From Aeropyrum sp. (lineage in GTDB: Archaea; Thermoproteota; Thermoprotei_A; Sulfolobales; Acidilobaceae), in the NCBI GenBank assembly GCA_015521685.1, contig WANT01000065.1, positions 1 to 48,749 of the forward strand: 48,749 bases of DNA, in the 5' to 3' direction. The translations under genes and the position numbers were made by a program. Shown piece by piece: positions 1 through 48,749 of this stretch; the first letter of the stretch is position 1, and every line of letters begins with the position of its first letter. The notes under the pieces are model-generated. The model was not told where the DNA came from. It did no database searches and was given only the letters and a program-made list of their open reading frames with translations.

Positions 1-1106
1 AGCCCGGCTCCAAGCCTAACCTTGAATCCTAGCTTAGCCATGCTTCTCTCCAGAGCCCCTATAGTGGCTATAACATCGTTAGCGTCGACTTCGCCCATGT
101 GTCCTATCCTGAATATTGCCCCCTTCAGCTCTCCCAGACCACCAGCCAACTCTACATTCCTTCTCCTCATCTCGCTGTAGAGTTGCTGCCACTGGACGCC
201 CTCAGGTAGATATGCTGCCGTGACTGTCCAGGATCTGAATGGCTTTTTAGCTACAAGCCTAAGACCCATAGCTTCTAGGCCCGCCTGGACGGCTTCCGCC
301 AGAGCCCTATGCCTTCTGTATCTCCTCTCTAGTCCCTCGCCGAGAATCCTCTTCAGGCTAGAGTGCAGAGCGAATATCAAATTCACTGCTGGAGTTAGGT
401 GATAGTTCCTGGTTGACTCCATCTCTCTTGAGAGCGAGTGGAAATCAAAGTAGATGCCCTCTTGGGGCAAGCTGTGTAGATGCTTCGTGAACTCAGCACT
501 AAACGCAACGATTGCGAGTCCTGGAGGAGTGCTTAGAGCCTTTTGACTACCTGTCAGACAAACATCTACACCCCACTCATCCATCCTCATCTCCATGCCA
601 CCTATGCTAGCAATGCCATCTACAACCAGCTTCGCGTCGAACTTCTTGACGGCCTCAGCAATCTCTCTTACAGGATTGGCAATGGAAGTACTAGTCTCAA
701 CATGCTGGAGGAAAACGGCCTCTACACCGCCACTACGCTCTAGAATCTCCTCCACCTGAGGGCCTGTAAAGCCCTCGCCATAGGGCACCCTACCGACGAC
801 TACATCGGCACCTATTGACCTGAGGATTCTCTCGAAATATCCTCCGAAATAGCCAGCTTTTAGAACTAGTACCCTACTCCCCTTCCCAGCCACAGCTCTG
901 GCTGCCAGCTCCATAGCCAGGCTTCCACTACCAGGCAGTATGAAGACTTTCCCGCTAGTTCCGAACACCTCAGCAGACATCCTAAGGGTCTCTCCGTGAA
1001 TCTCGTCGAAGTCGGGCGAGGTATGGCTTATTACAGGCCTTGCCATCTCCAAGAGGACTTCTGGCGCTACAGGTGTAGGCCCGGGAATCATCAGAAGCTT
1101 AGCCAA
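1..1106 (-). CDS. Class V aminotransferase (alanine-glyoxylate / serine-pyruvate type), C-terminus cut by window
   Basis: This is a PLP-dependent fold-type I aminotransferase that probably moves amino groups between alanine or serine and glyoxylate or pyruvate. The translated minus strand begins MAKLLMIPGPTPVAPEVLLE, the usual start of the family. It then shows a substrate-binding stretch with HTSPDF, the DGIASIGG segment, and GSQKAL, whose Lys carries PLP. About 368 residues are visible and the frame is still open at base 1, so only the last few residues should be missing. I chose the TTG at 1106; an ATG five codons later would give MIPGPTPV. It lies 137 bp downstream of fixC on the same strand. 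The family is clear, the exact substrate is not. Confidence 0.85.
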   Translation of the reverse strand, partial: MAKLLMIPGPTPVAPEVLLEMARPVISHTSPDFDEIHGETLRMSAEVFGTSGKVFILPGSGSLAMELAARAVAGKGSRVLVLKAGYFGGYFERILRSIGADVVVGRVPYGEGFTGPQVEEILERSGGVEAVFLQHVETSTSIANPVREIAEAVKKFDAKLVVDGIASIGGMEMRMDEWGVDVCLTGSQKALSTPPGLAIVAFSAEFTKHLHSLPQEGIYFDFHSLSREMESTRNYHLTPAVNLIFALHSSLKRILGEGLERRYRRHRALAEAVQAGLEAMGLRLVAKKPFRSWTVTAAYLPEGVQWQQLYSEMRRRNVELAGGLGELKGAIFRIGHMGEVDANDVIATIGALERSMAKLGFKVRLGAG

Positions 1107-1243
1107 AGTCTCTACACCGGCTGATCGTTTATAGCGCTCTAGGGCTTTTACTAGTATTAATTCCGAAGTATAGAATCGTTGAGGGTTAAAATGAGGACTA
1201 TTGATGGGGCACTCTATTAATTGCTTGGTCTCCTTTCTCGAGA

Positions 1244-2542
1244 CTACAGGTTAGCTGCCTTAAGGAGTTTCTGTATGAGCAGAGGGAGGGGGGTCCCCGT
1301 CTCCCTCGCCGATTTCATAACGGCTTCGAGGATCCTCGGCTCCTCATACTCAGCCTCAAATAGCGACTTGAGAACATCCACAGTTATTGAAGGTAAGGCT
1401 TTGAAGAACCAAGGATCGCTCATAACGTCCTCAATCCCCTTATGACTAACAAGCTCCTTATAGACGAAGCTCGACTTTAGCTTCTCCTCGTAAACACGGA
1501 GAGTCTCTTCGGAGGTGTCTCCAACTGCGAGCGCGTGAAGTATTGCCTCTGCAGCAAGCTTTCCACTGTAAACTGCGAAATCGACTCCCCTTATCGTGTA
1601 TCCAGTATTTAGAAGTAGTCCCGCGGCATCGCCGACGACAACTAGGCCATCGTGGACCAGTTTCTTGGGCATGTAGCCTAGGCCCCCCTCTATCGCCAGC
1701 CTGGCACCGTATTCAGCTATGTCTCCATCTCTCCAGAAGCGTCCGAAATACTCGTGGAGCCTTAGCCTCTCAATCATTCTGCTCACATGCTCATTTATAA
1801 CCCCCTTTTCTACAGCATTCACAGCGCTCGAAACCCTCAACACTATTCCAATGCTGACAGAGTCTTTCATAGTATACACGAATCCCCCGCCGGGAACCCC
1901 GTTGGTAACCTCACCAGCTATTAGCCACGATAGCCCCTCGCCTTTGGAAAGCCCAAACCTAGACTCTATCTCGTCTGGCTTTAGCCTAATTACCTCCTTA
2001 ACGCCTAAGGCGAGCCTTGACGGGTCTGGCGGGTCCGCTAAACCTATCTTCTCGAGGAGCAGTCTGTTGACGCCCTCAGCATCGACCACAACATCCGCGT
2101 TTACCTCATCCCCCCCACTTCGGACCCCCGCAATCCTACCGTCTTTAACTATAAACTCGTCCGCCACAATCTCGTCTAGAATAGTAGCTCCCGCCTCCTC
2201 CGCCTTACCCGCCATCCATTTAACAAGTTCAGGTAGATATGTCGTGAAGGCCACGGGCTTGCCTAGCCTATACTCTAGGGTTGCTAACCTCCCACCCCAT
2301 TCCAGGCTAAACCTCTCGACCCTAACCCACCTATGGATCGGGGCCTTCTTATCTAGATCTGGCCACACGTCCCTCAGAGGCTGAGCATAGACCTTTCCAC
2401 CGAAGAGACTCTTCGAGCCTGGCTCCCTACCCCTTTCCAACACAAGCACCTTAATGCCTGACCTTGCGAGGAGATAAGCCGCGGAGAGGCCTGCAGGTCC
2501 TGCACCCACAACTACCACATCATATTTACTCCCATCACTCAC
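1244..2542 (-). CDS. fixC: FixC-type FAD-dependent ETF-quinone oxidoreductase
   Basis: This is a flavoprotein dehydrogenase of the FixC / ETF-QO group, expected to pass electrons from the electron-transfer flavoprotein to the quinone pool at the membrane. An N-terminal Rossmann FAD motif, GAGPAGLSAAYLLARSG, begins at residue 13. The VLVLERG strand follows, and the second FAD signature VVVGDAAGLL lies near residue 300. Its 432 residues are normal for FixC. It is the third gene of an etfB-etfA-fixC operon, 21 bp after etfA. FixX, the small ferredoxin that normally accompanies FixC, is not encoded downstream: the next gene is an aminotransferase and the 137 bp gap is too short. A related geranylgeranyl reductase is possible from fold alone, but the ETF neighbours argue for FixC. 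Confidence 0.88.
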   Translation of the reverse strand: MSDGSKYDVVVVGAGPAGLSAAYLLARSGIKVLVLERGREPGSKSLFGGKVYAQPLRDVWPDLDKKAPIHRWVRVERFSLEWGGRLATLEYRLGKPVAFTTYLPELVKWMAGKAEEAGATILDEIVADEFIVKDGRIAGVRSGGDEVNADVVVDAEGVNRLLLEKIGLADPPDPSRLALGVKEVIRLKPDEIESRFGLSKGEGLSWLIAGEVTNGVPGGGFVYTMKDSVSIGIVLRVSSAVNAVEKGVINEHVSRMIERLRLHEYFGRFWRDGDIAEYGARLAIEGGLGYMPKKLVHDGLVVVGDAAGLLLNTGYTIRGVDFAVYSGKLAAEAILHALAVGDTSEETLRVYEEKLKSSFVYKELVSHKGIEDVMSDPWFFKALPSITVDVLKSLFEAEYEEPRILEAVMKSARETGTPLPLLIQKLLKAANL

Positions 2543-2563
2543 CCTCTACTCACCCCGCATGAT

Positions 2564-3688
2564 CTAGGTTGTGATCCGGATCTCCTCAACCTCCCCCTCC
2601 AAGAGTTCCTCTAGATATCTAGATCTTTCCTCTCTCAACCGCTTCAGCTCTTCGACTAGGGCTGGAATTATTTCCCTATAGTCTCCTATAACCGTGTAGT
2701 CTGCCTGCGAGACTATAGGGGCGTTTTCATCTATGTTAATAGCAACTATCCGCCTGGCCTCCCTCACGCCGACCATATGCTGCGCCGAACCGCTAATACC
2801 CACGGCGATATACAGGATCGGCTTCACGCTCTTCCCGGTCTGGCCTACCTGCCTGTCCTGAGGGATCCAACCAGCGTCGACAGCCTTTCTCGAACCCGCG
2901 ATAACGCCCCCTATAAGTGACGCTAGTTCCTCGAGTATCTTGAAGCCCTCGGGCCCTCCTAGACCCTTGCCGCCAGAGACTATGACATCAGCCTTCTCTA
3001 TTGGAGTCTCCTCCAAGGCTAGCCTTGCTCTCTTAACCAGCCTGGCCCTAGGCTCTGGAGGCTCGGCCTTCTCAATGAGGACCTCACCCCTACGCTCGTA
3101 ATCAGGCTCTGGAGCGGGGAATACATTAGGCCTCGCAGTACCTATCTGCGGCCTCCTGAATGGCGTTCTTATATACGCCAGCATTATGGCTGAGAAGGGG
3201 GGGCGTATCATAAGTACATCCTTGGACTCGGGATCCACGTCGAAATCTGTACAGTCTGCCGTTATACCTGTCTTGAGAGTGTTGGCCACATAGGGAGCCA
3301 GCTCTCTCCCACGGGCAGTGGCTGCGAACAGTATTACTGATGGCTTGTATTTCATTGCCAGCTCCACAACCACACTCCCCACAGTCTCGGGGCTGTAGCG
3401 CGATAGCCTTTCGTGCTCGACTATAATAACCTCCTCTGCCCCCCTAGCTATCATCTCGCGTGCTAGACTCGACGATCCCGGAGGACCTAGAAGTACTCCC
3501 ACAACCTTCTCTTTAAGCTTCTCCGCTATCTGTCTGGCTGGTGTTAGCATCTGCAGGCTGGCCTCAACTATCTTCCCATCGTTAAGCTCCGCCACAACCC
3601 AGACATTTCTAAACTCCTCGGGCTGCTCGCAAGGCCATATAGAGCATATCTTGTCACAGTCCACCCTCACCACAGCTAGCCACCCCAT
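2564..3688 (-). CDS. fixB: Electron transfer flavoprotein alpha subunit (FixB/EtfA)
   Basis: This is the alpha subunit of an electron-transfer flavoprotein, pairing with the EtfB encoded just upstream. The C-terminal FAD domain is complete: a GGKGLGGPEG loop near residue 237, GSRKAVDAGW, QVGQTGK and GISGSAQH. The N-terminus carries about 30 residues before the domain, with three Cys (C-x3-C-x4-C) that could be the remnant of a ferredoxin-like extension; this is too short to be a full cluster domain. The gene starts 13 bp inside the end of etfB, so the two are probably translationally coupled. At 374 residues it is slightly longer than a plain EtfA because of the extension. Confidence 0.92.
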   Translation of the reverse strand: MGWLAVVRVDCDKICSIWPCEQPEEFRNVWVVAELNDGKIVEASLQMLTPARQIAEKLKEKVVGVLLGPPGSSSLAREMIARGAEEVIIVEHERLSRYSPETVGSVVVELAMKYKPSVILFAATARGRELAPYVANTLKTGITADCTDFDVDPESKDVLMIRPPFSAIMLAYIRTPFRRPQIGTARPNVFPAPEPDYERRGEVLIEKAEPPEPRARLVKRARLALEETPIEKADVIVSGGKGLGGPEGFKILEELASLIGGVIAGSRKAVDAGWIPQDRQVGQTGKSVKPILYIAVGISGSAQHMVGVREARRIVAINIDENAPIVSQADYTVIGDYREIIPALVEELKRLREERSRYLEELLEGEVEEIRITT

Positions 3689-4521
3689 AGCTGCCTAAGA
3701 ATCAAGTCCCTAGTCTCAGGATCCTTCAAAAGCTTCCTGAGGAGCCATCTGGCCCCGTCTCTAGGATCCCTGGGTTTGTAGACCTCCCTCTTTCTTGGTA
3801 TGTCAGGCAGGTATGTAACCTTTGCCACTATGGTTGGGCTGCCCTTGAGGCCGACACATCTGGGGTCGAGGCCCAAGTCCTTGTTAGAAACTATCTTAAA
3901 CGGCTTCTCAAGCTTAGCCCTAAGCTTGCCCTTTAATGTGATGTCTCTAGGTTTGAATGCTCTCATAGCAACTGAGAGCACTGCTGGTAGCGGGACCTCA
4001 TACTCCTCTAAATAGCCCTCTACTATCCTCTCTACCCTTATGCTTGAATTCTCGGTGAGTTCGGCCCATCTCACGTAATACACGTATGGCCACTCTAGCC
4101 AGCTGGCCACCTGGGCGCCAATGTGTGCTGTGCTAGAGTCTATCGTCTCCTGGCCAAATATAGCTAGGTCAACTTTACCCCTCTCGCCCTCTATAAGTTT
4201 TAGCCCATTGGCTAGGACGTAGCTAGTGGCTAGGGTGTCGGCCCCAGCGAATACCCTATCGCTGAACATGTAGCCATAGTCCACACCCATAGATATCAGG
4301 TGCTCGAGTCCCTTGACAGCCGGTGGAGGACCCATAGTGGCAGCTATAACCTCGCCACCATACCTATCCCTAAGCCTGAGAGCTAGCTCCACCGCGGCAA
4401 GGTCTGGGGGATTAATAATGCTCGGTACTCCTTGCCTTATTAGAGTGCCTGTCTTTGGATCGATGCGAACTGCCTGCGTGTTAGGCACCCACTTAAACCC
4501 GACGACTATCCTTAGTCCCAC
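3676..4521 (-). CDS. fixA: Electron transfer flavoprotein beta subunit (FixA/EtfB)
   Basis: This is the beta subunit of the electron-transfer flavoprotein and the first gene of the etfB-etfA-fixC operon. The visible family features are FKWVPNTQAVRIDP at the N-terminus, INPPDLAAVELALRL (the INPFD-type helix) and GQETIDSSTAHIGAQVASWL (the GxxAxDxxTxQxG region). It is 281 residues long and starts at GTG 4521. A good TATA element lies about 85 bp upstream. Known FixAB pairs can bifurcate electrons from NADH to ferredoxin and quinone; whether this one does cannot be decided from the sequence alone, and the absence of FixX speaks for caution. Confidence 0.92.
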   Translation of the reverse strand: MGLRIVVGFKWVPNTQAVRIDPKTGTLIRQGVPSIINPPDLAAVELALRLRDRYGGEVIAATMGPPPAVKGLEHLISMGVDYGYMFSDRVFAGADTLATSYVLANGLKLIEGERGKVDLAIFGQETIDSSTAHIGAQVASWLEWPYVYYVRWAELTENSSIRVERIVEGYLEEYEVPLPAVLSVAMRAFKPRDITLKGKLRAKLEKPFKIVSNKDLGLDPRCVGLKGSPTIVAKVTYLPDIPRKREVYKPRDPRDGARWLLRKLLKDPETRDLILRQLWGG

Positions 4522-4603
4522 TACTCTAGCCCTACTATAACCCGGTTCTCAACCTCAGGTGATAAGCGAAGCGCCGAGACCTAGATACACCAGCTGAACG
4601 GTC

Positions 4604-4613
4604 AAAATATAAG
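4604..4613 (-). promoter_or_regulatory. Candidate TATA box for the etfB-etfA-fixC operon
   Basis: On the minus strand the sequence reads CTTATATTTT, a close match to the archaeal box A. It lies about 85 bp upstream of the GTG of etfB, which would leave a leader of about 55 nt. A second TTATAG at 4535-4540 is too near the start to serve. Confidence 0.45.
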
Positions 4614-4647
4614 TACGTCTATCCTATAGCCCTACTAAACTAAAATT

Positions 4648-5055
4648 CTAGTCTGCAGCCTGGTGGCGCCGCGCCAGTTGATGGGCTAAACCCTCTACAT
4701 CCCCCAGCGCTGCGTAGCGCGCTATGAGATCTATGAGTATCTCAATATCAGGGCGCTCCAACTTGTTGCGTTCCATGAATTCGGCAACCGCCATAGCCGC
4801 TAGGATAACGCTATGCCTCCCTAGGGGCTCTAGAGTAGCTATTTCGAAGGCAAGTTGAGCAGCTTCCCGAAGCCTCCGCTCCATGCACGAACCCATATAC
4901 TTTTTGTAAATAGTTGCAGCTTGAGTAGTAGCAGCCTCTAAAAGAGCTAAGGTCTCTCTAGCCGGTGTGACCTCTCCTAGAGAGGCCTCATGAATGTGAA
5001 GAAGCATTTTTATGACCGATTCGACTCTGATATGGCGCGTCCTGCATGTCGACAT
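4648..5055 (-). CDS. Small helical protein of unknown function
   Basis: I do not recognise this 135-residue protein. It is rich in Ala, Leu, Glu and Arg and reads as a bundle of amphipathic helices without membrane segments or a signal peptide. Two Cys occur (one near the N-terminus, one at MGSCMERR), and no catalytic motif is obvious. An ATG stands at 5055; an internal ATG at residue 17 (MLLHIHEASLGE) is a possible later start. It stands alone on the minus strand between the etf operon and a divergent MATE gene. Codon use looks like that of its neighbours, so it is probably a real gene. Confidence 0.6.
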   Translation of the reverse strand: MSTCRTRHIRVESVIKMLLHIHEASLGEVTPARETLALLEAATTQAATIYKKYMGSCMERRLREAAQLAFEIATLEPLGRHSVILAAMAVAEFMERNKLERPDIEILIDLIARYAALGDVEGLAHQLARRHQAAD

Positions 5056-5140
5056 CCAGATACCCGTGTTTAGTTACTTGTGAGGCCACATCTGATATTG
5101 TAGAGTTGTATGCTAGCGAGTTTCAGGCCGTAAGCTGAAC

Positions 5141-5149
5141 AATTTATTA
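5141..5149 (+). promoter_or_regulatory. Candidate TATA box for the MATE gene
   Basis: AATTTATTA lies 45 bp before the TTG start at 5190. A GAGGTG ribosome-binding site follows at 5172-5177. Confidence 0.4.
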
Positions 5150-5189
5150 CCATGTATTGGTTTCCGATATAGAGGTGTTAGAGTAAGGG

Positions 5190-6602
5190 TTGGACCGGGA
5201 GGAGCTAGAAAGAAAAAGGAGATGGGTAACAGAAGGGCCTATAACCAGAGTAATCCTAGCTCTAGCAACACCAATAATAGCAGCTAGACTGCTAGCCAGC
5301 ACTCAAGAGAGCATAGACACAATATTCCTTGGAAGAGTAAGCACCGAGGACCTCGCAGCCCCAGCCGCGGCAGCCCCTCTGATATGGCTCTTCGCCGGAA
5401 TAGGAATGGGAGTCAACTCAACACTATCCGCTCTAGTTTCGCAGGCGATAGGCGCTAGAGACTATAGGGCAGCACAGAAGTGGGCGTCACAGCTACTAGG
5501 CCTCACCCTCATCCTCGCTATTATAAGCGCCCTAACAATAGCCGGATCAGCAAAAACCATATTCACTCTCCAAGGCTTCCAAGGCGAGACACTGCGAATA
5601 GCAACCCTATACGCAGTCATTGCTAGTCTCGGAATGCCCTTCCTCCTACTCCTATTCTACTTCAACTCAGTAATGGCTTCATCAGGGGACACAAAAACCC
5701 CCTTCAAGATATCAGCCCTATCAACAATATTGAACATCATTCTAGACCCGATCCTTATATTCGGGCTCCTAGGGCTCCCCGCTCTGGGAGCAGCGGGGGC
5801 AGCACTAGCTACAGCCATATCAAGAGGCATAGCTGTGGCGATAGCCCTAGCCCTACTATTCAGAGGGGCGCCAGGCTTTAGACTATATCCAGCAATACCC
5901 AGACCCGAGCTAATAATCAAGACAGTCAGGATAGGGGGTCCAGTCTCGGTTCAGAGAGTAGTTGTCAGCCTTGGATTCCTGACCATGATGGGGATTGTCG
6001 CTGGTCTCGGCCCCGCCGTTGTCGCTGCATACAACGTCGCGCTAACAATAATACATGTAATCCAGTCGGGGACCTTCGGCTTCAACATAGCTATAGCAAC
6101 CATTGTGGGCCAAAACCTTGGCGCCAGGCTCGCAGCCAGGGCAGTGAAGGCTGCATACAGTGGAATAATGATTGTATTCTCCATCTTAACAGCCGGTGCT
6201 CTCTTGATAGTACTGGCAAGAGAACACCTAGTTGCACTCTTTACATCGATTGATGAGGTAGCATTCTATGCGGAAAGAATGATCTTAATAGTCGCCGCCG
6301 GCATTCCGTTCCTAGGCGCGTTCTTCACATCCCTGGGGGTAGCTAGGGGAAGCGGCTACACACTATTCATGTCAATACTCGGGATATCACGCCTATGGCT
6401 AGTCAGAATCCCGCTCGCCTACACTCTAGTATATCACTATGGAATGGGGGATATGGGAGTATGGATCTCCATGACACTCAGCAACATAATAGCAGGGGTA
6501 GTTGGAGTAATGTGGGTAGCCTCAAAAACCTGGCTATCAGCCGTGCCAAGAGTGTCGGAGAGTCGAGATAAACCACTAGACCGTGTAGAGGTGCCTCCAT
6601 AG
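5190..6602 (+). CDS. MATE family multidrug/cation efflux transporter
   Basis: This is a membrane exporter of the MATE (multi-antimicrobial extrusion) family, expected to expel organic cations or drugs in exchange for H+ or Na+. The 470-residue protein has about twelve hydrophobic helices in two homologous halves. Typical motifs are GPITRVILALATPIIAARL at the N-terminus, DTIFLGRVSTEDLAA and NSVMASSGDTKTPFKIS, followed by an NIILDPILIFGLLGLPALGA segment. The start is TTG 5190, supported by GAGGTG upstream; the nearby GTG at 5175 runs into a stop. It is monocistronic as far as can be seen, with tRNA-Gly 97 bp downstream. Confidence 0.93.
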   Translation: MDREELERKRRWVTEGPITRVILALATPIIAARLLASTQESIDTIFLGRVSTEDLAAPAAAAPLIWLFAGIGMGVNSTLSALVSQAIGARDYRAAQKWASQLLGLTLILAIISALTIAGSAKTIFTLQGFQGETLRIATLYAVIASLGMPFLLLLFYFNSVMASSGDTKTPFKISALSTILNIILDPILIFGLLGLPALGAAGAALATAISRGIAVAIALALLFRGAPGFRLYPAIPRPELIIKTVRIGGPVSVQRVVVSLGFLTMMGIVAGLGPAVVAAYNVALTIIHVIQSGTFGFNIAIATIVGQNLGARLAARAVKAAYSGIMIVFSILTAGALLIVLAREHLVALFTSIDEVAFYAERMILIVAAGIPFLGAFFTSLGVARGSGYTLFMSILGISRLWLVRIPLAYTLVYHYGMGDMGVWISMTLSNIIAGVVGVMWVASKTWLSAVPRVSESRDKPLDRVEVPP

Positions 6603-6654
6603 CATCATACCCACACCTAGACAGTTCCAGCAGGATTAAAACTCCTAGAGATAA

Positions 6655-6663
6655 GATATAAGA
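6655..6663 (+). promoter_or_regulatory. TATA box for tRNA-Gly
   Basis: GATATAAGA is centred about 40 bp before the tRNA. That distance would leave a short 5' leader for RNase P removal. Confidence 0.5.
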
Positions 6664-6698
6664 GATACAGGCAGTCCAATAACCCCGTGGGAGCGCGA

Positions 6699-6777
6699 GC
6701 GGCCGTCGTCTAGCCTGGACTAGGACGCCGGCCTTCCAAGCCGGTGGTCCCGGGTTCAAATCCCGGCGGCCGCACCA
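6699..6777 (+). tRNA. tRNA-Gly (anticodon UCC), CCA encoded
   Basis: The acceptor stem is GCGGCCG (6699-6705) paired with CGGCCGC (6767-6773), followed by the discriminator A and an encoded CCA (6775-6777). The T arm is CCGGG-TTCAAAT-CCCGG. The anticodon stem CCGGC/GCCGG holds the loop CTTCCAA, giving anticodon UCC, which reads GGA and GGG. There is no intron at the canonical 37/38 position. Confidence 0.96.
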
Positions 6778-6790
6778 TACCCTGCGCGGG

Positions 6791-6813
6791 CTTGGAGAAC
6801 CTTCTTCTCCAAG
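6791..6813. terminator. Perfect 9-bp hairpin between tRNA-Gly and the convergent regulator gene
   Basis: CTTGGAGAA (6791-6799) pairs exactly with TTCTCCAAG (6805-6813) around a 5-nt loop. It sits 14 bp after the tRNA and 11 bp before the stop of the converging regulator gene, so it may end or separate transcripts from both sides. There is no strong T run on the plus strand, which weakens the terminator reading. Confidence 0.4.
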
Positions 6814-6823
6814 TTCTAAAGGT

Positions 6824-7162
6824 TTATAGCTTAATATTGCACTCTAAGTAAGTTGTTATATATATTCTTATGTTGTTCTTAATGGTATATAGTTTTAGGT
6901 TGGACTGGCTATACATGATCTCAACGAGGCCAGCCTCCTCTAGGACGTTGATGTGTTTTATAACATTCTTGTGGCTTATCTTCACATTCCTGGCTATTTT
7001 TCTAATTGATGCAGGCTCGCCGTTGGTCGCTAGATAGAGTAGTATCTTTATTTTGATGTCGTTCTCGTAGATTCTTAGTATCTTGCTAAGCAGATCTTCA
7101 CTGCTCTCATTGCATTGTTTAAAATCTATATCTTTCATTCTCATCAACTCATTCATTCTCAT
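6824..7162 (-). CDS. Winged-helix (ArsR-like) transcriptional regulator
   Basis: This is a small DNA-binding protein. The central region has a winged helix: a helix with KIKILLYLATNGEPAS, the recognition part IRKIARNVKISHKNVIKHI, and the wing-like GLVEIMYSQSNLKLYTI. The open frame reaches an ATG at 7210, but a TATA box (7214-7221) ends four bases before that ATG, so transcription should begin near 7190. The ATG at 7162 (112 residues) is therefore preferred. The gene is clearly more AT-rich than its surroundings. It is the last gene, in orientation, of the surface locus and might control it; that is inference from position only. Confidence 0.78.
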   Translation of the reverse strand: MRMNELMRMKDIDFKQCNESSEDLLSKILRIYENDIKIKILLYLATNGEPASIRKIARNVKISHKNVIKHINVLEEAGLVEIMYSQSNLKLYTIKNNIRIYITTYLECNIKL

Positions 7163-7213
7163 GACCTGCTTAAAAAACTTCACTTGTTTATAATGATATA
7201 TTGTTGACATACC

Positions 7214-7221
7214 TTTATAAG
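7214..7221 (-). promoter_or_regulatory. TATA box that decides the regulator start
   Basis: The minus strand reads CTTATAAA here. Transcription should start about 26 bp downstream, inside the longest open frame, which excludes the ATG at 7210 and favours the ATG at 7162. Confidence 0.5.
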
Positions 7222-7321
7222 TTTTTTAATTGAACTATTATCAATTTTATTCTCTATTATTTCTGATTTTCGACAGTTTTTCATAGCTTTCAAAAGATTT
7301 GGTAAATAGGTTTTTGCATTA

Positions 7322-8734
7322 TTAAGCACTATGCTCAGCCCCTATATCTTGCCTAAACCTCTTGAGAACCCGGGGCAGCAAAGACGTATAGCCGAAGTAG
7401 ATTAGTGCCGAGCTAACTATTATTGCTCCCAAATTTAAGTAGAACCCTGTATAGTCCTTCACGTAGATTGCTTCGACCTCTTTGGGCGAGTCCATTATTA
7501 TGCTGGCTGAGGTTCTATTGCCATTGTAATCGCCGCTCCACCCTGCAAACACATATTTAACGCCGTATCTGCCTGAAGCCTGTGGCGCTGCTGATATCTT
7601 AGCCCTAGACCCTTCATCATACCATCCATCACCTCCCACCGACTGCACAGCTGGCTCCGACGACTCTGCGTTTAGGTAGAACTGTAGTTTCCAGTTCGCT
7701 ACTACTTTTATGGGACCATCCACCTCTACGACGAGTCTTGGCGAATTTCCTTCGACACTCCCTGTCCACGATTGAAACCTGTATCTTGTACCCTCTCCCG
7801 CGTTTATTACGTCTGGCACCGTTATGACGGCTAGGCTCCCTTCCTTGTAGTAGCCAGTACCCTCCACTTCGCCCACAGGATTATAAGCCTCGACAAGGTA
7901 GTATCTGTCGTATAGCGCCTCAACGACAACAGGCGAATAGATTCTGAAACCCAGTGTTGGGGATGCAAGGTCGCCTGCCTCAACATTCCCAGATACAATT
8001 CTCCATCCTGAAAACCGCCAAACAACCTCATCACCTCCATACTCGGGTGTAGCCGTGACTGTTACCTTGCTCCCCTGCTCGTACCAGCCTCGCCCTGACA
8101 CGGGAGCACCTTCCAGTTCTGACTCGACTTGAACTAGATATTCTATCTTCCACTGAGCGGATAGCTTCTTGGGCTCAAATACGTATACGAAGGTCTCTGG
8201 GTTGGAGGGCTCGGAACCTTCACTCCACCTCTGGAATACAGCCCTCACACCATCATCTAGCTCCACCGTCCCCTCGACACTGATACTAGCTATAGAGCCT
8301 GCTGGATACCATCCCATACCACTTGGATTACCATAGGGGGAGTATATTTCTACAAAGTATTGTCTTTCATAGAGTGCTATGACGGATAAGCCCTCTGCAG
8401 CCTCAACCTCTATCTTACTACTATCTGAGCCCAGATTCCAAGTCTTGAACACGTATCTAACACCCTCGTCAGCATACCAGGTGTCTACGAGGACCTCAAC
8501 TGTATGGATCGAGCCTGGCAACCACTCAAAGAATATCGGGGATGATCCAATTGGGAAGTAAATCACGCCGTCCACGATCACAGGCTGGCCAGATGGGTAT
8601 GTTGCTATCGCTACTCTCACCGGCTCGACGGCACCGCTATCAGACTCAGCATAGCTCAAGGTCGAGGCCGTAGCCGAGACAGCAATAAGAATGATTGCAA
8701 ACATAAAAAGTATATAGCGTCTAGCCATTTCCAC
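7322..8734 (-). CDS. Membrane-anchored surface protein with five InlB-like repeats
   Basis: This is an extracellular protein of 470 residues. A signal peptide spans about residues 7-29 and a single membrane segment lies at 432-452, followed by a short basic tail (LKRFRQD). Between them are five repeats of about 70-85 residues (about 41-123, 125-197, 199-276, 278-348, 350-424). Each follows the pattern G-x-G-W/Y-Y-x-x-G-S, then a hydrophobic strand, a K/R-Y-x-F-x-x-W turn and a closing V-x-A-x-Y. This resembles the divergent InlB B-repeat / Listeria-Bacteroides repeat families, which form small beta-grasp-like modules in surface proteins. The start is GTG 8734 or ATG 8728. It follows the signal peptidase gene in the same orientation, so it may be an anchor or accessory protein of the same surface structure. 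Confidence 0.72.
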   Translation of the reverse strand: MEMARRYILFMFAIILIAVSATASTLSYAESDSGAVEPVRVAIATYPSGQPVIVDGVIYFPIGSSPIFFEWLPGSIHTVEVLVDTWYADEGVRYVFKTWNLGSDSSKIEVEAAEGLSVIALYERQYFVEIYSPYGNPSGMGWYPAGSIASISVEGTVELDDGVRAVFQRWSEGSEPSNPETFVYVFEPKKLSAQWKIEYLVQVESELEGAPVSGRGWYEQGSKVTVTATPEYGGDEVVWRFSGWRIVSGNVEAGDLASPTLGFRIYSPVVVEALYDRYYLVEAYNPVGEVEGTGYYKEGSLAVITVPDVINAGEGTRYRFQSWTGSVEGNSPRLVVEVDGPIKVVANWKLQFYLNAESSEPAVQSVGGDGWYDEGSRAKISAAPQASGRYGVKYVFAGWSGDYNGNRTSASIIMDSPKEVEAIYVKDYTGFYLNLGAIIVSSALIYFGYTSLLPRVLKRFRQDIGAEHSA

Positions 8735-8762
8735 CCATACCGCTTGGTTTTGTATCTCACTA

Positions 8763-8772
8763 TCTAAAATAA
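8763..8772 (-). promoter_or_regulatory. Candidate TATA box for the repeat-protein gene
   Basis: The minus strand reads TTATTTTAGA about 30 bp upstream of the start codon. This suggests that the gene can be transcribed apart from the signal peptidase gene. Confidence 0.35.
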
Positions 8773-8856
8773 CAGGAGGGTACCACGTGTAACCTAAAGT
8801 CGAACAATCACTATAATCAGAGAGACCTCTTGTCTTGTCTCCACAAAGTTACCTTG

Positions 8857-10101
8857 TTACCTTAAGTTCTTTACGAAGTCTAATGCTACAGAAATTGCTT
8901 CCCTAAGCATTAATGTAGCATTGCCCACCTCTGGTATGGTAATCACCAGCCAGCCAATAAGGTTTTCCTCGTAAACGGGGTCAGGGTCGAGGCCCGTGTT
9001 CGCATCGCCCTTAGTTCTCAAGAAAATCTGATTATTATCGTCCACACCTTTCTCTACAACTCTATGTACTATAGGCCCATCTCTAGAAATGAATAAAATT
9101 ATATCTCCTACATTGATCTCTTCTATTGGAGCCTCCCTTATTATGACAATATCCCCTCTAACAATATTGGGGGACATACTGTTGCTCACAACGACGAAAG
9201 CATAATATCCTAGGAAGCCATGGCTCATCCAGATAAGTATTACAAGTCCTAAAGCAACCAGTATTGAAGTCCTGTCTCCTATGGAGAGGCCTGGCCTCTC
9301 CTTCTTAGAATGCCGACTATCATAGGCGCTTGATGATAGGTATGCCAGAGTCGTTATTGTCAGTATAGTTGCTATCGAGTATGTGATAACTGCTGTGGCT
9401 CCAACAATGTTTGGCAGCACAGGGATTATAAGGCTCGAAAACATTATTGGAAGCCTGAATGCTAGTCCGCCACGAAAGCCGTAGTGGTAAACAACAAGCC
9501 CTGCCGCTAGGTTCAGGGATCCCAGTGTTACAAGCCAGTTCACGAATGATGTTATACCTGAGAGCCCTTTCTCTAAACCCTCAATCCGTATTGGATTCAT
9601 TCCCGCAAACATGATTATTAGTGCACTTATTAATATCGCCGCTGCGGGTCTACTCCTGAATCTCCATATGAATGACGACCTCAGGAGTTCTTCTCCCGCG
9701 ACTAGTGTTATTCCGATGAACAGGTTGGATACTATGCCTATGTAATTGTGTGCATACGGGCTTATTCCCAAACCACCTATGAGGCCGCCGACAAGAAACA
9801 TACTTGCAAAGTATGTTATGCTAGCTGCCAGTGGGTTAAGAGAGCCCCTATCTGAGAAGACCCCATTTTCTATTGAAGGCTTGACGGAGAGAAGACCCCC
9901 AACAAGTAGAATTGTCCCTAGTAGAATTCTATCATCTATTGGAGGATCTATTATGAATATTAGATAGTTTGCTGCTAACGGTGTCGCCAGCAATATGGCT
10001 AGAGTAATATTTTGTCCTCCTGGCAGAGCTCCCCAAAATTTCGATGCGAATCCGCCCATTAGATCGGTCATAACTTCAGTAATTCTGGTGCGATGGGTCA
10101 T
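8857..10101 (-). CDS. Archaeal-type signal peptidase I with long multi-spanning N-terminal region
   Basis: The C-terminal part is a signal peptidase I of the archaeal/SipW (Ser-His) type. VSNSMSPNIVRGDIVII carries the catalytic Ser (residue 308 from the ATG), PIVHRVVE the catalytic His (346), and LRTKGDANTGLDPDPV the conserved Gly-Asp region (Asp 366). The first 290 residues are unusual, with about eight hydrophobic segments. One holds GEELLRSSFIWRF, reminiscent of the EExxxR helix of CPBP membrane proteases but with different spacing. A plain archaeal enzyme is roughly half this length. The ATG at 10101 overlaps the upstream stop (ATGA); a GTG at 10110 is possible. The gene lies directly after three genes whose products have SipW-type signal peptides, so they are its likely substrates. 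Confidence 0.85.
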   Translation of the reverse strand: MTHRTRITEVMTDLMGGFASKFWGALPGGQNITLAILLATPLAANYLIFIIDPPIDDRILLGTILLVGGLLSVKPSIENGVFSDRGSLNPLAASITYFASMFLVGGLIGGLGISPYAHNYIGIVSNLFIGITLVAGEELLRSSFIWRFRSRPAAAILISALIIMFAGMNPIRIEGLEKGLSGITSFVNWLVTLGSLNLAAGLVVYHYGFRGGLAFRLPIMFSSLIIPVLPNIVGATAVITYSIATILTITTLAYLSSSAYDSRHSKKERPGLSIGDRTSILVALGLVILIWMSHGFLGYYAFVVVSNSMSPNIVRGDIVIIREAPIEEINVGDIILFISRDGPIVHRVVEKGVDDNNQIFLRTKGDANTGLDPDPVYEENLIGWLVITIPEVGNATLMLREAISVALDFVKNLR

Positions 10102-10661
10102 TCTTCCCACGCCGTATTATAAGCCTCACACAGGCCCTTCAGAAACTCATAGCTGGCTTCATCACCTGCAACAATGGCCGTTTCAGCCAGAGATATGATG
10201 TCTAGCGCGCTGTAATCCTCTCCACCATATGATAGTATATGGCCTTCGGAGTAGCCAGATACGTAGTTAAACCAGAGAGCCAAAAGCTGCGCTTCCAATG
10301 CATCTTGGGAACCCAAGTATGGAGCCTCAAGTACGTCTAGTGCTTCTCTTAACCTAGTGTTGGAGTCATTGACTGAAAAATCAAATACGTCGCTATTGTT
10401 GGATATAGTTATAATCATGTTGTCTAGCTCATTTAGAGTAAATCTAGTGCTAGGCCTCTCATTCAAAATCCCCTCTATCTGGCTAGACCAAAAGCCTTTA
10501 CTCTTAGGGTGAGTCAGCTCTGCAACCTTCACCTCAACTTGTATATGTAGACGCTCGTTCCAGAGTCCCATAGCTATAGGGGTGCTGTATGCTACCACAA
10601 CAGCAACTACGATAATTATTAATATCTTTTTGTATACATTATTTTCGTATTGTTTGTACAA
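10098..10661 (-). CDS. Secreted protein with SipW-type signal peptide and GFW-type domain
   Basis: This is a 187-residue exported protein. After a hydrophobic segment (about 13-30) comes IAMG-LWNERLHIQVEVKV, the same pattern (small residue, LW, E, alternating hydrophobics) seen in the two following-upstream subunit genes. The signal peptidase would cut before LW. The mature part has PKSKGFWSSQIEG and later ALEAQLLALWFNYVSG. These resemble a motif in many secreted proteins that begins G-F/Y-W-K and ends with Q-L-x-A-L-x-L-N; the usual Cys are absent. TTG 10661 is chosen because GGAGGT stands 8 nt upstream; the ATG at 10668 is too close to it and its frame ends after nine codons. Its stop overlaps the start of the signal peptidase gene. 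It could be a minor or tip subunit (inference). Confidence 0.68.
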   Translation of the reverse strand: MYKQYENNVYKKILIIIVVAVVVAYSTPIAMGLWNERLHIQVEVKVAELTHPKSKGFWSSQIEGILNERPSTRFTLNELDNMIITISNNSDVFDFSVNDSNTRLREALDVLEAPYLGSQDALEAQLLALWFNYVSGYSEGHILSYGGEDYSALDIISLAETAIVAGDEASYEFLKGLCEAYNTAWEE

Positions 10662-10699
10662 TAATCATTACCTCCTAATAAAATCTATTTATTTTAAAG

Positions 10700-10709
10700 C
10701 TTATAAATA
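10700..10709 (-). promoter_or_regulatory. TATA box and AT-rich promoter of the GFW-domain gene
   Basis: The minus strand reads TATTTATAAG about 40 bp before the TTG at 10661. GGAGGT follows at 10669-10674 as ribosome-binding site. The T-rich stretch just before it (10721-10745 on the minus strand) could end transcription of the upstream subunit gene. Confidence 0.5.
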
Positions 10710-10752
10710 TTTTGTATAAAGTAAAAAATAAAAAATATTTAGAGTTAGAAGA

Positions 10753-11520
10753 TTATGGACTATATTCATTCCACTGTACTGCCTGCAGATAGATGCAGAA
10801 CCTGTAAGTGGAATTCTCCTCGGCCTCTTGTAGTACTACCATATCTAGCGACATTCCTGCATCATCAAAGGGCTCCAGCTGCACGCCGAAGTTGTTGCCC
10901 CACCATACTAGAAGCTGGCCGCCTCCAGTTTCGTCTGCCGTTCCTACAGAGTTACCTATAAAATCTAAATATATTCCCTGGTCCTCGACTAGTCCCTCAT
11001 TAAGCTCCGTGTATTCTATAGACTCTACTATCCCGTCACAGTTGAGATCGAAAGACACGCTCCTAATCTTGATTGGGACGGTACCGTTGTTCCTGACGTC
11101 AAAGTCCACGTTAACGTAGTAGAATGGATACGCATTGAATACTTCAACCTCAACAGTATCCATATCAGTATCTCCATCGCTATCTAGTAGCTGGGCCTCT
11201 ACACAGCCGACGTCTTTAGTAGTTCTGACGGGGTTGGTCCCAGTCCAGTCGTAGGGGAACGCCCATGGAGGGCTTCCATTTGGATAAACGTTCCAGTCGT
11301 CTCCTGAAAGAGGAGCGGTGCTTTCAGGGTCTCCATCCTCGGGTAGGTCACAGTCGTCGAAGTATGAAAGGCTTCCTTGTATTATTTCCCAGTCTACTTC
11401 ACCTGTCTCAACACTGACGTCCACATACAGGTTCTCATACCAGAGTGCAAGCACCCCTCCTAACGCTGACAGTACTGTTATAGCGAGTAAGGCCGTTACC
11501 ATACTTCCATTAAATCTCAT
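10753..11520 (-). CDS. TasA/camelysin-like fibre subunit, larger paralogue with acidic loops
   Basis: This is an exported beta-rich protein of 255 residues. The signal peptide ends GGVLA (residue 25) before LWYENLYVDVSVETGEV, the N-terminal strand of the mature form. Shared with the neighbour at 11598 are V-x-V-x-NAYP, then NNGT-x-P-x-K-x-x-S-x-x-F, and the ending EENSTYRFCIYLQAVQWNEY. Compared with that neighbour it has extra acidic insertions, two of which fit calcium-binding loops: DSDGDTDMDTVE and DLNCDGIVESIE, with acids at positions 1, 3, 5 and 12. Several NxT/S sites could be glycosylated. The ATG at 11520 has GAGGTG 8 nt upstream. By analogy to TasA and archaeal bundling-pilus subunits it may polymerise by donating its N-terminal strand; this is inference. 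Confidence 0.72.
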   Translation of the reverse strand: MRFNGSMVTALLAITVLSALGGVLALWYENLYVDVSVETGEVDWEIIQGSLSYFDDCDLPEDGDPESTAPLSGDDWNVYPNGSPPWAFPYDWTGTNPVRTTKDVGCVEAQLLDSDGDTDMDTVEVEVFNAYPFYYVNVDFDVRNNGTVPIKIRSVSFDLNCDGIVESIEYTELNEGLVEDQGIYLDFIGNSVGTADETGGGQLLVWWGNNFGVQLEPFDDAGMSLDMVVLQEAEENSTYRFCIYLQAVQWNEYSP

Positions 11521-11542
11521 TTCACTTACACCTCAAAACAAT

Positions 11543-11572
11543 GGGGATTAGATGAAAAAACTCGGAATCCCC
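11543..11572 (-). terminator. Inverted repeat with T run between the two fibre-subunit genes
   Basis: GGGGATT (11543-11549) and AATCCCC (11566-11572) can pair. On the minus strand a run of six T (11555-11560) lies in the loop. It may end most transcripts of the first subunit gene (11598-12194), giving more of that subunit than of the second. Confidence 0.35.
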
Positions 11573-11597
11573 TCCGTTTAAGTTCTGGATCCTCACC

Positions 11598-12194
11598 TTA
11601 CGACTGAGGCTCTGTGAACTCGTTCCACTGGACCACTTGTATCTCTATTGTAGCAGTGTATGTAGAGTTCTCCTGAGCATCATTGCTCAAGTGTATTACT
11701 AGGTAATCATAGCCGCTCTGCCCGGGCTCTATCTGTGCCCCTACAACAAAGGTGTCAGGTGGGTTGAGGTTTAGATCGTCATAGAAGCCGAACTCCTCTG
11801 CGACAGGGCTTATAGTATCATTCATAAAGTTGATACTTTGGACCTTGAAGGGTATCGTACCATTGTTGGTTAAGTCTAGCTCGCACCAGTAGGTGATGCT
11901 TGGGTAGGCGTTGGTCACTGTAACGAATACCGTGTTTCCATCCTCACTTAGCTCGCATAAGATGCTTGACACATCTTTAACTGTAGGGTCTGGCTCACCC
12001 ATCTCTATGGCCTGATCGATCTCGTTGTCGCCCATACTCTCAACGCTGAGTGACGCCTCTAGCTCGCCAGTTTCGACGAACACATCCACGGTGAGGATCT
12101 CGTCCCAGAGGGCGAAGACCCCGCCTACTCCAGCTGCCGCCAAGAGGGCTAGCAGCAGTATGGCAGGTGCCCTCGAGATTTTCTCCGTACTCAT
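11598..12194 (-). CDS. TasA/camelysin-like fibre subunit (probable major subunit)
   Basis: This exported protein of 198 residues is first in a run of same-strand surface genes. The signal peptide ends GGVFA (residue 28) before LWDEILTVDVFVETGELEAS, the hallmark of SipW-processed TasA/CalY proteins. The mature part is predicted all-beta, with VFVTVTNAYPS, LTNNGTIPFKVQSINF and an ending AQENSTYTATIEIQVVQWNE that is nearly shared with the paralogue at 10753. Two Cys (SILCEL and YWCEL) could form a disulfide. TasA-family subunits build biofilm fibres, and a homologous archaeal bundling pilus (AbpA of Pyrobaculum) uses donor-strand exchange. The ATG at 12194 has AGGTG upstream. Its own long structured leader suggests separate regulation. 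Confidence 0.78.
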   Translation of the reverse strand: MSTEKISRAPAILLLALLAAAGVGGVFALWDEILTVDVFVETGELEASLSVESMGDNEIDQAIEMGEPDPTVKDVSSILCELSEDGNTVFVTVTNAYPSITYWCELDLTNNGTIPFKVQSINFMNDTISPVAEEFGFYDDLNLNPPDTFVVGAQIEPGQSGYDYLVIHLSNDAQENSTYTATIEIQVVQWNEFTEPQS

Positions 12195-12204
12195 TCGTTC
12201 ACAC

Positions 12205-12262
12205 CTGGGAACCCCCTTGCAGGACTCCTAGGACGTTAGGTTCCCAGAGCCCCTTCGGGGTT
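12205..12262 (-). promoter_or_regulatory. Structured 5' leader of the major fibre-subunit gene
   Basis: In the minus-strand transcript two hairpins precede the start codon. The first is ACCCC-GAA-GGGGCT (12248-12262). The second is GGTTCCCAG's partner pair 12205-12213 / 12239-12247, a perfect 9-bp stem with a 25-nt loop that contains the palindrome TCCTAGGA. The AGGTG ribosome-binding site overlaps the base of the second stem, so folding could control access of ribosomes. Confidence 0.45.
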
Positions 12263-12320
12263 CATGGATAAAGGTCTGTTGCTTGTATGTTTGGGTTTTG
12301 TACGCCGCGTGGTACTGGTG

Positions 12321-12330
12321 CCTTATAAGG
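12321..12330 (-). promoter_or_regulatory. TATA box (CCTTATAAGG) for the major fibre-subunit gene
   Basis: This perfect palindrome contains TTATAA and lies about 130 bp upstream of the ATG at 12194. Transcription from here would give a leader of about 100 nt that includes both hairpins. Being symmetric, it could also bind a dimeric regulator. Confidence 0.4.
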
Positions 12331-12380
12331 AGAGTTTTGTAGAAATACTTCAACATAACCCTATAGAATAGTTTTTACTA

Positions 12381-12390
12381 CTTATAAATA
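12381..12390 (+). promoter_or_regulatory. TATA box for the thiW / ECF transporter operon
   Basis: CTTATAAATA would place the transcript start near 12410, followed or overlapped by GGTGAT at 12404-12409. It marks the divergent promoter region between the surface locus and the thiamine genes. Confidence 0.45.
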
Positions 12391-12462
12391 GTAAAGCTAT
12401 ATCGGTGATGCTAGTTACTCGCCCAAATACCTCACGAAAGGAAGCTAGCTCTTGCCGCAGTT

Positions 12463-12951
12463 TTGGGTGGTATTGCAATTGCTCTAAGCGTAATTAGGAT
12501 CGACGTGGGGCCCACAAAGGCTTTGCCATGGCAACACATGGTTAATGTTATTGCTGGCGTTTTGCTCGGCCCTGGGTGGGCAGCAGGGCTGGCCTTAACT
12601 GTGGGTATCGTAAGGATGGCTGTCGGGTTAGGCACGATTTATTCAATCCCTGGCGGCGTTCCTGGAGCCCTCCTTGTAGGGCTAGGGTCGATTGTTCTTC
12701 GAAGGCTTGGCAAGAACCCTATATTGGCCGGCTTGCTAGAGCCTCTCGGAACTGCAGTCATAGGCTTTTTAACAGCATACTATGTGTTCGCACCTATCAT
12801 GGGTGATTTAGAAGCGTGGCGAGCCGCATTGGCGGTTATATGGATGGGCTGGGTGGTTAGCACAGCTATAGGCACAGCACTAGGTGTGGTTTCTCTGATT
12901 GTGTTGGAGAGGACTGGCGTTGCACGTCTCAGGCCTTCTAATCATAGGTGA
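12463..12951 (+). CDS. thiW: ThiW-type substrate-binding (S) component of an ECF transporter
   Basis: This membrane protein captures a thiamine precursor (hydroxymethylpyrimidine or thiazole) for an energy-coupling-factor transporter. Diagnostic is VGPTKALPWQHMVNVIAGVLLGPGWAAGLALTVGIVRM, the ThiW signature, followed by IPGGVPGALLVGL and two more helices. The first usable start is TTG 12463 (162 residues), but the frame is open back to 12415 and translates as PHERKLALAAVLGG, which matches the usual first helix of the family. No ATG, GTG or TTG lies in that part, so the real start is unusual or a frameshift is present. It is the first gene of an operon with two ATPases, EcfT and a ThiD-ThiN enzyme. 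Confidence 0.85.
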   Translation: MGGIAIALSVIRIDVGPTKALPWQHMVNVIAGVLLGPGWAAGLALTVGIVRMAVGLGTIYSIPGGVPGALLVGLGSIVLRRLGKNPILAGLLEPLGTAVIGFLTAYYVFAPIMGDLEAWRAALAVIWMGWVVSTAIGTALGVVSLIVLERTGVARLRPSNHR

Positions 12952-13429
12952 GACGGGTAAGGGTAAGACTCCCCTCACTTGGCTAATTGCCAGTTTAGCT
13001 TCAGAGCTGGTCAGTGAGGTTGTGGTCGTCGACTTCGCTCCCGAGAAGGGTGGGATCGGCTCTAGGCTCAAGGCTATCCCTGGGGCTAGGATTTACAGGC
13101 CTACGGGTCTAAGAGCTCCTAGGCTTGAGTCTGGCGGTGACTGTAAGCTAATGTGGAATTTTGCACGTTCAAATGCCTTGAAGACCACAAGGATTCTAGA
13201 CTATGTAGCCGAGAATCCGGGCCAGGTTATTGTCGTGAATGACGCTACAATACACACTCACGCAGGGGATTTCGGCGCACTATACAAGGCGCTCACAAGA
13301 CACTCAGTCGCTATAGTTAACGCCTACTATGGTGATGCCCTAAGGGATAGATGCGGTTTGTCAACCATAGAGAGAAGGTCTGTAGCTATATTGGGGGAGG
13401 TGTTGGGAAGAATATGGGTAGCACGGTAG
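12920..13429 (+). CDS. P-loop NTPase of unknown function inside the ECF transporter operon
   Basis: I do not recognise the family of this 169-residue protein. It starts MHVSGLLIIGETGKGKTPLT, a Walker A motif at residues 10-17. VVVVDFAPEKGG follows about 25 residues later, and VIVVND probably serves as a Walker B-like strand. It lacks the LSGGQ signature and Q-loop of ABC proteins, so it is not a third transporter ATPase. The TTG at 12920 is chosen because it begins directly before the first beta strand; the frame opens at 12899. It overlaps thiW by 32 bp and the next ATPase by 16 bp, so it is translationally coupled to the transporter. A regulatory or assembly role is possible but unproven. 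Confidence 0.7.
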   Translation: MHVSGLLIIGETGKGKTPLTWLIASLASELVSEVVVVDFAPEKGGIGSRLKAIPGARIYRPTGLRAPRLESGGDCKLMWNFARSNALKTTRILDYVAENPGQVIVVNDATIHTHAGDFGALYKALTRHSVAIVNAYYGDALRDRCGLSTIERRSVAILGEVLGRIWVAR

Positions 13430-14130
13430 TCCTTCAAGACGTTTGGTACCGCTACCCAGGAGGAGACTGGATTTTGCGAGGTGTGAACGCTGAATTCATC
13501 AAGGGTATCAACCTCATTGTAGGTTCTACTGGAAGCGGTAAGACCACGATACTTAGGATCGCAGCAGGCACGGCAGTGAGAATACATGGCGGGGAATTGA
13601 GAGGTAGTGTTGAGGTAGGAGGAAAGTCTGTGCTGATACCCCAGGATTTTGATTATTTTATCCTGAATCTGACTGTTGAGGAGGAGTTAATGTACAGCCT
13701 TGAATCCTCAGGGGTCCCAGTTGGTGTGGCTAGAAGAGAGGCTAAAGTGCTTGCAGAGAACCTCGGAATCTCACATCTACTCGATAAGAGGGTATCAACC
13801 CTCTCTACTGGCGAGAGGCAAAGGGTTGCAATTGCAAGTGCACTTGCTCTCGGCGCAGAGATCCTACTAATTGATGAGCCTCTAGCGTATCAAGATCCCA
13901 TTGGAGCCCGTTCTATTGTGGAGCTCCTATCAAGGATTGACGTTGATTCAGTCATCGTGGCAGAGCACAAAGCCCATTACTTCCTAGAAACGGCGAGTAG
14001 GGTCTACATAACCAATCATGGTAAAGTTGTGCAAGTCAACGCACCTTGGGTGAGCCTAGAAGTTTCTAGTTGGGTTGAGGAGAAGGACGATTGGTGGCTG
14101 AAATGTTTAGGTGGGTCTTCAGGAATGTGA
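13414..14130 (+). CDS. ECF transporter ATP-binding protein (first)
   Basis: This ABC-type ATPase energises vitamin-precursor uptake. From the chosen ATG (13414) the 238-residue protein begins MGSTVVLQDVWYRYPGG. It has Walker A GSTGSGKT, a Q-loop (LIPQDFDYF), signature LSTGERQR, Walker B ILLIDEPLAY and switch His in AEHKAHY. GGAGGTG lies 12 nt before the ATG, which overlaps the preceding gene. The open frame extends back to 13351, but that part shows no ABC features. It pairs with the second ATPase that follows to form the usual EcfA-EcfA' heterodimer. Confidence 0.9.
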   Translation: MGSTVVLQDVWYRYPGGDWILRGVNAEFIKGINLIVGSTGSGKTTILRIAAGTAVRIHGGELRGSVEVGGKSVLIPQDFDYFILNLTVEEELMYSLESSGVPVGVARREAKVLAENLGISHLLDKRVSTLSTGERQRVAIASALALGAEILLIDEPLAYQDPIGARSIVELLSRIDVDSVIVAEHKAHYFLETASRVYITNHGKVVQVNAPWVSLEVSSWVEEKDDWWLKCLGGSSGM

Positions 14131-14807
14131 GCTTGGTTGGGAGGATTAGAGACGTCAATCTCACTATATCTTCTCGAGTAACCGCAGTGTTGGGACCCAA
14201 TGGTTCAGGTAAGACAACGTTGCTCAAGCTGGCTGCGGGGCTACTCAAGCCTTCTTCAGGCGAAGTATTGAGGCCTGAATCCGTTGGGGCTAGCCTCCAA
14301 AACCCGTATCTGGGGTTTAGCTCGCATACCGTCATCGAAGACTTGACACTTTCCGCCGGAAGTAGGGATGAAGCGCTGAGGATTCTGAGGGAGGCTGGAT
14401 TAGAGCACCTGGCTGGGAGAAGTCCCTTCACGCTTAGTATGGGAGAAGCTAGAATAATATCAGTACTGGCTGCCATCTCGTGGAACCCGGAGGGTCTTGT
14501 TATTGATGAGCCTACATCTGGGCTTGACCAGCGTTATAGGAGGTGGCTAGCCCGACTCATAGACTCTCTGAGAATACCAGTGCTGATAGCCGGGCACGAT
14601 ATCGACTTCGCAGCCAGCGTAGCCCAGGAAGCTATTATCATGAAAAGAGGGACGGTGTTATTACACTCAAACGTCGATAAGATCTTGTCAAGCGAGGTGT
14701 TAGACCGAGTGGGGTTAGAGCCAGGCCCAATTATGAAGAAGGCTCTGAAACTGGGGCTAAGTCCTAGCAGGGTGGCCAGGTGTGTATTCCTCGGGTCAGA
14801 AGGCTAA
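14091..14807 (+). CDS. ECF transporter ATP-binding protein (second)
   Basis: This is the second ABC ATPase of the pair. Walker A is GPNGSGKT, the Q-loop is ASLQNPYLGF, the signature reads LSMGEAR instead of LSGGQ, Walker B is GLVIDEPTSG, and the switch His is in AGHDIDF. The altered signature is compatible with one degenerate composite site, as seen in other ABC heterodimers (inference). Starts at TTG 14091, GTG 14094 and ATG 14103 are all possible; the frame overlaps the first ATPase by 28-40 bp. About 238 residues, normal for the family. Confidence 0.9.
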   Translation: MVAEMFRWVFRNVSLVGRIRDVNLTISSRVTAVLGPNGSGKTTLLKLAAGLLKPSSGEVLRPESVGASLQNPYLGFSSHTVIEDLTLSAGSRDEALRILREAGLEHLAGRSPFTLSMGEARIISVLAAISWNPEGLVIDEPTSGLDQRYRRWLARLIDSLRIPVLIAGHDIDFAASVAQEAIIMKRGTVLLHSNVDKILSSEVLDRVGLEPGPIMKKALKLGLSPSRVARCVFLGSEG

Positions 14808-15402
14808 GATAACGCCTCCTACAGTAATCGCAATTCTCGCGCTAGTTTTATACATGTTGGTTAGCGGTCAGGTCCTCGCGGCCTCTATAGTAGGGTTAAT
14901 TATAGGTATCCTTGGGGGTATCGTCTTCCACATGCCACTGTTGATCCTATGGATTGCAGTACCAACTCTAGTGGTGGTTGCTGTATTTCACGGGGTGTTA
15001 GCTGCTATTGACACAACAATTAGAGTGCTGACCGTATCTCTCACAGCAAGCGGCCTGATATCAATGCTCGGGCTATACAATTTAAGGCTCTTCCTAGAGG
15101 GTCTAGGTGTTCCACCCAAAGCATCTATACTGCCAGTTCTCATAGCGAGGCAAGCGGACATCTTCTCAATGATAGTGAGAGAGTCCCTTGACTCCCTCAG
15201 GGGTAGAGGAATAAAGGGTGTAAGACTGCTATTCCGACTTCCTATTCCGGTGCTTGTCAATGCATTCGAAAGCTCAGCTGTGCTAGCTGAGGCTATCCTA
15301 GCTAAAGTACCAGAGAGGCGGATGAGCACACTTTTCTGGCGTCCAACTGGATGGGATGTTCTTATATTTAGCCTGACATTGCTGTCCCTATACCTCCTAT
15401 AA
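14782..15402 (+). CDS. ECF transporter transmembrane component EcfT
   Basis: This is the membrane coupling protein that links the ATPases to the ThiW component. The 206-residue protein has about five hydrophobic helices and a conserved cytoplasmic segment. Within it, SMIVRESLDSLRGRGIKG corresponds to the Ala-Arg-Gly coupling-helix motif, here LRGRG. It is somewhat shorter than typical EcfT (about 250 residues). It overlaps the second ATPase by 26 bp. The following ThiD-ThiN gene lies 63 bp downstream, suggesting a common thiamine-salvage function. Confidence 0.85.
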   Translation: MYSSGQKAKITPPTVIAILALVLYMLVSGQVLAASIVGLIIGILGGIVFHMPLLILWIAVPTLVVVAVFHGVLAAIDTTIRVLTVSLTASGLISMLGLYNLRLFLEGLGVPPKASILPVLIARQADIFSMIVRESLDSLRGRGIKGVRLLFRLPIPVLVNAFESSAVLAEAILAKVPERRMSTLFWRPTGWDVLIFSLTLLSLYLL

Positions 15403-15465
15403 GGATTTTATAGAGGGGGAGTTTTACACCCTAGTATGGTAATTACTATAGTTTGAGGTCAAGAG

Positions 15466-16845
15466 GTGGCTGTGTTGGCTATCAGAATTCCCGTGGCAAT
15501 GACTATAGCTGGGAGTGACAGCGGTGGAGGTGCAGGGATTCAGGCCGACTTGAAAACATTCGCGGCTATGGGAGTCCACGGTGCTTCTGCTATTACCAGT
15601 ATCACAGCTCAAAACACTGTGGAGGTTAGGGCGATACACGATATTCCACACGAGGTTGTAAAGGCCCAGATAGAGGCGGTTGCTGATGACATTGGAGTTG
15701 ATGCTGCTAAGACTGGCATGCTCAGTAACGAGGAGATCATCAAGGCTGTCTCCGAGACTGTAGACCAATATGGCTTTCCTCTTGTAGTGGACCCTGTTAT
15801 GGTTGCCAAGAGCGGAGCAAGGCTCTTGAGGCCGGAAGCCGAGGAGGCTTTGAAAAGATACATAATTCCTAGAGCGACTCTAGTAACTCCAAACGCCCCT
15901 GAAGCCGAAGTCCTAGCAGGTATAAAGGTTAAAGACCTAGATTCTGCCAAGGAGGCGGCTCGCATCATAGTAGATGAGCTGGGTGCTACAGCCGCAGTAG
16001 TAAAGGGAGGACATCTCAGAGGAGATTATGTAGTCGACGTCCTCTACCATTCTGGAGAGTATAGGATCTTCAAGGAGAAGAGAATCTACAGAAATACTAC
16101 CCATGGTACTGGCTGCGCCTTCTCAGCCGCCATAGCAGCGGGGCTCGCGAAGGGGCGCAGTCTAGTCGAGGCAATAGAAGTCGCCAAAAGGTTCATCACA
16201 ATGGCTGTAGAGTATGGCCTTGAGATAGGTGCTGGGCAGGGCCCTGTTAACCCTACCTCCTGGATGGCTATTCCCGCCAGCAGGTGGGACGTGCTTGTGG
16301 AAGTCGAGAGGGCCGTGGAGATGCTAAGAAAGGCTGAGGATGTAGTATATAAGCTTGTCCCAGAGGTCCAGATGAATGTTGCAATGGCTATAGAGAGGCC
16401 CTATGCTAGGACGCCTTTAGACGTCGCTGCCATCCCGGGAAGAATAGGCGTTTATCGGGATAGGCTCGTGGTCAAGGGGAAACCAGAGTTTGGCGCTTCG
16501 AGCCACATGGCCAGACTAGTTCTAACCGCTATGAAGTACAACCCCGAGATTAGGTCCGCAGCCAATATCAAGTATACTGAAGAAGTAATCAACGCAGCCC
16601 AGGATCTGGGCCTCCTTGTCTATAAGGCCGACAGAGCCAGCGAGCCTAAAGACGTGAAAGAGGCGGAGGGAGGTAGCCTTCCTTGGATGCTGACAGAGGC
16701 CTACAGGAACCTCGGGAGGATACCAGACGTTATCTATGATGAGGGTGATATAGGTAAGGAGCCCATGGTAAGAGTATTAGGGGCGAAGGCAACTGATGTT
16801 GCACGAACGATTATAAGTATTGCAAGATCCGTAGATAAGGTTTAG
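15466..16845 (+). CDS. thiDN: Bifunctional HMP(-P) kinase / thiamine-phosphate synthase (ThiD-ThiN)
   Basis: This is a fusion enzyme of thiamine synthesis. Residues about 8-265 are ThiD (hydroxymethylpyrimidine and HMP-phosphate kinase): AGSDSGGGAGIQADLKTF, VDPVMVAKSG, TPNAPEAEVLAG, and THGTGCAFSAAIAAGLA with the catalytic Cys/Gly loop. Residues about 285-455 are ThiN, the archaeal thiamine-phosphate synthase: VQMNVAMAIERPYARTPLDVAAIPGR and GASSHMARLVLTAMKYNP. The fusion is common in archaea. The start is GTG 15466; later GTG or TTG codons are possible. It follows the ECF transporter genes and completes an import-and-activation pathway. I looked for a TPP riboswitch upstream and saw none. Confidence 0.95.
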   Translation: MAVLAIRIPVAMTIAGSDSGGGAGIQADLKTFAAMGVHGASAITSITAQNTVEVRAIHDIPHEVVKAQIEAVADDIGVDAAKTGMLSNEEIIKAVSETVDQYGFPLVVDPVMVAKSGARLLRPEAEEALKRYIIPRATLVTPNAPEAEVLAGIKVKDLDSAKEAARIIVDELGATAAVVKGGHLRGDYVVDVLYHSGEYRIFKEKRIYRNTTHGTGCAFSAAIAAGLAKGRSLVEAIEVAKRFITMAVEYGLEIGAGQGPVNPTSWMAIPASRWDVLVEVERAVEMLRKAEDVVYKLVPEVQMNVAMAIERPYARTPLDVAAIPGRIGVYRDRLVVKGKPEFGASSHMARLVLTAMKYNPEIRSAANIKYTEEVINAAQDLGLLVYKADRASEPKDVKEAEGGSLPWMLTEAYRNLGRIPDVIYDEGDIGKEPMVRVLGAKATDVARTIISIARSVDKV

Positions 16846-16855
16846 CAGCCCTCTA

Positions 16856-17938
16856 CTATCCACTGACTCTCCTCGAAGCCGCCTTTCGCAGCCGGTTCAT
16901 CACAGCAAGGCCTATCCCCTCTTCTGGGAAGGGTAGAACCACCGCTGCTGGTAGGCTATGCTCATCAATCTTTCTGAGAACATGGTAGAGCCTCCTAGCA
17001 GCAACGTGTGGTTTCTCTCCCCGCCCTAGGTCATAAATCTTCAAGGGCATCCTTCCCTTGCGCAACCCATAGCCTACAACCAGCCATATCAGGTTTGTTG
17101 AACCGACTAGCCCGGCCTTCCAATCCAGTTTATTCAACTCTCTTACAGCGCTCTCTACTACAGTTACAATATCACTAGGGTTGACGTCAACCAGCACGAC
17201 TGGAGTGTCTGGAGCGTAGTGCCTGTACTTCATGCCGGGAGCAAGAGGCCTCTCAGCATGGCTAAGCCCTCTAGACTCGTCCGTAACCATTACACGCTCT
17301 CCCAGAGCCTTCTCAACATCCTCTACAGCTATGGGGCCTGGCCTTAGGAGGACTGGGGGGTTTCTGGTGACATCTATGATCGTGGACTCTAATCCAAAAT
17401 ATGTTTCACCGCCATCTAGGATTACGTCGACCTTGCAGTCTAGATCTCTTAGTACATGGCTACCAGTAGTTGGGCTGGGCCTCCCACTCGGATTAGCGCT
17501 CGGAGCGGCTATAGGGGTATCCGAGAGTCTTATCAACTTTAATGCCACTTCGTGAGCAGGCATCCTAACAGCTACCGTGGGGAGCCCCGCTGTAACCTCG
17601 TCTGGGATGACCTTTTTCCGTTTTAACACTAGGGTTAGTGGTCCCGGCCAGAATTTTCTCGCAAGCTTTAGCGCTGCCTTAGGAACCTCATCAGCTATCC
17701 TCCCAAGCATTTCCCAGTCTGATATATGGACTATTAGAGGGTTGTCGGGAGGTCTACCTTTAACTTCGAATATCTTTTTTACTGCTCTAGGGTTGAGCGC
17801 GTCGGCTCCCAGCCCATAAACCGTCTCTGTGGGGAAGGCTACTAGGCCTCCCCTCCGTATAGCCTCTGCGGCCACCCTCAAGCTAGCCTCGTCAGGCCTC
17901 TCGGGATCTACCTTCAGAATCCTGCAGCCCCAACTCAT
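16856..17938 (-). CDS. sua5: L-threonylcarbamoyladenylate synthase (Sua5)
   Basis: This enzyme makes threonylcarbamoyl-AMP from threonine, bicarbonate and ATP for the t6A37 modification of ANN-decoding tRNAs, delivered to KEOPS. The YrdC domain shows GGLVAFPTETVYGLGADAL, KGRPPDNPLIVHI and SANPSGRPSPT, with LRPGP at its end. A linker (PGMKYRHYAPDTPVVLVD) and a C-terminal Sua5 domain follow. The ATG at 17938 is preferred; the frame opens at 17977 with residues that do not fit the family. It overlaps the end of tmcA by 47 bp, so two tRNA modification enzymes share a transcript. Confidence 0.94.
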   Translation of the reverse strand: MSWGCRILKVDPERPDEASLRVAAEAIRRGGLVAFPTETVYGLGADALNPRAVKKIFEVKGRPPDNPLIVHISDWEMLGRIADEVPKAALKLARKFWPGPLTLVLKRKKVIPDEVTAGLPTVAVRMPAHEVALKLIRLSDTPIAAPSANPSGRPSPTTGSHVLRDLDCKVDVILDGGETYFGLESTIIDVTRNPPVLLRPGPIAVEDVEKALGERVMVTDESRGLSHAERPLAPGMKYRHYAPDTPVVLVDVNPSDIVTVVESAVRELNKLDWKAGLVGSTNLIWLVVGYGLRKGRMPLKIYDLGRGEKPHVAARRLYHVLRKIDEHSLPAAVVLPFPEEGIGLAVMNRLRKAASRRVSG

Positions 17939-20423
17939 ACTCGCTGAGGTCCTCAAGCTCCACCCCCACCTTTGCATCCTCGGCCACCCCTACGAGGTCC
18001 TTCGAAAGCTTCCTCACAACCTCCTTCAGGGCAACCATAACCTTATGCTCCCTAACTCCTAGCTCTTCTGCCACTTCACTCCAAGCTTTAGCTTGGAGAG
18101 CCTTACCCAATAGTACCTTCTTCTCGAAATCAGAAAGCTGGGGCCTTCTATCTGGATCCACATGCCAATACGCCAAGGCGAGCTCCCTGATTATGTCTGT
18201 CGCGGCCTCATAAGTCATTGGCCCGAAGTTGTAGATCCATAGTCTATCGAGCTGTATTTTCGTTAGCCTAGGTGCATATCCAGGTGTGAGAGCGGCCGGC
18301 TCCATCTCTAAGAGGAGCAGGGCCTCATCGACATCCATATCGCTGTACGTGTCGTGTAGGCTACCCAGCAGCTTTAGCTTGAATTCCCTCGCCGCAACTC
18401 TGACGCTAAGCTCTGCCCTACGTGATATTGGCTTCATAACTAGGCTTGTGTACTCGCCGCTGACCGGGTTCCTGTCGGGGCTGAGGTGTAGGACTGTAAA
18501 CCCGTTCTTGAGCCAGAACCTGAGGAGCTGAACGTTTATTCCGAATCCACTCCCGAGCCAGTCATAACCTCTCTCCTTGCTCTCAGAGTAGAGCTCCCTT
18601 AACAGTCTCGAACCTATACCTCTGCCCTGCACCTCTGGGTGTGTTGCTATCCTAACGATCCTCCATCCTACCATCCTACCAAACTCTCTGATTCTCGAAT
18701 GCTTGAGCATCCTATCCGGTATTATGTTTCCTGCTATCTTCTCGCCTCTAAGTAGCCTATCTATCATCCCCTCATCTAGGCCGCCCTCTTCCGCGACCTG
18801 GGCTGCAGCCACAATCTTCCCTCTCCTCGAGGTTCTGATCGCCCTTATCGAGTGGTGAGGGGCGTCAGCTAGCATCCCGAGGTCATCAGGCTCATTTCTG
18901 TAGTGGGCCAGAACGTAGATTCCGAAGAGCTCTCTCAGGACCCGCTCTCCATCCTTGCTAAACAGCCATTGAGGGTCTAGCCTGAGATACTCAAGGTTGC
19001 CCAGGCTTATGTCCTCCAGGTCCTCAGGCTCAAGCTGAGCCGGCTCTGCATCAAGAAGCAATGCGTCGTATAGCCACGTCTCGACAGGGTCCTCGGGCGC
19101 ATATCTTATTGGCTCCTCCAGCCTAAACTCTCTAATTATCGTGTCCCCACTCTTCTTAACTTCAGAGAGGAATCTAACGTTGAAGCCTCTGCCCGCACCC
19201 TCGTAGCCGTGGATGGTGGCTGAGAAAACTAGCCTTCTATGGGAGCGCCAAATCTTGTGGAGTAGGGGCACGTGTATACCGCTCGCCTCGTCCACAGCAA
19301 CTATATCTGCCTGGATCTTAACCACGGTAGCAGGCTCCCAGTACTCAAGGCTAAACTTCCGGCCCTGAATCTCGATAATCCTTCCACTTCTCTTGACGGC
19401 CTTGGGGCTAAGTCCGAGGACCTCAGCCGTCTTCATAGCAAGCTCCATCAACGACTGAACGTTAGTTGGGCTAGGCGCTGTGACCGCAATCCTAACCCTG
19501 TTTTTCACTTTAGCCAGCTCGTGTGCTAGCGCTACTAGACCTATACCCAGCGCGCTACTCTTCCCCCTACCCCTATCTGCCGTTATCACAATCATTTTCT
19601 TCCTACCCTTAGGGGGTTTCTCGTACATCCACTCCAGTAGCCTGACGGCCTCCAGCTGGTCCTGAGTGAGCGCCAGCTGGTAGACTTTATCCGGGAATAG
19701 CGCCTTCTTAGGCGGCTTAGGCTCCCTCCTCTTGAATTCCCCCGGCTCCTCCGGCTCCCCGCTCAGTATTTTGCGCGACCTCGTGTCGTACACTATGATC
19801 CCGGTTTTGTGCTCTAGCAACTTCCTCTTAAACCAAGATATGAAAACATGTCTCGGCTCGTCATAGCCGGGGACAAGGAGGTTTTGCTTAAAGAGGGTTA
19901 TCTTCATGTCCCACTCTTCCCAAGGAGGCGCCTGAACCACTATTATCCCGCCGCCCTCAACCACCTCAACCAACCTGCCAACATCGTTCGGTTTCAAGTC
20001 GTTGGTCAGGTCCAGGACTAGCGCCTGAAATGTGGTGCCGAGATACTTATCGCTCTCCTCGTACCTCGCCGTAACCTGCTCAAGCATGTTAGCCTTCTCC
20101 TTCACTGCCCTTTTGACTATCTCCTTCCTTAGTCGTGCATCGTCGAACTCGTCATGAAACACGTATAAAACTTTCAAAGGCCTCTTGCCAGCCACCCTCC
20201 TATACACCTTCTCGTAATACAGGAGCAGTCTAGCTGTAGCCGCGCCCACCCTAGCTGGGTCCCCGCCGGAGAGGACAACGAGTACCCTATGTTTCTTAGG
20301 TATCGCTACCCTCAGAGATATCCCCACAAGCCGGACCAGCTTTGTGAAGCCGGGTCCCGACGCCCTAGTGAGGTCTTGGAGGACCTCCATGGCTTCTCTT
20401 TCTATCTCAACCCTACTCTTCAA
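17892..20423 (-). CDS. tmcA: tRNA(Met) cytidine acetyltransferase (TmcA/Nat10 type)
   Basis: This is an RNA acetyltransferase that uses ATP and acetyl-CoA to form N4-acetylcytidine; in hyperthermophiles the family also acetylates rRNA and other tRNAs. Order of domains: an N-terminal DUF1726-like region; a RecD-like helicase module with Walker A TADRGRGKSSALG (near 280) and the VDEASGI Walker B; a GNAT acetyltransferase with ATHPEVQGRGIGSRLL; and a C-terminal tRNA-binding domain. At 843 residues it is close to archaeal homologues. The TTG at 20423 is supported by GGTGAT 5 nt upstream. It is first in an operon with sua5. Confidence 0.95.
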   Translation of the reverse strand: MKSRVEIEREAMEVLQDLTRASGPGFTKLVRLVGISLRVAIPKKHRVLVVLSGGDPARVGAATARLLLYYEKVYRRVAGKRPLKVLYVFHDEFDDARLRKEIVKRAVKEKANMLEQVTARYEESDKYLGTTFQALVLDLTNDLKPNDVGRLVEVVEGGGIIVVQAPPWEEWDMKITLFKQNLLVPGYDEPRHVFISWFKRKLLEHKTGIIVYDTRSRKILSGEPEEPGEFKRREPKPPKKALFPDKVYQLALTQDQLEAVRLLEWMYEKPPKGRKKMIVITADRGRGKSSALGIGLVALAHELAKVKNRVRIAVTAPSPTNVQSLMELAMKTAEVLGLSPKAVKRSGRIIEIQGRKFSLEYWEPATVVKIQADIVAVDEASGIHVPLLHKIWRSHRRLVFSATIHGYEGAGRGFNVRFLSEVKKSGDTIIREFRLEEPIRYAPEDPVETWLYDALLLDAEPAQLEPEDLEDISLGNLEYLRLDPQWLFSKDGERVLRELFGIYVLAHYRNEPDDLGMLADAPHHSIRAIRTSRRGKIVAAAQVAEEGGLDEGMIDRLLRGEKIAGNIIPDRMLKHSRIREFGRMVGWRIVRIATHPEVQGRGIGSRLLRELYSESKERGYDWLGSGFGINVQLLRFWLKNGFTVLHLSPDRNPVSGEYTSLVMKPISRRAELSVRVAAREFKLKLLGSLHDTYSDMDVDEALLLLEMEPAALTPGYAPRLTKIQLDRLWIYNFGPMTYEAATDIIRELALAYWHVDPDRRPQLSDFEKKVLLGKALQAKAWSEVAEELGVREHKVMVALKEVVRKLSKDLVGVAEDAKVGVELEDLSEYELGLQDSEGRSREA

Positions 20424-20573
20424 GACCCATCACCGCCCTGCGGCCAGCCGCGGGCGGAGGCCTAGTGTGACCCCCATTCGGCTGGATATAGTGTGGGTCC
20501 TAATTACAAATAGCACCCTGAGGATTCCAAGGCTATTTGGGAGTTCAAATACAGTATAATAATTTGGGGGGGT

Positions 20574-21089
20574 TCACGCCCCCTCGGGTACTGGCCTAAA
20601 ATACATGATATCAGTTATCGTTCCCTTCCGCTCCTCTGCAGGCCTGAATACGGGCTCCACCATCATCCCTATGAATACTTCCTCTGGCTCGGCTTTTACG
20701 TAGTGGATTAGTCCGCCCTCAGCATCCTCTGGGACTAGGAGCGCGATAACGACTGGCTCCTCGAGCTTTTCCCCCTCGAGGCTCTCTCGAATCACGGTAT
20801 ATGCATCCACATACCACGGGCCAGAAACCTCTACGACCTTGCCCTCACCGAAGTCGGGGCAGAGTGTTGTAGGCGGCACATAGACAGTCTCGCCGCATTT
20901 CGTTCCAACGATCCTCCCTTCCTTCAAAGCCTTTGCCATCTCGAGGCCGTGGAGTCCCGGGGTGTATACGTACTTCTCTACCTCCATCTTACCAGGAAAC
21001 TTGTAGACTCCCCAGGGGTTCTTACCCCACTGGCCAGCCACCACAACACACCCCCGTTCAATACTAGTCTCACGACTGGACAGGCTCAA
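20574..21089 (-). CDS. DUF35 OB-fold acyl-CoA-associated protein with degenerate zinc ribbon
   Basis: DUF35 proteins carry an N-terminal rubredoxin-like zinc ribbon and an OB fold and form complexes with thiolase-fold enzymes. Here the ribbon region reads GTKCGETVYVPPTTLCPDF. Only two of the four expected Cys remain and at most one is in register, so zinc binding is probably lost. The OB-fold part ends with EPVFRPAEERKGTITDIMYFRPV, parallel to the neighbour's MRVKPRWRPPEER. It overlaps the intact DUF35 gene upstream by 20 bp and is last of four genes. It may be a structural partner for one of the two thiolase-like proteins (inference). Confidence 0.82.
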   Translation of the reverse strand: MSLSSRETSIERGCVVVAGQWGKNPWGVYKFPGKMEVEKYVYTPGLHGLEMAKALKEGRIVGTKCGETVYVPPTTLCPDFGEGKVVEVSGPWYVDAYTVIRESLEGEKLEEPVVIALLVPEDAEGGLIHYVKAEPEEVFIGMMVEPVFRPAEERKGTITDIMYFRPVPEGA

Positions 21090-21612
21090 AGCACTCTATA
21101 TCGGTTACGCTGCCGATCCTCTCTTCGGGAGGCCTCCATCTAGGCTTCACTCTCATCCCTATAACCCTCCCATTTATCACGTCATCCTCCCCCACGCCAC
21201 ACAGCTTGTGGAACATGCCTGCGAACTCGTACTCGTCATCCTTGTTGGTATAGCCTGGAGCGTAGAGCTTGACCACAGCAACTATCTCGGGCTTCTCCAG
21301 CCTCTCTCTAAAGGTTGATATGTAGCTTACGACAGCTGTATGGACCTCGCCTTCGCCAGACAGCTCGACCCAGTCGCCTGTCGGCGCGAAACAGTACTCG
21401 CAGTAGGACCTCGGAGGGACATACACTCTACCACACCTCATGCACCTAACGCCCAGTATCCGCCCATCCTTTAGCCCTCTGAGGAACATGCTTTGGGCCT
21501 GTCCAGCGCTGTAAAGGTACTTCACGTCAGGCCTGTGCTCTACAATTCCAGGTAGAGATTGCAAATCCCTCTCCCTAAGATATGTTCCGGGTAGACTCTT
21601 CTCCTCAGACAT
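21070..21612 (-). CDS. DUF35 OB-fold protein with intact zinc ribbon
   Basis: This 180-residue partner protein for a thiolase-fold enzyme has zinc ribbon GVRCMRCGRVYVPPRSYCEYC, with all four Cys as C-x2-C pairs. The OB fold follows with WVELSGEGEVHTAVVSY and an ending MRVKPRWRPPEERIGSVTDI. In known cases such proteins hold acyl-CoA or bridge thiolase to HMG-CoA synthase, or support Ltp2-type aldolases. It is 17 bp after the thiolase-like gene at 21630-22814, so these two are the natural pair. Confidence 0.88.
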   Translation of the reverse strand: MSEEKSLPGTYLRERDLQSLPGIVEHRPDVKYLYSAGQAQSMFLRGLKDGRILGVRCMRCGRVYVPPRSYCEYCFAPTGDWVELSGEGEVHTAVVSYISTFRERLEKPEIVAVVKLYAPGYTNKDDEYEFAGMFHKLCGVGEDDVINGRVIGMRVKPRWRPPEERIGSVTDIECFEPVQS

Positions 21613-21629
21613 CTCACGCCAACCCCCAT

Positions 21630-22814
21630 TTAGTTACCCATAACAACAACCGTGCCTGCCTGCATCAAGTCGCCCCATGCCTGTGCTACCCCTTTGTGAA
21701 CCGGCTTCTTGACCTGCCTGGGGCCAGCCTCATACCTTAGCTGCCAGAAAAGCTCGGCAGCCTTCATTAGGCCAGCAGCAGCTATCGGGTTCCCCACGCC
21801 AAGCAAGCCTCCGCTCGGGCTAGTGGGCAGCTCGCCGCTCCTATCAAACCATCCCTCCTCCAGCAGCTTCGGAGCCTCGCAGGGCCTAGCTAGCATTAGC
21901 CCCTCTATGTGGTGTAGCTCTTTATAGTCGAAGGGATCGTAGGGTTCGGCGAAATCTATCTCCCTCCAAGGCCTCTCTATCCCAGCCATTCTATACGCCA
22001 TCCTAGCCGCATAATTGACGTAACGTGGATAAGCTAGCTCCCTGTTATACCAGTGAGTATTGTCTAGAGTCCAGCCAACACCCTCTATCCACACAGGGCT
22101 ATCAGTAATCCTTCTAGCCTCGTTCTCCGACGCCAAGACGAGGGCAGCGGCGCCATCGCTCACAGGGCTTATATCGAGCCTCTGTACCGGCCAGACGAGG
22201 ACCTCGCTGTTAAGAACATCTTCCACAGTGATCTCTCCAGCTGCCTGCGCAGCTGGATGGCCCATGGCGTTCCGCTTGTTTTTGACACTCACCTTAGCAA
22301 TAGTCTCCTTATCCACACGGCACTTGTGCATGTATCTCCTCATCTCTAGAGCGAAGATCCATATCAAGTTCGGCCCGAGAGGCCTCTCAAGTATGGGATC
22401 CCATATGTAGGCGAAGACGCCTTGCGGGTGAGGCCTGGCAGGAGACATCTTCTCCTCAGCCACAGCAAGCACAGTCCTGCATAGACCGCTGGCGACATGC
22501 CACCACGCAGCTATTGGGACGAAGACTCCCGTACCCCCTCCCACGTACACCCTGACTGTCGGCTTCATTAAACCCCCAGCCCCGTCGGCGAGGTATTCGC
22601 CCTTCATGTGGACACCGTCGAAGGCGTCAGGCGCGCTCCCAATAACCACACAATCGATATCCCTGAGCGTCAAACCAGCGCTTTCAAGAGCCATCTTAGA
22701 AGCTTCCCACGCCAGCTCTCTCGGCGTCTCCAACATCCTCCGCCTGAAAAGAGTTATACCAGCACCTACCACAGCCACACGATCCTTGACGTGTAAATTA
22801 GGCCTTGAAACCAC
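21630..22814 (-). CDS. SCP2-thiolase-fold protein lacking the thiolase Cys and GHP His
   Basis: This 394-residue protein belongs to the lipid-transfer/SCPx thiolase group: PRELAWEASKMALESAGL, VLAVAEEKMS, DGAAALVLASE, AEPYDPFDYKELHHIEG and SPSGGLLGVGNPIAAAGL. The nucleophile position (normally N-x-C-A-S-G) reads YVGGGTGV, and the GHPxGATG loop reads GNPIAAAG, so both the Cys and His needed for Claisen condensation are replaced. Thiolase-fold proteins without these residues, with DUF35 partners, include Ltp2 retro-aldolases of steroid degradation; a non-thiolase reaction on an acyl-CoA is therefore a reasonable guess. It sits between a second thiolase-like gene and two DUF35 genes. Confidence 0.85.
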   Translation of the reverse strand: MVSRPNLHVKDRVAVVGAGITLFRRRMLETPRELAWEASKMALESAGLTLRDIDCVVIGSAPDAFDGVHMKGEYLADGAGGLMKPTVRVYVGGGTGVFVPIAAWWHVASGLCRTVLAVAEEKMSPARPHPQGVFAYIWDPILERPLGPNLIWIFALEMRRYMHKCRVDKETIAKVSVKNKRNAMGHPAAQAAGEITVEDVLNSEVLVWPVQRLDISPVSDGAAALVLASENEARRITDSPVWIEGVGWTLDNTHWYNRELAYPRYVNYAARMAYRMAGIERPWREIDFAEPYDPFDYKELHHIEGLMLARPCEAPKLLEEGWFDRSGELPTSPSGGLLGVGNPIAAAGLMKAAELFWQLRYEAGPRQVKKPVHKGVAQAWGDLMQAGTVVVMGN

Positions 22815-22830
22815 AGGGATTCACCCCCTC

Positions 22831-24081
22831 CTATACACCTAGAATAACTGACATACTGGTCCTTGTTGGAGGCCCTCTCCATGAGACGACGAGAGCCCTC
22901 TCCAACCCGGGCTCAAGATCCCCACCCAAAGCTAAGAGCCTCTCATACGCCTCCAGAACCCTAAACCCCCCAGTAACCTCGAATGAAACGCCCGCTGCAA
23001 GCGAACCCCCACTTGGATTCACGGGGAAGAAGCCATTAGGATCAAAGTCGCCTGCCTCCAGCATCCTAAAGCCCTCTATAGGGTCAGCCACGCCTGCCTC
23101 TTCTAAAGCCAGAAGCTCCATAAAGCTATACCTGTCCTCAACCTCTGCAAAACTCGCGAAACTCTGAGGCCTTCCAGACAAGCCCGCCATACCCTTCGCC
23201 ATCTCGACAGCCATCTTCATGCTAGGCATTGAGTCCCATGAGTGGTAAGCCAAAGAGCCCGTGCCAGACTCCGTCGCCCAGCCGATACCCTCAATCCAGA
23301 CTGGAGTGTCAGTCACCTTTCTCGCCGCCTCCTCGCCTCCAACTAGCATGACTATGGCTGCATCGCTGAAGGGTGCAATATCGTATCTTGTTAGCGGGTC
23401 TACCACTGTATCAGCCGAAATCACGTCCCCAACCGTTACCGGGCTTGCGTGGCTAGCCCTCGGGTTGTCTAGGCCTGCGTTCTTGTTCTTGGAAACAACT
23501 AGAGCTAGCGCCTCTCTCCCCAGCCCGGTACGTGCTAAGAATGAACTAGCCATGATCCCTGCTAGAAAGTGGGGGTTTGGGGGTGATAGTGGCCTAAGGT
23601 AAATTGGGTCGAGAGCCATATCCATAACTCCTTTCAAGGTTAGAATGTCGCTCGGCTTGGCATGCGCCTCTATGGAAACTAGGTCGAAGTAGCCTGTCCT
23701 CACTAGCATAACGGCCTGGCCTAGACACTGGATTAGATCCCCTGTAACAGTTAGTGTTGGTCTCAGAACTCCACCTACGGGCTCCGGTGCGAACTCGTCG
23801 GTTATGGCTATACCCTCCCAGTAGTCCTCTTGGCACGATATGAAAGCATCTACATCCTTCCTAGGATCTACGCCTACCTTGGCATACGCTCTTAGGGCGG
23901 CTTCAAACATCATTTCCCGGAAGCTCAGGTCGCCTACCTCAGGCTTGAATCCATACCAACCTGCCGACACTATAGCTGCCCGTGTCACGGTAGGCGCCCT
24001 CTCTTGAGGGTGTTGGGAAGTCTTGAAATAGGATTTACCGTGAGATATACTAACTAGGAGTTTTTCGCCCTGCACAGCCAC
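22831..24081 (-). CDS. Second thiolase-fold protein, also with altered active site
   Basis: This 416-residue paralogue is first in the four-gene operon. Family features are VTRAAIVSAGWYGFKPEVGDLSFREM, SKNKNAGLDNPRASH, PFSDAAIVMLVG, and NPSGGSLAAGVSFEVTGG, where GHPxGATG is replaced. The nucleophile region reads VTGDLIQCLGQAV; a Cys is present but about three positions from the canonical place. The open frame starts at GTG 24081, where a TATA box lies only 7-18 bp upstream. A GTG at 23988, directly before TRAAIVSAG, is a likelier family-type start. It could form a heteromer with the other thiolase-like protein, one subunit catalytic and one structural (inference). Confidence 0.82.
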   Translation of the reverse strand: MAVQGEKLLVSISHGKSYFKTSQHPQERAPTVTRAAIVSAGWYGFKPEVGDLSFREMMFEAALRAYAKVGVDPRKDVDAFISCQEDYWEGIAITDEFAPEPVGGVLRPTLTVTGDLIQCLGQAVMLVRTGYFDLVSIEAHAKPSDILTLKGVMDMALDPIYLRPLSPPNPHFLAGIMASSFLARTGLGREALALVVSKNKNAGLDNPRASHASPVTVGDVISADTVVDPLTRYDIAPFSDAAIVMLVGGEEAARKVTDTPVWIEGIGWATESGTGSLAYHSWDSMPSMKMAVEMAKGMAGLSGRPQSFASFAEVEDRYSFMELLALEEAGVADPIEGFRMLEAGDFDPNGFFPVNPSGGSLAAGVSFEVTGGFRVLEAYERLLALGGDLEPGLERALVVSWRGPPTRTSMSVILGV

Positions 24082-24087
24082 AAATCA

Positions 24088-24099
24088 AGTATATATTCT
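24088..24099 (-). promoter_or_regulatory. TATA box for the thiolase/DUF35 operon
   Basis: The minus strand reads AGAATATATACT with a central TATATA. Transcription about 26 bp downstream would begin inside the longest open frame of the first gene, which supports a later start such as GTG 23988. Confidence 0.4.
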
Positions 24100-24170
24100 A
24101 ATTTGAAATAGTGAATAAATCCGAGAAAATCCCACTCTAACCCCACCGACACCGTGGAGGTGGCCTAGCT

Positions 24171-25628
24171 CTGGCTTCGGATGAAGAAGCTCGAGGAAGA
24201 CCACCGCTCGAGGCGTTCGGAGAGGTCCTAGAGAAGAGGATAAGAAGTGTCATGCCAGACCCATTCATCTTCGCAATAATCCTAACTATAATAGCAGTAG
24301 TAATCGACCTCATACTCCTAAGACCATTCCAATACGTAGGCCTCTATGGGACGGTCGAGTTCATAGTCTACAAGGCCTGGTACGGCGGCTTCTGGAAGCT
24401 ACTCACCTTCAGCATGCAAATGACCCTAATCCTAGTAACAGGATACGTAATAGCATACCACCCCCTAGTATATAGAGTCCTAGCCAGGATAGCATCTCTA
24501 CCTCAAAATACAAAGCAAGCCGCCGTACTAGCCGCATTCGTATCGATTCTACTGAGCTACCTCAGCTGGGGGCTAAGCCTGATCGGAGGAGCTATACTAG
24601 CGAGAGAGATAGGGAGGCAGGCTGCTCTAACAGGGAAGAAGATCCACTATCCAGTCGTAGTAGCCGCAGCCTACTCAGGCCTCGGCCTCACATGGCACTG
24701 GGGCCTCACTGCTAGCGCGCCGTTGCTGATGAACACTCCCGGCAATTTCTTAGCGAAGGTACTTACCGAGCTTTACGGATCGGAGACTATACCCCTCTCT
24801 CAAACAATATTCCACCCGTACACTATAATCAACTTCGTCCTCATCACAATTGCAGCCATAGCTATCTTCTGGCTCATAAGCCCCTCTAGAGGCGAGGTAA
24901 AGGGTATAGAGCGCTTCGATCCAACAGCTACCTCAGAGTCGGCGCAATCCACATATGAGACTACACCTAAGATTGAGACGCTAGCCGACAGGCTGGAGAA
25001 CTCCAGGACTCTAGCACTGATAACGGTCCTGCTAGGGTTGACGGCAATAGCAATAGAGCTGGGCACTAAAGGGATAAGCCGCGCTTTAAACCTGAACACA
25101 ATGAACTTCATCTTCCTAATGACGGGTTTGCTGCTCTACGCTAACCCCATAAGATACGCTAGGGTCTTCTACAAGAGCGTTATATCCGCTGCAGGAGTAA
25201 TCCTACAGTTCCACTTCTACGCTGGAATATTTGGCCTGCTTAACACCCCATTCGACCCGCTAGGCAAGAGCTCGGCCCAGATAATTGCGGAGGCGATAGC
25301 AGACATATCAACACCAGCAGTATGGCCAGTAGTGGCGTTCCTAACAGCGGGCATAGTGAACCTTTTCATACCCAGCGGTGGAGGAGAGTGGGCAGCAATA
25401 GGAGAAATCCTGGTAAGGGCTGGGGCCGAGCTGGGCGTCCCAGTAGGAAAGACAGTCATTGCATACGGCTTTGGCGATTCTTGGACAAACCTACTTCAGC
25501 CGTTCTGGGCGATACCCCTGTTAGACATAACCAGAACTAGGGCTAGAGACGTATTTGGATATACGATAGCATTGATGCTGCTGATAGCTCCTGTAGCAGC
25601 CATAACGCTAACGCTAATACCATACTAG
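24171..25628 (+). CDS. Short-chain fatty acid carrier (AtoE type), probable CTG start
   Basis: This membrane carrier of the AtoE/TtgA short-chain fatty acid family has more than ten helices. Its signatures are MPDPFIFAIILT, WGLSLIGGAILAREIGRQ, HWGLTASAPLLMNTPGN, and near the end PSGGGEWAAIGEI and FGDSWTNLLQPFWAIPLL. The first ATG is 24252, but the frame is open upstream and reads LEAFGEVLEKRIRSVMPDPF, which is how family members begin. No ATG, GTG or TTG exists there. CTG 24171 has GGAGGTG at 24156-24162, exactly 8 nt before it, so I take it as start. It is divergent from the thiolase/DUF35 operon and could bring in acids that those proteins act on. Confidence 0.85.
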   Translation: MASDEEARGRPPLEAFGEVLEKRIRSVMPDPFIFAIILTIIAVVIDLILLRPFQYVGLYGTVEFIVYKAWYGGFWKLLTFSMQMTLILVTGYVIAYHPLVYRVLARIASLPQNTKQAAVLAAFVSILLSYLSWGLSLIGGAILAREIGRQAALTGKKIHYPVVVAAAYSGLGLTWHWGLTASAPLLMNTPGNFLAKVLTELYGSETIPLSQTIFHPYTIINFVLITIAAIAIFWLISPSRGEVKGIERFDPTATSESAQSTYETTPKIETLADRLENSRTLALITVLLGLTAIAIELGTKGISRALNLNTMNFIFLMTGLLLYANPIRYARVFYKSVISAAGVILQFHFYAGIFGLLNTPFDPLGKSSAQIIAEAIADISTPAVWPVVAFLTAGIVNLFIPSGGGEWAAIGEILVRAGAELGVPVGKTVIAYGFGDSWTNLLQPFWAIPLLDITRTRARDVFGYTIALMLLIAPVAAITLTLIPY

Positions 25629-25707
25629 ATAATGGCCAAATTCCCAAGAGAAAAGACGAGCCATGTAAGTCCTGGGAATATGTAGGTGCAAGCACTAGCC
25701 TGGAAAA

Positions 25708-25752
25708 CCTAGCTTTTTTCCAAGCCTATTTATAAGGCTTTGTAAAGCTAGG
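25708..25752. terminator. Nested inverted repeat between convergent genes
   Basis: The outer stem CCTAGCTTT/AAAGCTAGG (25708-25716 with 25744-25752) encloses the inner stem AAGCCT/AGGCTT (25722-25727 with 25735-25740). A run of T (25714-25719) lies on the plus strand. It sits between the fatty-acid carrier (plus) and S28e (minus) and probably ends both transcripts. Confidence 0.5.
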
Positions 25753-25787
25753 CTTATAGAGTTGAACATAGTTTCGGTGTCTTTGGA

Positions 25788-26030
25788 CTACCTCCTCCTC
25801 CCGCTTAGCTTCCTAGCCTCCCTCTCCGTCTCTCTAAGAATCAGTATGTCCCCTATTCTCACCGGGCCTATAACGTTCCTAGTAAGGATACGCCCCTTAT
25901 CCCTGCCCTCTAGAATCCTAACCCTAACCTGCGTCACCTCACCCGTCACTCCAGTCCTCCCTATTATCTGTATAACCTCTGCTGGGTAGCCGAACTCCTC
26001 AATTACACTCTTTTCCTTCTCTTGAGACAA
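25788..26030 (-). CDS. rps28e: Ribosomal protein S28e
   Basis: This small-subunit ribosomal protein is found in archaea and eukaryotes. [39 protein letters not shown] and [21 protein letters not shown] cover almost the whole family. The TTG at 26030 gives MSQEKEK and has GGTGT 6 nt upstream; GTG 26039 is the longest frame. In many archaea S28e and L24e are adjacent and co-directional; here they are divergent. Confidence 0.96.
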
Positions 26031-26110
26031 CCACAACACCCTCTAGGTGTGGATTGGCAGGAAGACCTATTAAGCCTCCAGCAACCACCTAACCGGCTGG
26101 GTGGGTAGTA

Positions 26111-26302
26111 TTGCCAAAGTCGAGGACCTGCAGCTATTGCGGTAGCACTATTGAGCCAGGAACGGGGCTCATGTACGTTCTGAGGAACGGGCAAATACTA
26201 TGGTTCTGCAGTAGCAAATGCTACAAGAACATGATCAAACTAAAGAGAAAGCCTAACAAGCTAGAGTGGGTGAGAAAAATAAAGAAGAGCCTCCTAGAGT
26301 AA
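26111..26302 (+). CDS. rpl24e: Ribosomal protein L24e
   Basis: This 63-residue zinc-ribbon protein of the large subunit shows CSYCGSTIEPGTGLMYV, then WFCSSKCYKNMIKLKRKPNKLEW. The zinc ligands are C-x2-C and C-x3-C. The start is TTG 26111. It is divergent from S28e and separated from Ndk by a transporter gene. Confidence 0.96.
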   Translation: MPKSRTCSYCGSTIEPGTGLMYVLRNGQILWFCSSKCYKNMIKLKRKPNKLEWVRKIKKSLLE

Positions 26303-26423
26303 CCAGGCCCAACACCTACCTCCAACAAATCTCCAGACTTCACTCAGCCTACATTACGTATCTAGCCAGCAATACGTTATCTCCTTGCCCTCTGGTATTC
26401 AAACGGAGGGGGTGTAGCCCGAG

Positions 26424-27098
26424 ATGCCTGGGGGTTCCAGGCATGGTGGAGGGAGTTCTCTAGGCATTATCATTAAAACTCTTATAATAACTCCTAGCGG
26501 GGCGCTCTCTCCAGGCCCACTATCTTTCGCCGCTATTGTATCAGGAGCTTACCTTGGATGGATCGGCGGGTTTTACCTCGCTTTAGGCCACATGTTATTC
26601 GAGATGCCATTCTTGGTTATACTCTGGAGGACTAGTGGACGGATTGAGCCCATCATAAGGCGGTACTTTAAGCCCCTATCAACTATTATATCTGTCTTCA
26701 TCCTCTACTTTGCCTACCTTAGCCTAGATGCGGGTTTCAAGGGTTCCACTAGTACAGGCGAACTAATTATTACGCCGAACTCCGCCGCCCTCGCTCTTTT
26801 TGCGGGAATAATCCTTACTGGGGCAAATCCTCACTTCCTCCTATGGTGGGTCAGCGCTGGCTTCCCATTAGTCACTTCACTAGAAGGCCGTGATTGGAGA
26901 TCCTTTGGAGTAATGTATGTTAGCCATGTTTGGATGGATTATGCCTGGCTGTTGGTTCTAGCTGGGCTAGGGGATCTTACCACGAGGTTCGGCATACTCT
27001 ACACAATGGTAATGACTGCTGTGGGGATCTTTCTAGCTCTTATAGCGGCAGACATGCTATCGAGAGCGTGGGTCGGAAGAAAGCTTCTACCATTCTAG
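26424..27098 (+). CDS. LysE/RhtB-type exporter
   Basis: This is a membrane protein of the LysE amino-acid exporter superfamily with about six helices. SPGPLSFAAIVSGAYLGWIGGFYLALGHMLFEMPFL is the typical first part (P-G-P, then G-x-x-x-G and an acidic residue). GANPHFLLWWVSAGFPLV in the second half is also common in the family. The ATG at 26424 has GGAGGGGGTG upstream. The substrate is unknown. It interrupts the rpl24e-ndk pair, which are usually adjacent in archaea. Confidence 0.78.
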   Translation: MPGGSRHGGGSSLGIIIKTLIITPSGALSPGPLSFAAIVSGAYLGWIGGFYLALGHMLFEMPFLVILWRTSGRIEPIIRRYFKPLSTIISVFILYFAYLSLDAGFKGSTSTGELIITPNSAALALFAGIILTGANPHFLLWWVSAGFPLVTSLEGRDWRSFGVMYVSHVWMDYAWLLVLAGLGDLTTRFGILYTMVMTAVGIFLALIAADMLSRAWVGRKLLPF

Positions 27099-27146
27099 AA
27101 TTTTAGCTCCGGAGCGCGACGATCCATCATCCTCGGTGGCCGTAGG

Positions 27147-27572
27147 ATGGCAATAGAGAGGACTTTACTCCTAGTCAAGCCAGACGGCGTAGAGAGGAGG
27201 CTGATTGGCGAGGTCATCTCCCGCGTCGAGAGGAAGGGCCTAAAAATACTGGCCCTAAAAATGCTCAAGCTAGACAGGGAGAAAGCCGAGGAGTTCTACA
27301 GTGTACACAAGGACAAGCCATTCTTCAACGAGCTAGTAGACTTCATAACGAGCGGTCCGATCGTAGCTATGATTGTGGAGGGCGAGGAAGCTGTTAGCGT
27401 CGTAAGAATAATGATCGGCCAGACAGACGGGAGGAAGGCGCAGCCTGGAACTATAAGGGGGGACTACTCGCTTGATATCATGAAAAATATCGTCCACGCG
27501 AGCGACAGCGTTGAAAGCTTCGAGAGAGAGTACAAGGTCGTCTTTAGCGATGACGAGATAGTAGCTTGGTGA
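27147..27572 (+). CDS. ndk: Nucleoside-diphosphate kinase
   Basis: This enzyme transfers the terminal phosphate between nucleoside triphosphates and diphosphates. [48 protein letters not shown] and [15 protein letters not shown] are all present. The His in NIVHASDS is the phosphorylated residue. It is 141 residues, a normal length, and starts at ATG 27147. It ends 62 bp from the convergent aIF5B gene. Confidence 0.98.
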
Positions 27573-27634
27573 AGGAACACTTGATCATTTACTAGCCTTG
27601 AAGAACGCTACAATACTAGAGGCTAAACACAGCT

Positions 27635-29470
27635 CTATATCTTCTTGATTTTGAGCCTGAGAAGGACCTTGCCATACTCAGAGTCTCCGGCCCTCCTTTT
27701 AATCTCCGCTATTTCCTTTAGAATGTCAAGCTCATCCCTCGATACCAAGTCTCTGAACTCTGTAAGTATCCTGTAGGCATGGCTTGCCGGAACACTAGTA
27801 TAAACTATGTCTCCCTCGTCCACATGCCTTCCCACAAGCATCCTTCCCTGTATCGATACCGCTACACTCATGCCCAGCCTCGCCTCATCCAGCGATCGAT
27901 CTCTGTCCCTGATAGCCATGATCCTGCCCAGCTCCCTCCCCTCAGAGGTCATCACCGGATACCCTGGTCTAATCACGCCCCCGAGGACCTCGACGCCAAC
28001 GATAGCTGGGTCACTCCTCCTAAATACATAACCGGGGAGGATCCTAAACTTCCCTGGCCTCACTAAGCTGTTGAGCTCTTTGAGCCGCTCAGCCTCCTTT
28101 TCCCTCTTGACCCAATCCTCGAACTCCTCGATCAGCCTGTAGATCACGCCTTCTCTGAATATCTTCACTCCCGACCTTGAAGCCTCCTCCTCAGCCTCGG
28201 GTAGGATCTTCACGTTAAACGCTAGCACCACACCGAGGTATTTATCAATCTTCTTGGTAACCTCAGCGTCTAGAACGTCCGACCTTGTTACCGGTCCTAT
28301 GTCAGCTATTCTCACTGGTATCCCGCGCCGCTTCAACGCTTCGACTAGGGCCTCTAAGGTCCCGAGTGTATCCGCCTTGACAACAACACCAACGTTCTCA
28401 GTCCTAAATCTAAGTTGTTCAATCTCCTTCTGCACCTCGAGTGCAGCCTTCTTGGCGTCCTCCCCAGAGGAGGCAGCTATAATAGGGCTACCCGCTAGCG
28501 CCTCGTCTAGACCTTGAGCTGCTATCCTAACGCCTGCGGCGGCATATACAGAATCCACCTGGACGAACTTCGCCTCCCTACTTCTGAGGTCCTGAAGTGG
28601 AGCTGGCATCAGGAGTGCCCTCACGCTGGTTATTATTGGTCCGTCCCGCCCTCCAACGACTATAATATCGCCTTTCCTCAACACGCCGTCGTAAATTATG
28701 GCGTCGACTACTGTACCTAGACCTGGCATTTCTTTTACTTCTAAAACCACTCCTCTGCCGGGGCCCTCGGCGTATCTGAGCCTGTCTTTTAAGTAGGTTT
28801 GTGTTAGGCCAGCTAGGACGGCCAGGAGCTCTGGTATGCCTTCGCCTGTCTTGGCTGATACAGGGACTATAGCTATTTTGCGCCTAAAGTCCTTGATCCT
28901 AGTGAAGAGGTCGGAGGGCAGCCCCTGCTCGTAAAGCTTTCCAACAATCTCGTATACTCTCTGCTCGAGAATCTCTTTAACACGTTGATCCTGACTCCTG
29001 AAAGACTCTATAAAGGGTGCCCCAGGGTTGGGCTTCCACCCCGGGATTCTGTCTATCTTGTTTGCAGCTACCAGGAAAGGTACTTTTCTCTCCTTCAGAA
29101 GCTCTAGGGCCTCGTAGGTCTGGGGCTTGAATCCCTCCATAATATCGACGACGAGTATAGCGAAGTCGGCAACGCTTCCACCCCTCCTCCTGAGGTTGGA
29201 GAATAGCTCGTGCCCCGGCGTGTCGATGAACAGTAGCCCCGGAATTACGAGTTTAATCGGTATGACCTTCTTGAGGGGCTCAGCAATCCTCTCAATAATA
29301 TCCGCGGGAACTATACTCGCCCCAATATGCTGGGTTATACCACCCGCCTCCCTGGCGGCTACTGCTGTCCGCCTTATACGGTCTAACAGCGTGGTTTTCC
29401 CGTGGTCAACGTGCCCCAACACGGTAACTATGGGCTGCCTCAGCCTCTTGGCTTCTCCCCCACCTGACAT
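27635..29470 (-). CDS. infB: Translation initiation factor aIF5B (IF-2 homologue)
   Basis: This GTPase promotes ribosomal subunit joining. G1 is GHVDHGKTT (near residue 18), G2 lies around GGITQHIGAS, G3 is FIDTPGHELF, and G4 is AANKIDRIPGW. Domains II-IV follow, with RPGKFRILPGYVFRRSDPAIVGVEVLGG near the end. The 611 residues fit archaeal proteins without the long eukaryotic N-terminus. In other archaea it often follows ndk in the same direction; here it is inverted. Confidence 0.97.
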   Translation of the reverse strand: MSGGGEAKRLRQPIVTVLGHVDHGKTTLLDRIRRTAVAAREAGGITQHIGASIVPADIIERIAEPLKKVIPIKLVIPGLLFIDTPGHELFSNLRRRGGSVADFAILVVDIMEGFKPQTYEALELLKERKVPFLVAANKIDRIPGWKPNPGAPFIESFRSQDQRVKEILEQRVYEIVGKLYEQGLPSDLFTRIKDFRRKIAIVPVSAKTGEGIPELLAVLAGLTQTYLKDRLRYAEGPGRGVVLEVKEMPGLGTVVDAIIYDGVLRKGDIIVVGGRDGPIITSVRALLMPAPLQDLRSREAKFVQVDSVYAAAGVRIAAQGLDEALAGSPIIAASSGEDAKKAALEVQKEIEQLRFRTENVGVVVKADTLGTLEALVEALKRRGIPVRIADIGPVTRSDVLDAEVTKKIDKYLGVVLAFNVKILPEAEEEASRSGVKIFREGVIYRLIEEFEDWVKREKEAERLKELNSLVRPGKFRILPGYVFRRSDPAIVGVEVLGGVIRPGYPVMTSEGRELGRIMAIRDRDRSLDEARLGMSVAVSIQGRMLVGRHVDEGDIVYTSVPASHAYRILTEFRDLVSRDELDILKEIAEIKRRAGDSEYGKVLLRLKIKKI

Positions 29471-29546
29471 AGTGTTCTACACCCAGATACCAAAATGCTC
29501 TCATTTAACAGTTAATAGGATCCATGAAATCAGAGGATCTCTGGCT

Positions 29547-29564
29547 GGACCCCGATTGGGGTCC
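29547..29564 (+). promoter_or_regulatory. Leader hairpin of the S6e gene
   Basis: GGACCCC-GATT-GGGGTCC is a perfect 7-bp stem with a tetraloop. It ends 8 nt before the GAGGTG ribosome-binding site (29572-29577) of S6e. It could serve translational control, but no such case is known to me for archaeal S6e. Confidence 0.4.
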
Positions 29565-29585
29565 GGCTAGCGAGGTGTGGTCGTA

Positions 29586-30281
29586 GTGTCGGAAGAGAGG
29601 CCGCCTCTAAGAGTCGTGATATCTGATCCCCGCGCCGGGGATAAGGTTATACGCGTAAAGGTTAAGGGAGTGGAGGATATAGAGCTAAAGGATAGCATGA
29701 GGAAGTCTAGGGAGGCCGACAGAAGGGAACTCCCAATAGCGAGGGTCAGCAAGAAGCTGTACGACGAGCTTAACCTGGGGCATGTTGGAGTGATGACATT
29801 AAGGTTCAAGAGCCCTGATGGCAAGAAGGTGAAAATACCATTCAAGGTCGAAGTAAAGGAGGACCTGGAAGACTATACAGTCGAGGTTAACATGGAGCTA
29901 CTAGGCGAAGCCGCGGGGGACTTAGAGGCTGAGGCAGAAGCTTTCAGAGCCAAATCCTGGCAAATAGCAGTGCCGGAGGATGTGCACGTTAAGTTGTCGG
30001 GCCTAGAGATAGGCGATGTCTTCGACGGTAGCCTGATAGGCATGCCTGGCCTAAAGCTGAAGATCAGAGGCGGGACTGACGCCACAGGCATACCCATGCA
30101 CCCAGGCGTCCCTGGATCGGGTAGATACAAGGTGCTCCTAGCAGGTCCGCCGGGATTCCACCCCAGGGAGAAGGGCGAGAGAAGGAGGAAGAGTGTGAGA
30201 GGTAGGATGGTGCCAGACCCGCGTGGCGAAAGAAGGAAGACAGCTCTAGCCCAGCTAAATGTAATAATACAATACGAGTGA
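29586..30281 (+). CDS. rps6e: Ribosomal protein S6e
   Basis: The C-terminal half is typical S6e: DGSLIGMPGLKLKIRGGTDATGIPMHPGVPG, then GPPGFHPREKGERRRKSVRG and ALAQLNVIIQ. It begins RVVISDPRAGDKVIRV. Between these lies a long insertion (about residues 35-115) with charged helices; crenarchaeal S6e proteins of a little over 200 residues are usual, so this length is not exceptional. GTG 29586 (MSEERPPL) is preferred because GAGGTG stands 8 nt before it; the open frame begins at 29577, inside that site. Confidence 0.95.
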   Translation: MSEERPPLRVVISDPRAGDKVIRVKVKGVEDIELKDSMRKSREADRRELPIARVSKKLYDELNLGHVGVMTLRFKSPDGKKVKIPFKVEVKEDLEDYTVEVNMELLGEAAGDLEAEAEAFRAKSWQIAVPEDVHVKLSGLEIGDVFDGSLIGMPGLKLKIRGGTDATGIPMHPGVPGSGRYKVLLAGPPGFHPREKGERRRKSVRGRMVPDPRGERRKTALAQLNVIIQYE

Positions 30282-30479
30282 CGATGGTAAGCACTAAAAA
30301 GCTACCTTTGAAATCTCGAATAGACTCGAAGACGGAGATTAATAGAAATAAGCCTTGATGCATTAGCAGGTTTGAGTTTATCCAAGGGGAGTCCCATCAT
30401 CCCATGCTCCTAATCCTCTCTTAGCTTTTCCGGAGACGAAGGCTAGTGATAGATTTTCTCTTGGATTTCGAGCCCTTCA

Positions 30480-30487
30480 ATATATAG
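30480..30487 (+). promoter_or_regulatory. TATA box for aIF2-gamma
   Basis: ATATATAG is centred about 44 bp before the TTG at 30528, with GGTGG at 30513-30517 as ribosome-binding site. The 246 bp spacer before it (30282-30527) holds no other gene that I can see. Confidence 0.45.
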
Positions 30488-30527
30488 GCTTAATCTCCCA
30501 TCTTGATGGTCGGGTGGTAGGGGTAAG

Positions 30528-31772
30528 TTGAGCTCTGCCGACAGGCTACAGCCGGAGGTCAACATTGGGGTAGTAGGCCACGTCGACCATGGGAAAACTA
30601 CTCTAGTCCAAGCCCTAACGGGAGTTTGGACTATGAGGCATAGTGAGGAGATTCGGCGGGGTATGACTATAAAGCTGGGGTATGCTGACGGGGAGGTTTG
30701 GCAGTGCGAGGGGTGCAAGTTTCCAGAGACCTTCAGCCCCGAGCCCGTTTGTGAGTGCGATCCTCAAGCGGCTGCTTCGCTGAGGCGTCGAGTCTCTTAT
30801 GTCGACGCGCCCGGACACGAGATTCTGATGGCTACTATGCTAAGCGGGGCTGCGTTGATGGATGGGGCAATACTCGTCATAGCTGCGAACGAGCCCTGCC
30901 CACAGCCTCAGACTAAAGAGCATCTCGTGGCCCTTGAGATAATTGGAATAAAGAACATTATTGTAGTCCAGAACAAGGTCGACGTGGTCTCCCGAGAAAG
31001 GGCTCTGGAGAGCTACAACGAGATCAAGAAGTTCATTGACGGCACGATAGCCGAGGGAAGCCCTATAATCCCCGTGAGCGCCCTTAAGCGTGCAAACATC
31101 GATGCACTACTGGCAGCCATAGAGAAGTTCGTGCCAACCCCCCCACGAGAGCTAGATAAACCTCCCCTCATGTACGTGAGCAGAAGCTTTGACGTAAACA
31201 AGCCGGGCACCCCCCCTGAGAGGCTTGTAGGTGGAGTCGTGGGAGGTAGTATCATACAGGGAACCTTCAAGGTTGGAGATGAGATCGAGATAAGCCCGGG
31301 TCTAGCCGTGAGGAAGCCTGGCGGGAGGGTGGAATATCAACCTCTACAAACCACCGTAACCAGCCTTAGGTTTGGGAATATCGAGGTAGATGAGGCTAGG
31401 CCCGGAGGGTTAGTAGCTATAGGAACAACCTTAGACCCCAGCGTGACTAAAGCAGACAACCTGGTAGGAAACGTGGTTGGCAAGCCGGGAGAGATTCCGG
31501 AGCCTACAGAGACCCTAACGATAGAGTATAACCTGTTAGAGAGAGTTGTTGGAATGAAGGAGGAGACCATGGTAGAGCCAGTTAGAAGAGGCGAGATGCT
31601 AATGCTATCAGTGGGTACCGCCATCACGCTTGGCGTGATAACGAGGGTGGGTAAAGACTCGATGGAGATGAAGCTAAGAAGACCCGTAGTAACCTGGCCC
31701 TCTGCCAGGGTGGCCCTTAGCAGGAGAATCATGGGAAGGTGGAGGCTTATAGGTTGGGGCCTAGTCAAGTAG
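30528..31772 (+). CDS. eif2g: Translation initiation factor aIF2 subunit gamma
   Basis: This is the GTPase subunit that brings initiator Met-tRNA to the ribosome. [10 protein letters not shown] (residues 17-26), [11 protein letters not shown] (switch I) and [25 protein letters not shown] are diagnostic. A zinc knuckle follows the pattern C-x2-C ... C-x-C (CEGC and CECD). [10 protein letters not shown] is G4. It is 414 residues, a normal length, and starts at TTG. It is followed with overlap by a PIN-domain gene, an arrangement common in archaea. Confidence 0.98.
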
Positions 31773-32185
31773 TGGTCCTTCTAGACACTAATACACTCCT
31801 CCTCATAGCAAAGGGGCTAATAGCCCCGTCCATGATATTCGAGGCAATAAACTCCTCCTACAGGCTAGCGACTACCGGGAGAATAGTGGAAGAACTAAAA
31901 ACCCTATGCACGTCTGGAAGAGGGCGTCTAATCAAGAGGAGAGCATGCTATGCTCTGGAACTGCTTAACAAGCTTGGTGTTAAAGTGATAGACATTGAAT
32001 CCCCTATCGACGCTGATGACAGCCTCGTGGAAGCCTCCCTAGTTTTAAAGAGTTCTGGCCACAGGGTTTACGTAGCCACTAGCGACAAAAGCTTGAGGAG
32101 GAGGTTGAGGAGCATCGGCGTCCCCACTATTTACTTAAGAAGATCTTCTGGAAGGCTAGAGGCTGATTGGGTGGACAACCTCTAG
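31739..32185 (+). CDS. PIN-domain protein (Fcf1/Utp24-like putative RNase)
   Basis: This is a PIN-fold nuclease-like protein. The acidic metal ligands are visible in [33 protein letters not shown] and [12 protein letters not shown]. In archaea this gene regularly follows aIF2-gamma and is thought to act in rRNA processing, like eukaryotic Fcf1. The open frame starts at GTG 31739, inside aIF2-gamma; GTG 31772, overlapping its stop by one base, gives [10 protein letters not shown] and is an equally good start. No antitoxin gene is next to it, so a VapC toxin role is unlikely. Confidence 0.88.
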
Positions 32186-32229
32186 GGCTATCCCGCCAAA
32201 GATCCGGAGCATCATGTTTTCGTTAGCCG

Positions 32230-32238
32230 CTATAAAAG
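32230..32238 (+). promoter_or_regulatory. TATA box for the nnr gene
   Basis: CTATAAAAG lies about 48 bp before ATG 32282. GGGAGGTCC at 32267-32275 acts as ribosome-binding site. This is one of the clearest promoters in the window. Confidence 0.55.
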
Positions 32239-32281
32239 AACGCTTACAGTAAACCACTAGAATCGCGGGAGGTCCTCGGAG

Positions 32282-33793
32282 ATGAGGCTACCCCCAGGCT
32301 TCCACAAGGCTACCGAGATCGAGGCTATCACAACAGAGGATATGAGAGCCATAGAGATCAACGCTACCCATCTAGGCACTCCCCTAACCCTACTCATGGA
32401 GAATGCTGGCAACGCTATTGCATCCTTCCTCGAATGGTACCTAGGCGGAGCGGGAGGTTTACGCGTTCAAATACTCTCGGGAAAGGGAGGCAATGGGGGA
32501 GACGGGCTATCAGCGGCGAGAAGGCTTGCCAATAGGGGGGCTAAGGTGACCGTCCATCTGACCCACAAGCCCCCCGAGATTACTCATCCTTCAACCCTCG
32601 ATATGTACAGGTTACTAGTAGAGTCTGAGGTTAAGATCTATACGCCTGGAGACGAGGAGTGGCTGGCACTCGATGACGCAGACGCTCTGGTTGACGCGGT
32701 TCTTGGAGTAGGCGTTAAAGGGGGGCTGAGGGGTAACGTTAGGAGATCGGTAGAGGCATACAACTCGGCATCGGGCCTTAGGGTTTCGGTGGATGTCCCA
32801 ACTGGTCTTGATCCGGATAGCGGCTATGCCGCCGAAGGGACAGCGCGCTCAGACTACACGATTACCATGCACAAGCCTAAGCCTGGCCTGATGACCGGAA
32901 AAGCCCGGGTATACTCAGGCGAGGTACTCGTCGCAGAAATCGGTATTCCCCGGAACGCTGAAGTCTATGCTGGCCCAGGAGACGTATACGCCCGGATACC
33001 CGACAAGCCTCGAGACGCCCACAAGGGGACTGGTGGAAAGGTCCTCATCGTTGGGGGGAGCAACGAGTATGTTGGAGCCCCAGTCTTCTCATCCCTCGCG
33101 GCATACGCTGCTGGCGCAGACCTAGTGTTCCTAGCAGCTCCCTTTTCCAGAGAAGCTAGCCTTAGATATCCCGAAATAGTTCCTAGAGGGCTTGAGACGG
33201 TTGAGGACCTCGTGCCGAGAGTCCACTCCATCGTCGTGGGGCCGGGCCTGGGAGAGAGGGAGGACCTATTACTCAGGGTTATAGAGGCTGCAAAGCGAAA
33301 TAATAAGGCGACAGTTATCGACGCTGATGGTCTCAAAATCCTTGCTAGAAGCAAGTCTATAAGTCTCAACGAGAACTTCGTGCTAACGCCACATAGAGGA
33401 GAAGCTAAGCTACTCCTAGGCCTCCGGGAGCTCCCCAGAGTGGTGGAGGCTGCTAAGAGGATAGCATCTAGGTATAACGCAACCGCCCTAATAAAGGCGC
33501 CTGAGGATGCTGTGTGCAGCCCTTCAGGGTACTGTCGACTCAATAGAGAGGGGGCGCCAGAGATGAGTGTGGGGGGCACCGGGGACGTCTTGGCCGGCGT
33601 CATCGGAGCCTTCCTCGCCAGGCGTAAGGCTCTCGGCCTCAAACCCGACGCCCTAAATACTGCAGCGGCTGCCCTCTACGTGGTAGGGAAAGCCGGGTCT
33701 CAGGCAGTCTCAAAGACCGGCTTAGCGCTACCATCCATGATCATAAATGAGATACCGCAAGTAATAGCATCGTCCAAGAAGCTCCCAGCATAG
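32282..33793 (+). CDS. nnrDE: Bifunctional NAD(P)HX epimerase / ADP-dependent NAD(P)HX dehydratase
   Basis: This enzyme repairs hydrated NADH and NADPH, which form quickly at high temperature. The N-terminal YjeF epimerase half has TPLTLLMENAGNAIA, SGKGGNGGDGLSAARRL and VDVPTGLDPDSG. The C-terminal ribokinase-like dehydratase half has KVLIVGGSNEYVGAP, VGPGLGERE, VIDADGLKIL, TPHRGEAKLLLG and SVGGTGDVLAGVIGA. The 503 residues are normal for the fused form. Start at ATG 32282. Confidence 0.97.
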   Translation: MRLPPGFHKATEIEAITTEDMRAIEINATHLGTPLTLLMENAGNAIASFLEWYLGGAGGLRVQILSGKGGNGGDGLSAARRLANRGAKVTVHLTHKPPEITHPSTLDMYRLLVESEVKIYTPGDEEWLALDDADALVDAVLGVGVKGGLRGNVRRSVEAYNSASGLRVSVDVPTGLDPDSGYAAEGTARSDYTITMHKPKPGLMTGKARVYSGEVLVAEIGIPRNAEVYAGPGDVYARIPDKPRDAHKGTGGKVLIVGGSNEYVGAPVFSSLAAYAAGADLVFLAAPFSREASLRYPEIVPRGLETVEDLVPRVHSIVVGPGLGEREDLLLRVIEAAKRNNKATVIDADGLKILARSKSISLNENFVLTPHRGEAKLLLGLRELPRVVEAAKRIASRYNATALIKAPEDAVCSPSGYCRLNREGAPEMSVGGTGDVLAGVIGAFLARRKALGLKPDALNTAAAALYVVGKAGSQAVSKTGLALPSMIINEIPQVIASSKKLPA

Positions 33794-33813
33794 GGTAGTC
33801 TGGGTGGCTAGCC

Positions 33814-34626
33814 GTGATTAGAGAGCTGTGGATTCAAGCTGAAGACGAAAGCCCCCTAAGAATCCAAATAGTTGAAGGCGATGGCGGTAAGAGCGCAATA
33901 TTGCTCCATGGGCTCGGAGAGACCTCGGAGGCATGGCTAGGCGTCGGCCGCTACCTATCTAGACAGGGATTCACAGTTATCCTCCCAGACCTGAGAGGCC
34001 ATGGTGGCAGTAGATCCAGTAGGAGGCAGGTAGGCCTGGAGGTCCTCGCTAGAGATCTCAAGACAGCCATAGAAGAATTGGGGCTTAGCGAGTTCCATGC
34101 AATAGGGTTTAGTCTGGGTGGGTACGTCATCCTCCAGTCTGTAGATTCTTGGCACCTACAGGATTTGGGCCTCGAGAGCGCAGTCATAATTTCAGCAGCT
34201 CACAAGGTCTCCGACCCTGAAGGGATGTCTAGGAGGGCGTCTTTAGCTAGAGAGGGTAGGATAGCCGAGCTCGCCCGTGAGATTGCCTCAAACGTATATA
34301 AGGGTGTTGGGGATGCTAGAGCCCGCCTCTTTGTATCGAGGCTCTTCGAAAGAGTCGAGCCTAAGGCATATGCAGCCATCGCCTCATCATTAGCACGGAG
34401 AGACTTTAGCAGGCCCTGGAAGATCCTCACAGAAGGCACACCAACGACTATAGTTCTGGGGAGGAGAGATCCCCTCATGGGCAGGGAGATACTGCCCGAG
34501 CTATTAGATATCACAGGCAGTAGGGGTAGAGTACTACTTGTAGGTACTGGCCACATGATACACATAGAAAGCCCAAAACTAGTTAGAGAAATCCTCACCT
34601 GCCACCTTAGTCATACTGGCTCCTAA
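33814..34626 (+). CDS. Alpha/beta hydrolase
   Basis: This is a serine hydrolase with the usual fold, probably an esterase or lactonase. HGLGETSEAW forms the oxyanion loop, PDLRGHGGSR follows, and GFSLGG holds the nucleophile Ser. LGRRDPLMG carries the probable catalytic Asp and GTGHMIHIESP the His. It has 270 residues, no signal peptide, and starts at GTG, 20 bp after nnr. The substrate is unknown. Its end overlaps the convergent gene at 34623 by 4 bp. Confidence 0.88.
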   Translation: MIRELWIQAEDESPLRIQIVEGDGGKSAILLHGLGETSEAWLGVGRYLSRQGFTVILPDLRGHGGSRSSRRQVGLEVLARDLKTAIEELGLSEFHAIGFSLGGYVILQSVDSWHLQDLGLESAVIISAAHKVSDPEGMSRRASLAREGRIAELAREIASNVYKGVGDARARLFVSRLFERVEPKAYAAIASSLARRDFSRPWKILTEGTPTTIVLGRRDPLMGREILPELLDITGSRGRVLLVGTGHMIHIESPKLVREILTCHLSHTGS

Positions 34627-35201
34627 TCCAAGGCTATGAGCTTAGTGAGAGACCCTCTAGCCGCTGGATTCCTCTCAAGTAGCCAGCCTACTATCCTGTC
34701 TAGGGACCCATCATCCTTCTCAACCAGTATATTGCCACCCTCCCGCCTTACCCTTACGACGCGCCACATAACTCCCGTGTAGACAGCCCTCCCACCCCCA
34801 ACAACACCGCCTAATACATCCTTACACAGCCTCCTAGCGAGCCTATTCCTAATGGCGTCCTCCTGCCTAGGCTCTATAGGAGGTCCCGCGAGGCCTCCAG
34901 CTATAAGCCGGTTTAACTCTTGGACAAGCCTTCTAACATACCACCCCCACAGACCCTGGTATGGAGTCGGCTTCGACTCAATTAGTTCCGAAGCCATCCT
35001 AACGTAGAATTCCAAAACTCTATGAGGCTCCCCCCACGGCTTTGCCTCCAGACCCCTCGGATTTTGGGAGAGGTCCGCAGGTTTTCTCGACGCCAGTAAG
35101 CATATCTCCTCCCGGCTTAGATACCTAGAGAGATACGCCTCCAGATATAGGCTGCCATCCGCTGTGTTGAAGGAGTAGTATGGTAGTGAGACGAGTGTCA
35201 A
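34623..35201 (-). CDS. Protein of unknown function in the JAMM-HD operon
   Basis: I do not recognise this 192-residue protein. It is basic and Arg-rich with predicted helices (WGWYVRRLVQELNRLI, RNRLARRLCKDVL) and a C-terminal beta-rich part (MWRVVRVRREGGNILVEKDDGSLDRIVGWLL). It has no membrane segment. Its first codon overlaps the HD gene by 4 bp, so it is translationally coupled as third gene of the operon. RNA or nucleotide binding is a guess from composition only. Confidence 0.65.
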   Translation of the reverse strand: MTLVSLPYYSFNTADGSLYLEAYLSRYLSREEICLLASRKPADLSQNPRGLEAKPWGEPHRVLEFYVRMASELIESKPTPYQGLWGWYVRRLVQELNRLIAGGLAGPPIEPRQEDAIRNRLARRLCKDVLGGVVGGGRAVYTGVMWRVVRVRREGGNILVEKDDGSLDRIVGWLLERNPAARGSLTKLIALD

Positions 35202-35755
35202 CTCTGATCTACCCAGGTTACCTCCGCAACGACTTCTTGAACCTCATCCAACAGACCGCTCTCCCTCGCTATTGACAACGCCTCTCTCTTAGCGGATTCC
35301 ATAATATCGTCGACCTCGTACCCGTGGCTCCTGTATAGAGTGGCCCTCCAGTAGGTAGCTAGGAGTTCAGCCACCCTGGCTAGCCTCGCCTCTAAACTGG
35401 CAGACCCCTCGAATTCTAGGTATAGCTCCTTGGCTTCTGGAGAGAGCGGGAGCTCCATATACGCCCTCTCCTCGACTCTCCTCTTCTCACTACCGAGGTC
35501 AGCCCTCCTAGTTATGTCTCCTATAATACTCTCAGCCATGTCGTGATACACAGCCATCGCAATGCACCTTCCCACATCCACCTCCAAGCCCCTCCTCCTA
35601 GCCCTCCAGCACAGCTCGCCAGCTATAACGGCGGATGCGAAGGCGTGCTCTGCAACAGTTTCAGCTATTGCTGGTGGCACACCCCTAAGCATCCAGCCTG
35701 TCCTAGCAAGGCTGGCCAGCGATCCCAGAACCCTGGCTAAGGACATCTTTTTCAA
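35198..35755 (-). CDS. HD-domain phosphohydrolase (HDDC2 / YfbR-like)
   Basis: This metal-dependent phosphohydrolase is probably a nucleotidase. The HD signature is split as usual: TVAEHAF (His 37), AVYHDMAESIIGDITRRADLG (His 71, Asp 72, Glu 75, Asp 80), and later helices ending MESAKREALSIARES. This order matches the HDDC2/YfbR group, which removes phosphate from deoxynucleoside monophosphates. It overlaps both neighbours by 4 bp (second gene of a three-gene operon). Confidence 0.86.
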   Translation of the reverse strand: MKKMSLARVLGSLASLARTGWMLRGVPPAIAETVAEHAFASAVIAGELCWRARRRGLEVDVGRCIAMAVYHDMAESIIGDITRRADLGSEKRRVEERAYMELPLSPEAKELYLEFEGSASLEARLARVAELLATYWRATLYRSHGYEVDDIMESAKREALSIARESGLLDEVQEVVAEVTWVDQS

Positions 35756-36447
35756 TAGAGTACACCCACCTCTATCGTTTTCAGGTTCAGAGGCCCTATA
35801 ATCTCCCTAGAGCTGCCCCAAACCTTCAAGTAATCCTCCTCGCTAACTAGCCCTATCCGGGCCATGTATATCATGCACCTCTCCGTCACAGCCGCCTCGA
35901 ACAACCCGCCCTCCACAAGGTGGTCAATACCGCTCCGCACGTCAGCCTTAGAGAGCCCGCAGGAGCCCGCGGGGTGTGTATGTACAATGGCGGCTGCCAA
36001 ATCCCCCACGCTAGGTATTGAAACCCTATACTCTTCGCCTTCAAGCTCCACTACCCTTCCATCCCTGAGGTATATGTACATGAACTCCAGTCCTGTGCTT
36101 GTGGTTGTGGATGCTGCGCGCACGAACATACCCCTCTCCAGCTTCCACGCGATCCTGGGGGCGCGCCTGAACAACTCAGTAAGGGTTACACCCCAGGCAT
36201 TCTCGTCAGGGATAATCTCAACCCTCCCATGCCAAAGCTCCTCCTCATAATATTCCAGCCTATGCTCCGAACCAGGGTTTACTCTAACCTGCATGACATT
36301 GTCTCCAAGAAGGCTCTCCAGCCGGAAGTCCACCCTAATCCCGTCTGGCTCATAGTCCTCATTGTATTCCTCAACAGCTCTAACCACCGCTGCTATTGTG
36401 GCCAGCACCCGAGAAGCTCTAGTCTCTATGATATCTTGCCTCTTCAA
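35752..36447 (-). CDS. JAMM/MPN+ domain metalloprotease-like protein
   Basis: The C-terminal half holds an exact JAMM motif: AAAIVHTHPAGSCGLSKADV gives His 156-x-His 158, seven residues, Ser 166, two residues and Asp 169. A Glu upstream (ELEGEEY region) could be the fourth active residue. Known JAMM proteins remove ubiquitin-like tags in archaea and eukaryotes, or act on small molecules. The first 110 residues are a separate alpha/beta part of unknown nature (FRLESLLGDNVMQVRVNPG). It is first in a coupled operon with an HD phosphohydrolase and an unknown gene. I see no ubiquitin-like gene nearby. Confidence 0.75.
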   Translation of the reverse strand: MKRQDIIETRASRVLATIAAVVRAVEEYNEDYEPDGIRVDFRLESLLGDNVMQVRVNPGSEHRLEYYEEELWHGRVEIIPDENAWGVTLTELFRRAPRIAWKLERGMFVRAASTTTSTGLEFMYIYLRDGRVVELEGEEYRVSIPSVGDLAAAIVHTHPAGSCGLSKADVRSGIDHLVEGGLFEAAVTERCMIYMARIGLVSEEDYLKVWGSSREIIGPLNLKTIEVGVLY

Positions 36448-36503
36448 AGTTAAGCCTCCAGCAATCTAACATAGTCTCAGGAGGGTATTCAAGGCGGTGG
36501 AGG

Positions 36504-36905
36504 TTGAGGAGGAGCCTTATAGCCGTCCTTGCGATCCTGGATGAGGCTGCTACCATCATCATAGTGGTGGGTGGTGCCGCATACCTAGCTGACAGGCTGG
36601 GAGTACTCACCCCCTTCGAAGCCGCAATCGCCGCTTCTCCACTAGCCCTCTTCCTAGCGGTCGCCTCTGCTAAAGCCGTTACAGCTGCCTCTATGAAACC
36701 CAGGACAGGACCCGAATCCATAACAGGCAAGAAAGGCAGGGTTTTAGATGCTAGCGGAGGCTCTATCGTGGTAGAGATCGAGGGCGAGATCTGGAGGGCA
36801 AGAGTCGTCAACGGTGGAGACGTGAGGGAGGGGGATTTGGTGATTGTCAAGGGTGTTGATGGCCTCACGCTTCTTGTGGAGCCTGTGGGGAAGGGGGATG
36901 GGTGA
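36504..36905 (+). CDS. NfeD-like membrane protein with OB-fold
   Basis: This short 133-residue protein has two hydrophobic segments (about 4-25 and 38-62). A soluble OB-fold-like C-terminal domain follows, with GKKGRVLDASGGSIVVEIEGEIWRARV and VREGDLVIVKGVDGLTLLVEP. This is the pattern of the NfeD family, partners of stomatin-like proteins and membrane proteases. No stomatin gene is next to it. The start is TTG 36504 with GGTGGA upstream. It is divergent from the JAMM gene, sharing a 56 bp spacer. Confidence 0.8.
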   Translation: MRRSLIAVLAILDEAATIIIVVGGAAYLADRLGVLTPFEAAIAASPLALFLAVASAKAVTAASMKPRTGPESITGKKGRVLDASGGSIVVEIEGEIWRARVVNGGDVREGDLVIVKGVDGLTLLVEPVGKGDG

Positions 36906-36913
36906 AGTAGGTG

Positions 36914-38131
36914 CTACAGTTTAACATACTCTCTTCCAATCAGATCTCTTGCTACAATGTATCTCATTATGTTTTGGGTCCCTTCAGCTCCCACAAGATA
37001 CGAGAGACTTCCCAGCAGGCCCCGATGTATGTCGACCTCTTTGGTATAGCTAATGCCTCCATAAGTCTTCATGACTGTCTGGAACACGTTAACAGCGGTC
37101 TCCACAGCCTTGATCTTGGCGGAGGCACTGTAAATGTTAAGCTCTTCCCTACTAGCCTCACCCATAGTAAACCTGTCCGCAACCCACGCAGCCTTGTATA
37201 CGAGGAGTCTAGCAGCCTCTAGCTCGACAAACGCCTCCGCCAAAGGGAAGCTAACTCCCTGGAAGGAGGATATCGGCTTTCCGCCGAATAGCCTCCTCTC
37301 CCTAGCCCACTCAACACCCCTCTCTAACGCCCACCTTGCTGCACCCACATTAGCCGCAGCCACAAGAATCCTGGCTAGGGGGAAGCCCTCCATGGCTATA
37401 TAGAAGCCCCTCCCCTCGCCACCCACGATCCTCTCATAGGGGATCTCGGCGCCTTCAATCCTAAGGACACCCGTAGATATTCCATGCCTTCCAATAGTGT
37501 CCAGAATGCTGTATTCAACTCCATCCTCAAGCTTCCCCTCCCACTTTGGGGTGAAGGCGAGCGCTGTCACTCCCCTATGCCCCTCACCACCACTCCTAGC
37601 CAGCAATAACCACCCTCCATAGTCTAGAGTCTCTAGGGCCTCCCTAACCCCGCTGATCAGAATCTTCTCCCCAAACACCTTGAAGCCCTTGCCGCTCTTC
37701 TCAGCTCTAGTTCTAATGCCTGCAACATCGCTCCCGCCTTGGGGCTCGGTAGACGCGATTCCGAAAAACATCTCTCCAGCTGCAACTCTCTCTACAATCA
37801 TAGCCGAGATTTCGGGAGTCGAATGCTTTGAAAGCACGTAAGGCCATGCGTTGTTGAGTAGTGTGTATACCGCTAGCGACATACTTGGGTCGTGATATCC
37901 TACTTCCTCGGCGGCTATAGCCGCCTCTACCCAGCCTCCGCCCTGGCCTCCAAGCTCCTCAGGACACACCATTGCTAGTATGCCCAGCTTTCCAAACTCC
38001 CTTATCACCTCTGCGGGTATCGCTCCAGTCTCGTCGATTTCAACCCATCTCCGGCCGCCCAGAATTCTCTCCAAGCCGTGGCGAACACTTTCCTGAAAGA
38101 GCTTCTGGTCGCTGGTCAAGGAGAAGTCCAT
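36914..38131 (-). CDS. Acyl-CoA dehydrogenase
   Basis: This FAD enzyme makes the first double bond in acyl-CoA oxidation and hands electrons to ETF. Characteristic parts: PEELGGQGGGWVEAAIAAEEVG, FGIASTEPQGGSDVAGIRT, KVFGEKILISG, RRLFGGKPISSFQGVSFPLAE, KTYGGISYTKEVDIHR, and AEGTQNIMRYIVAR near the C-terminus, where Glu 383 is the probable catalytic base. The 405 residues are normal. Its likely electron acceptor is the EtfAB encoded at the other end of the window. The gene is divergent from a CCG iron-sulfur protein. Confidence 0.95.
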   Translation of the reverse strand: MDFSLTSDQKLFQESVRHGLERILGGRRWVEIDETGAIPAEVIREFGKLGILAMVCPEELGGQGGGWVEAAIAAEEVGYHDPSMSLAVYTLLNNAWPYVLSKHSTPEISAMIVERVAAGEMFFGIASTEPQGGSDVAGIRTRAEKSGKGFKVFGEKILISGVREALETLDYGGWLLLARSGGEGHRGVTALAFTPKWEGKLEDGVEYSILDTIGRHGISTGVLRIEGAEIPYERIVGGEGRGFYIAMEGFPLARILVAAANVGAARWALERGVEWARERRLFGGKPISSFQGVSFPLAEAFVELEAARLLVYKAAWVADRFTMGEASREELNIYSASAKIKAVETAVNVFQTVMKTYGGISYTKEVDIHRGLLGSLSYLVGAEGTQNIMRYIVARDLIGREYVKL

Positions 38132-38289
38132 CTAGAACACCACACTTACGATTATTCTGCGGTAAGCCCTAATACTGATTAGCTGGCTCGCTTGCCAAAG
38201 GGTTCTGAGCAGAAAAGATACTATGGCTCTGTAGCAACGCATAACTTTACCTCCTATAACTTGTAGATAGAACTTGAGGTCGACGCTAT

Positions 38290-39225
38290 TTGCCAAAACT
38301 CAGGATCTACCTGGATATGTTGAAGGTTATAGTCGAAAAGACTGGCCTCCCAGTTCCAGCCCCGAATGACGTTATCTATAGGTGGTCTAGGAGCGTTAGC
38401 GTATCGACCTCTGGCGAGGCATACCTCTTCACTGGAGGCTTATACCAGCTCTCACCATACATCAGAGCAACTGTCTCACTGCTAGAGAGAGTTGAAAGCC
38501 TGGGCCTCCTAGGCGTTGCCCACAGATTTAGGACATTAGCCCCCGTAGGGTTAGCCCGCGTGCTAGTCAGGCCTCCTAAGACTGAGATCAGAAGGGCGGA
38601 ATCTATAGTAGTAGGTGCCTATAGAATCCTATCTAGCCTGGGAGTCGCTTACAAACCAAAAGGTGACATGTACAGCGGCGCCATACTCTACGAGAACGGG
38701 CTAGACGAGACCTTCCAAAACCATATCAGCAAGGTCCATAAGAGGCTGAGGGACCTGGGGATAAAAAGAATAGTGACTATAGACCCCCACACCACGCATA
38801 TAATGAGGAGCGTAGCCCCCAAATACGTGGACGGCTACGACATAGAGGTCGAATCCTACCTAGAGCTACTGGATAGGAAGGGAGTAGAACTTAAACCTGT
38901 GGTGGATGAGGCAGTCATTCATGACCCCTGCTATAACGCCAGGTTCGAGGGAATAATCGAAGAGCCAAGATCAATAGCGGCCAGATCAGGCCTAAGGCTC
39001 GCCGAACCCCCGAGAGCCCGCAGAATGACCTACTGTTGCGGAGGACCTATAGAAGGGTTAATGCCCCCGCTAGCCAAGAAGATAGCCGCAACTAGGGCTG
39101 AAGAGCTTCTGGGCGTTTCAAAACGCGTTGTGGTAATGTGCCCCATATGCATGATCAACCTAGAGAAGCCAGTCGGGAATGCTGGTGGTGAGGTACTAGA
39201 TCTCCTAGAAGTTTTAAAAACATGA
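38290..39225 (+). CDS. CCG-domain iron-sulfur oxidoreductase subunit (HdrB/HdrD-like)
   Basis: This 311-residue protein is related to heterodisulfide reductase and GlpC-type subunits. The C-terminal CCG domain is clear: HDPCYNARFEG, then MTYCCGGPIEG and VVMCPICMINLEK, giving the Cys ligands of a cubane or non-cubane cluster. The corresponding first CCG region (DMYSGAILYENGLDET) has lost its Cys, so probably only one cluster is bound. Related proteins carry electrons from ETF or acyl-CoA oxidation to membrane quinones, so the divergent acyl-CoA dehydrogenase makes that role plausible. The start is TTG. Confidence 0.82.
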   Translation: MPKLRIYLDMLKVIVEKTGLPVPAPNDVIYRWSRSVSVSTSGEAYLFTGGLYQLSPYIRATVSLLERVESLGLLGVAHRFRTLAPVGLARVLVRPPKTEIRRAESIVVGAYRILSSLGVAYKPKGDMYSGAILYENGLDETFQNHISKVHKRLRDLGIKRIVTIDPHTTHIMRSVAPKYVDGYDIEVESYLELLDRKGVELKPVVDEAVIHDPCYNARFEGIIEEPRSIAARSGLRLAEPPRARRMTYCCGGPIEGLMPPLAKKIAATRAEELLGVSKRVVVMCPICMINLEKPVGNAGGEVLDLLEVLKT

Positions 39226-39238
39226 GTGGTGGGAAAAG

Positions 39239-39850
39239 CTAGGTAGTGAAGGATATGCCATCCACACTCTTTACTATTACTCCCCTGTAAAGGAAGTTTA
39301 TCTGCCTTAACGCAGCGTGGTAGTCGAAGTCATTCAAGGCGCTTACCCCATCCATCGGCACATAAACCTTGTACCACCTCAATGCTGCGCTACCCGCTGT
39401 GTGAAGGACACATATGTTAGCTACAGTTCCAACCACAACTAGATTCCTAATACCATAAACCCTGAGCAGGTCGTCTAGCATAGTACCATAGAACCCGTCG
39501 TATCTAGTCTTGTGAATCACGATATCGCGGCCCTCAATAGGCTTGAGCTCCTCAACTATCTCCCAGCCCCAGGTTCCATACCTGGCGTGTTCACCCCATA
39601 TTTCGAACTCTGGATCTCCCTCATAGTGAGTATCCTTAGTGTAGAAGACCCTAACCCCCGAGGCTCTAGCCTTATCTAGAAGCCTCTTTATAGGCTCTAT
39701 AGTGGCTGGTGCTGTGGGGACGAACAGCTTGCCCTGAGGCTTCACGAAGTCGTTCTGCATATCAACTACAACAACTGCAGTCTCCCCAGCTGGCAACTCC
39801 ACCTTATCCACAACACTTATCTCGGGCACCTTTACCGTGTCTTTCAACAC
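39239..39850 (-). CDS. Isochorismatase/nicotinamidase-family cysteine hydrolase
   Basis: This 203-residue cysteine hydrolase has VVVDMQNDFVKPQGKL (catalytic Asp), VFYTKDTHYEGDPEFEIWGEH (metal or Lys region) and VVGTVANICVLHTAGSAALRW with the nucleophile Cys. The pattern fits nicotinamidase, which would return nicotinamide to NAD synthesis, but other amidases share it. GTG 39850 or TTG 39847 is the start. It converges with the CCG gene, 13 bp apart. Confidence 0.88.
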   Translation of the reverse strand: MLKDTVKVPEISVVDKVELPAGETAVVVVDMQNDFVKPQGKLFVPTAPATIEPIKRLLDKARASGVRVFYTKDTHYEGDPEFEIWGEHARYGTWGWEIVEELKPIEGRDIVIHKTRYDGFYGTMLDDLLRVYGIRNLVVVGTVANICVLHTAGSAALRWYKVYVPMDGVSALNDFDYHAALRQINFLYRGVIVKSVDGISFTT

Positions 39851-40069
39851 CCCACACCACCATAGATACTAGAGTTATAGCTCCGCACCACTATATCGAC
39901 ATGTAAGTATAGAGCGATCACTAACTCGACACCAAGTTCGGAGGCCCTCAAAGCCAGGGGAGTCGTCACAACCCGCAGTCTACGGGCTCCGCCGATGCGG
40001 GCGTTTCCCGACGGGCGATCATGGGGCCCCATAACTCGAATATGATGCCATTTGATAGGATTAAGCTTC

Positions 40070-40963
40070 TCAGGCTTCCCTAGAGACCACCATCCATATA
40101 CCCACCAGTACCAGAGCCATCAGTACAGCTGTCACGACGTCAATTGGCTCTCCTAAGAGGGCCCAAGCAAGGAGGGCGGCGCCCACAGGCTCGCCGAGAA
40201 GAGGGACTGTGCTCGCGAGCAGGCTCATCCTTCCCAGAAGAAAGTTTACTATCGTGTGGCCACCTATCATAGGGAGCAGCGCCATCAGGAGAAGATAGAT
40301 GTAAGACCGGAGCTCATAGCCCGTCAGGGGCTCGCCCAACAGCCTTGTTAGGATGACGCTGGTGATGGCAGCTACGGTATAGACTACAAGAGTATACTCC
40401 CAAGTAGAATACCTGCTCCTAAGGCCCCGCCCTATGGAGAAGTATGCTGCGACTGCCAGCATCCCCCCAAATGCAAGCACAGCCCCTAAAACGGGGTCTC
40501 CACCAGGCGGGGCAAGGCTCTCCCTGCTCGAGTACATCATCATCGCAAAAACTCCAACCATCGCAACAAGGGCGCCAACAATCTGTGTAGCCGTATACTT
40601 CTCCCTGAATACAAACCATCCAACCAGCGCTAGAACAGCCGGATAGCTATCAACGATCAGGACGCTGGGAGCCACGTTTAGGTGTGTAAGGCTCATGAGC
40701 CACAAGTCGAAGTGTAGAGCGAGCATGATGCCTGACAAAGCCATAACGCCAATATCTCTCCAACTGGACAGCCTTGGAGGCCAGCCATGCTTACCTGTAG
40801 CTGCTAGCAGTAGGAGAATCATGAGTGTTAGGGCTGAACTGAAGATAAGCCTGTATGAGGCCGCCACGAACCCGTGGACAGCAGCTAGTCTGAAGAGTAT
40901 CGAAGCAAGCGAGACGTTTATAACTGCTACACCCAGAAGCCCAAGATACAGAGGATTAGTCAA
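40070..40963 (-). CDS. EamA / drug-metabolite transporter (DMT) family protein
   Basis: This is a ten-helix membrane protein of two repeated EamA halves. SVLIVDSYPAVLALVGWFVFREKYTATQIVGALVAMVGV ends the first half. LLASTVPLLGEPVGAALLAWALLGEPIDVVTAVLMALVLVGI ends the second. Export of metabolites is usual, but the substrate cannot be named. It starts at TTG 6 bp after pyrE and overlaps no gene. The 219 bp spacer downstream (39851-40069) has no gene and contains the palindrome ATGGGGCCCCAT (40021-40032). Confidence 0.9.
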   Translation of the reverse strand: MTNPLYLGLLGVAVINVSLASILFRLAAVHGFVAASYRLIFSSALTLMILLLLAATGKHGWPPRLSSWRDIGVMALSGIMLALHFDLWLMSLTHLNVAPSVLIVDSYPAVLALVGWFVFREKYTATQIVGALVAMVGVFAMMMYSSRESLAPPGGDPVLGAVLAFGGMLAVAAYFSIGRGLRSRYSTWEYTLVVYTVAAITSVILTRLLGEPLTGYELRSYIYLLLMALLPMIGGHTIVNFLLGRMSLLASTVPLLGEPVGAALLAWALLGEPIDVVTAVLMALVLVGIWMVVSREA

Positions 40964-40969
40964 TCCAGG

Positions 40970-41518
40970 CTACCACCCCAGTATCCTCAGAATATCGCTT
41001 AGATGCGCCACGCTTACGAGCTCGACCCCAGCTTCTCTCAAACGCTCCCTAGCACCCTCACCCCTATCTACAATAACAAGAGCTGCAGTCACTGTATAGC
41101 CAGCTGAGGATAATGTTCTGCATGCGCTGGCTAAACTCCTCCCTGTAGTGGCTACATCATCGACCAGCACCACCTTCCCCGTTGGTGGAGAGCCCTCAAC
41201 AGACCCCATGGTACCGTGGCCTTTCTTCTCAATCCTAACATAACCTATTGGCTTGGATAGTCTCGAGGCAATTAGGGAAGCCCATGGTATTCCGCCAGTT
41301 GCCACGCCTATAATAGCGTCAGCCCCCCTTAGATGAGGGCCTCCCACGTCTAGTAGGATGTCAATAACTGCAGTGTAGGTTAGTGGGTCCCCCAATAGCC
41401 TCCTAGCATCCACATATATGTCACTCTTCCTGCCACTAGAGAGAGTAAACCTACCCTTCAGTACAGCACCCCTCTTCAATAGAGCGCTAGCAAGGACTCT
41501 AAGATGGTCTTCCACCAC
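40970..41518 (-). CDS. pyrE: Orotate phosphoribosyltransferase
   Basis: This enzyme joins orotate to PRPP to form OMP in pyrimidine synthesis. FTLSSGRKSDIYVDARRL binds substrate, ATGGIPWASLIA and YVRIEKKGHGT follow, and VVLVDDVATTGRSLASACRTL is the PRPP loop. It has 182 residues. It lies downstream of pyrF on the same strand, 102 bp apart, and a TATA-like ATAATTATAG at 41605-41614 faces the other way. Confidence 0.96.
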   Translation of the reverse strand: MVEDHLRVLASALLKRGAVLKGRFTLSSGRKSDIYVDARRLLGDPLTYTAVIDILLDVGGPHLRGADAIIGVATGGIPWASLIASRLSKPIGYVRIEKKGHGTMGSVEGSPPTGKVVLVDDVATTGRSLASACRTLSSAGYTVTAALVIVDRGEGARERLREAGVELVSVAHLSDILRILGW

Positions 41519-41620
41519 ACTTCTCCCGAGATAATATTCTCCGAAATCCGGAATATCTGGATTCCCACAGCCAAGCCAGCCTTATAGGCCCTTGTATGGG
41601 CCATAATTATAGACGTTATA

Positions 41621-42310
41621 TTATCCGCCGCATCTCCGTTTCAACTCCTCAACGACACGATCCAGAGCTTTAACAGGTTCGGGAGACTTGGTAATATACC
41701 TGCCGACAATCTCGTAGTCCGCTCCAGAGCATATAGCATCGCCTGGCTTAGCTCCCTGAGCCCCCACCCCAGGGCTCAGTATCCTTACATAGGGAAACCT
41801 AGCCTTCACACTCGCCACAACTGTGGGTCTAGTTGCTGGGGCCACAACTCCCCAAGGCCTAGTCCTATCTATTACCTCAAATATCCTCTCCATGCAGTGG
41901 TCCAACACCTCCCTGGAGCCTGGATGGCTCATAGAGGCCACCAGCACTAGCTTAACACCCCACTCATCTAGAGCCTCTTTTAGATCTCTTAGACCGGAGT
42001 TGTAGCCTACGAAGGCGTGTGCTATTACAGCCGAAGCGGCGCCTCTAAATTTCGACGCTATCATCCGCATAATAGCACCTATGTCAGCCATCTTCAAGTC
42101 CAGAATAACCATGCTACCGTGATCCCCACAAACACTAAACATTTCTCTAACACCCCTTACGCCATACTCCAGAACGAATGGTAGACCTAGCTTCAGATGG
42201 GAGCCCCGCTCGCAAAATCTCTCCGCAAGCTGCTTAAGAGTATAGAGTCCCACCTCATCGTCGGGATCTACAGCCACGACTATCCTACGATAGAGGGACT
42301 CCACAGCCAC
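41621..42310 (-). CDS. pyrF: Orotidine 5'-phosphate decarboxylase
   Basis: This enzyme performs the last step of UMP synthesis. VVAVDPDDEVG begins the barrel, VILDLKMADIGAIM holds the catalytic Asp-Lys-Asp group, and RILSPGVGAQGAKPGDAICSGADYEIVGRYI binds phosphate. It has 229 residues. The start is GTG 42310, with further GTG codons close by. A TATA box about 35 bp upstream suggests an almost leaderless transcript. It is the first gene of a pyrF-pyrE-transporter group. Confidence 0.96.
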   Translation of the reverse strand: MAVESLYRRIVVAVDPDDEVGLYTLKQLAERFCERGSHLKLGLPFVLEYGVRGVREMFSVCGDHGSMVILDLKMADIGAIMRMIASKFRGAASAVIAHAFVGYNSGLRDLKEALDEWGVKLVLVASMSHPGSREVLDHCMERIFEVIDRTRPWGVVAPATRPTVVASVKARFPYVRILSPGVGAQGAKPGDAICSGADYEIVGRYITKSPEPVKALDRVVEELKRRCGG

Positions 42311-42340
42311 ACCCTCGAGCCAGTGATGTGTGTAGACACG

Positions 42341-42350
42341 TATATTATGC
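42341..42350 (-). promoter_or_regulatory. TATA box for pyrF
   Basis: The minus strand reads GCATAATATA, centred about 35 bp before GTG 42310. Confidence 0.45.
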
Positions 42351-42397
42351 CAGTTGCTAGCGGCTTGGCTCGCGGTGTACTTAATTCCAGTAAGACT

Positions 42398-42406
42398 ATT
42401 AATTAT
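42398..42406 (+). promoter_or_regulatory. TATA box for the lipoylation operon
   Basis: ATTAATTAT is centred 26 bp before TTG 42428, the distance expected for a leaderless transcript. It forms a divergent promoter pair with pyrF. Confidence 0.45.
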
Positions 42407-42427
42407 GATATAGCTTGGGAGCAGGAG

Positions 42428-42679
42428 TTGGCTTCGCGGACTGAGGTTAGAGTCCCGCTCGATCTGTGGCCTAGGAGGGGTGGCTGGAAGGGGAAAGTAG
42501 TGAAAGTCTACAAGTCCGTGGGAGAAAGGGTCTCGAAAGGCGAGGTCATAGCTGAGATAGAAATTGAGAAGGCCGTACTTGAGATTGAGTCTCCTACTGA
42601 TGGAGTGCTAGTTGAGGTGGCTAGTGAAGGGGAGGAGGTTAGCCCAGAATCCATTATAGCGAGGATAGAGGGTGGCTAG
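42428..42679 (+). CDS. Free-standing E2-type lipoyl domain protein
   Basis: This is a single lipoyl/biotinyl-carrier domain of 83 residues. [39 protein letters not shown] shows the beta-hairpin with Lys 48 in E-K-A, the form used for lipoate; biotin carriers have M-K-M. The pattern is that of E2 (2-oxoacid dehydrogenase) domains and not of glycine-cleavage H protein. No E2 catalytic core or subunit-binding part is attached. The frame is open back to 42197 across pyrF; TTG 42428 is chosen by its TATA box and the domain border. It ends 2 bp before lipA and is probably the substrate of the enzymes that follow. Confidence 0.8.
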
Positions 42680-42681
42680 GA

Positions 42682-43575
42682 TTGAGTCAGACTAGGGTCA
42701 AGCCCAGGCTAAGAGTACGCTTGAATAGCGAGTACTACAAAGTTGCCAGGACTGTAGCCTCCCTAGGAATAGCTACAGTCTGCGAAGGAGCTCTATGTCC
42801 CAACATATTCACATGCTGGGGTGAAGGGACAGCCACATTCATGATCATGGGCGATACGTGTACCAGAGGATGTAGGTTCTGCTACGTAAAGAAGGGCGTA
42901 CCTGACCCCCTGGACCCACTAGAGCCTTACAAAGTCGCCCTAGCTGTCAGCGAGCTTGGCCTAGACTATGTCACCCTGACGAGCGTCGATAGAGATGACC
43001 TGCCAGATGGAGGTGCATCTCACTTCGCGAGAACAGTAAGGGCGATCAAGAGGCTTAAGAGAGAAACCATCGTGGAGGCCCTAATACCAGACTTCCAGGG
43101 TAGTAGGAGGGACGTCGAGACTGTTGTTGAGAGCGGTCTTGAAGTCCTAGCCCACAATATTGAAACCGTAAGGAGACTCACTCCAGCCGTCCGCGACAGG
43201 AGAGCAGGCTACGAGCAGAGCCTTAGCGTGCTCGAGCATGCTAAGAAAGCCAACAGTAGGCTAGTAACCAAGTCCAGCATTCTACTTGGGCTGGGGGAGG
43301 AGTGGAGAGAGCTGATTGAGGCTATGAGAGATCTAAGAAGTGTTGGTGTAGACATCCTAGTATTGAGCCAGTATTTTAGGCCAAGCAAGAAGCAACTCCC
43401 AGTGGCCAAGAGGTACAGGCTCTCCGAGTTTAGGGAGCTCGAGAGGAAGGCTTACAAGCTCGGGTTCTCCTATGTCGTAGCCCACCCACTCGCTAGAACC
43501 TCGTTCAGAGCCAAGGAGGCCTACATGGCGGCGGTGGCAAGGATTGAAGCTCAGGGTCGTGGTAGACGGGCCTAG
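42682..43575 (+). CDS. lipA: Lipoyl synthase (LipA)
   Basis: This radical SAM enzyme inserts two sulfurs into an octanoyl chain bound to a lipoyl domain. The auxiliary cluster ligands follow CX4CX5C (Cys 34, 39, 45), and the radical SAM cluster CX3CX2C is Cys 60, 64, 67. Also seen are [37 protein letters not shown] and GLGEEWREL. The end [10 protein letters not shown] corresponds to the R-S-S-Y motif with the Ser ligand. The 297 residues are normal. TTG 42682 has GGTGG 6 nt upstream. It lies between the lipoyl protein and two transferases. Confidence 0.96.
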
Positions 43576-44338
43576 GGATCCCAGGCTTAACATGGCTATA
43601 GACGAGGCCCTTTTACTGGCCGGCAGGACACCGACACTAAGAATCTACCAGTGGTTTCCAACTGGCGTAAGTATTGGGCGGAGGCAGAGGTCTAGCGATA
43701 TTAACCTAGCCGAGGCCAGAAGGCGGGGATATGTTGTTGTGAGGAGGCCAACGGGTGGTGCCGCGCTCATCCACCCATGGAAGCATGAAGTAACCTACTC
43801 TATTGTGATCGACGAGTCACACCCCATATTCCAGCTTGATGTAGCCCATAGTGCCGCGATCATAGCCCAGGGGGTGGCCTACGCTCTAGAGAAGCTCGGC
43901 CTCCACAGCATGATCGGAGGCTTCAGAGGTTTTGAGGTCGAGGGCGGGTTGTGTTATGTTAGGCCTGGTAGTAGTGATGTCGTAGTATTAGGTAGAAAGG
44001 TGTCGGGCAGCGCTCAGAGGCGGATACGTGGCAGGCTACTGCAGCATGGCACTGTGCTTCTCAGGTTCGACGCCGATGAATGGTCTTCGATCATACCTCT
44101 AGGCGGTGTAGGTCCTGAGGACCTCCGGACCAAAATTGCGGGTATTGAGCAGATACTGGGCAGGAGTATAGATTTCGAGGAGATCACTAAAGGCCTCGTT
44201 GAGGGCTTCGCCCGTGTACTAGGAGTACCGTCGGGAGGCGTTGAATACTCTAGTCTCGAGCCTCAAGAGCTCAGCATAGCTCTCAAGCTATTCGAGGAAA
44301 AATACATGAGTTATGATTGGAACTTGAGGGGCTGGTAG
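43544..44338 (+). CDS. LipM-like octanoyl/lipoyl transferase
   Basis: This 264-residue protein belongs to the biotin/lipoate protein ligase fold. [58 protein letters not shown] and [12 protein letters not shown] are very close to LipM octanoyltransferases. Cys 137 (EGGLCYVR) lies where LipM has its acyl-carrying Cys, and Lys 152 is the conserved ligase Lys. It overlaps lipA by 32 bp. In this operon it would load octanoyl groups on the lipoyl protein before LipA acts. The octanoyl donor in an archaeon is unclear. Confidence 0.85.
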
Positions 44339-44347
44339 GGTAGGTGT

Positions 44348-45130
44348 ATGACCCTCGTTATAGCTAGCGAGGGCGGCTCGCCACACTACAATCTGGCATT
44401 TGAGGAGGCTTTGCTACACTACGCAAGCCTACGTAGAAGGCCTGCTGCTAGACTCTGGATAAACCCGCCTTCCATTGTCATAGGATACACTCTAAGTGCC
44501 TGCGAGGAGGTGAAATGTGAGGCTGCTAGAAAGAACCTGGTTCCGATTGTGCGGAGGGTTAGCGGTGGTGGAGCGGTGTACCATGACTATGGTAACGTGA
44601 ACATATCACTAGCTCTACCTGCCAGGATGGGGGTTAGAGAGGCTTACAGGCTGATCACAGGCCTCATAATATCCATCCTGAAAGACTTGGGCCTAGACGC
44701 TAGGGTTGAGAACTTCAACGACGTTGCAGTTGGCCCCTGGAAGGTCTCTGGGACATCAGCGGCAATACGCAGCAATGCAACCCTCGTCCACGGAACCCTC
44801 CTGGTGAACACAGACCATAGGGTTATACATAAGTATGTTATACCCAGGCTGGATCGCGTCGAGAGAGGAGAGGTGAGTCGCGTGAAATACAACCCAAGAT
44901 CAATATCAGACATCCTAGGCACTAATCTAGACCCTCTAGAGGCGATCAAGCCCATAGCCAGCAACGTTAGATCAGCATTAGGTGTAGGGGGTCTAACCCT
45001 CGAGGAGACTCCTAGAGAAGTTTCAAGCTTGGCAATGAAGCTATGTATAGAGAAATACTCGTCAGACCCTCGCTGGAGCCCCCTAGATAAGGGAACGTGT
45101 TTAGAGCCCAAACCCATCTCTACACTCTAG
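44348..45130 (+). CDS. Lipoate-protein ligase A-like protein
   Basis: This is a second member of the lipoate ligase fold, 260 residues. YNLAFEEALLHYA, WINPPSIVIGYTLSACEEV, IVRRVSGGGAVYHDYGNVNIS and GPWKVSGTSAAIRSNATLVHGTLLV are diagnostic, with Lys 132 in W-K-V-S-G-T. R-R-x-S-G-G-G-A-V-Y-H-D is the LplA form, unlike the R-R-P-T-G-G of the LipM-like neighbour. It may activate free lipoate with ATP or move lipoyl groups between proteins. It begins 9 bp after the LipM-like gene and ends the operon. Confidence 0.88.
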   Translation: MTLVIASEGGSPHYNLAFEEALLHYASLRRRPAARLWINPPSIVIGYTLSACEEVKCEAARKNLVPIVRRVSGGGAVYHDYGNVNISLALPARMGVREAYRLITGLIISILKDLGLDARVENFNDVAVGPWKVSGTSAAIRSNATLVHGTLLVNTDHRVIHKYVIPRLDRVERGEVSRVKYNPRSISDILGTNLDPLEAIKPIASNVRSALGVGGLTLEETPREVSSLAMKLCIEKYSSDPRWSPLDKGTCLEPKPISTL

Positions 45131-45131
45131 A

Positions 45132-45226
45132 CAGGTCTCGGCTCCTCAGCTAGGGGAGCCGGCCTGCACGTCAACGCCCACCTGGGATGTGTGGGCGTCC
45201 CGACTCCGCCATTGCCTTCATCGGAG
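45132..45226 (+). ncRNA. Possible structured RNA or terminator region: three successive hairpins
   Basis: Directly after the lipoylation operon three inverted repeats follow each other. The first is CAGG/CCTG around GGCTCC/GGAGCC (45132-45166). The second is ACGCCCAC/GTGGGCGT (45174-45181 with 45191-45198, perfect 8 bp). The third is CTCCG/CGGAG (45204-45208 with 45222-45226). It may be the 3' end of the operon transcript or a separate small RNA. The rest of the 253 bp spacer shows only TATA-like words for the next gene. Confidence 0.3.
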
Positions 45227-45383
45227 CCCATATCGACTTATTATTCCTCGAACCCATATAGTGTACTAAGCCTAAAGTATATGCGGTGGTATTAAGGATT
45301 TAGTTATAACGCATTGAGTAACACGCGGCTCTCTAGATAGATGTGCTTCGAGAACCGACTTTTACCCATTATAGTGGTAAGTC

Positions 45384-45872
45384 ATGTGGTGGGGGGCAGT
45401 GAAGGAAGCCTGCGACGAGGAGAACCCCTATAGCAGGGGTAGTGAAGGGGAAGAGCCGACTGAGCCCCCCCTGGAGGACTGCACTGTGGTCGTCAGGGGC
45501 GGGTACAAGAGGATAAAGGATTATCTCGACTCGCTGAAGCCCGCCTTATACGAGTATAATTCCCTCATAAGACATACAGGCTACTACCTGAAGCCAGTGC
45601 ACAAAGTTTACTATAAAACTATCGACGGTAGGTCGAAGCTCTACGAATACTACGGGAGATACTGGTGGAAGATCGCTAGGAAGGGCAGTAAGAGGAGGCT
45701 AGTATACGTAGGTACAGAAAAACCCGAGGGCTTACCAGAGCCCCCTTCACTAGAGCTGGAGGGGGTGAAGCTCATAGTGGAGGACGACACTGTAGTGCTA
45801 GACTGTAAGTCCTATAAGAAAATAGAGCACATATTATCTGGGCTCGAAGTTGAGTTCGTGAGAACTAGTTAG
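45384..45872 (+). CDS. Protein of unknown function with conserved aromatic core
   Basis: I do not recognise this 162-residue protein. An acidic N-terminal stretch (about 1-35) precedes a basic, aromatic core with YYLKPVHKVYYKTIDG, YEYYGRYWWKIARKG and RRLVYVGTEKP. An acidic beta-rich end (LELEGVKLIVEDDTVVLD) follows. The core looks like a small beta-sheet nucleic-acid-binding unit, but this is only an impression. There is no signal peptide or membrane segment. ACTTTTACC about 25 bp before the ATG could be the TATA box of a leaderless transcript. Confidence 0.6.
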   Translation: MWWGAVKEACDEENPYSRGSEGEEPTEPPLEDCTVVVRGGYKRIKDYLDSLKPALYEYNSLIRHTGYYLKPVHKVYYKTIDGRSKLYEYYGRYWWKIARKGSKRRLVYVGTEKPEGLPEPPSLELEGVKLIVEDDTVVLDCKSYKKIEHILSGLEVEFVRTS

Positions 45873-45933
45873 ACCAGAGGTAGACCAGAGGTTCTCTTTA
45901 ACCACTCTCTAGAGACGCTCCAGAGCTGGATGT

Positions 45934-46893
45934 TTACATGAGGATGGCTGTATCGCCGACACCCTCACCGGGATAAGCACTCAGCCTTTGATGGGCCTGT
46001 TGTTTCTGGGTGTTAGAGAACGCTTCTAGAAACTCTATCTCGAGCTTAGTATCTATCTCTATACCCAGCTTCTTCGCAGCATTACCTCTATTCATTCCCA
46101 CCTCTAGATGGCCGAAGCTGTTCTCGTAGGCCACCATCTCTCCCGGGCTCACATCGGCGAATGTCTTGCCAACCCTGACTGTATGGCTAGCCAGTGGAGT
46201 TTTAACCAAGAGATACTTGAATGAGTTCACATTCACACCGATCCTCCTAGGCCTTATGCTCAGAGCAACGTTACCGAACTTATCCACATATACCACGACA
46301 GCCTTGTACGAGCTACCGTTAATCTTCTCGACGTGATCTATGCTAGACCTCCTAATCCTCTCTTGCGGGCAAGCTTCGCCCAGGTCCTCTAGCGAAGCCT
46401 TACCAGCAGCAACAAGAGCCCCTGCGGGCGCAAAAACGTCCCTCCCGTGGAAAGTCTTGCTAATATTCCACACCCCGCCCTTAAGCGAAGATCTGCTAGT
46501 CATCCTGGCCTGATTGTTCACTTGGGTCTCCTTCAAAACATAAACCCTCTTTATGCCGTCGCTAGCGGCAGCTGGGTAGAGGAGCCCGTTATCAGGGCCT
46601 ATAAAGACATAGTTCTCAGTCTCGATAGCTAGCGCCGCCCTGCCAGACCCAACGCCAGGATCAACAACGGCAACTATCACTGAGCCTCTCGGCAGCCAGT
46701 AGTAGGAGTGGGCCAGCACGTAGGCACCCGCCGTCACACTGAAACTGGGTATCGAGTGATCGAGGTCAACGATCTCCAGCTTTGGCTCTATGCTCTTGAT
46801 GACCGCCCTCATGATACCAGTATATGGGCTATCTCCGAAGTCGCTTAGCAACGCCACTATGCCCGATGTCTCTTTCATGGCCTTATCACTCAC
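45934..46893 (-). CDS. SAM hydroxide adenosyltransferase (DUF62 / SAM hydrolase)
   Basis: Members of this fluorinase-related family split S-adenosylmethionine into adenosine and methionine using hydroxide. LSDFGDSPYTGIMRAVI, VDLDHSIPSFSVTAGAYVLA, VVDPGVGSGRAALAIE and FIGPDNGLLYPAA are family signatures. The second, beta-rich domain contains VYVDKFGNVALSI. The 319 residues are slightly longer than usual owing to the C-terminal tail. The start is GTG 46893. The biological role of the family is unsettled. Confidence 0.92.
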   Translation of the reverse strand: MSDKAMKETSGIVALLSDFGDSPYTGIMRAVIKSIEPKLEIVDLDHSIPSFSVTAGAYVLAHSYYWLPRGSVIVAVVDPGVGSGRAALAIETENYVFIGPDNGLLYPAAASDGIKRVYVLKETQVNNQARMTSRSSLKGGVWNISKTFHGRDVFAPAGALVAAGKASLEDLGEACPQERIRRSSIDHVEKINGSSYKAVVVYVDKFGNVALSIRPRRIGVNVNSFKYLLVKTPLASHTVRVGKTFADVSPGEMVAYENSFGHLEVGMNRGNAAKKLGIEIDTKLEIEFLEAFSNTQKQQAHQRLSAYPGEGVGDTAILM

Positions 46894-46920
46894 CGCGAAG
46901 CCGCCATTACATGCTCCAGA

Positions 46921-46930
46921 TCTATAAACA
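46921..46930 (-). promoter_or_regulatory. TATA box for the SAM hydroxide adenosyltransferase gene
   Basis: The minus strand reads TGTTTATAGA, centred 32 bp before the GTG, so the transcript should be nearly leaderless. The rest of the 46894-47132 spacer shows nothing else that I can support. Confidence 0.45.
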
Positions 46931-47144
46931 TCACTCTCTGAATAGGGGTTAAAAAGGATTCCAAAAATAAATAGTGTTCCATCTGGTGGGCACAGGATGA
47001 AGGTAGGGCTGACTGTGTGGCGAGCCCTAAGGATATCCGACTAGCTAAGTCCAAGTCAGCCGATCATACATATTAGGCTTCTACCCGCCCGCTTCTTAAC
47101 CGTTGGATATCAAACTATTTTGAGCCAGTGGGGTGATGCGTCGG

Positions 47145-47420
47145 GTGGCTATGAACCTTCCAGCAGACAATGATGGTAAGATCAAGCTCGCCATGAGCAT
47201 ACTCGTTACGATAATTAACGATACTGGAGTTCCACGCAACATTAGGCGTGCTGCTGCCAATGCTCTAACACACCTCAGAGACCCCAGGCTTTCTCACGCC
47301 GTTAGAGCCGCTAACGCAATAAGCGCTTTGGAGGAGGTCAGCCAGGACCCAAACATGCCCTTCTACGCCAGAACAAGGATATGGCAGGTGATAACCATTC
47401 TAGAGACAGTTAGAGACTAG
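47145..47420 (+). CDS. UPF0147 family protein
   Basis: This small helical archaeal protein of unknown function is recognised by [21 protein letters not shown] and [31 protein letters not shown] 47145 has GGTGAT 7 nt upstream; ATG 47151 and the longest frame from 47133 are alternatives. It stands before the FAU-1 gene on the same strand, 101 bp apart. Confidence 0.92.
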
Positions 47421-47521
47421 CCCGCAAACCTTACTAAGCCTCGAACACGCGCGAAAGTAGGTTCTCCGCCCCCCAACTGGATATCTCTGGATTAGACACT
47501 ATCGAGTCTGGTGTTTAGGGC

Positions 47522-48749
47522 TTGCTCTACTCGGTTAGAGTCAGAGGGATATACGCTACAGCTCTCGCAGCCCTGGCGCTTAAACGTGGTTATCTATTAT
47601 CTGACTTGAGCAGGAAGCTCTTAGAGAGGATAGATGTTCCCACGGCCTCCAAGCCTCCCAACATCACAGTTAAACACGGGGAAGAGTCGGGAGACGAGGT
47701 CCTCGTACACGCTTATCCTTACGAGTCTGGCCTTATGTTCGAGAAAGACTTGCTGGATGAGGCTGTCCACGCATCTGTTAGGAGAGCCCCATTAGGGTTG
47801 AGAAGTATAGTCGACGTTAGGATGCGAGGAGACTGTGTAGGGGAGGGCCCGGAAGGCATCCTTGTATACATTTCCCCGGGGGAGGAGTGCCCCGCCCCAG
47901 GGGATGTGGTTCGTGTCACTGTCCGCAAAAGCGAGCCTGGATCGAAAGTAGTTGAGGCTAGCAGGGGCGTCGAGCTAACCGGGTTGACTGTAAGGGTCGC
48001 ATACCCGTCGAGCGGGTTCTCAATCAGCAGGCATTTGAAGGGGGAGGAAGCGTCCAAAGCGCTAGAGGCTATCCATGAGAGTGGAGTGGACCTTAGCAAT
48101 TTCCGGGTAAGGGTGAGGAGCGGCGCTAGACTCGCCTCTAAGAGCGATATAGCCCTCGAGATCAGGGGCCTCGCTGAAAAGGCCTACGAGCTCTACACCG
48201 AAGAACCCTCCACTAGCCCCAGGCTGGTTGAGCGGGGCGAATACCTATCCCTCATCTACCTCCCCTCTACAGCCAAGGAGAGGTTAGACTCGCTGAGACG
48301 CTCACTATACCCAACCATTCACAAGCACCATTCATTCAAAAGCTGGCTAGACGATAGAGAGGGATTACTAGTAGATTTCAGCGAGGAGGGGGTCAAGAAA
48401 GGGCTTTGGAGGGAGGAGGTTGGAGGCCATCTGGAGGACTTCATAGCCTCGAGGCTAGTAGGCTCGCGGATAAGCATACTACACTCCAAGCCGTCTGGCG
48501 AGAGGATTCAGATTGGGCCTTTCAGAGTTGTTTCATATAGGCAGTCCTCACCTGGCAAGGGGGAGCTAGTTCTCGAGAGGAAATTCACTAGGAAGGGGAT
48601 GCTGGATGCACTAAACATTCCCAAAGAGCCCGGCTATTCTGGAGTCACAAGAGTGTTTATGGGGGAGTGGATTACTATACACGAGTACTACTCGAGTAAT
48701 GGTAGCCTGGTAGGCGTGTATGCCAACATAAACACGCCTCCAGAAATCG
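47522..48749 (+). CDS. FAU-1 / RNase E/G-like RNA-binding protein, C-terminus cut by window
   Basis: The reading frame from TTG 47522 is open to the end of the window (about 409 residues). It begins MLYSVRVRGIYATALAALAL, continues with an S1-like stretch (GILVYISPGEECPAPGDVV), and reaches a DUF402 domain with GVTRVFMGEWITIHEYYSSN and GVYANINTPPEI. This order is that of archaeal FAU-1, an AU-rich RNA-binding protein related to bacterial RNase E/G that has been linked to rRNA maturation. A stop at 47516 fixes the upstream limit. Only the last part is missing. Confidence 0.85.
   Translation, partial: MLYSVRVRGIYATALAALALKRGYLLSDLSRKLLERIDVPTASKPPNITVKHGEESGDEVLVHAYPYESGLMFEKDLLDEAVHASVRRAPLGLRSIVDVRMRGDCVGEGPEGILVYISPGEECPAPGDVVRVTVRKSEPGSKVVEASRGVELTGLTVRVAYPSSGFSISRHLKGEEASKALEAIHESGVDLSNFRVRVRSGARLASKSDIALEIRGLAEKAYELYTEEPSTSPRLVERGEYLSLIYLPSTAKERLDSLRRSLYPTIHKHHSFKSWLDDREGLLVDFSEEGVKKGLWREEVGGHLEDFIASRLVGSRISILHSKPSGERIQIGPFRVVSYRQSSPGKGELVLERKFTRKGMLDALNIPKEPGYSGVTRVFMGEWITIHEYYSSNGSLVGVYANINTPPEI

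Follow-up and report, generated by a model that had tools for sequence, protein, structure and literature searches.

Within a 48,749-nucleotide stretch of DNA from Aeropyrum sp. (contig WANT01000065.1, analysed whole and called the window below), five genes on the minus strand are best read as a self-contained cassette for a donor-strand fibre of the TasA/AbpX type, a reading to which a probability of about 0.85 is given. It is based on homology to a fibre subunit, gene order, co-conservation, presence or absence of the genes as a unit, and predicted folds. From these we infer polymerisation by donor exchange, cap and anchor roles for two of the proteins, and use in biofilm or adhesion. The first-pass annotation of this DNA had proposed a TasA- or AbpA-like fibre locus with three different subunits, a specialised signal peptidase and a probable anchor. 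All five reading frames that it placed on the minus strand were found as described, and the fibre proposal stands in modified form: it gains from profile homology to AbpX, from an abpX gene lying next to the same peptidase family and from a conserved operon, with AbpA itself undetected and TasA only weakly matched.

Layout of the cassette

The features are as follows.

P0001, 11598..12194, minus strand: putative fibre subunit A, 198 aa; signal helix at about 9-27 with predicted cleavage between A and LWDE, then a donor strand at about LWDEILTVDVFVETG, a beta-sandwich and a terminal VVQWNE
P0002, 10753..11520, minus strand: putative fibre subunit B, 255 aa, of the same family as P0001
P0003, 10098..10661, minus strand: exported protein of 187 aa with a donor-strand-like N-terminus (GLWNERLHIQVEVKVAEL) and an all-helical SKGFW domain; proposed nucleator or cap
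P0004, 8857..10110, minus strand: long signal peptidase, about eight predicted transmembrane segments followed by an ER-type (Ser/His/Asp) catalytic domain
P0005, 7322..8734, minus strand: exported InlB B-repeat protein with a C-terminal membrane segment; proposed membrane-proximal anchor
P0006, 6824..7210, minus strand: winged-helix regulator adjoining the cassette (PF13412/PF01022)

P0003 starts at a TTG codon preceded by AGGAGGT, and its TGA stop overlaps the ATG of P0004 at 10101 (ATGA); a gap of 122 bp lies ahead of P0005. The G+C content of the cassette (0.42-0.485) is lower than that of its flanks (about 0.49-0.55). A hairpin upstream of P0001 was considered as an element and dropped, having ordinary stability (z=-1.0) and a sequence that is not conserved in the sister genome.

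Two subunits related to AbpX

P0001 and P0002 are detectably homologous, by sequence, and are predicted to be exported beta-sandwich proteins. As had been noted from the letters, they have in common NAYP, NNGT(I/V)PxK and a (V/A)VQWNE end, and comparison of P0001 with the P0002 gene returns three matching segments (E=2.1e-6, 6.6e-6 and 2e-4). P0002 carries a conserved DxDGDxDxD-type, calcium-loop-like segment (conserved Asp columns) and a WWGNNFG motif, WWGDNFG in relatives, of which the WGxNFG columns are conserved. The N-terminal pattern ascribed earlier to all three exported proteins was borne out: in the alignments of the P0001, P0002 and P0003 families, a tryptophan stands without exception two residues past an AxA-like site. 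A tree of 128 subunits divides A from B (10 misplacements, support 0.95), so the two form separate lineages that occur side by side in most archaeal loci.

Both proteins are detectably related to AbpX (ABPx) of Pyrodictium abyssi, a fibre subunit of solved structure that is described as forming ABP-like, donor-strand exchanged fibres (PMC11952670; PDB 9sj2, 9rhp). The subunit-A profile, built from 24 homologues, matches the AbpX chains at E=3.6e-18 (9sj2) and 1e-13 (9rhp); for subunit B, 9sj2 is matched at E=9.8e-10 by the family profile and at E=0.011 by the single P0002 sequence. A further profile, A8, matches AbpX at 7e-32, a value left out of the homology evidence as circular because AbpX is among the sequences of A8. 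The profile matches take in the N-terminal donor strand: the aligned chain of 9sj2 starts at QWSETLSLSATISTG, and the equivalent place is LWDEILTVDVFVETG in P0001 and LWYENLYVDVSVETG in P0002. In 9rhp the QWSETLSLSATISTG strand is instead C-terminal and preceded by a glycine-rich linker, so that this entry would be a self-complemented construct. In genome G070, a 100% match to an AbpX fragment lies directly upstream of a member of the long-peptidase family of P0004 (6e-56).

Other sequence comparisons were less productive. Of the relatives named at first pass, TasA is matched weakly (E~0.2, family profile) and AbpA gave no entry at E<=10 with either the subunit-A or the subunit-B family profile, AbpX being found instead. 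Searches of PDB sequences with single P0001 or P0003 as query returned nothing relevant, Pfam holds no family for P0001 or P0002, and BsaA (TIGR04090) scores 23.1 bits against P0001 and 10.4 against P0002, both under its curated cut-off of 60.

Structure prediction had been proposed earlier as a check. In the AF2 model of P0001 (mean pLDDT 82), the signal helix is succeeded by unpaired residues 28-46 and then by eight beta strands. Both this model and the AbpX alignment place a free N-terminal strand directly behind the signal peptide, with a beta-sandwich coming next. Foldseek with this model places the TasA fibre 8aur at rank 4 (prob 0.93, E=0.015, TM 0.39), and at so low a TM the fold evidence is supportive, not decisive. 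AbpX and AbpA are not among the 50 matches listed, the newest AbpX entries being perhaps absent from the library.

A locus-bound signal peptidase

P0004 had been called a Ser/His signal peptidase, and it scores as a member of TIGR02228 (archaeal signal peptidase I; 85 bits, cut-off 51.85), and its relatives all keep the Ser-Met, His-Arg and Asp residues. Its score against the Bacillus SipW equivalog NF046067 is 55.4 bits, below the cut-off of 190, and hydropathy indicates about eight transmembrane segments ahead of the catalytic domain. One other signal peptidase, of 182 aa, is encoded elsewhere in the genome, making P0004 a dedicated second, locus-bound enzyme, in line with the specialised role first suggested for it. 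TasA, too, carries an aromatic residue at P2' of its cleavage site and relies for processing on an ER-type peptidase of its own, aromatic-P2' sites being poor substrates for E. coli LepB (PMC10269814). Taken with this precedent, the invariant tryptophan at P2' offers a plausible reason for a dedicated peptidase here.

The third protein, predicted to be helical

The idea of three different subunits is not supported as first put, since P0003 is predicted to be helical and to have no beta-sandwich. Its common ground with P0001 and P0002 is the N-terminal LWNERL... segment only; the NAYP/NNGT/QWNE body is absent. When the subunit-family profile was run against the whole genome, the P0003 N-terminus was found at E=0.0012, the matched segment including part of the signal peptide. 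The AF2 model, made from only five sequences (mean pLDDT 80), shows a signal helix, a disordered strand-like part at 39-50 and a helical bundle; no acceptor groove is visible in it, and a fold search with it gave noise only, with no PDB fold match. P0003 therefore has the TasA-like N-terminal strand of a TapA-type protein and lacks the complete Ig-fold body, being all-helical in AF2, so it could be TapA-like in role at most and not a TapA homologue.

In five other archaeal genomes, a P0003 orthologue separates subunit B from the peptidase, and a Dehalococcoidales contig has at the same position a protein whose N-terminus is similar and which contains a GFW motif. The helical SKGYW domain is also found at the end of archaeal surface proteins of 512-518 aa with SdrD-like modules. 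What occupies the third position differs widely between loci: a helical protein, a CnaB/SdrD-fused one, a Cys/His-rich one or none.

The strand of each TasA subunit enters subunit n+1, and TapA has been proposed as giver of the first strand; it was argued by Roske et al. that the closed Ig domain of TapA cannot accept a strand, which gives it a position at the fibre end (PMC10151520). P0003 would likewise give a strand, apparently without a groove to receive one, so that it could be placed only at one end of a fibre. On these anatomical and positional grounds, the probable role of P0003 is that of a fibre nucleator or cap, comparable to TapA.

The membrane protein

The membrane-anchored repeat protein of the first description was recovered as such: P0005 contains InlB B-repeats (PF18998, Flg_new_2, E=3.7e-17) and, by hydropathy, hydrophobic segments at 3-29 and 435-453. 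PF18998 is the only family to pass, and no match to DUF5305 (PF17231) was obtained with P0005. It fills the slot held in most relatives by DUF5305 proteins, which usually lie directly downstream of the peptidase and have two hydrophobic segments in the examples checked. The shared slot points to a comparable function, probably at the base of the fibre. By its position, P0005 is a plausible membrane-proximal anchor, as had been supposed.

Distribution

Neighbourhood search across 47 public loci, two of them bacterial, recovered in most of them the same order: subunit A, subunit B, a third protein where present, the long Ser/His signal peptidase and a membrane protein. Subunit A is directly upstream of B in 44 of the 47, and the peptidase follows at most two genes downstream in 44 as well. 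DUF5305 is encoded in 32 loci and an InlB-repeat protein after the peptidase in 4, with no locus having both; some relatives have no third protein or no anchor gene. Of 60 related genomes, 24 contain the subunit-B family.

Bacteria related to Syntrophomonadaceae also have the core order A-B-peptidase-DUF5305; one such locus was inspected further, and immediately upstream of it are genes for a sensor kinase and a response regulator. Contamination is an unlikely source of these Syntrophomonadaceae-related loci, to which the check applies: homologues are present in 16 of 81 genomes searched around the Syntrophomonadaceae genome (itself included), several of them with the same operon. For the Dehalococcoidales locus, the sequence available is one contig of 7 kb.

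Within the genus, exactly the five cassette genes are missing from genome G005, which we take to be Aeropyrum pernix, with the flanking genes and a tRNA-Gly in place (locus L174); all five are present in genome G003, presumably A. camini. Absence of the five genes as a set between intact flanks marks them as one cassette. A homologue of P0006 is kept at the locus where the cassette is absent.

Proposed assembly and comparison with known systems

In the proposed mechanism, P0001, P0002 and P0003 would be exported via Sec and cleaved by P0004, P0001 and P0002 between A and xW and P0003 between G and LW, which would free their N-terminal strands. Strands of P0001 and P0002 would then enter the open groove in the beta-sandwich of the next subunit, leading to polymerisation. 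P0003 would offer a strand, apparently cannot receive one and most likely starts the fibre, as TapA does, and the membrane-anchored P0005 probably holds or organises the fibre base.

The closest known case is AbpX of P. abyssi, with a homologous subunit, the same mature N-terminal donor strand and an abpX gene that adjoins the same long signal peptidase family; the P. abyssi locus, however, shows one subunit and a peptidase, whereas the cassette here encodes two TasA-like subunits together with a third, helical protein and a membrane protein of the InlB-repeat type. For the AbpA bundling pili of Pyrobaculum calidifontis, papers that cite the original work report the same proposed principle, a TasA-like donor-strand fibre; AbpA itself is undetected by either subunit family profile. 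The tapA-sipW-tasA operon of Bacillus subtilis likewise combines exported beta-sandwich subunit(s), a dedicated ER-type signal peptidase and an accessory protein with a TasA-like N-terminus, and the overlap of tapA and sipW (PMC10151520) resembles that of P0003 and P0004. It differs in that the body of TapA is an Ig domain (PMC10151520) where that of P0003 is predicted helical, in the roughly eight transmembrane segments of P0004, and in the extra InlB or DUF5305 membrane protein of the cassette loci. The sipW-bsaABCRSD operon of Clostridium perfringens is alike in that several genes, regulators of its own among them, serve a SipW-dependent matrix fibre (PMC7395162), and P0001 gives a sub-threshold BsaA match; gene order and gene content differ.

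Alternative explanations

P0001 and P0002 could instead be secreted SipW-dependent beta-sandwich proteins, camelysin-like or soluble in a matrix, that do not polymerise. Six of the 24 subunit-A homologues have weak camelysin (PF12389) matches, the best at 0.0013, which point this way. A PF12389 search of the Aeropyrum genome itself found nothing, however, the donor segment is conserved and is free in the P0001 model, and the nearest relative of solved structure, AbpX, forms a fibre described as donor-strand exchanged (PMC11952670), so that this explanation appears improbable. Still less credible are type IV-like (class III) pilins or an archaellum-related structure. Scattered weak matches to UpsA, ArlF and ArlG occur among homologues, and T2SSE-type ATPases are encoded elsewhere in the genome; yet the predicted cleavage sites, between AxA and xW behind the hydrophobic helix, are those of a signal peptidase I, the partner enzyme is a Ser/His signal peptidase I, and the cassette contains no T2SSE ATPase or membrane platform gene.

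For individual components the choice is closer. The main rival to P0003 as nucleator or cap makes it a tip adhesin, or a free secreted helper, whose helical SKGFW domain binds a surface or ligand, and this deserves serious consideration as the less probable option. The high variability of the third-position protein is as expected for a tip adhesin, and the related domain ends large surface proteins; a donor strand without a groove, however, fits the strand-giving end, given the n+1 direction in TasA and the first strand ascribed to TapA, and the ATGA overlap with P0004 parallels tapA-sipW. Somewhat further from favour is the suggestion that P0005 is a generic surface repeat protein in the operon by chance. 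Its InlB repeats in place of DUF5305 and the 122-bp gap before it would suit a chance neighbour, but in the loci found the InlB-repeat protein comes after the peptidase, in the DUF5305 slot, and P0005 is present or absent together with the rest of the cassette. Reaching beyond the five-gene fibre cassette favoured here, one could see in it an ancient secretion-and-assembly module common to archaea and bacteria, in which the domain of about eight transmembrane segments in the peptidase would be an assembly platform coupling cleavage to donor-strand insertion, with P0003 as starter and the DUF5305/InlB protein holding the base; this is speculative and on balance unlikely.

Significance

To our knowledge, few structures of donor-strand fibres are available from archaea, and their processing, start and anchoring are largely open. 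The fibre type is already known; what is distinctive here is the completeness of the cassette and its conservation across domains, the helical, groove-less P0003, the long peptidase and the swap of membrane proteins. A complete, compact gene set can here be read and compared across many archaea and some bacteria, and nature supplies a pair of species of which one has the cassette and the other lacks it. The set offers candidates for a nucleator (P0003), for an anchor (P0005/DUF5305) and, in the aromatic tryptophan at P2', for the reason why a dedicated peptidase would be needed.

The five-gene cassette read as a donor-strand fibre operon is cleanly present or absent within the genus: the window segment 6699-12463, compared with the matching locus L174 of the same-genus genome G005, carries all five genes, and G005 has none of them. 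Retained at L174 are the ThiW-like/ECF genes, a homologue of the adjoining winged-helix regulator gene P0006, tRNA-Gly and a MATE-like gene. Base composition also sets the cassette apart, with a G+C of 0.42-0.485 (window 7001-12000), lower than its surroundings at about 0.49-0.55.

Beside the cassette, on the plus strand (12463-16845), lies an ECF-type vitamin transporter-like block (membrane protein, two ATPases and permease) followed by a ThiD-ThiN-like fusion gene, and the block probably serves uptake of a thiamine precursor. Elsewhere in the window (42682-45130), a lipoyl synthase-like gene precedes two adjacent lipoate-protein ligase-like genes.

Subunit A (P0001, 11598-12194, minus strand) has a cysteine pair, C80 and C104, kept in the window's clade of this subunit and a possible disulfide joining neighbouring strands. 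In subunit B (P0002, 10753-11520, minus strand), an Asp-rich DxDGDGDxD-like segment (residues ~113-121), conserved among close homologues, is possibly a calcium site.

At the position of P0003, the third exported protein, other archaea (L064, L128, L131, L132) have a different solution: a TasA-like domain lengthened to 370-470 aa, in some of them by SdrD/CnaB-like repeats. The SKGYW helical domain predicted in P0003 also forms the C-terminal end of 512-518-aa archaeal surface proteins (L141-L143), which look like collagen-adhesin/SdrD-type proteins.
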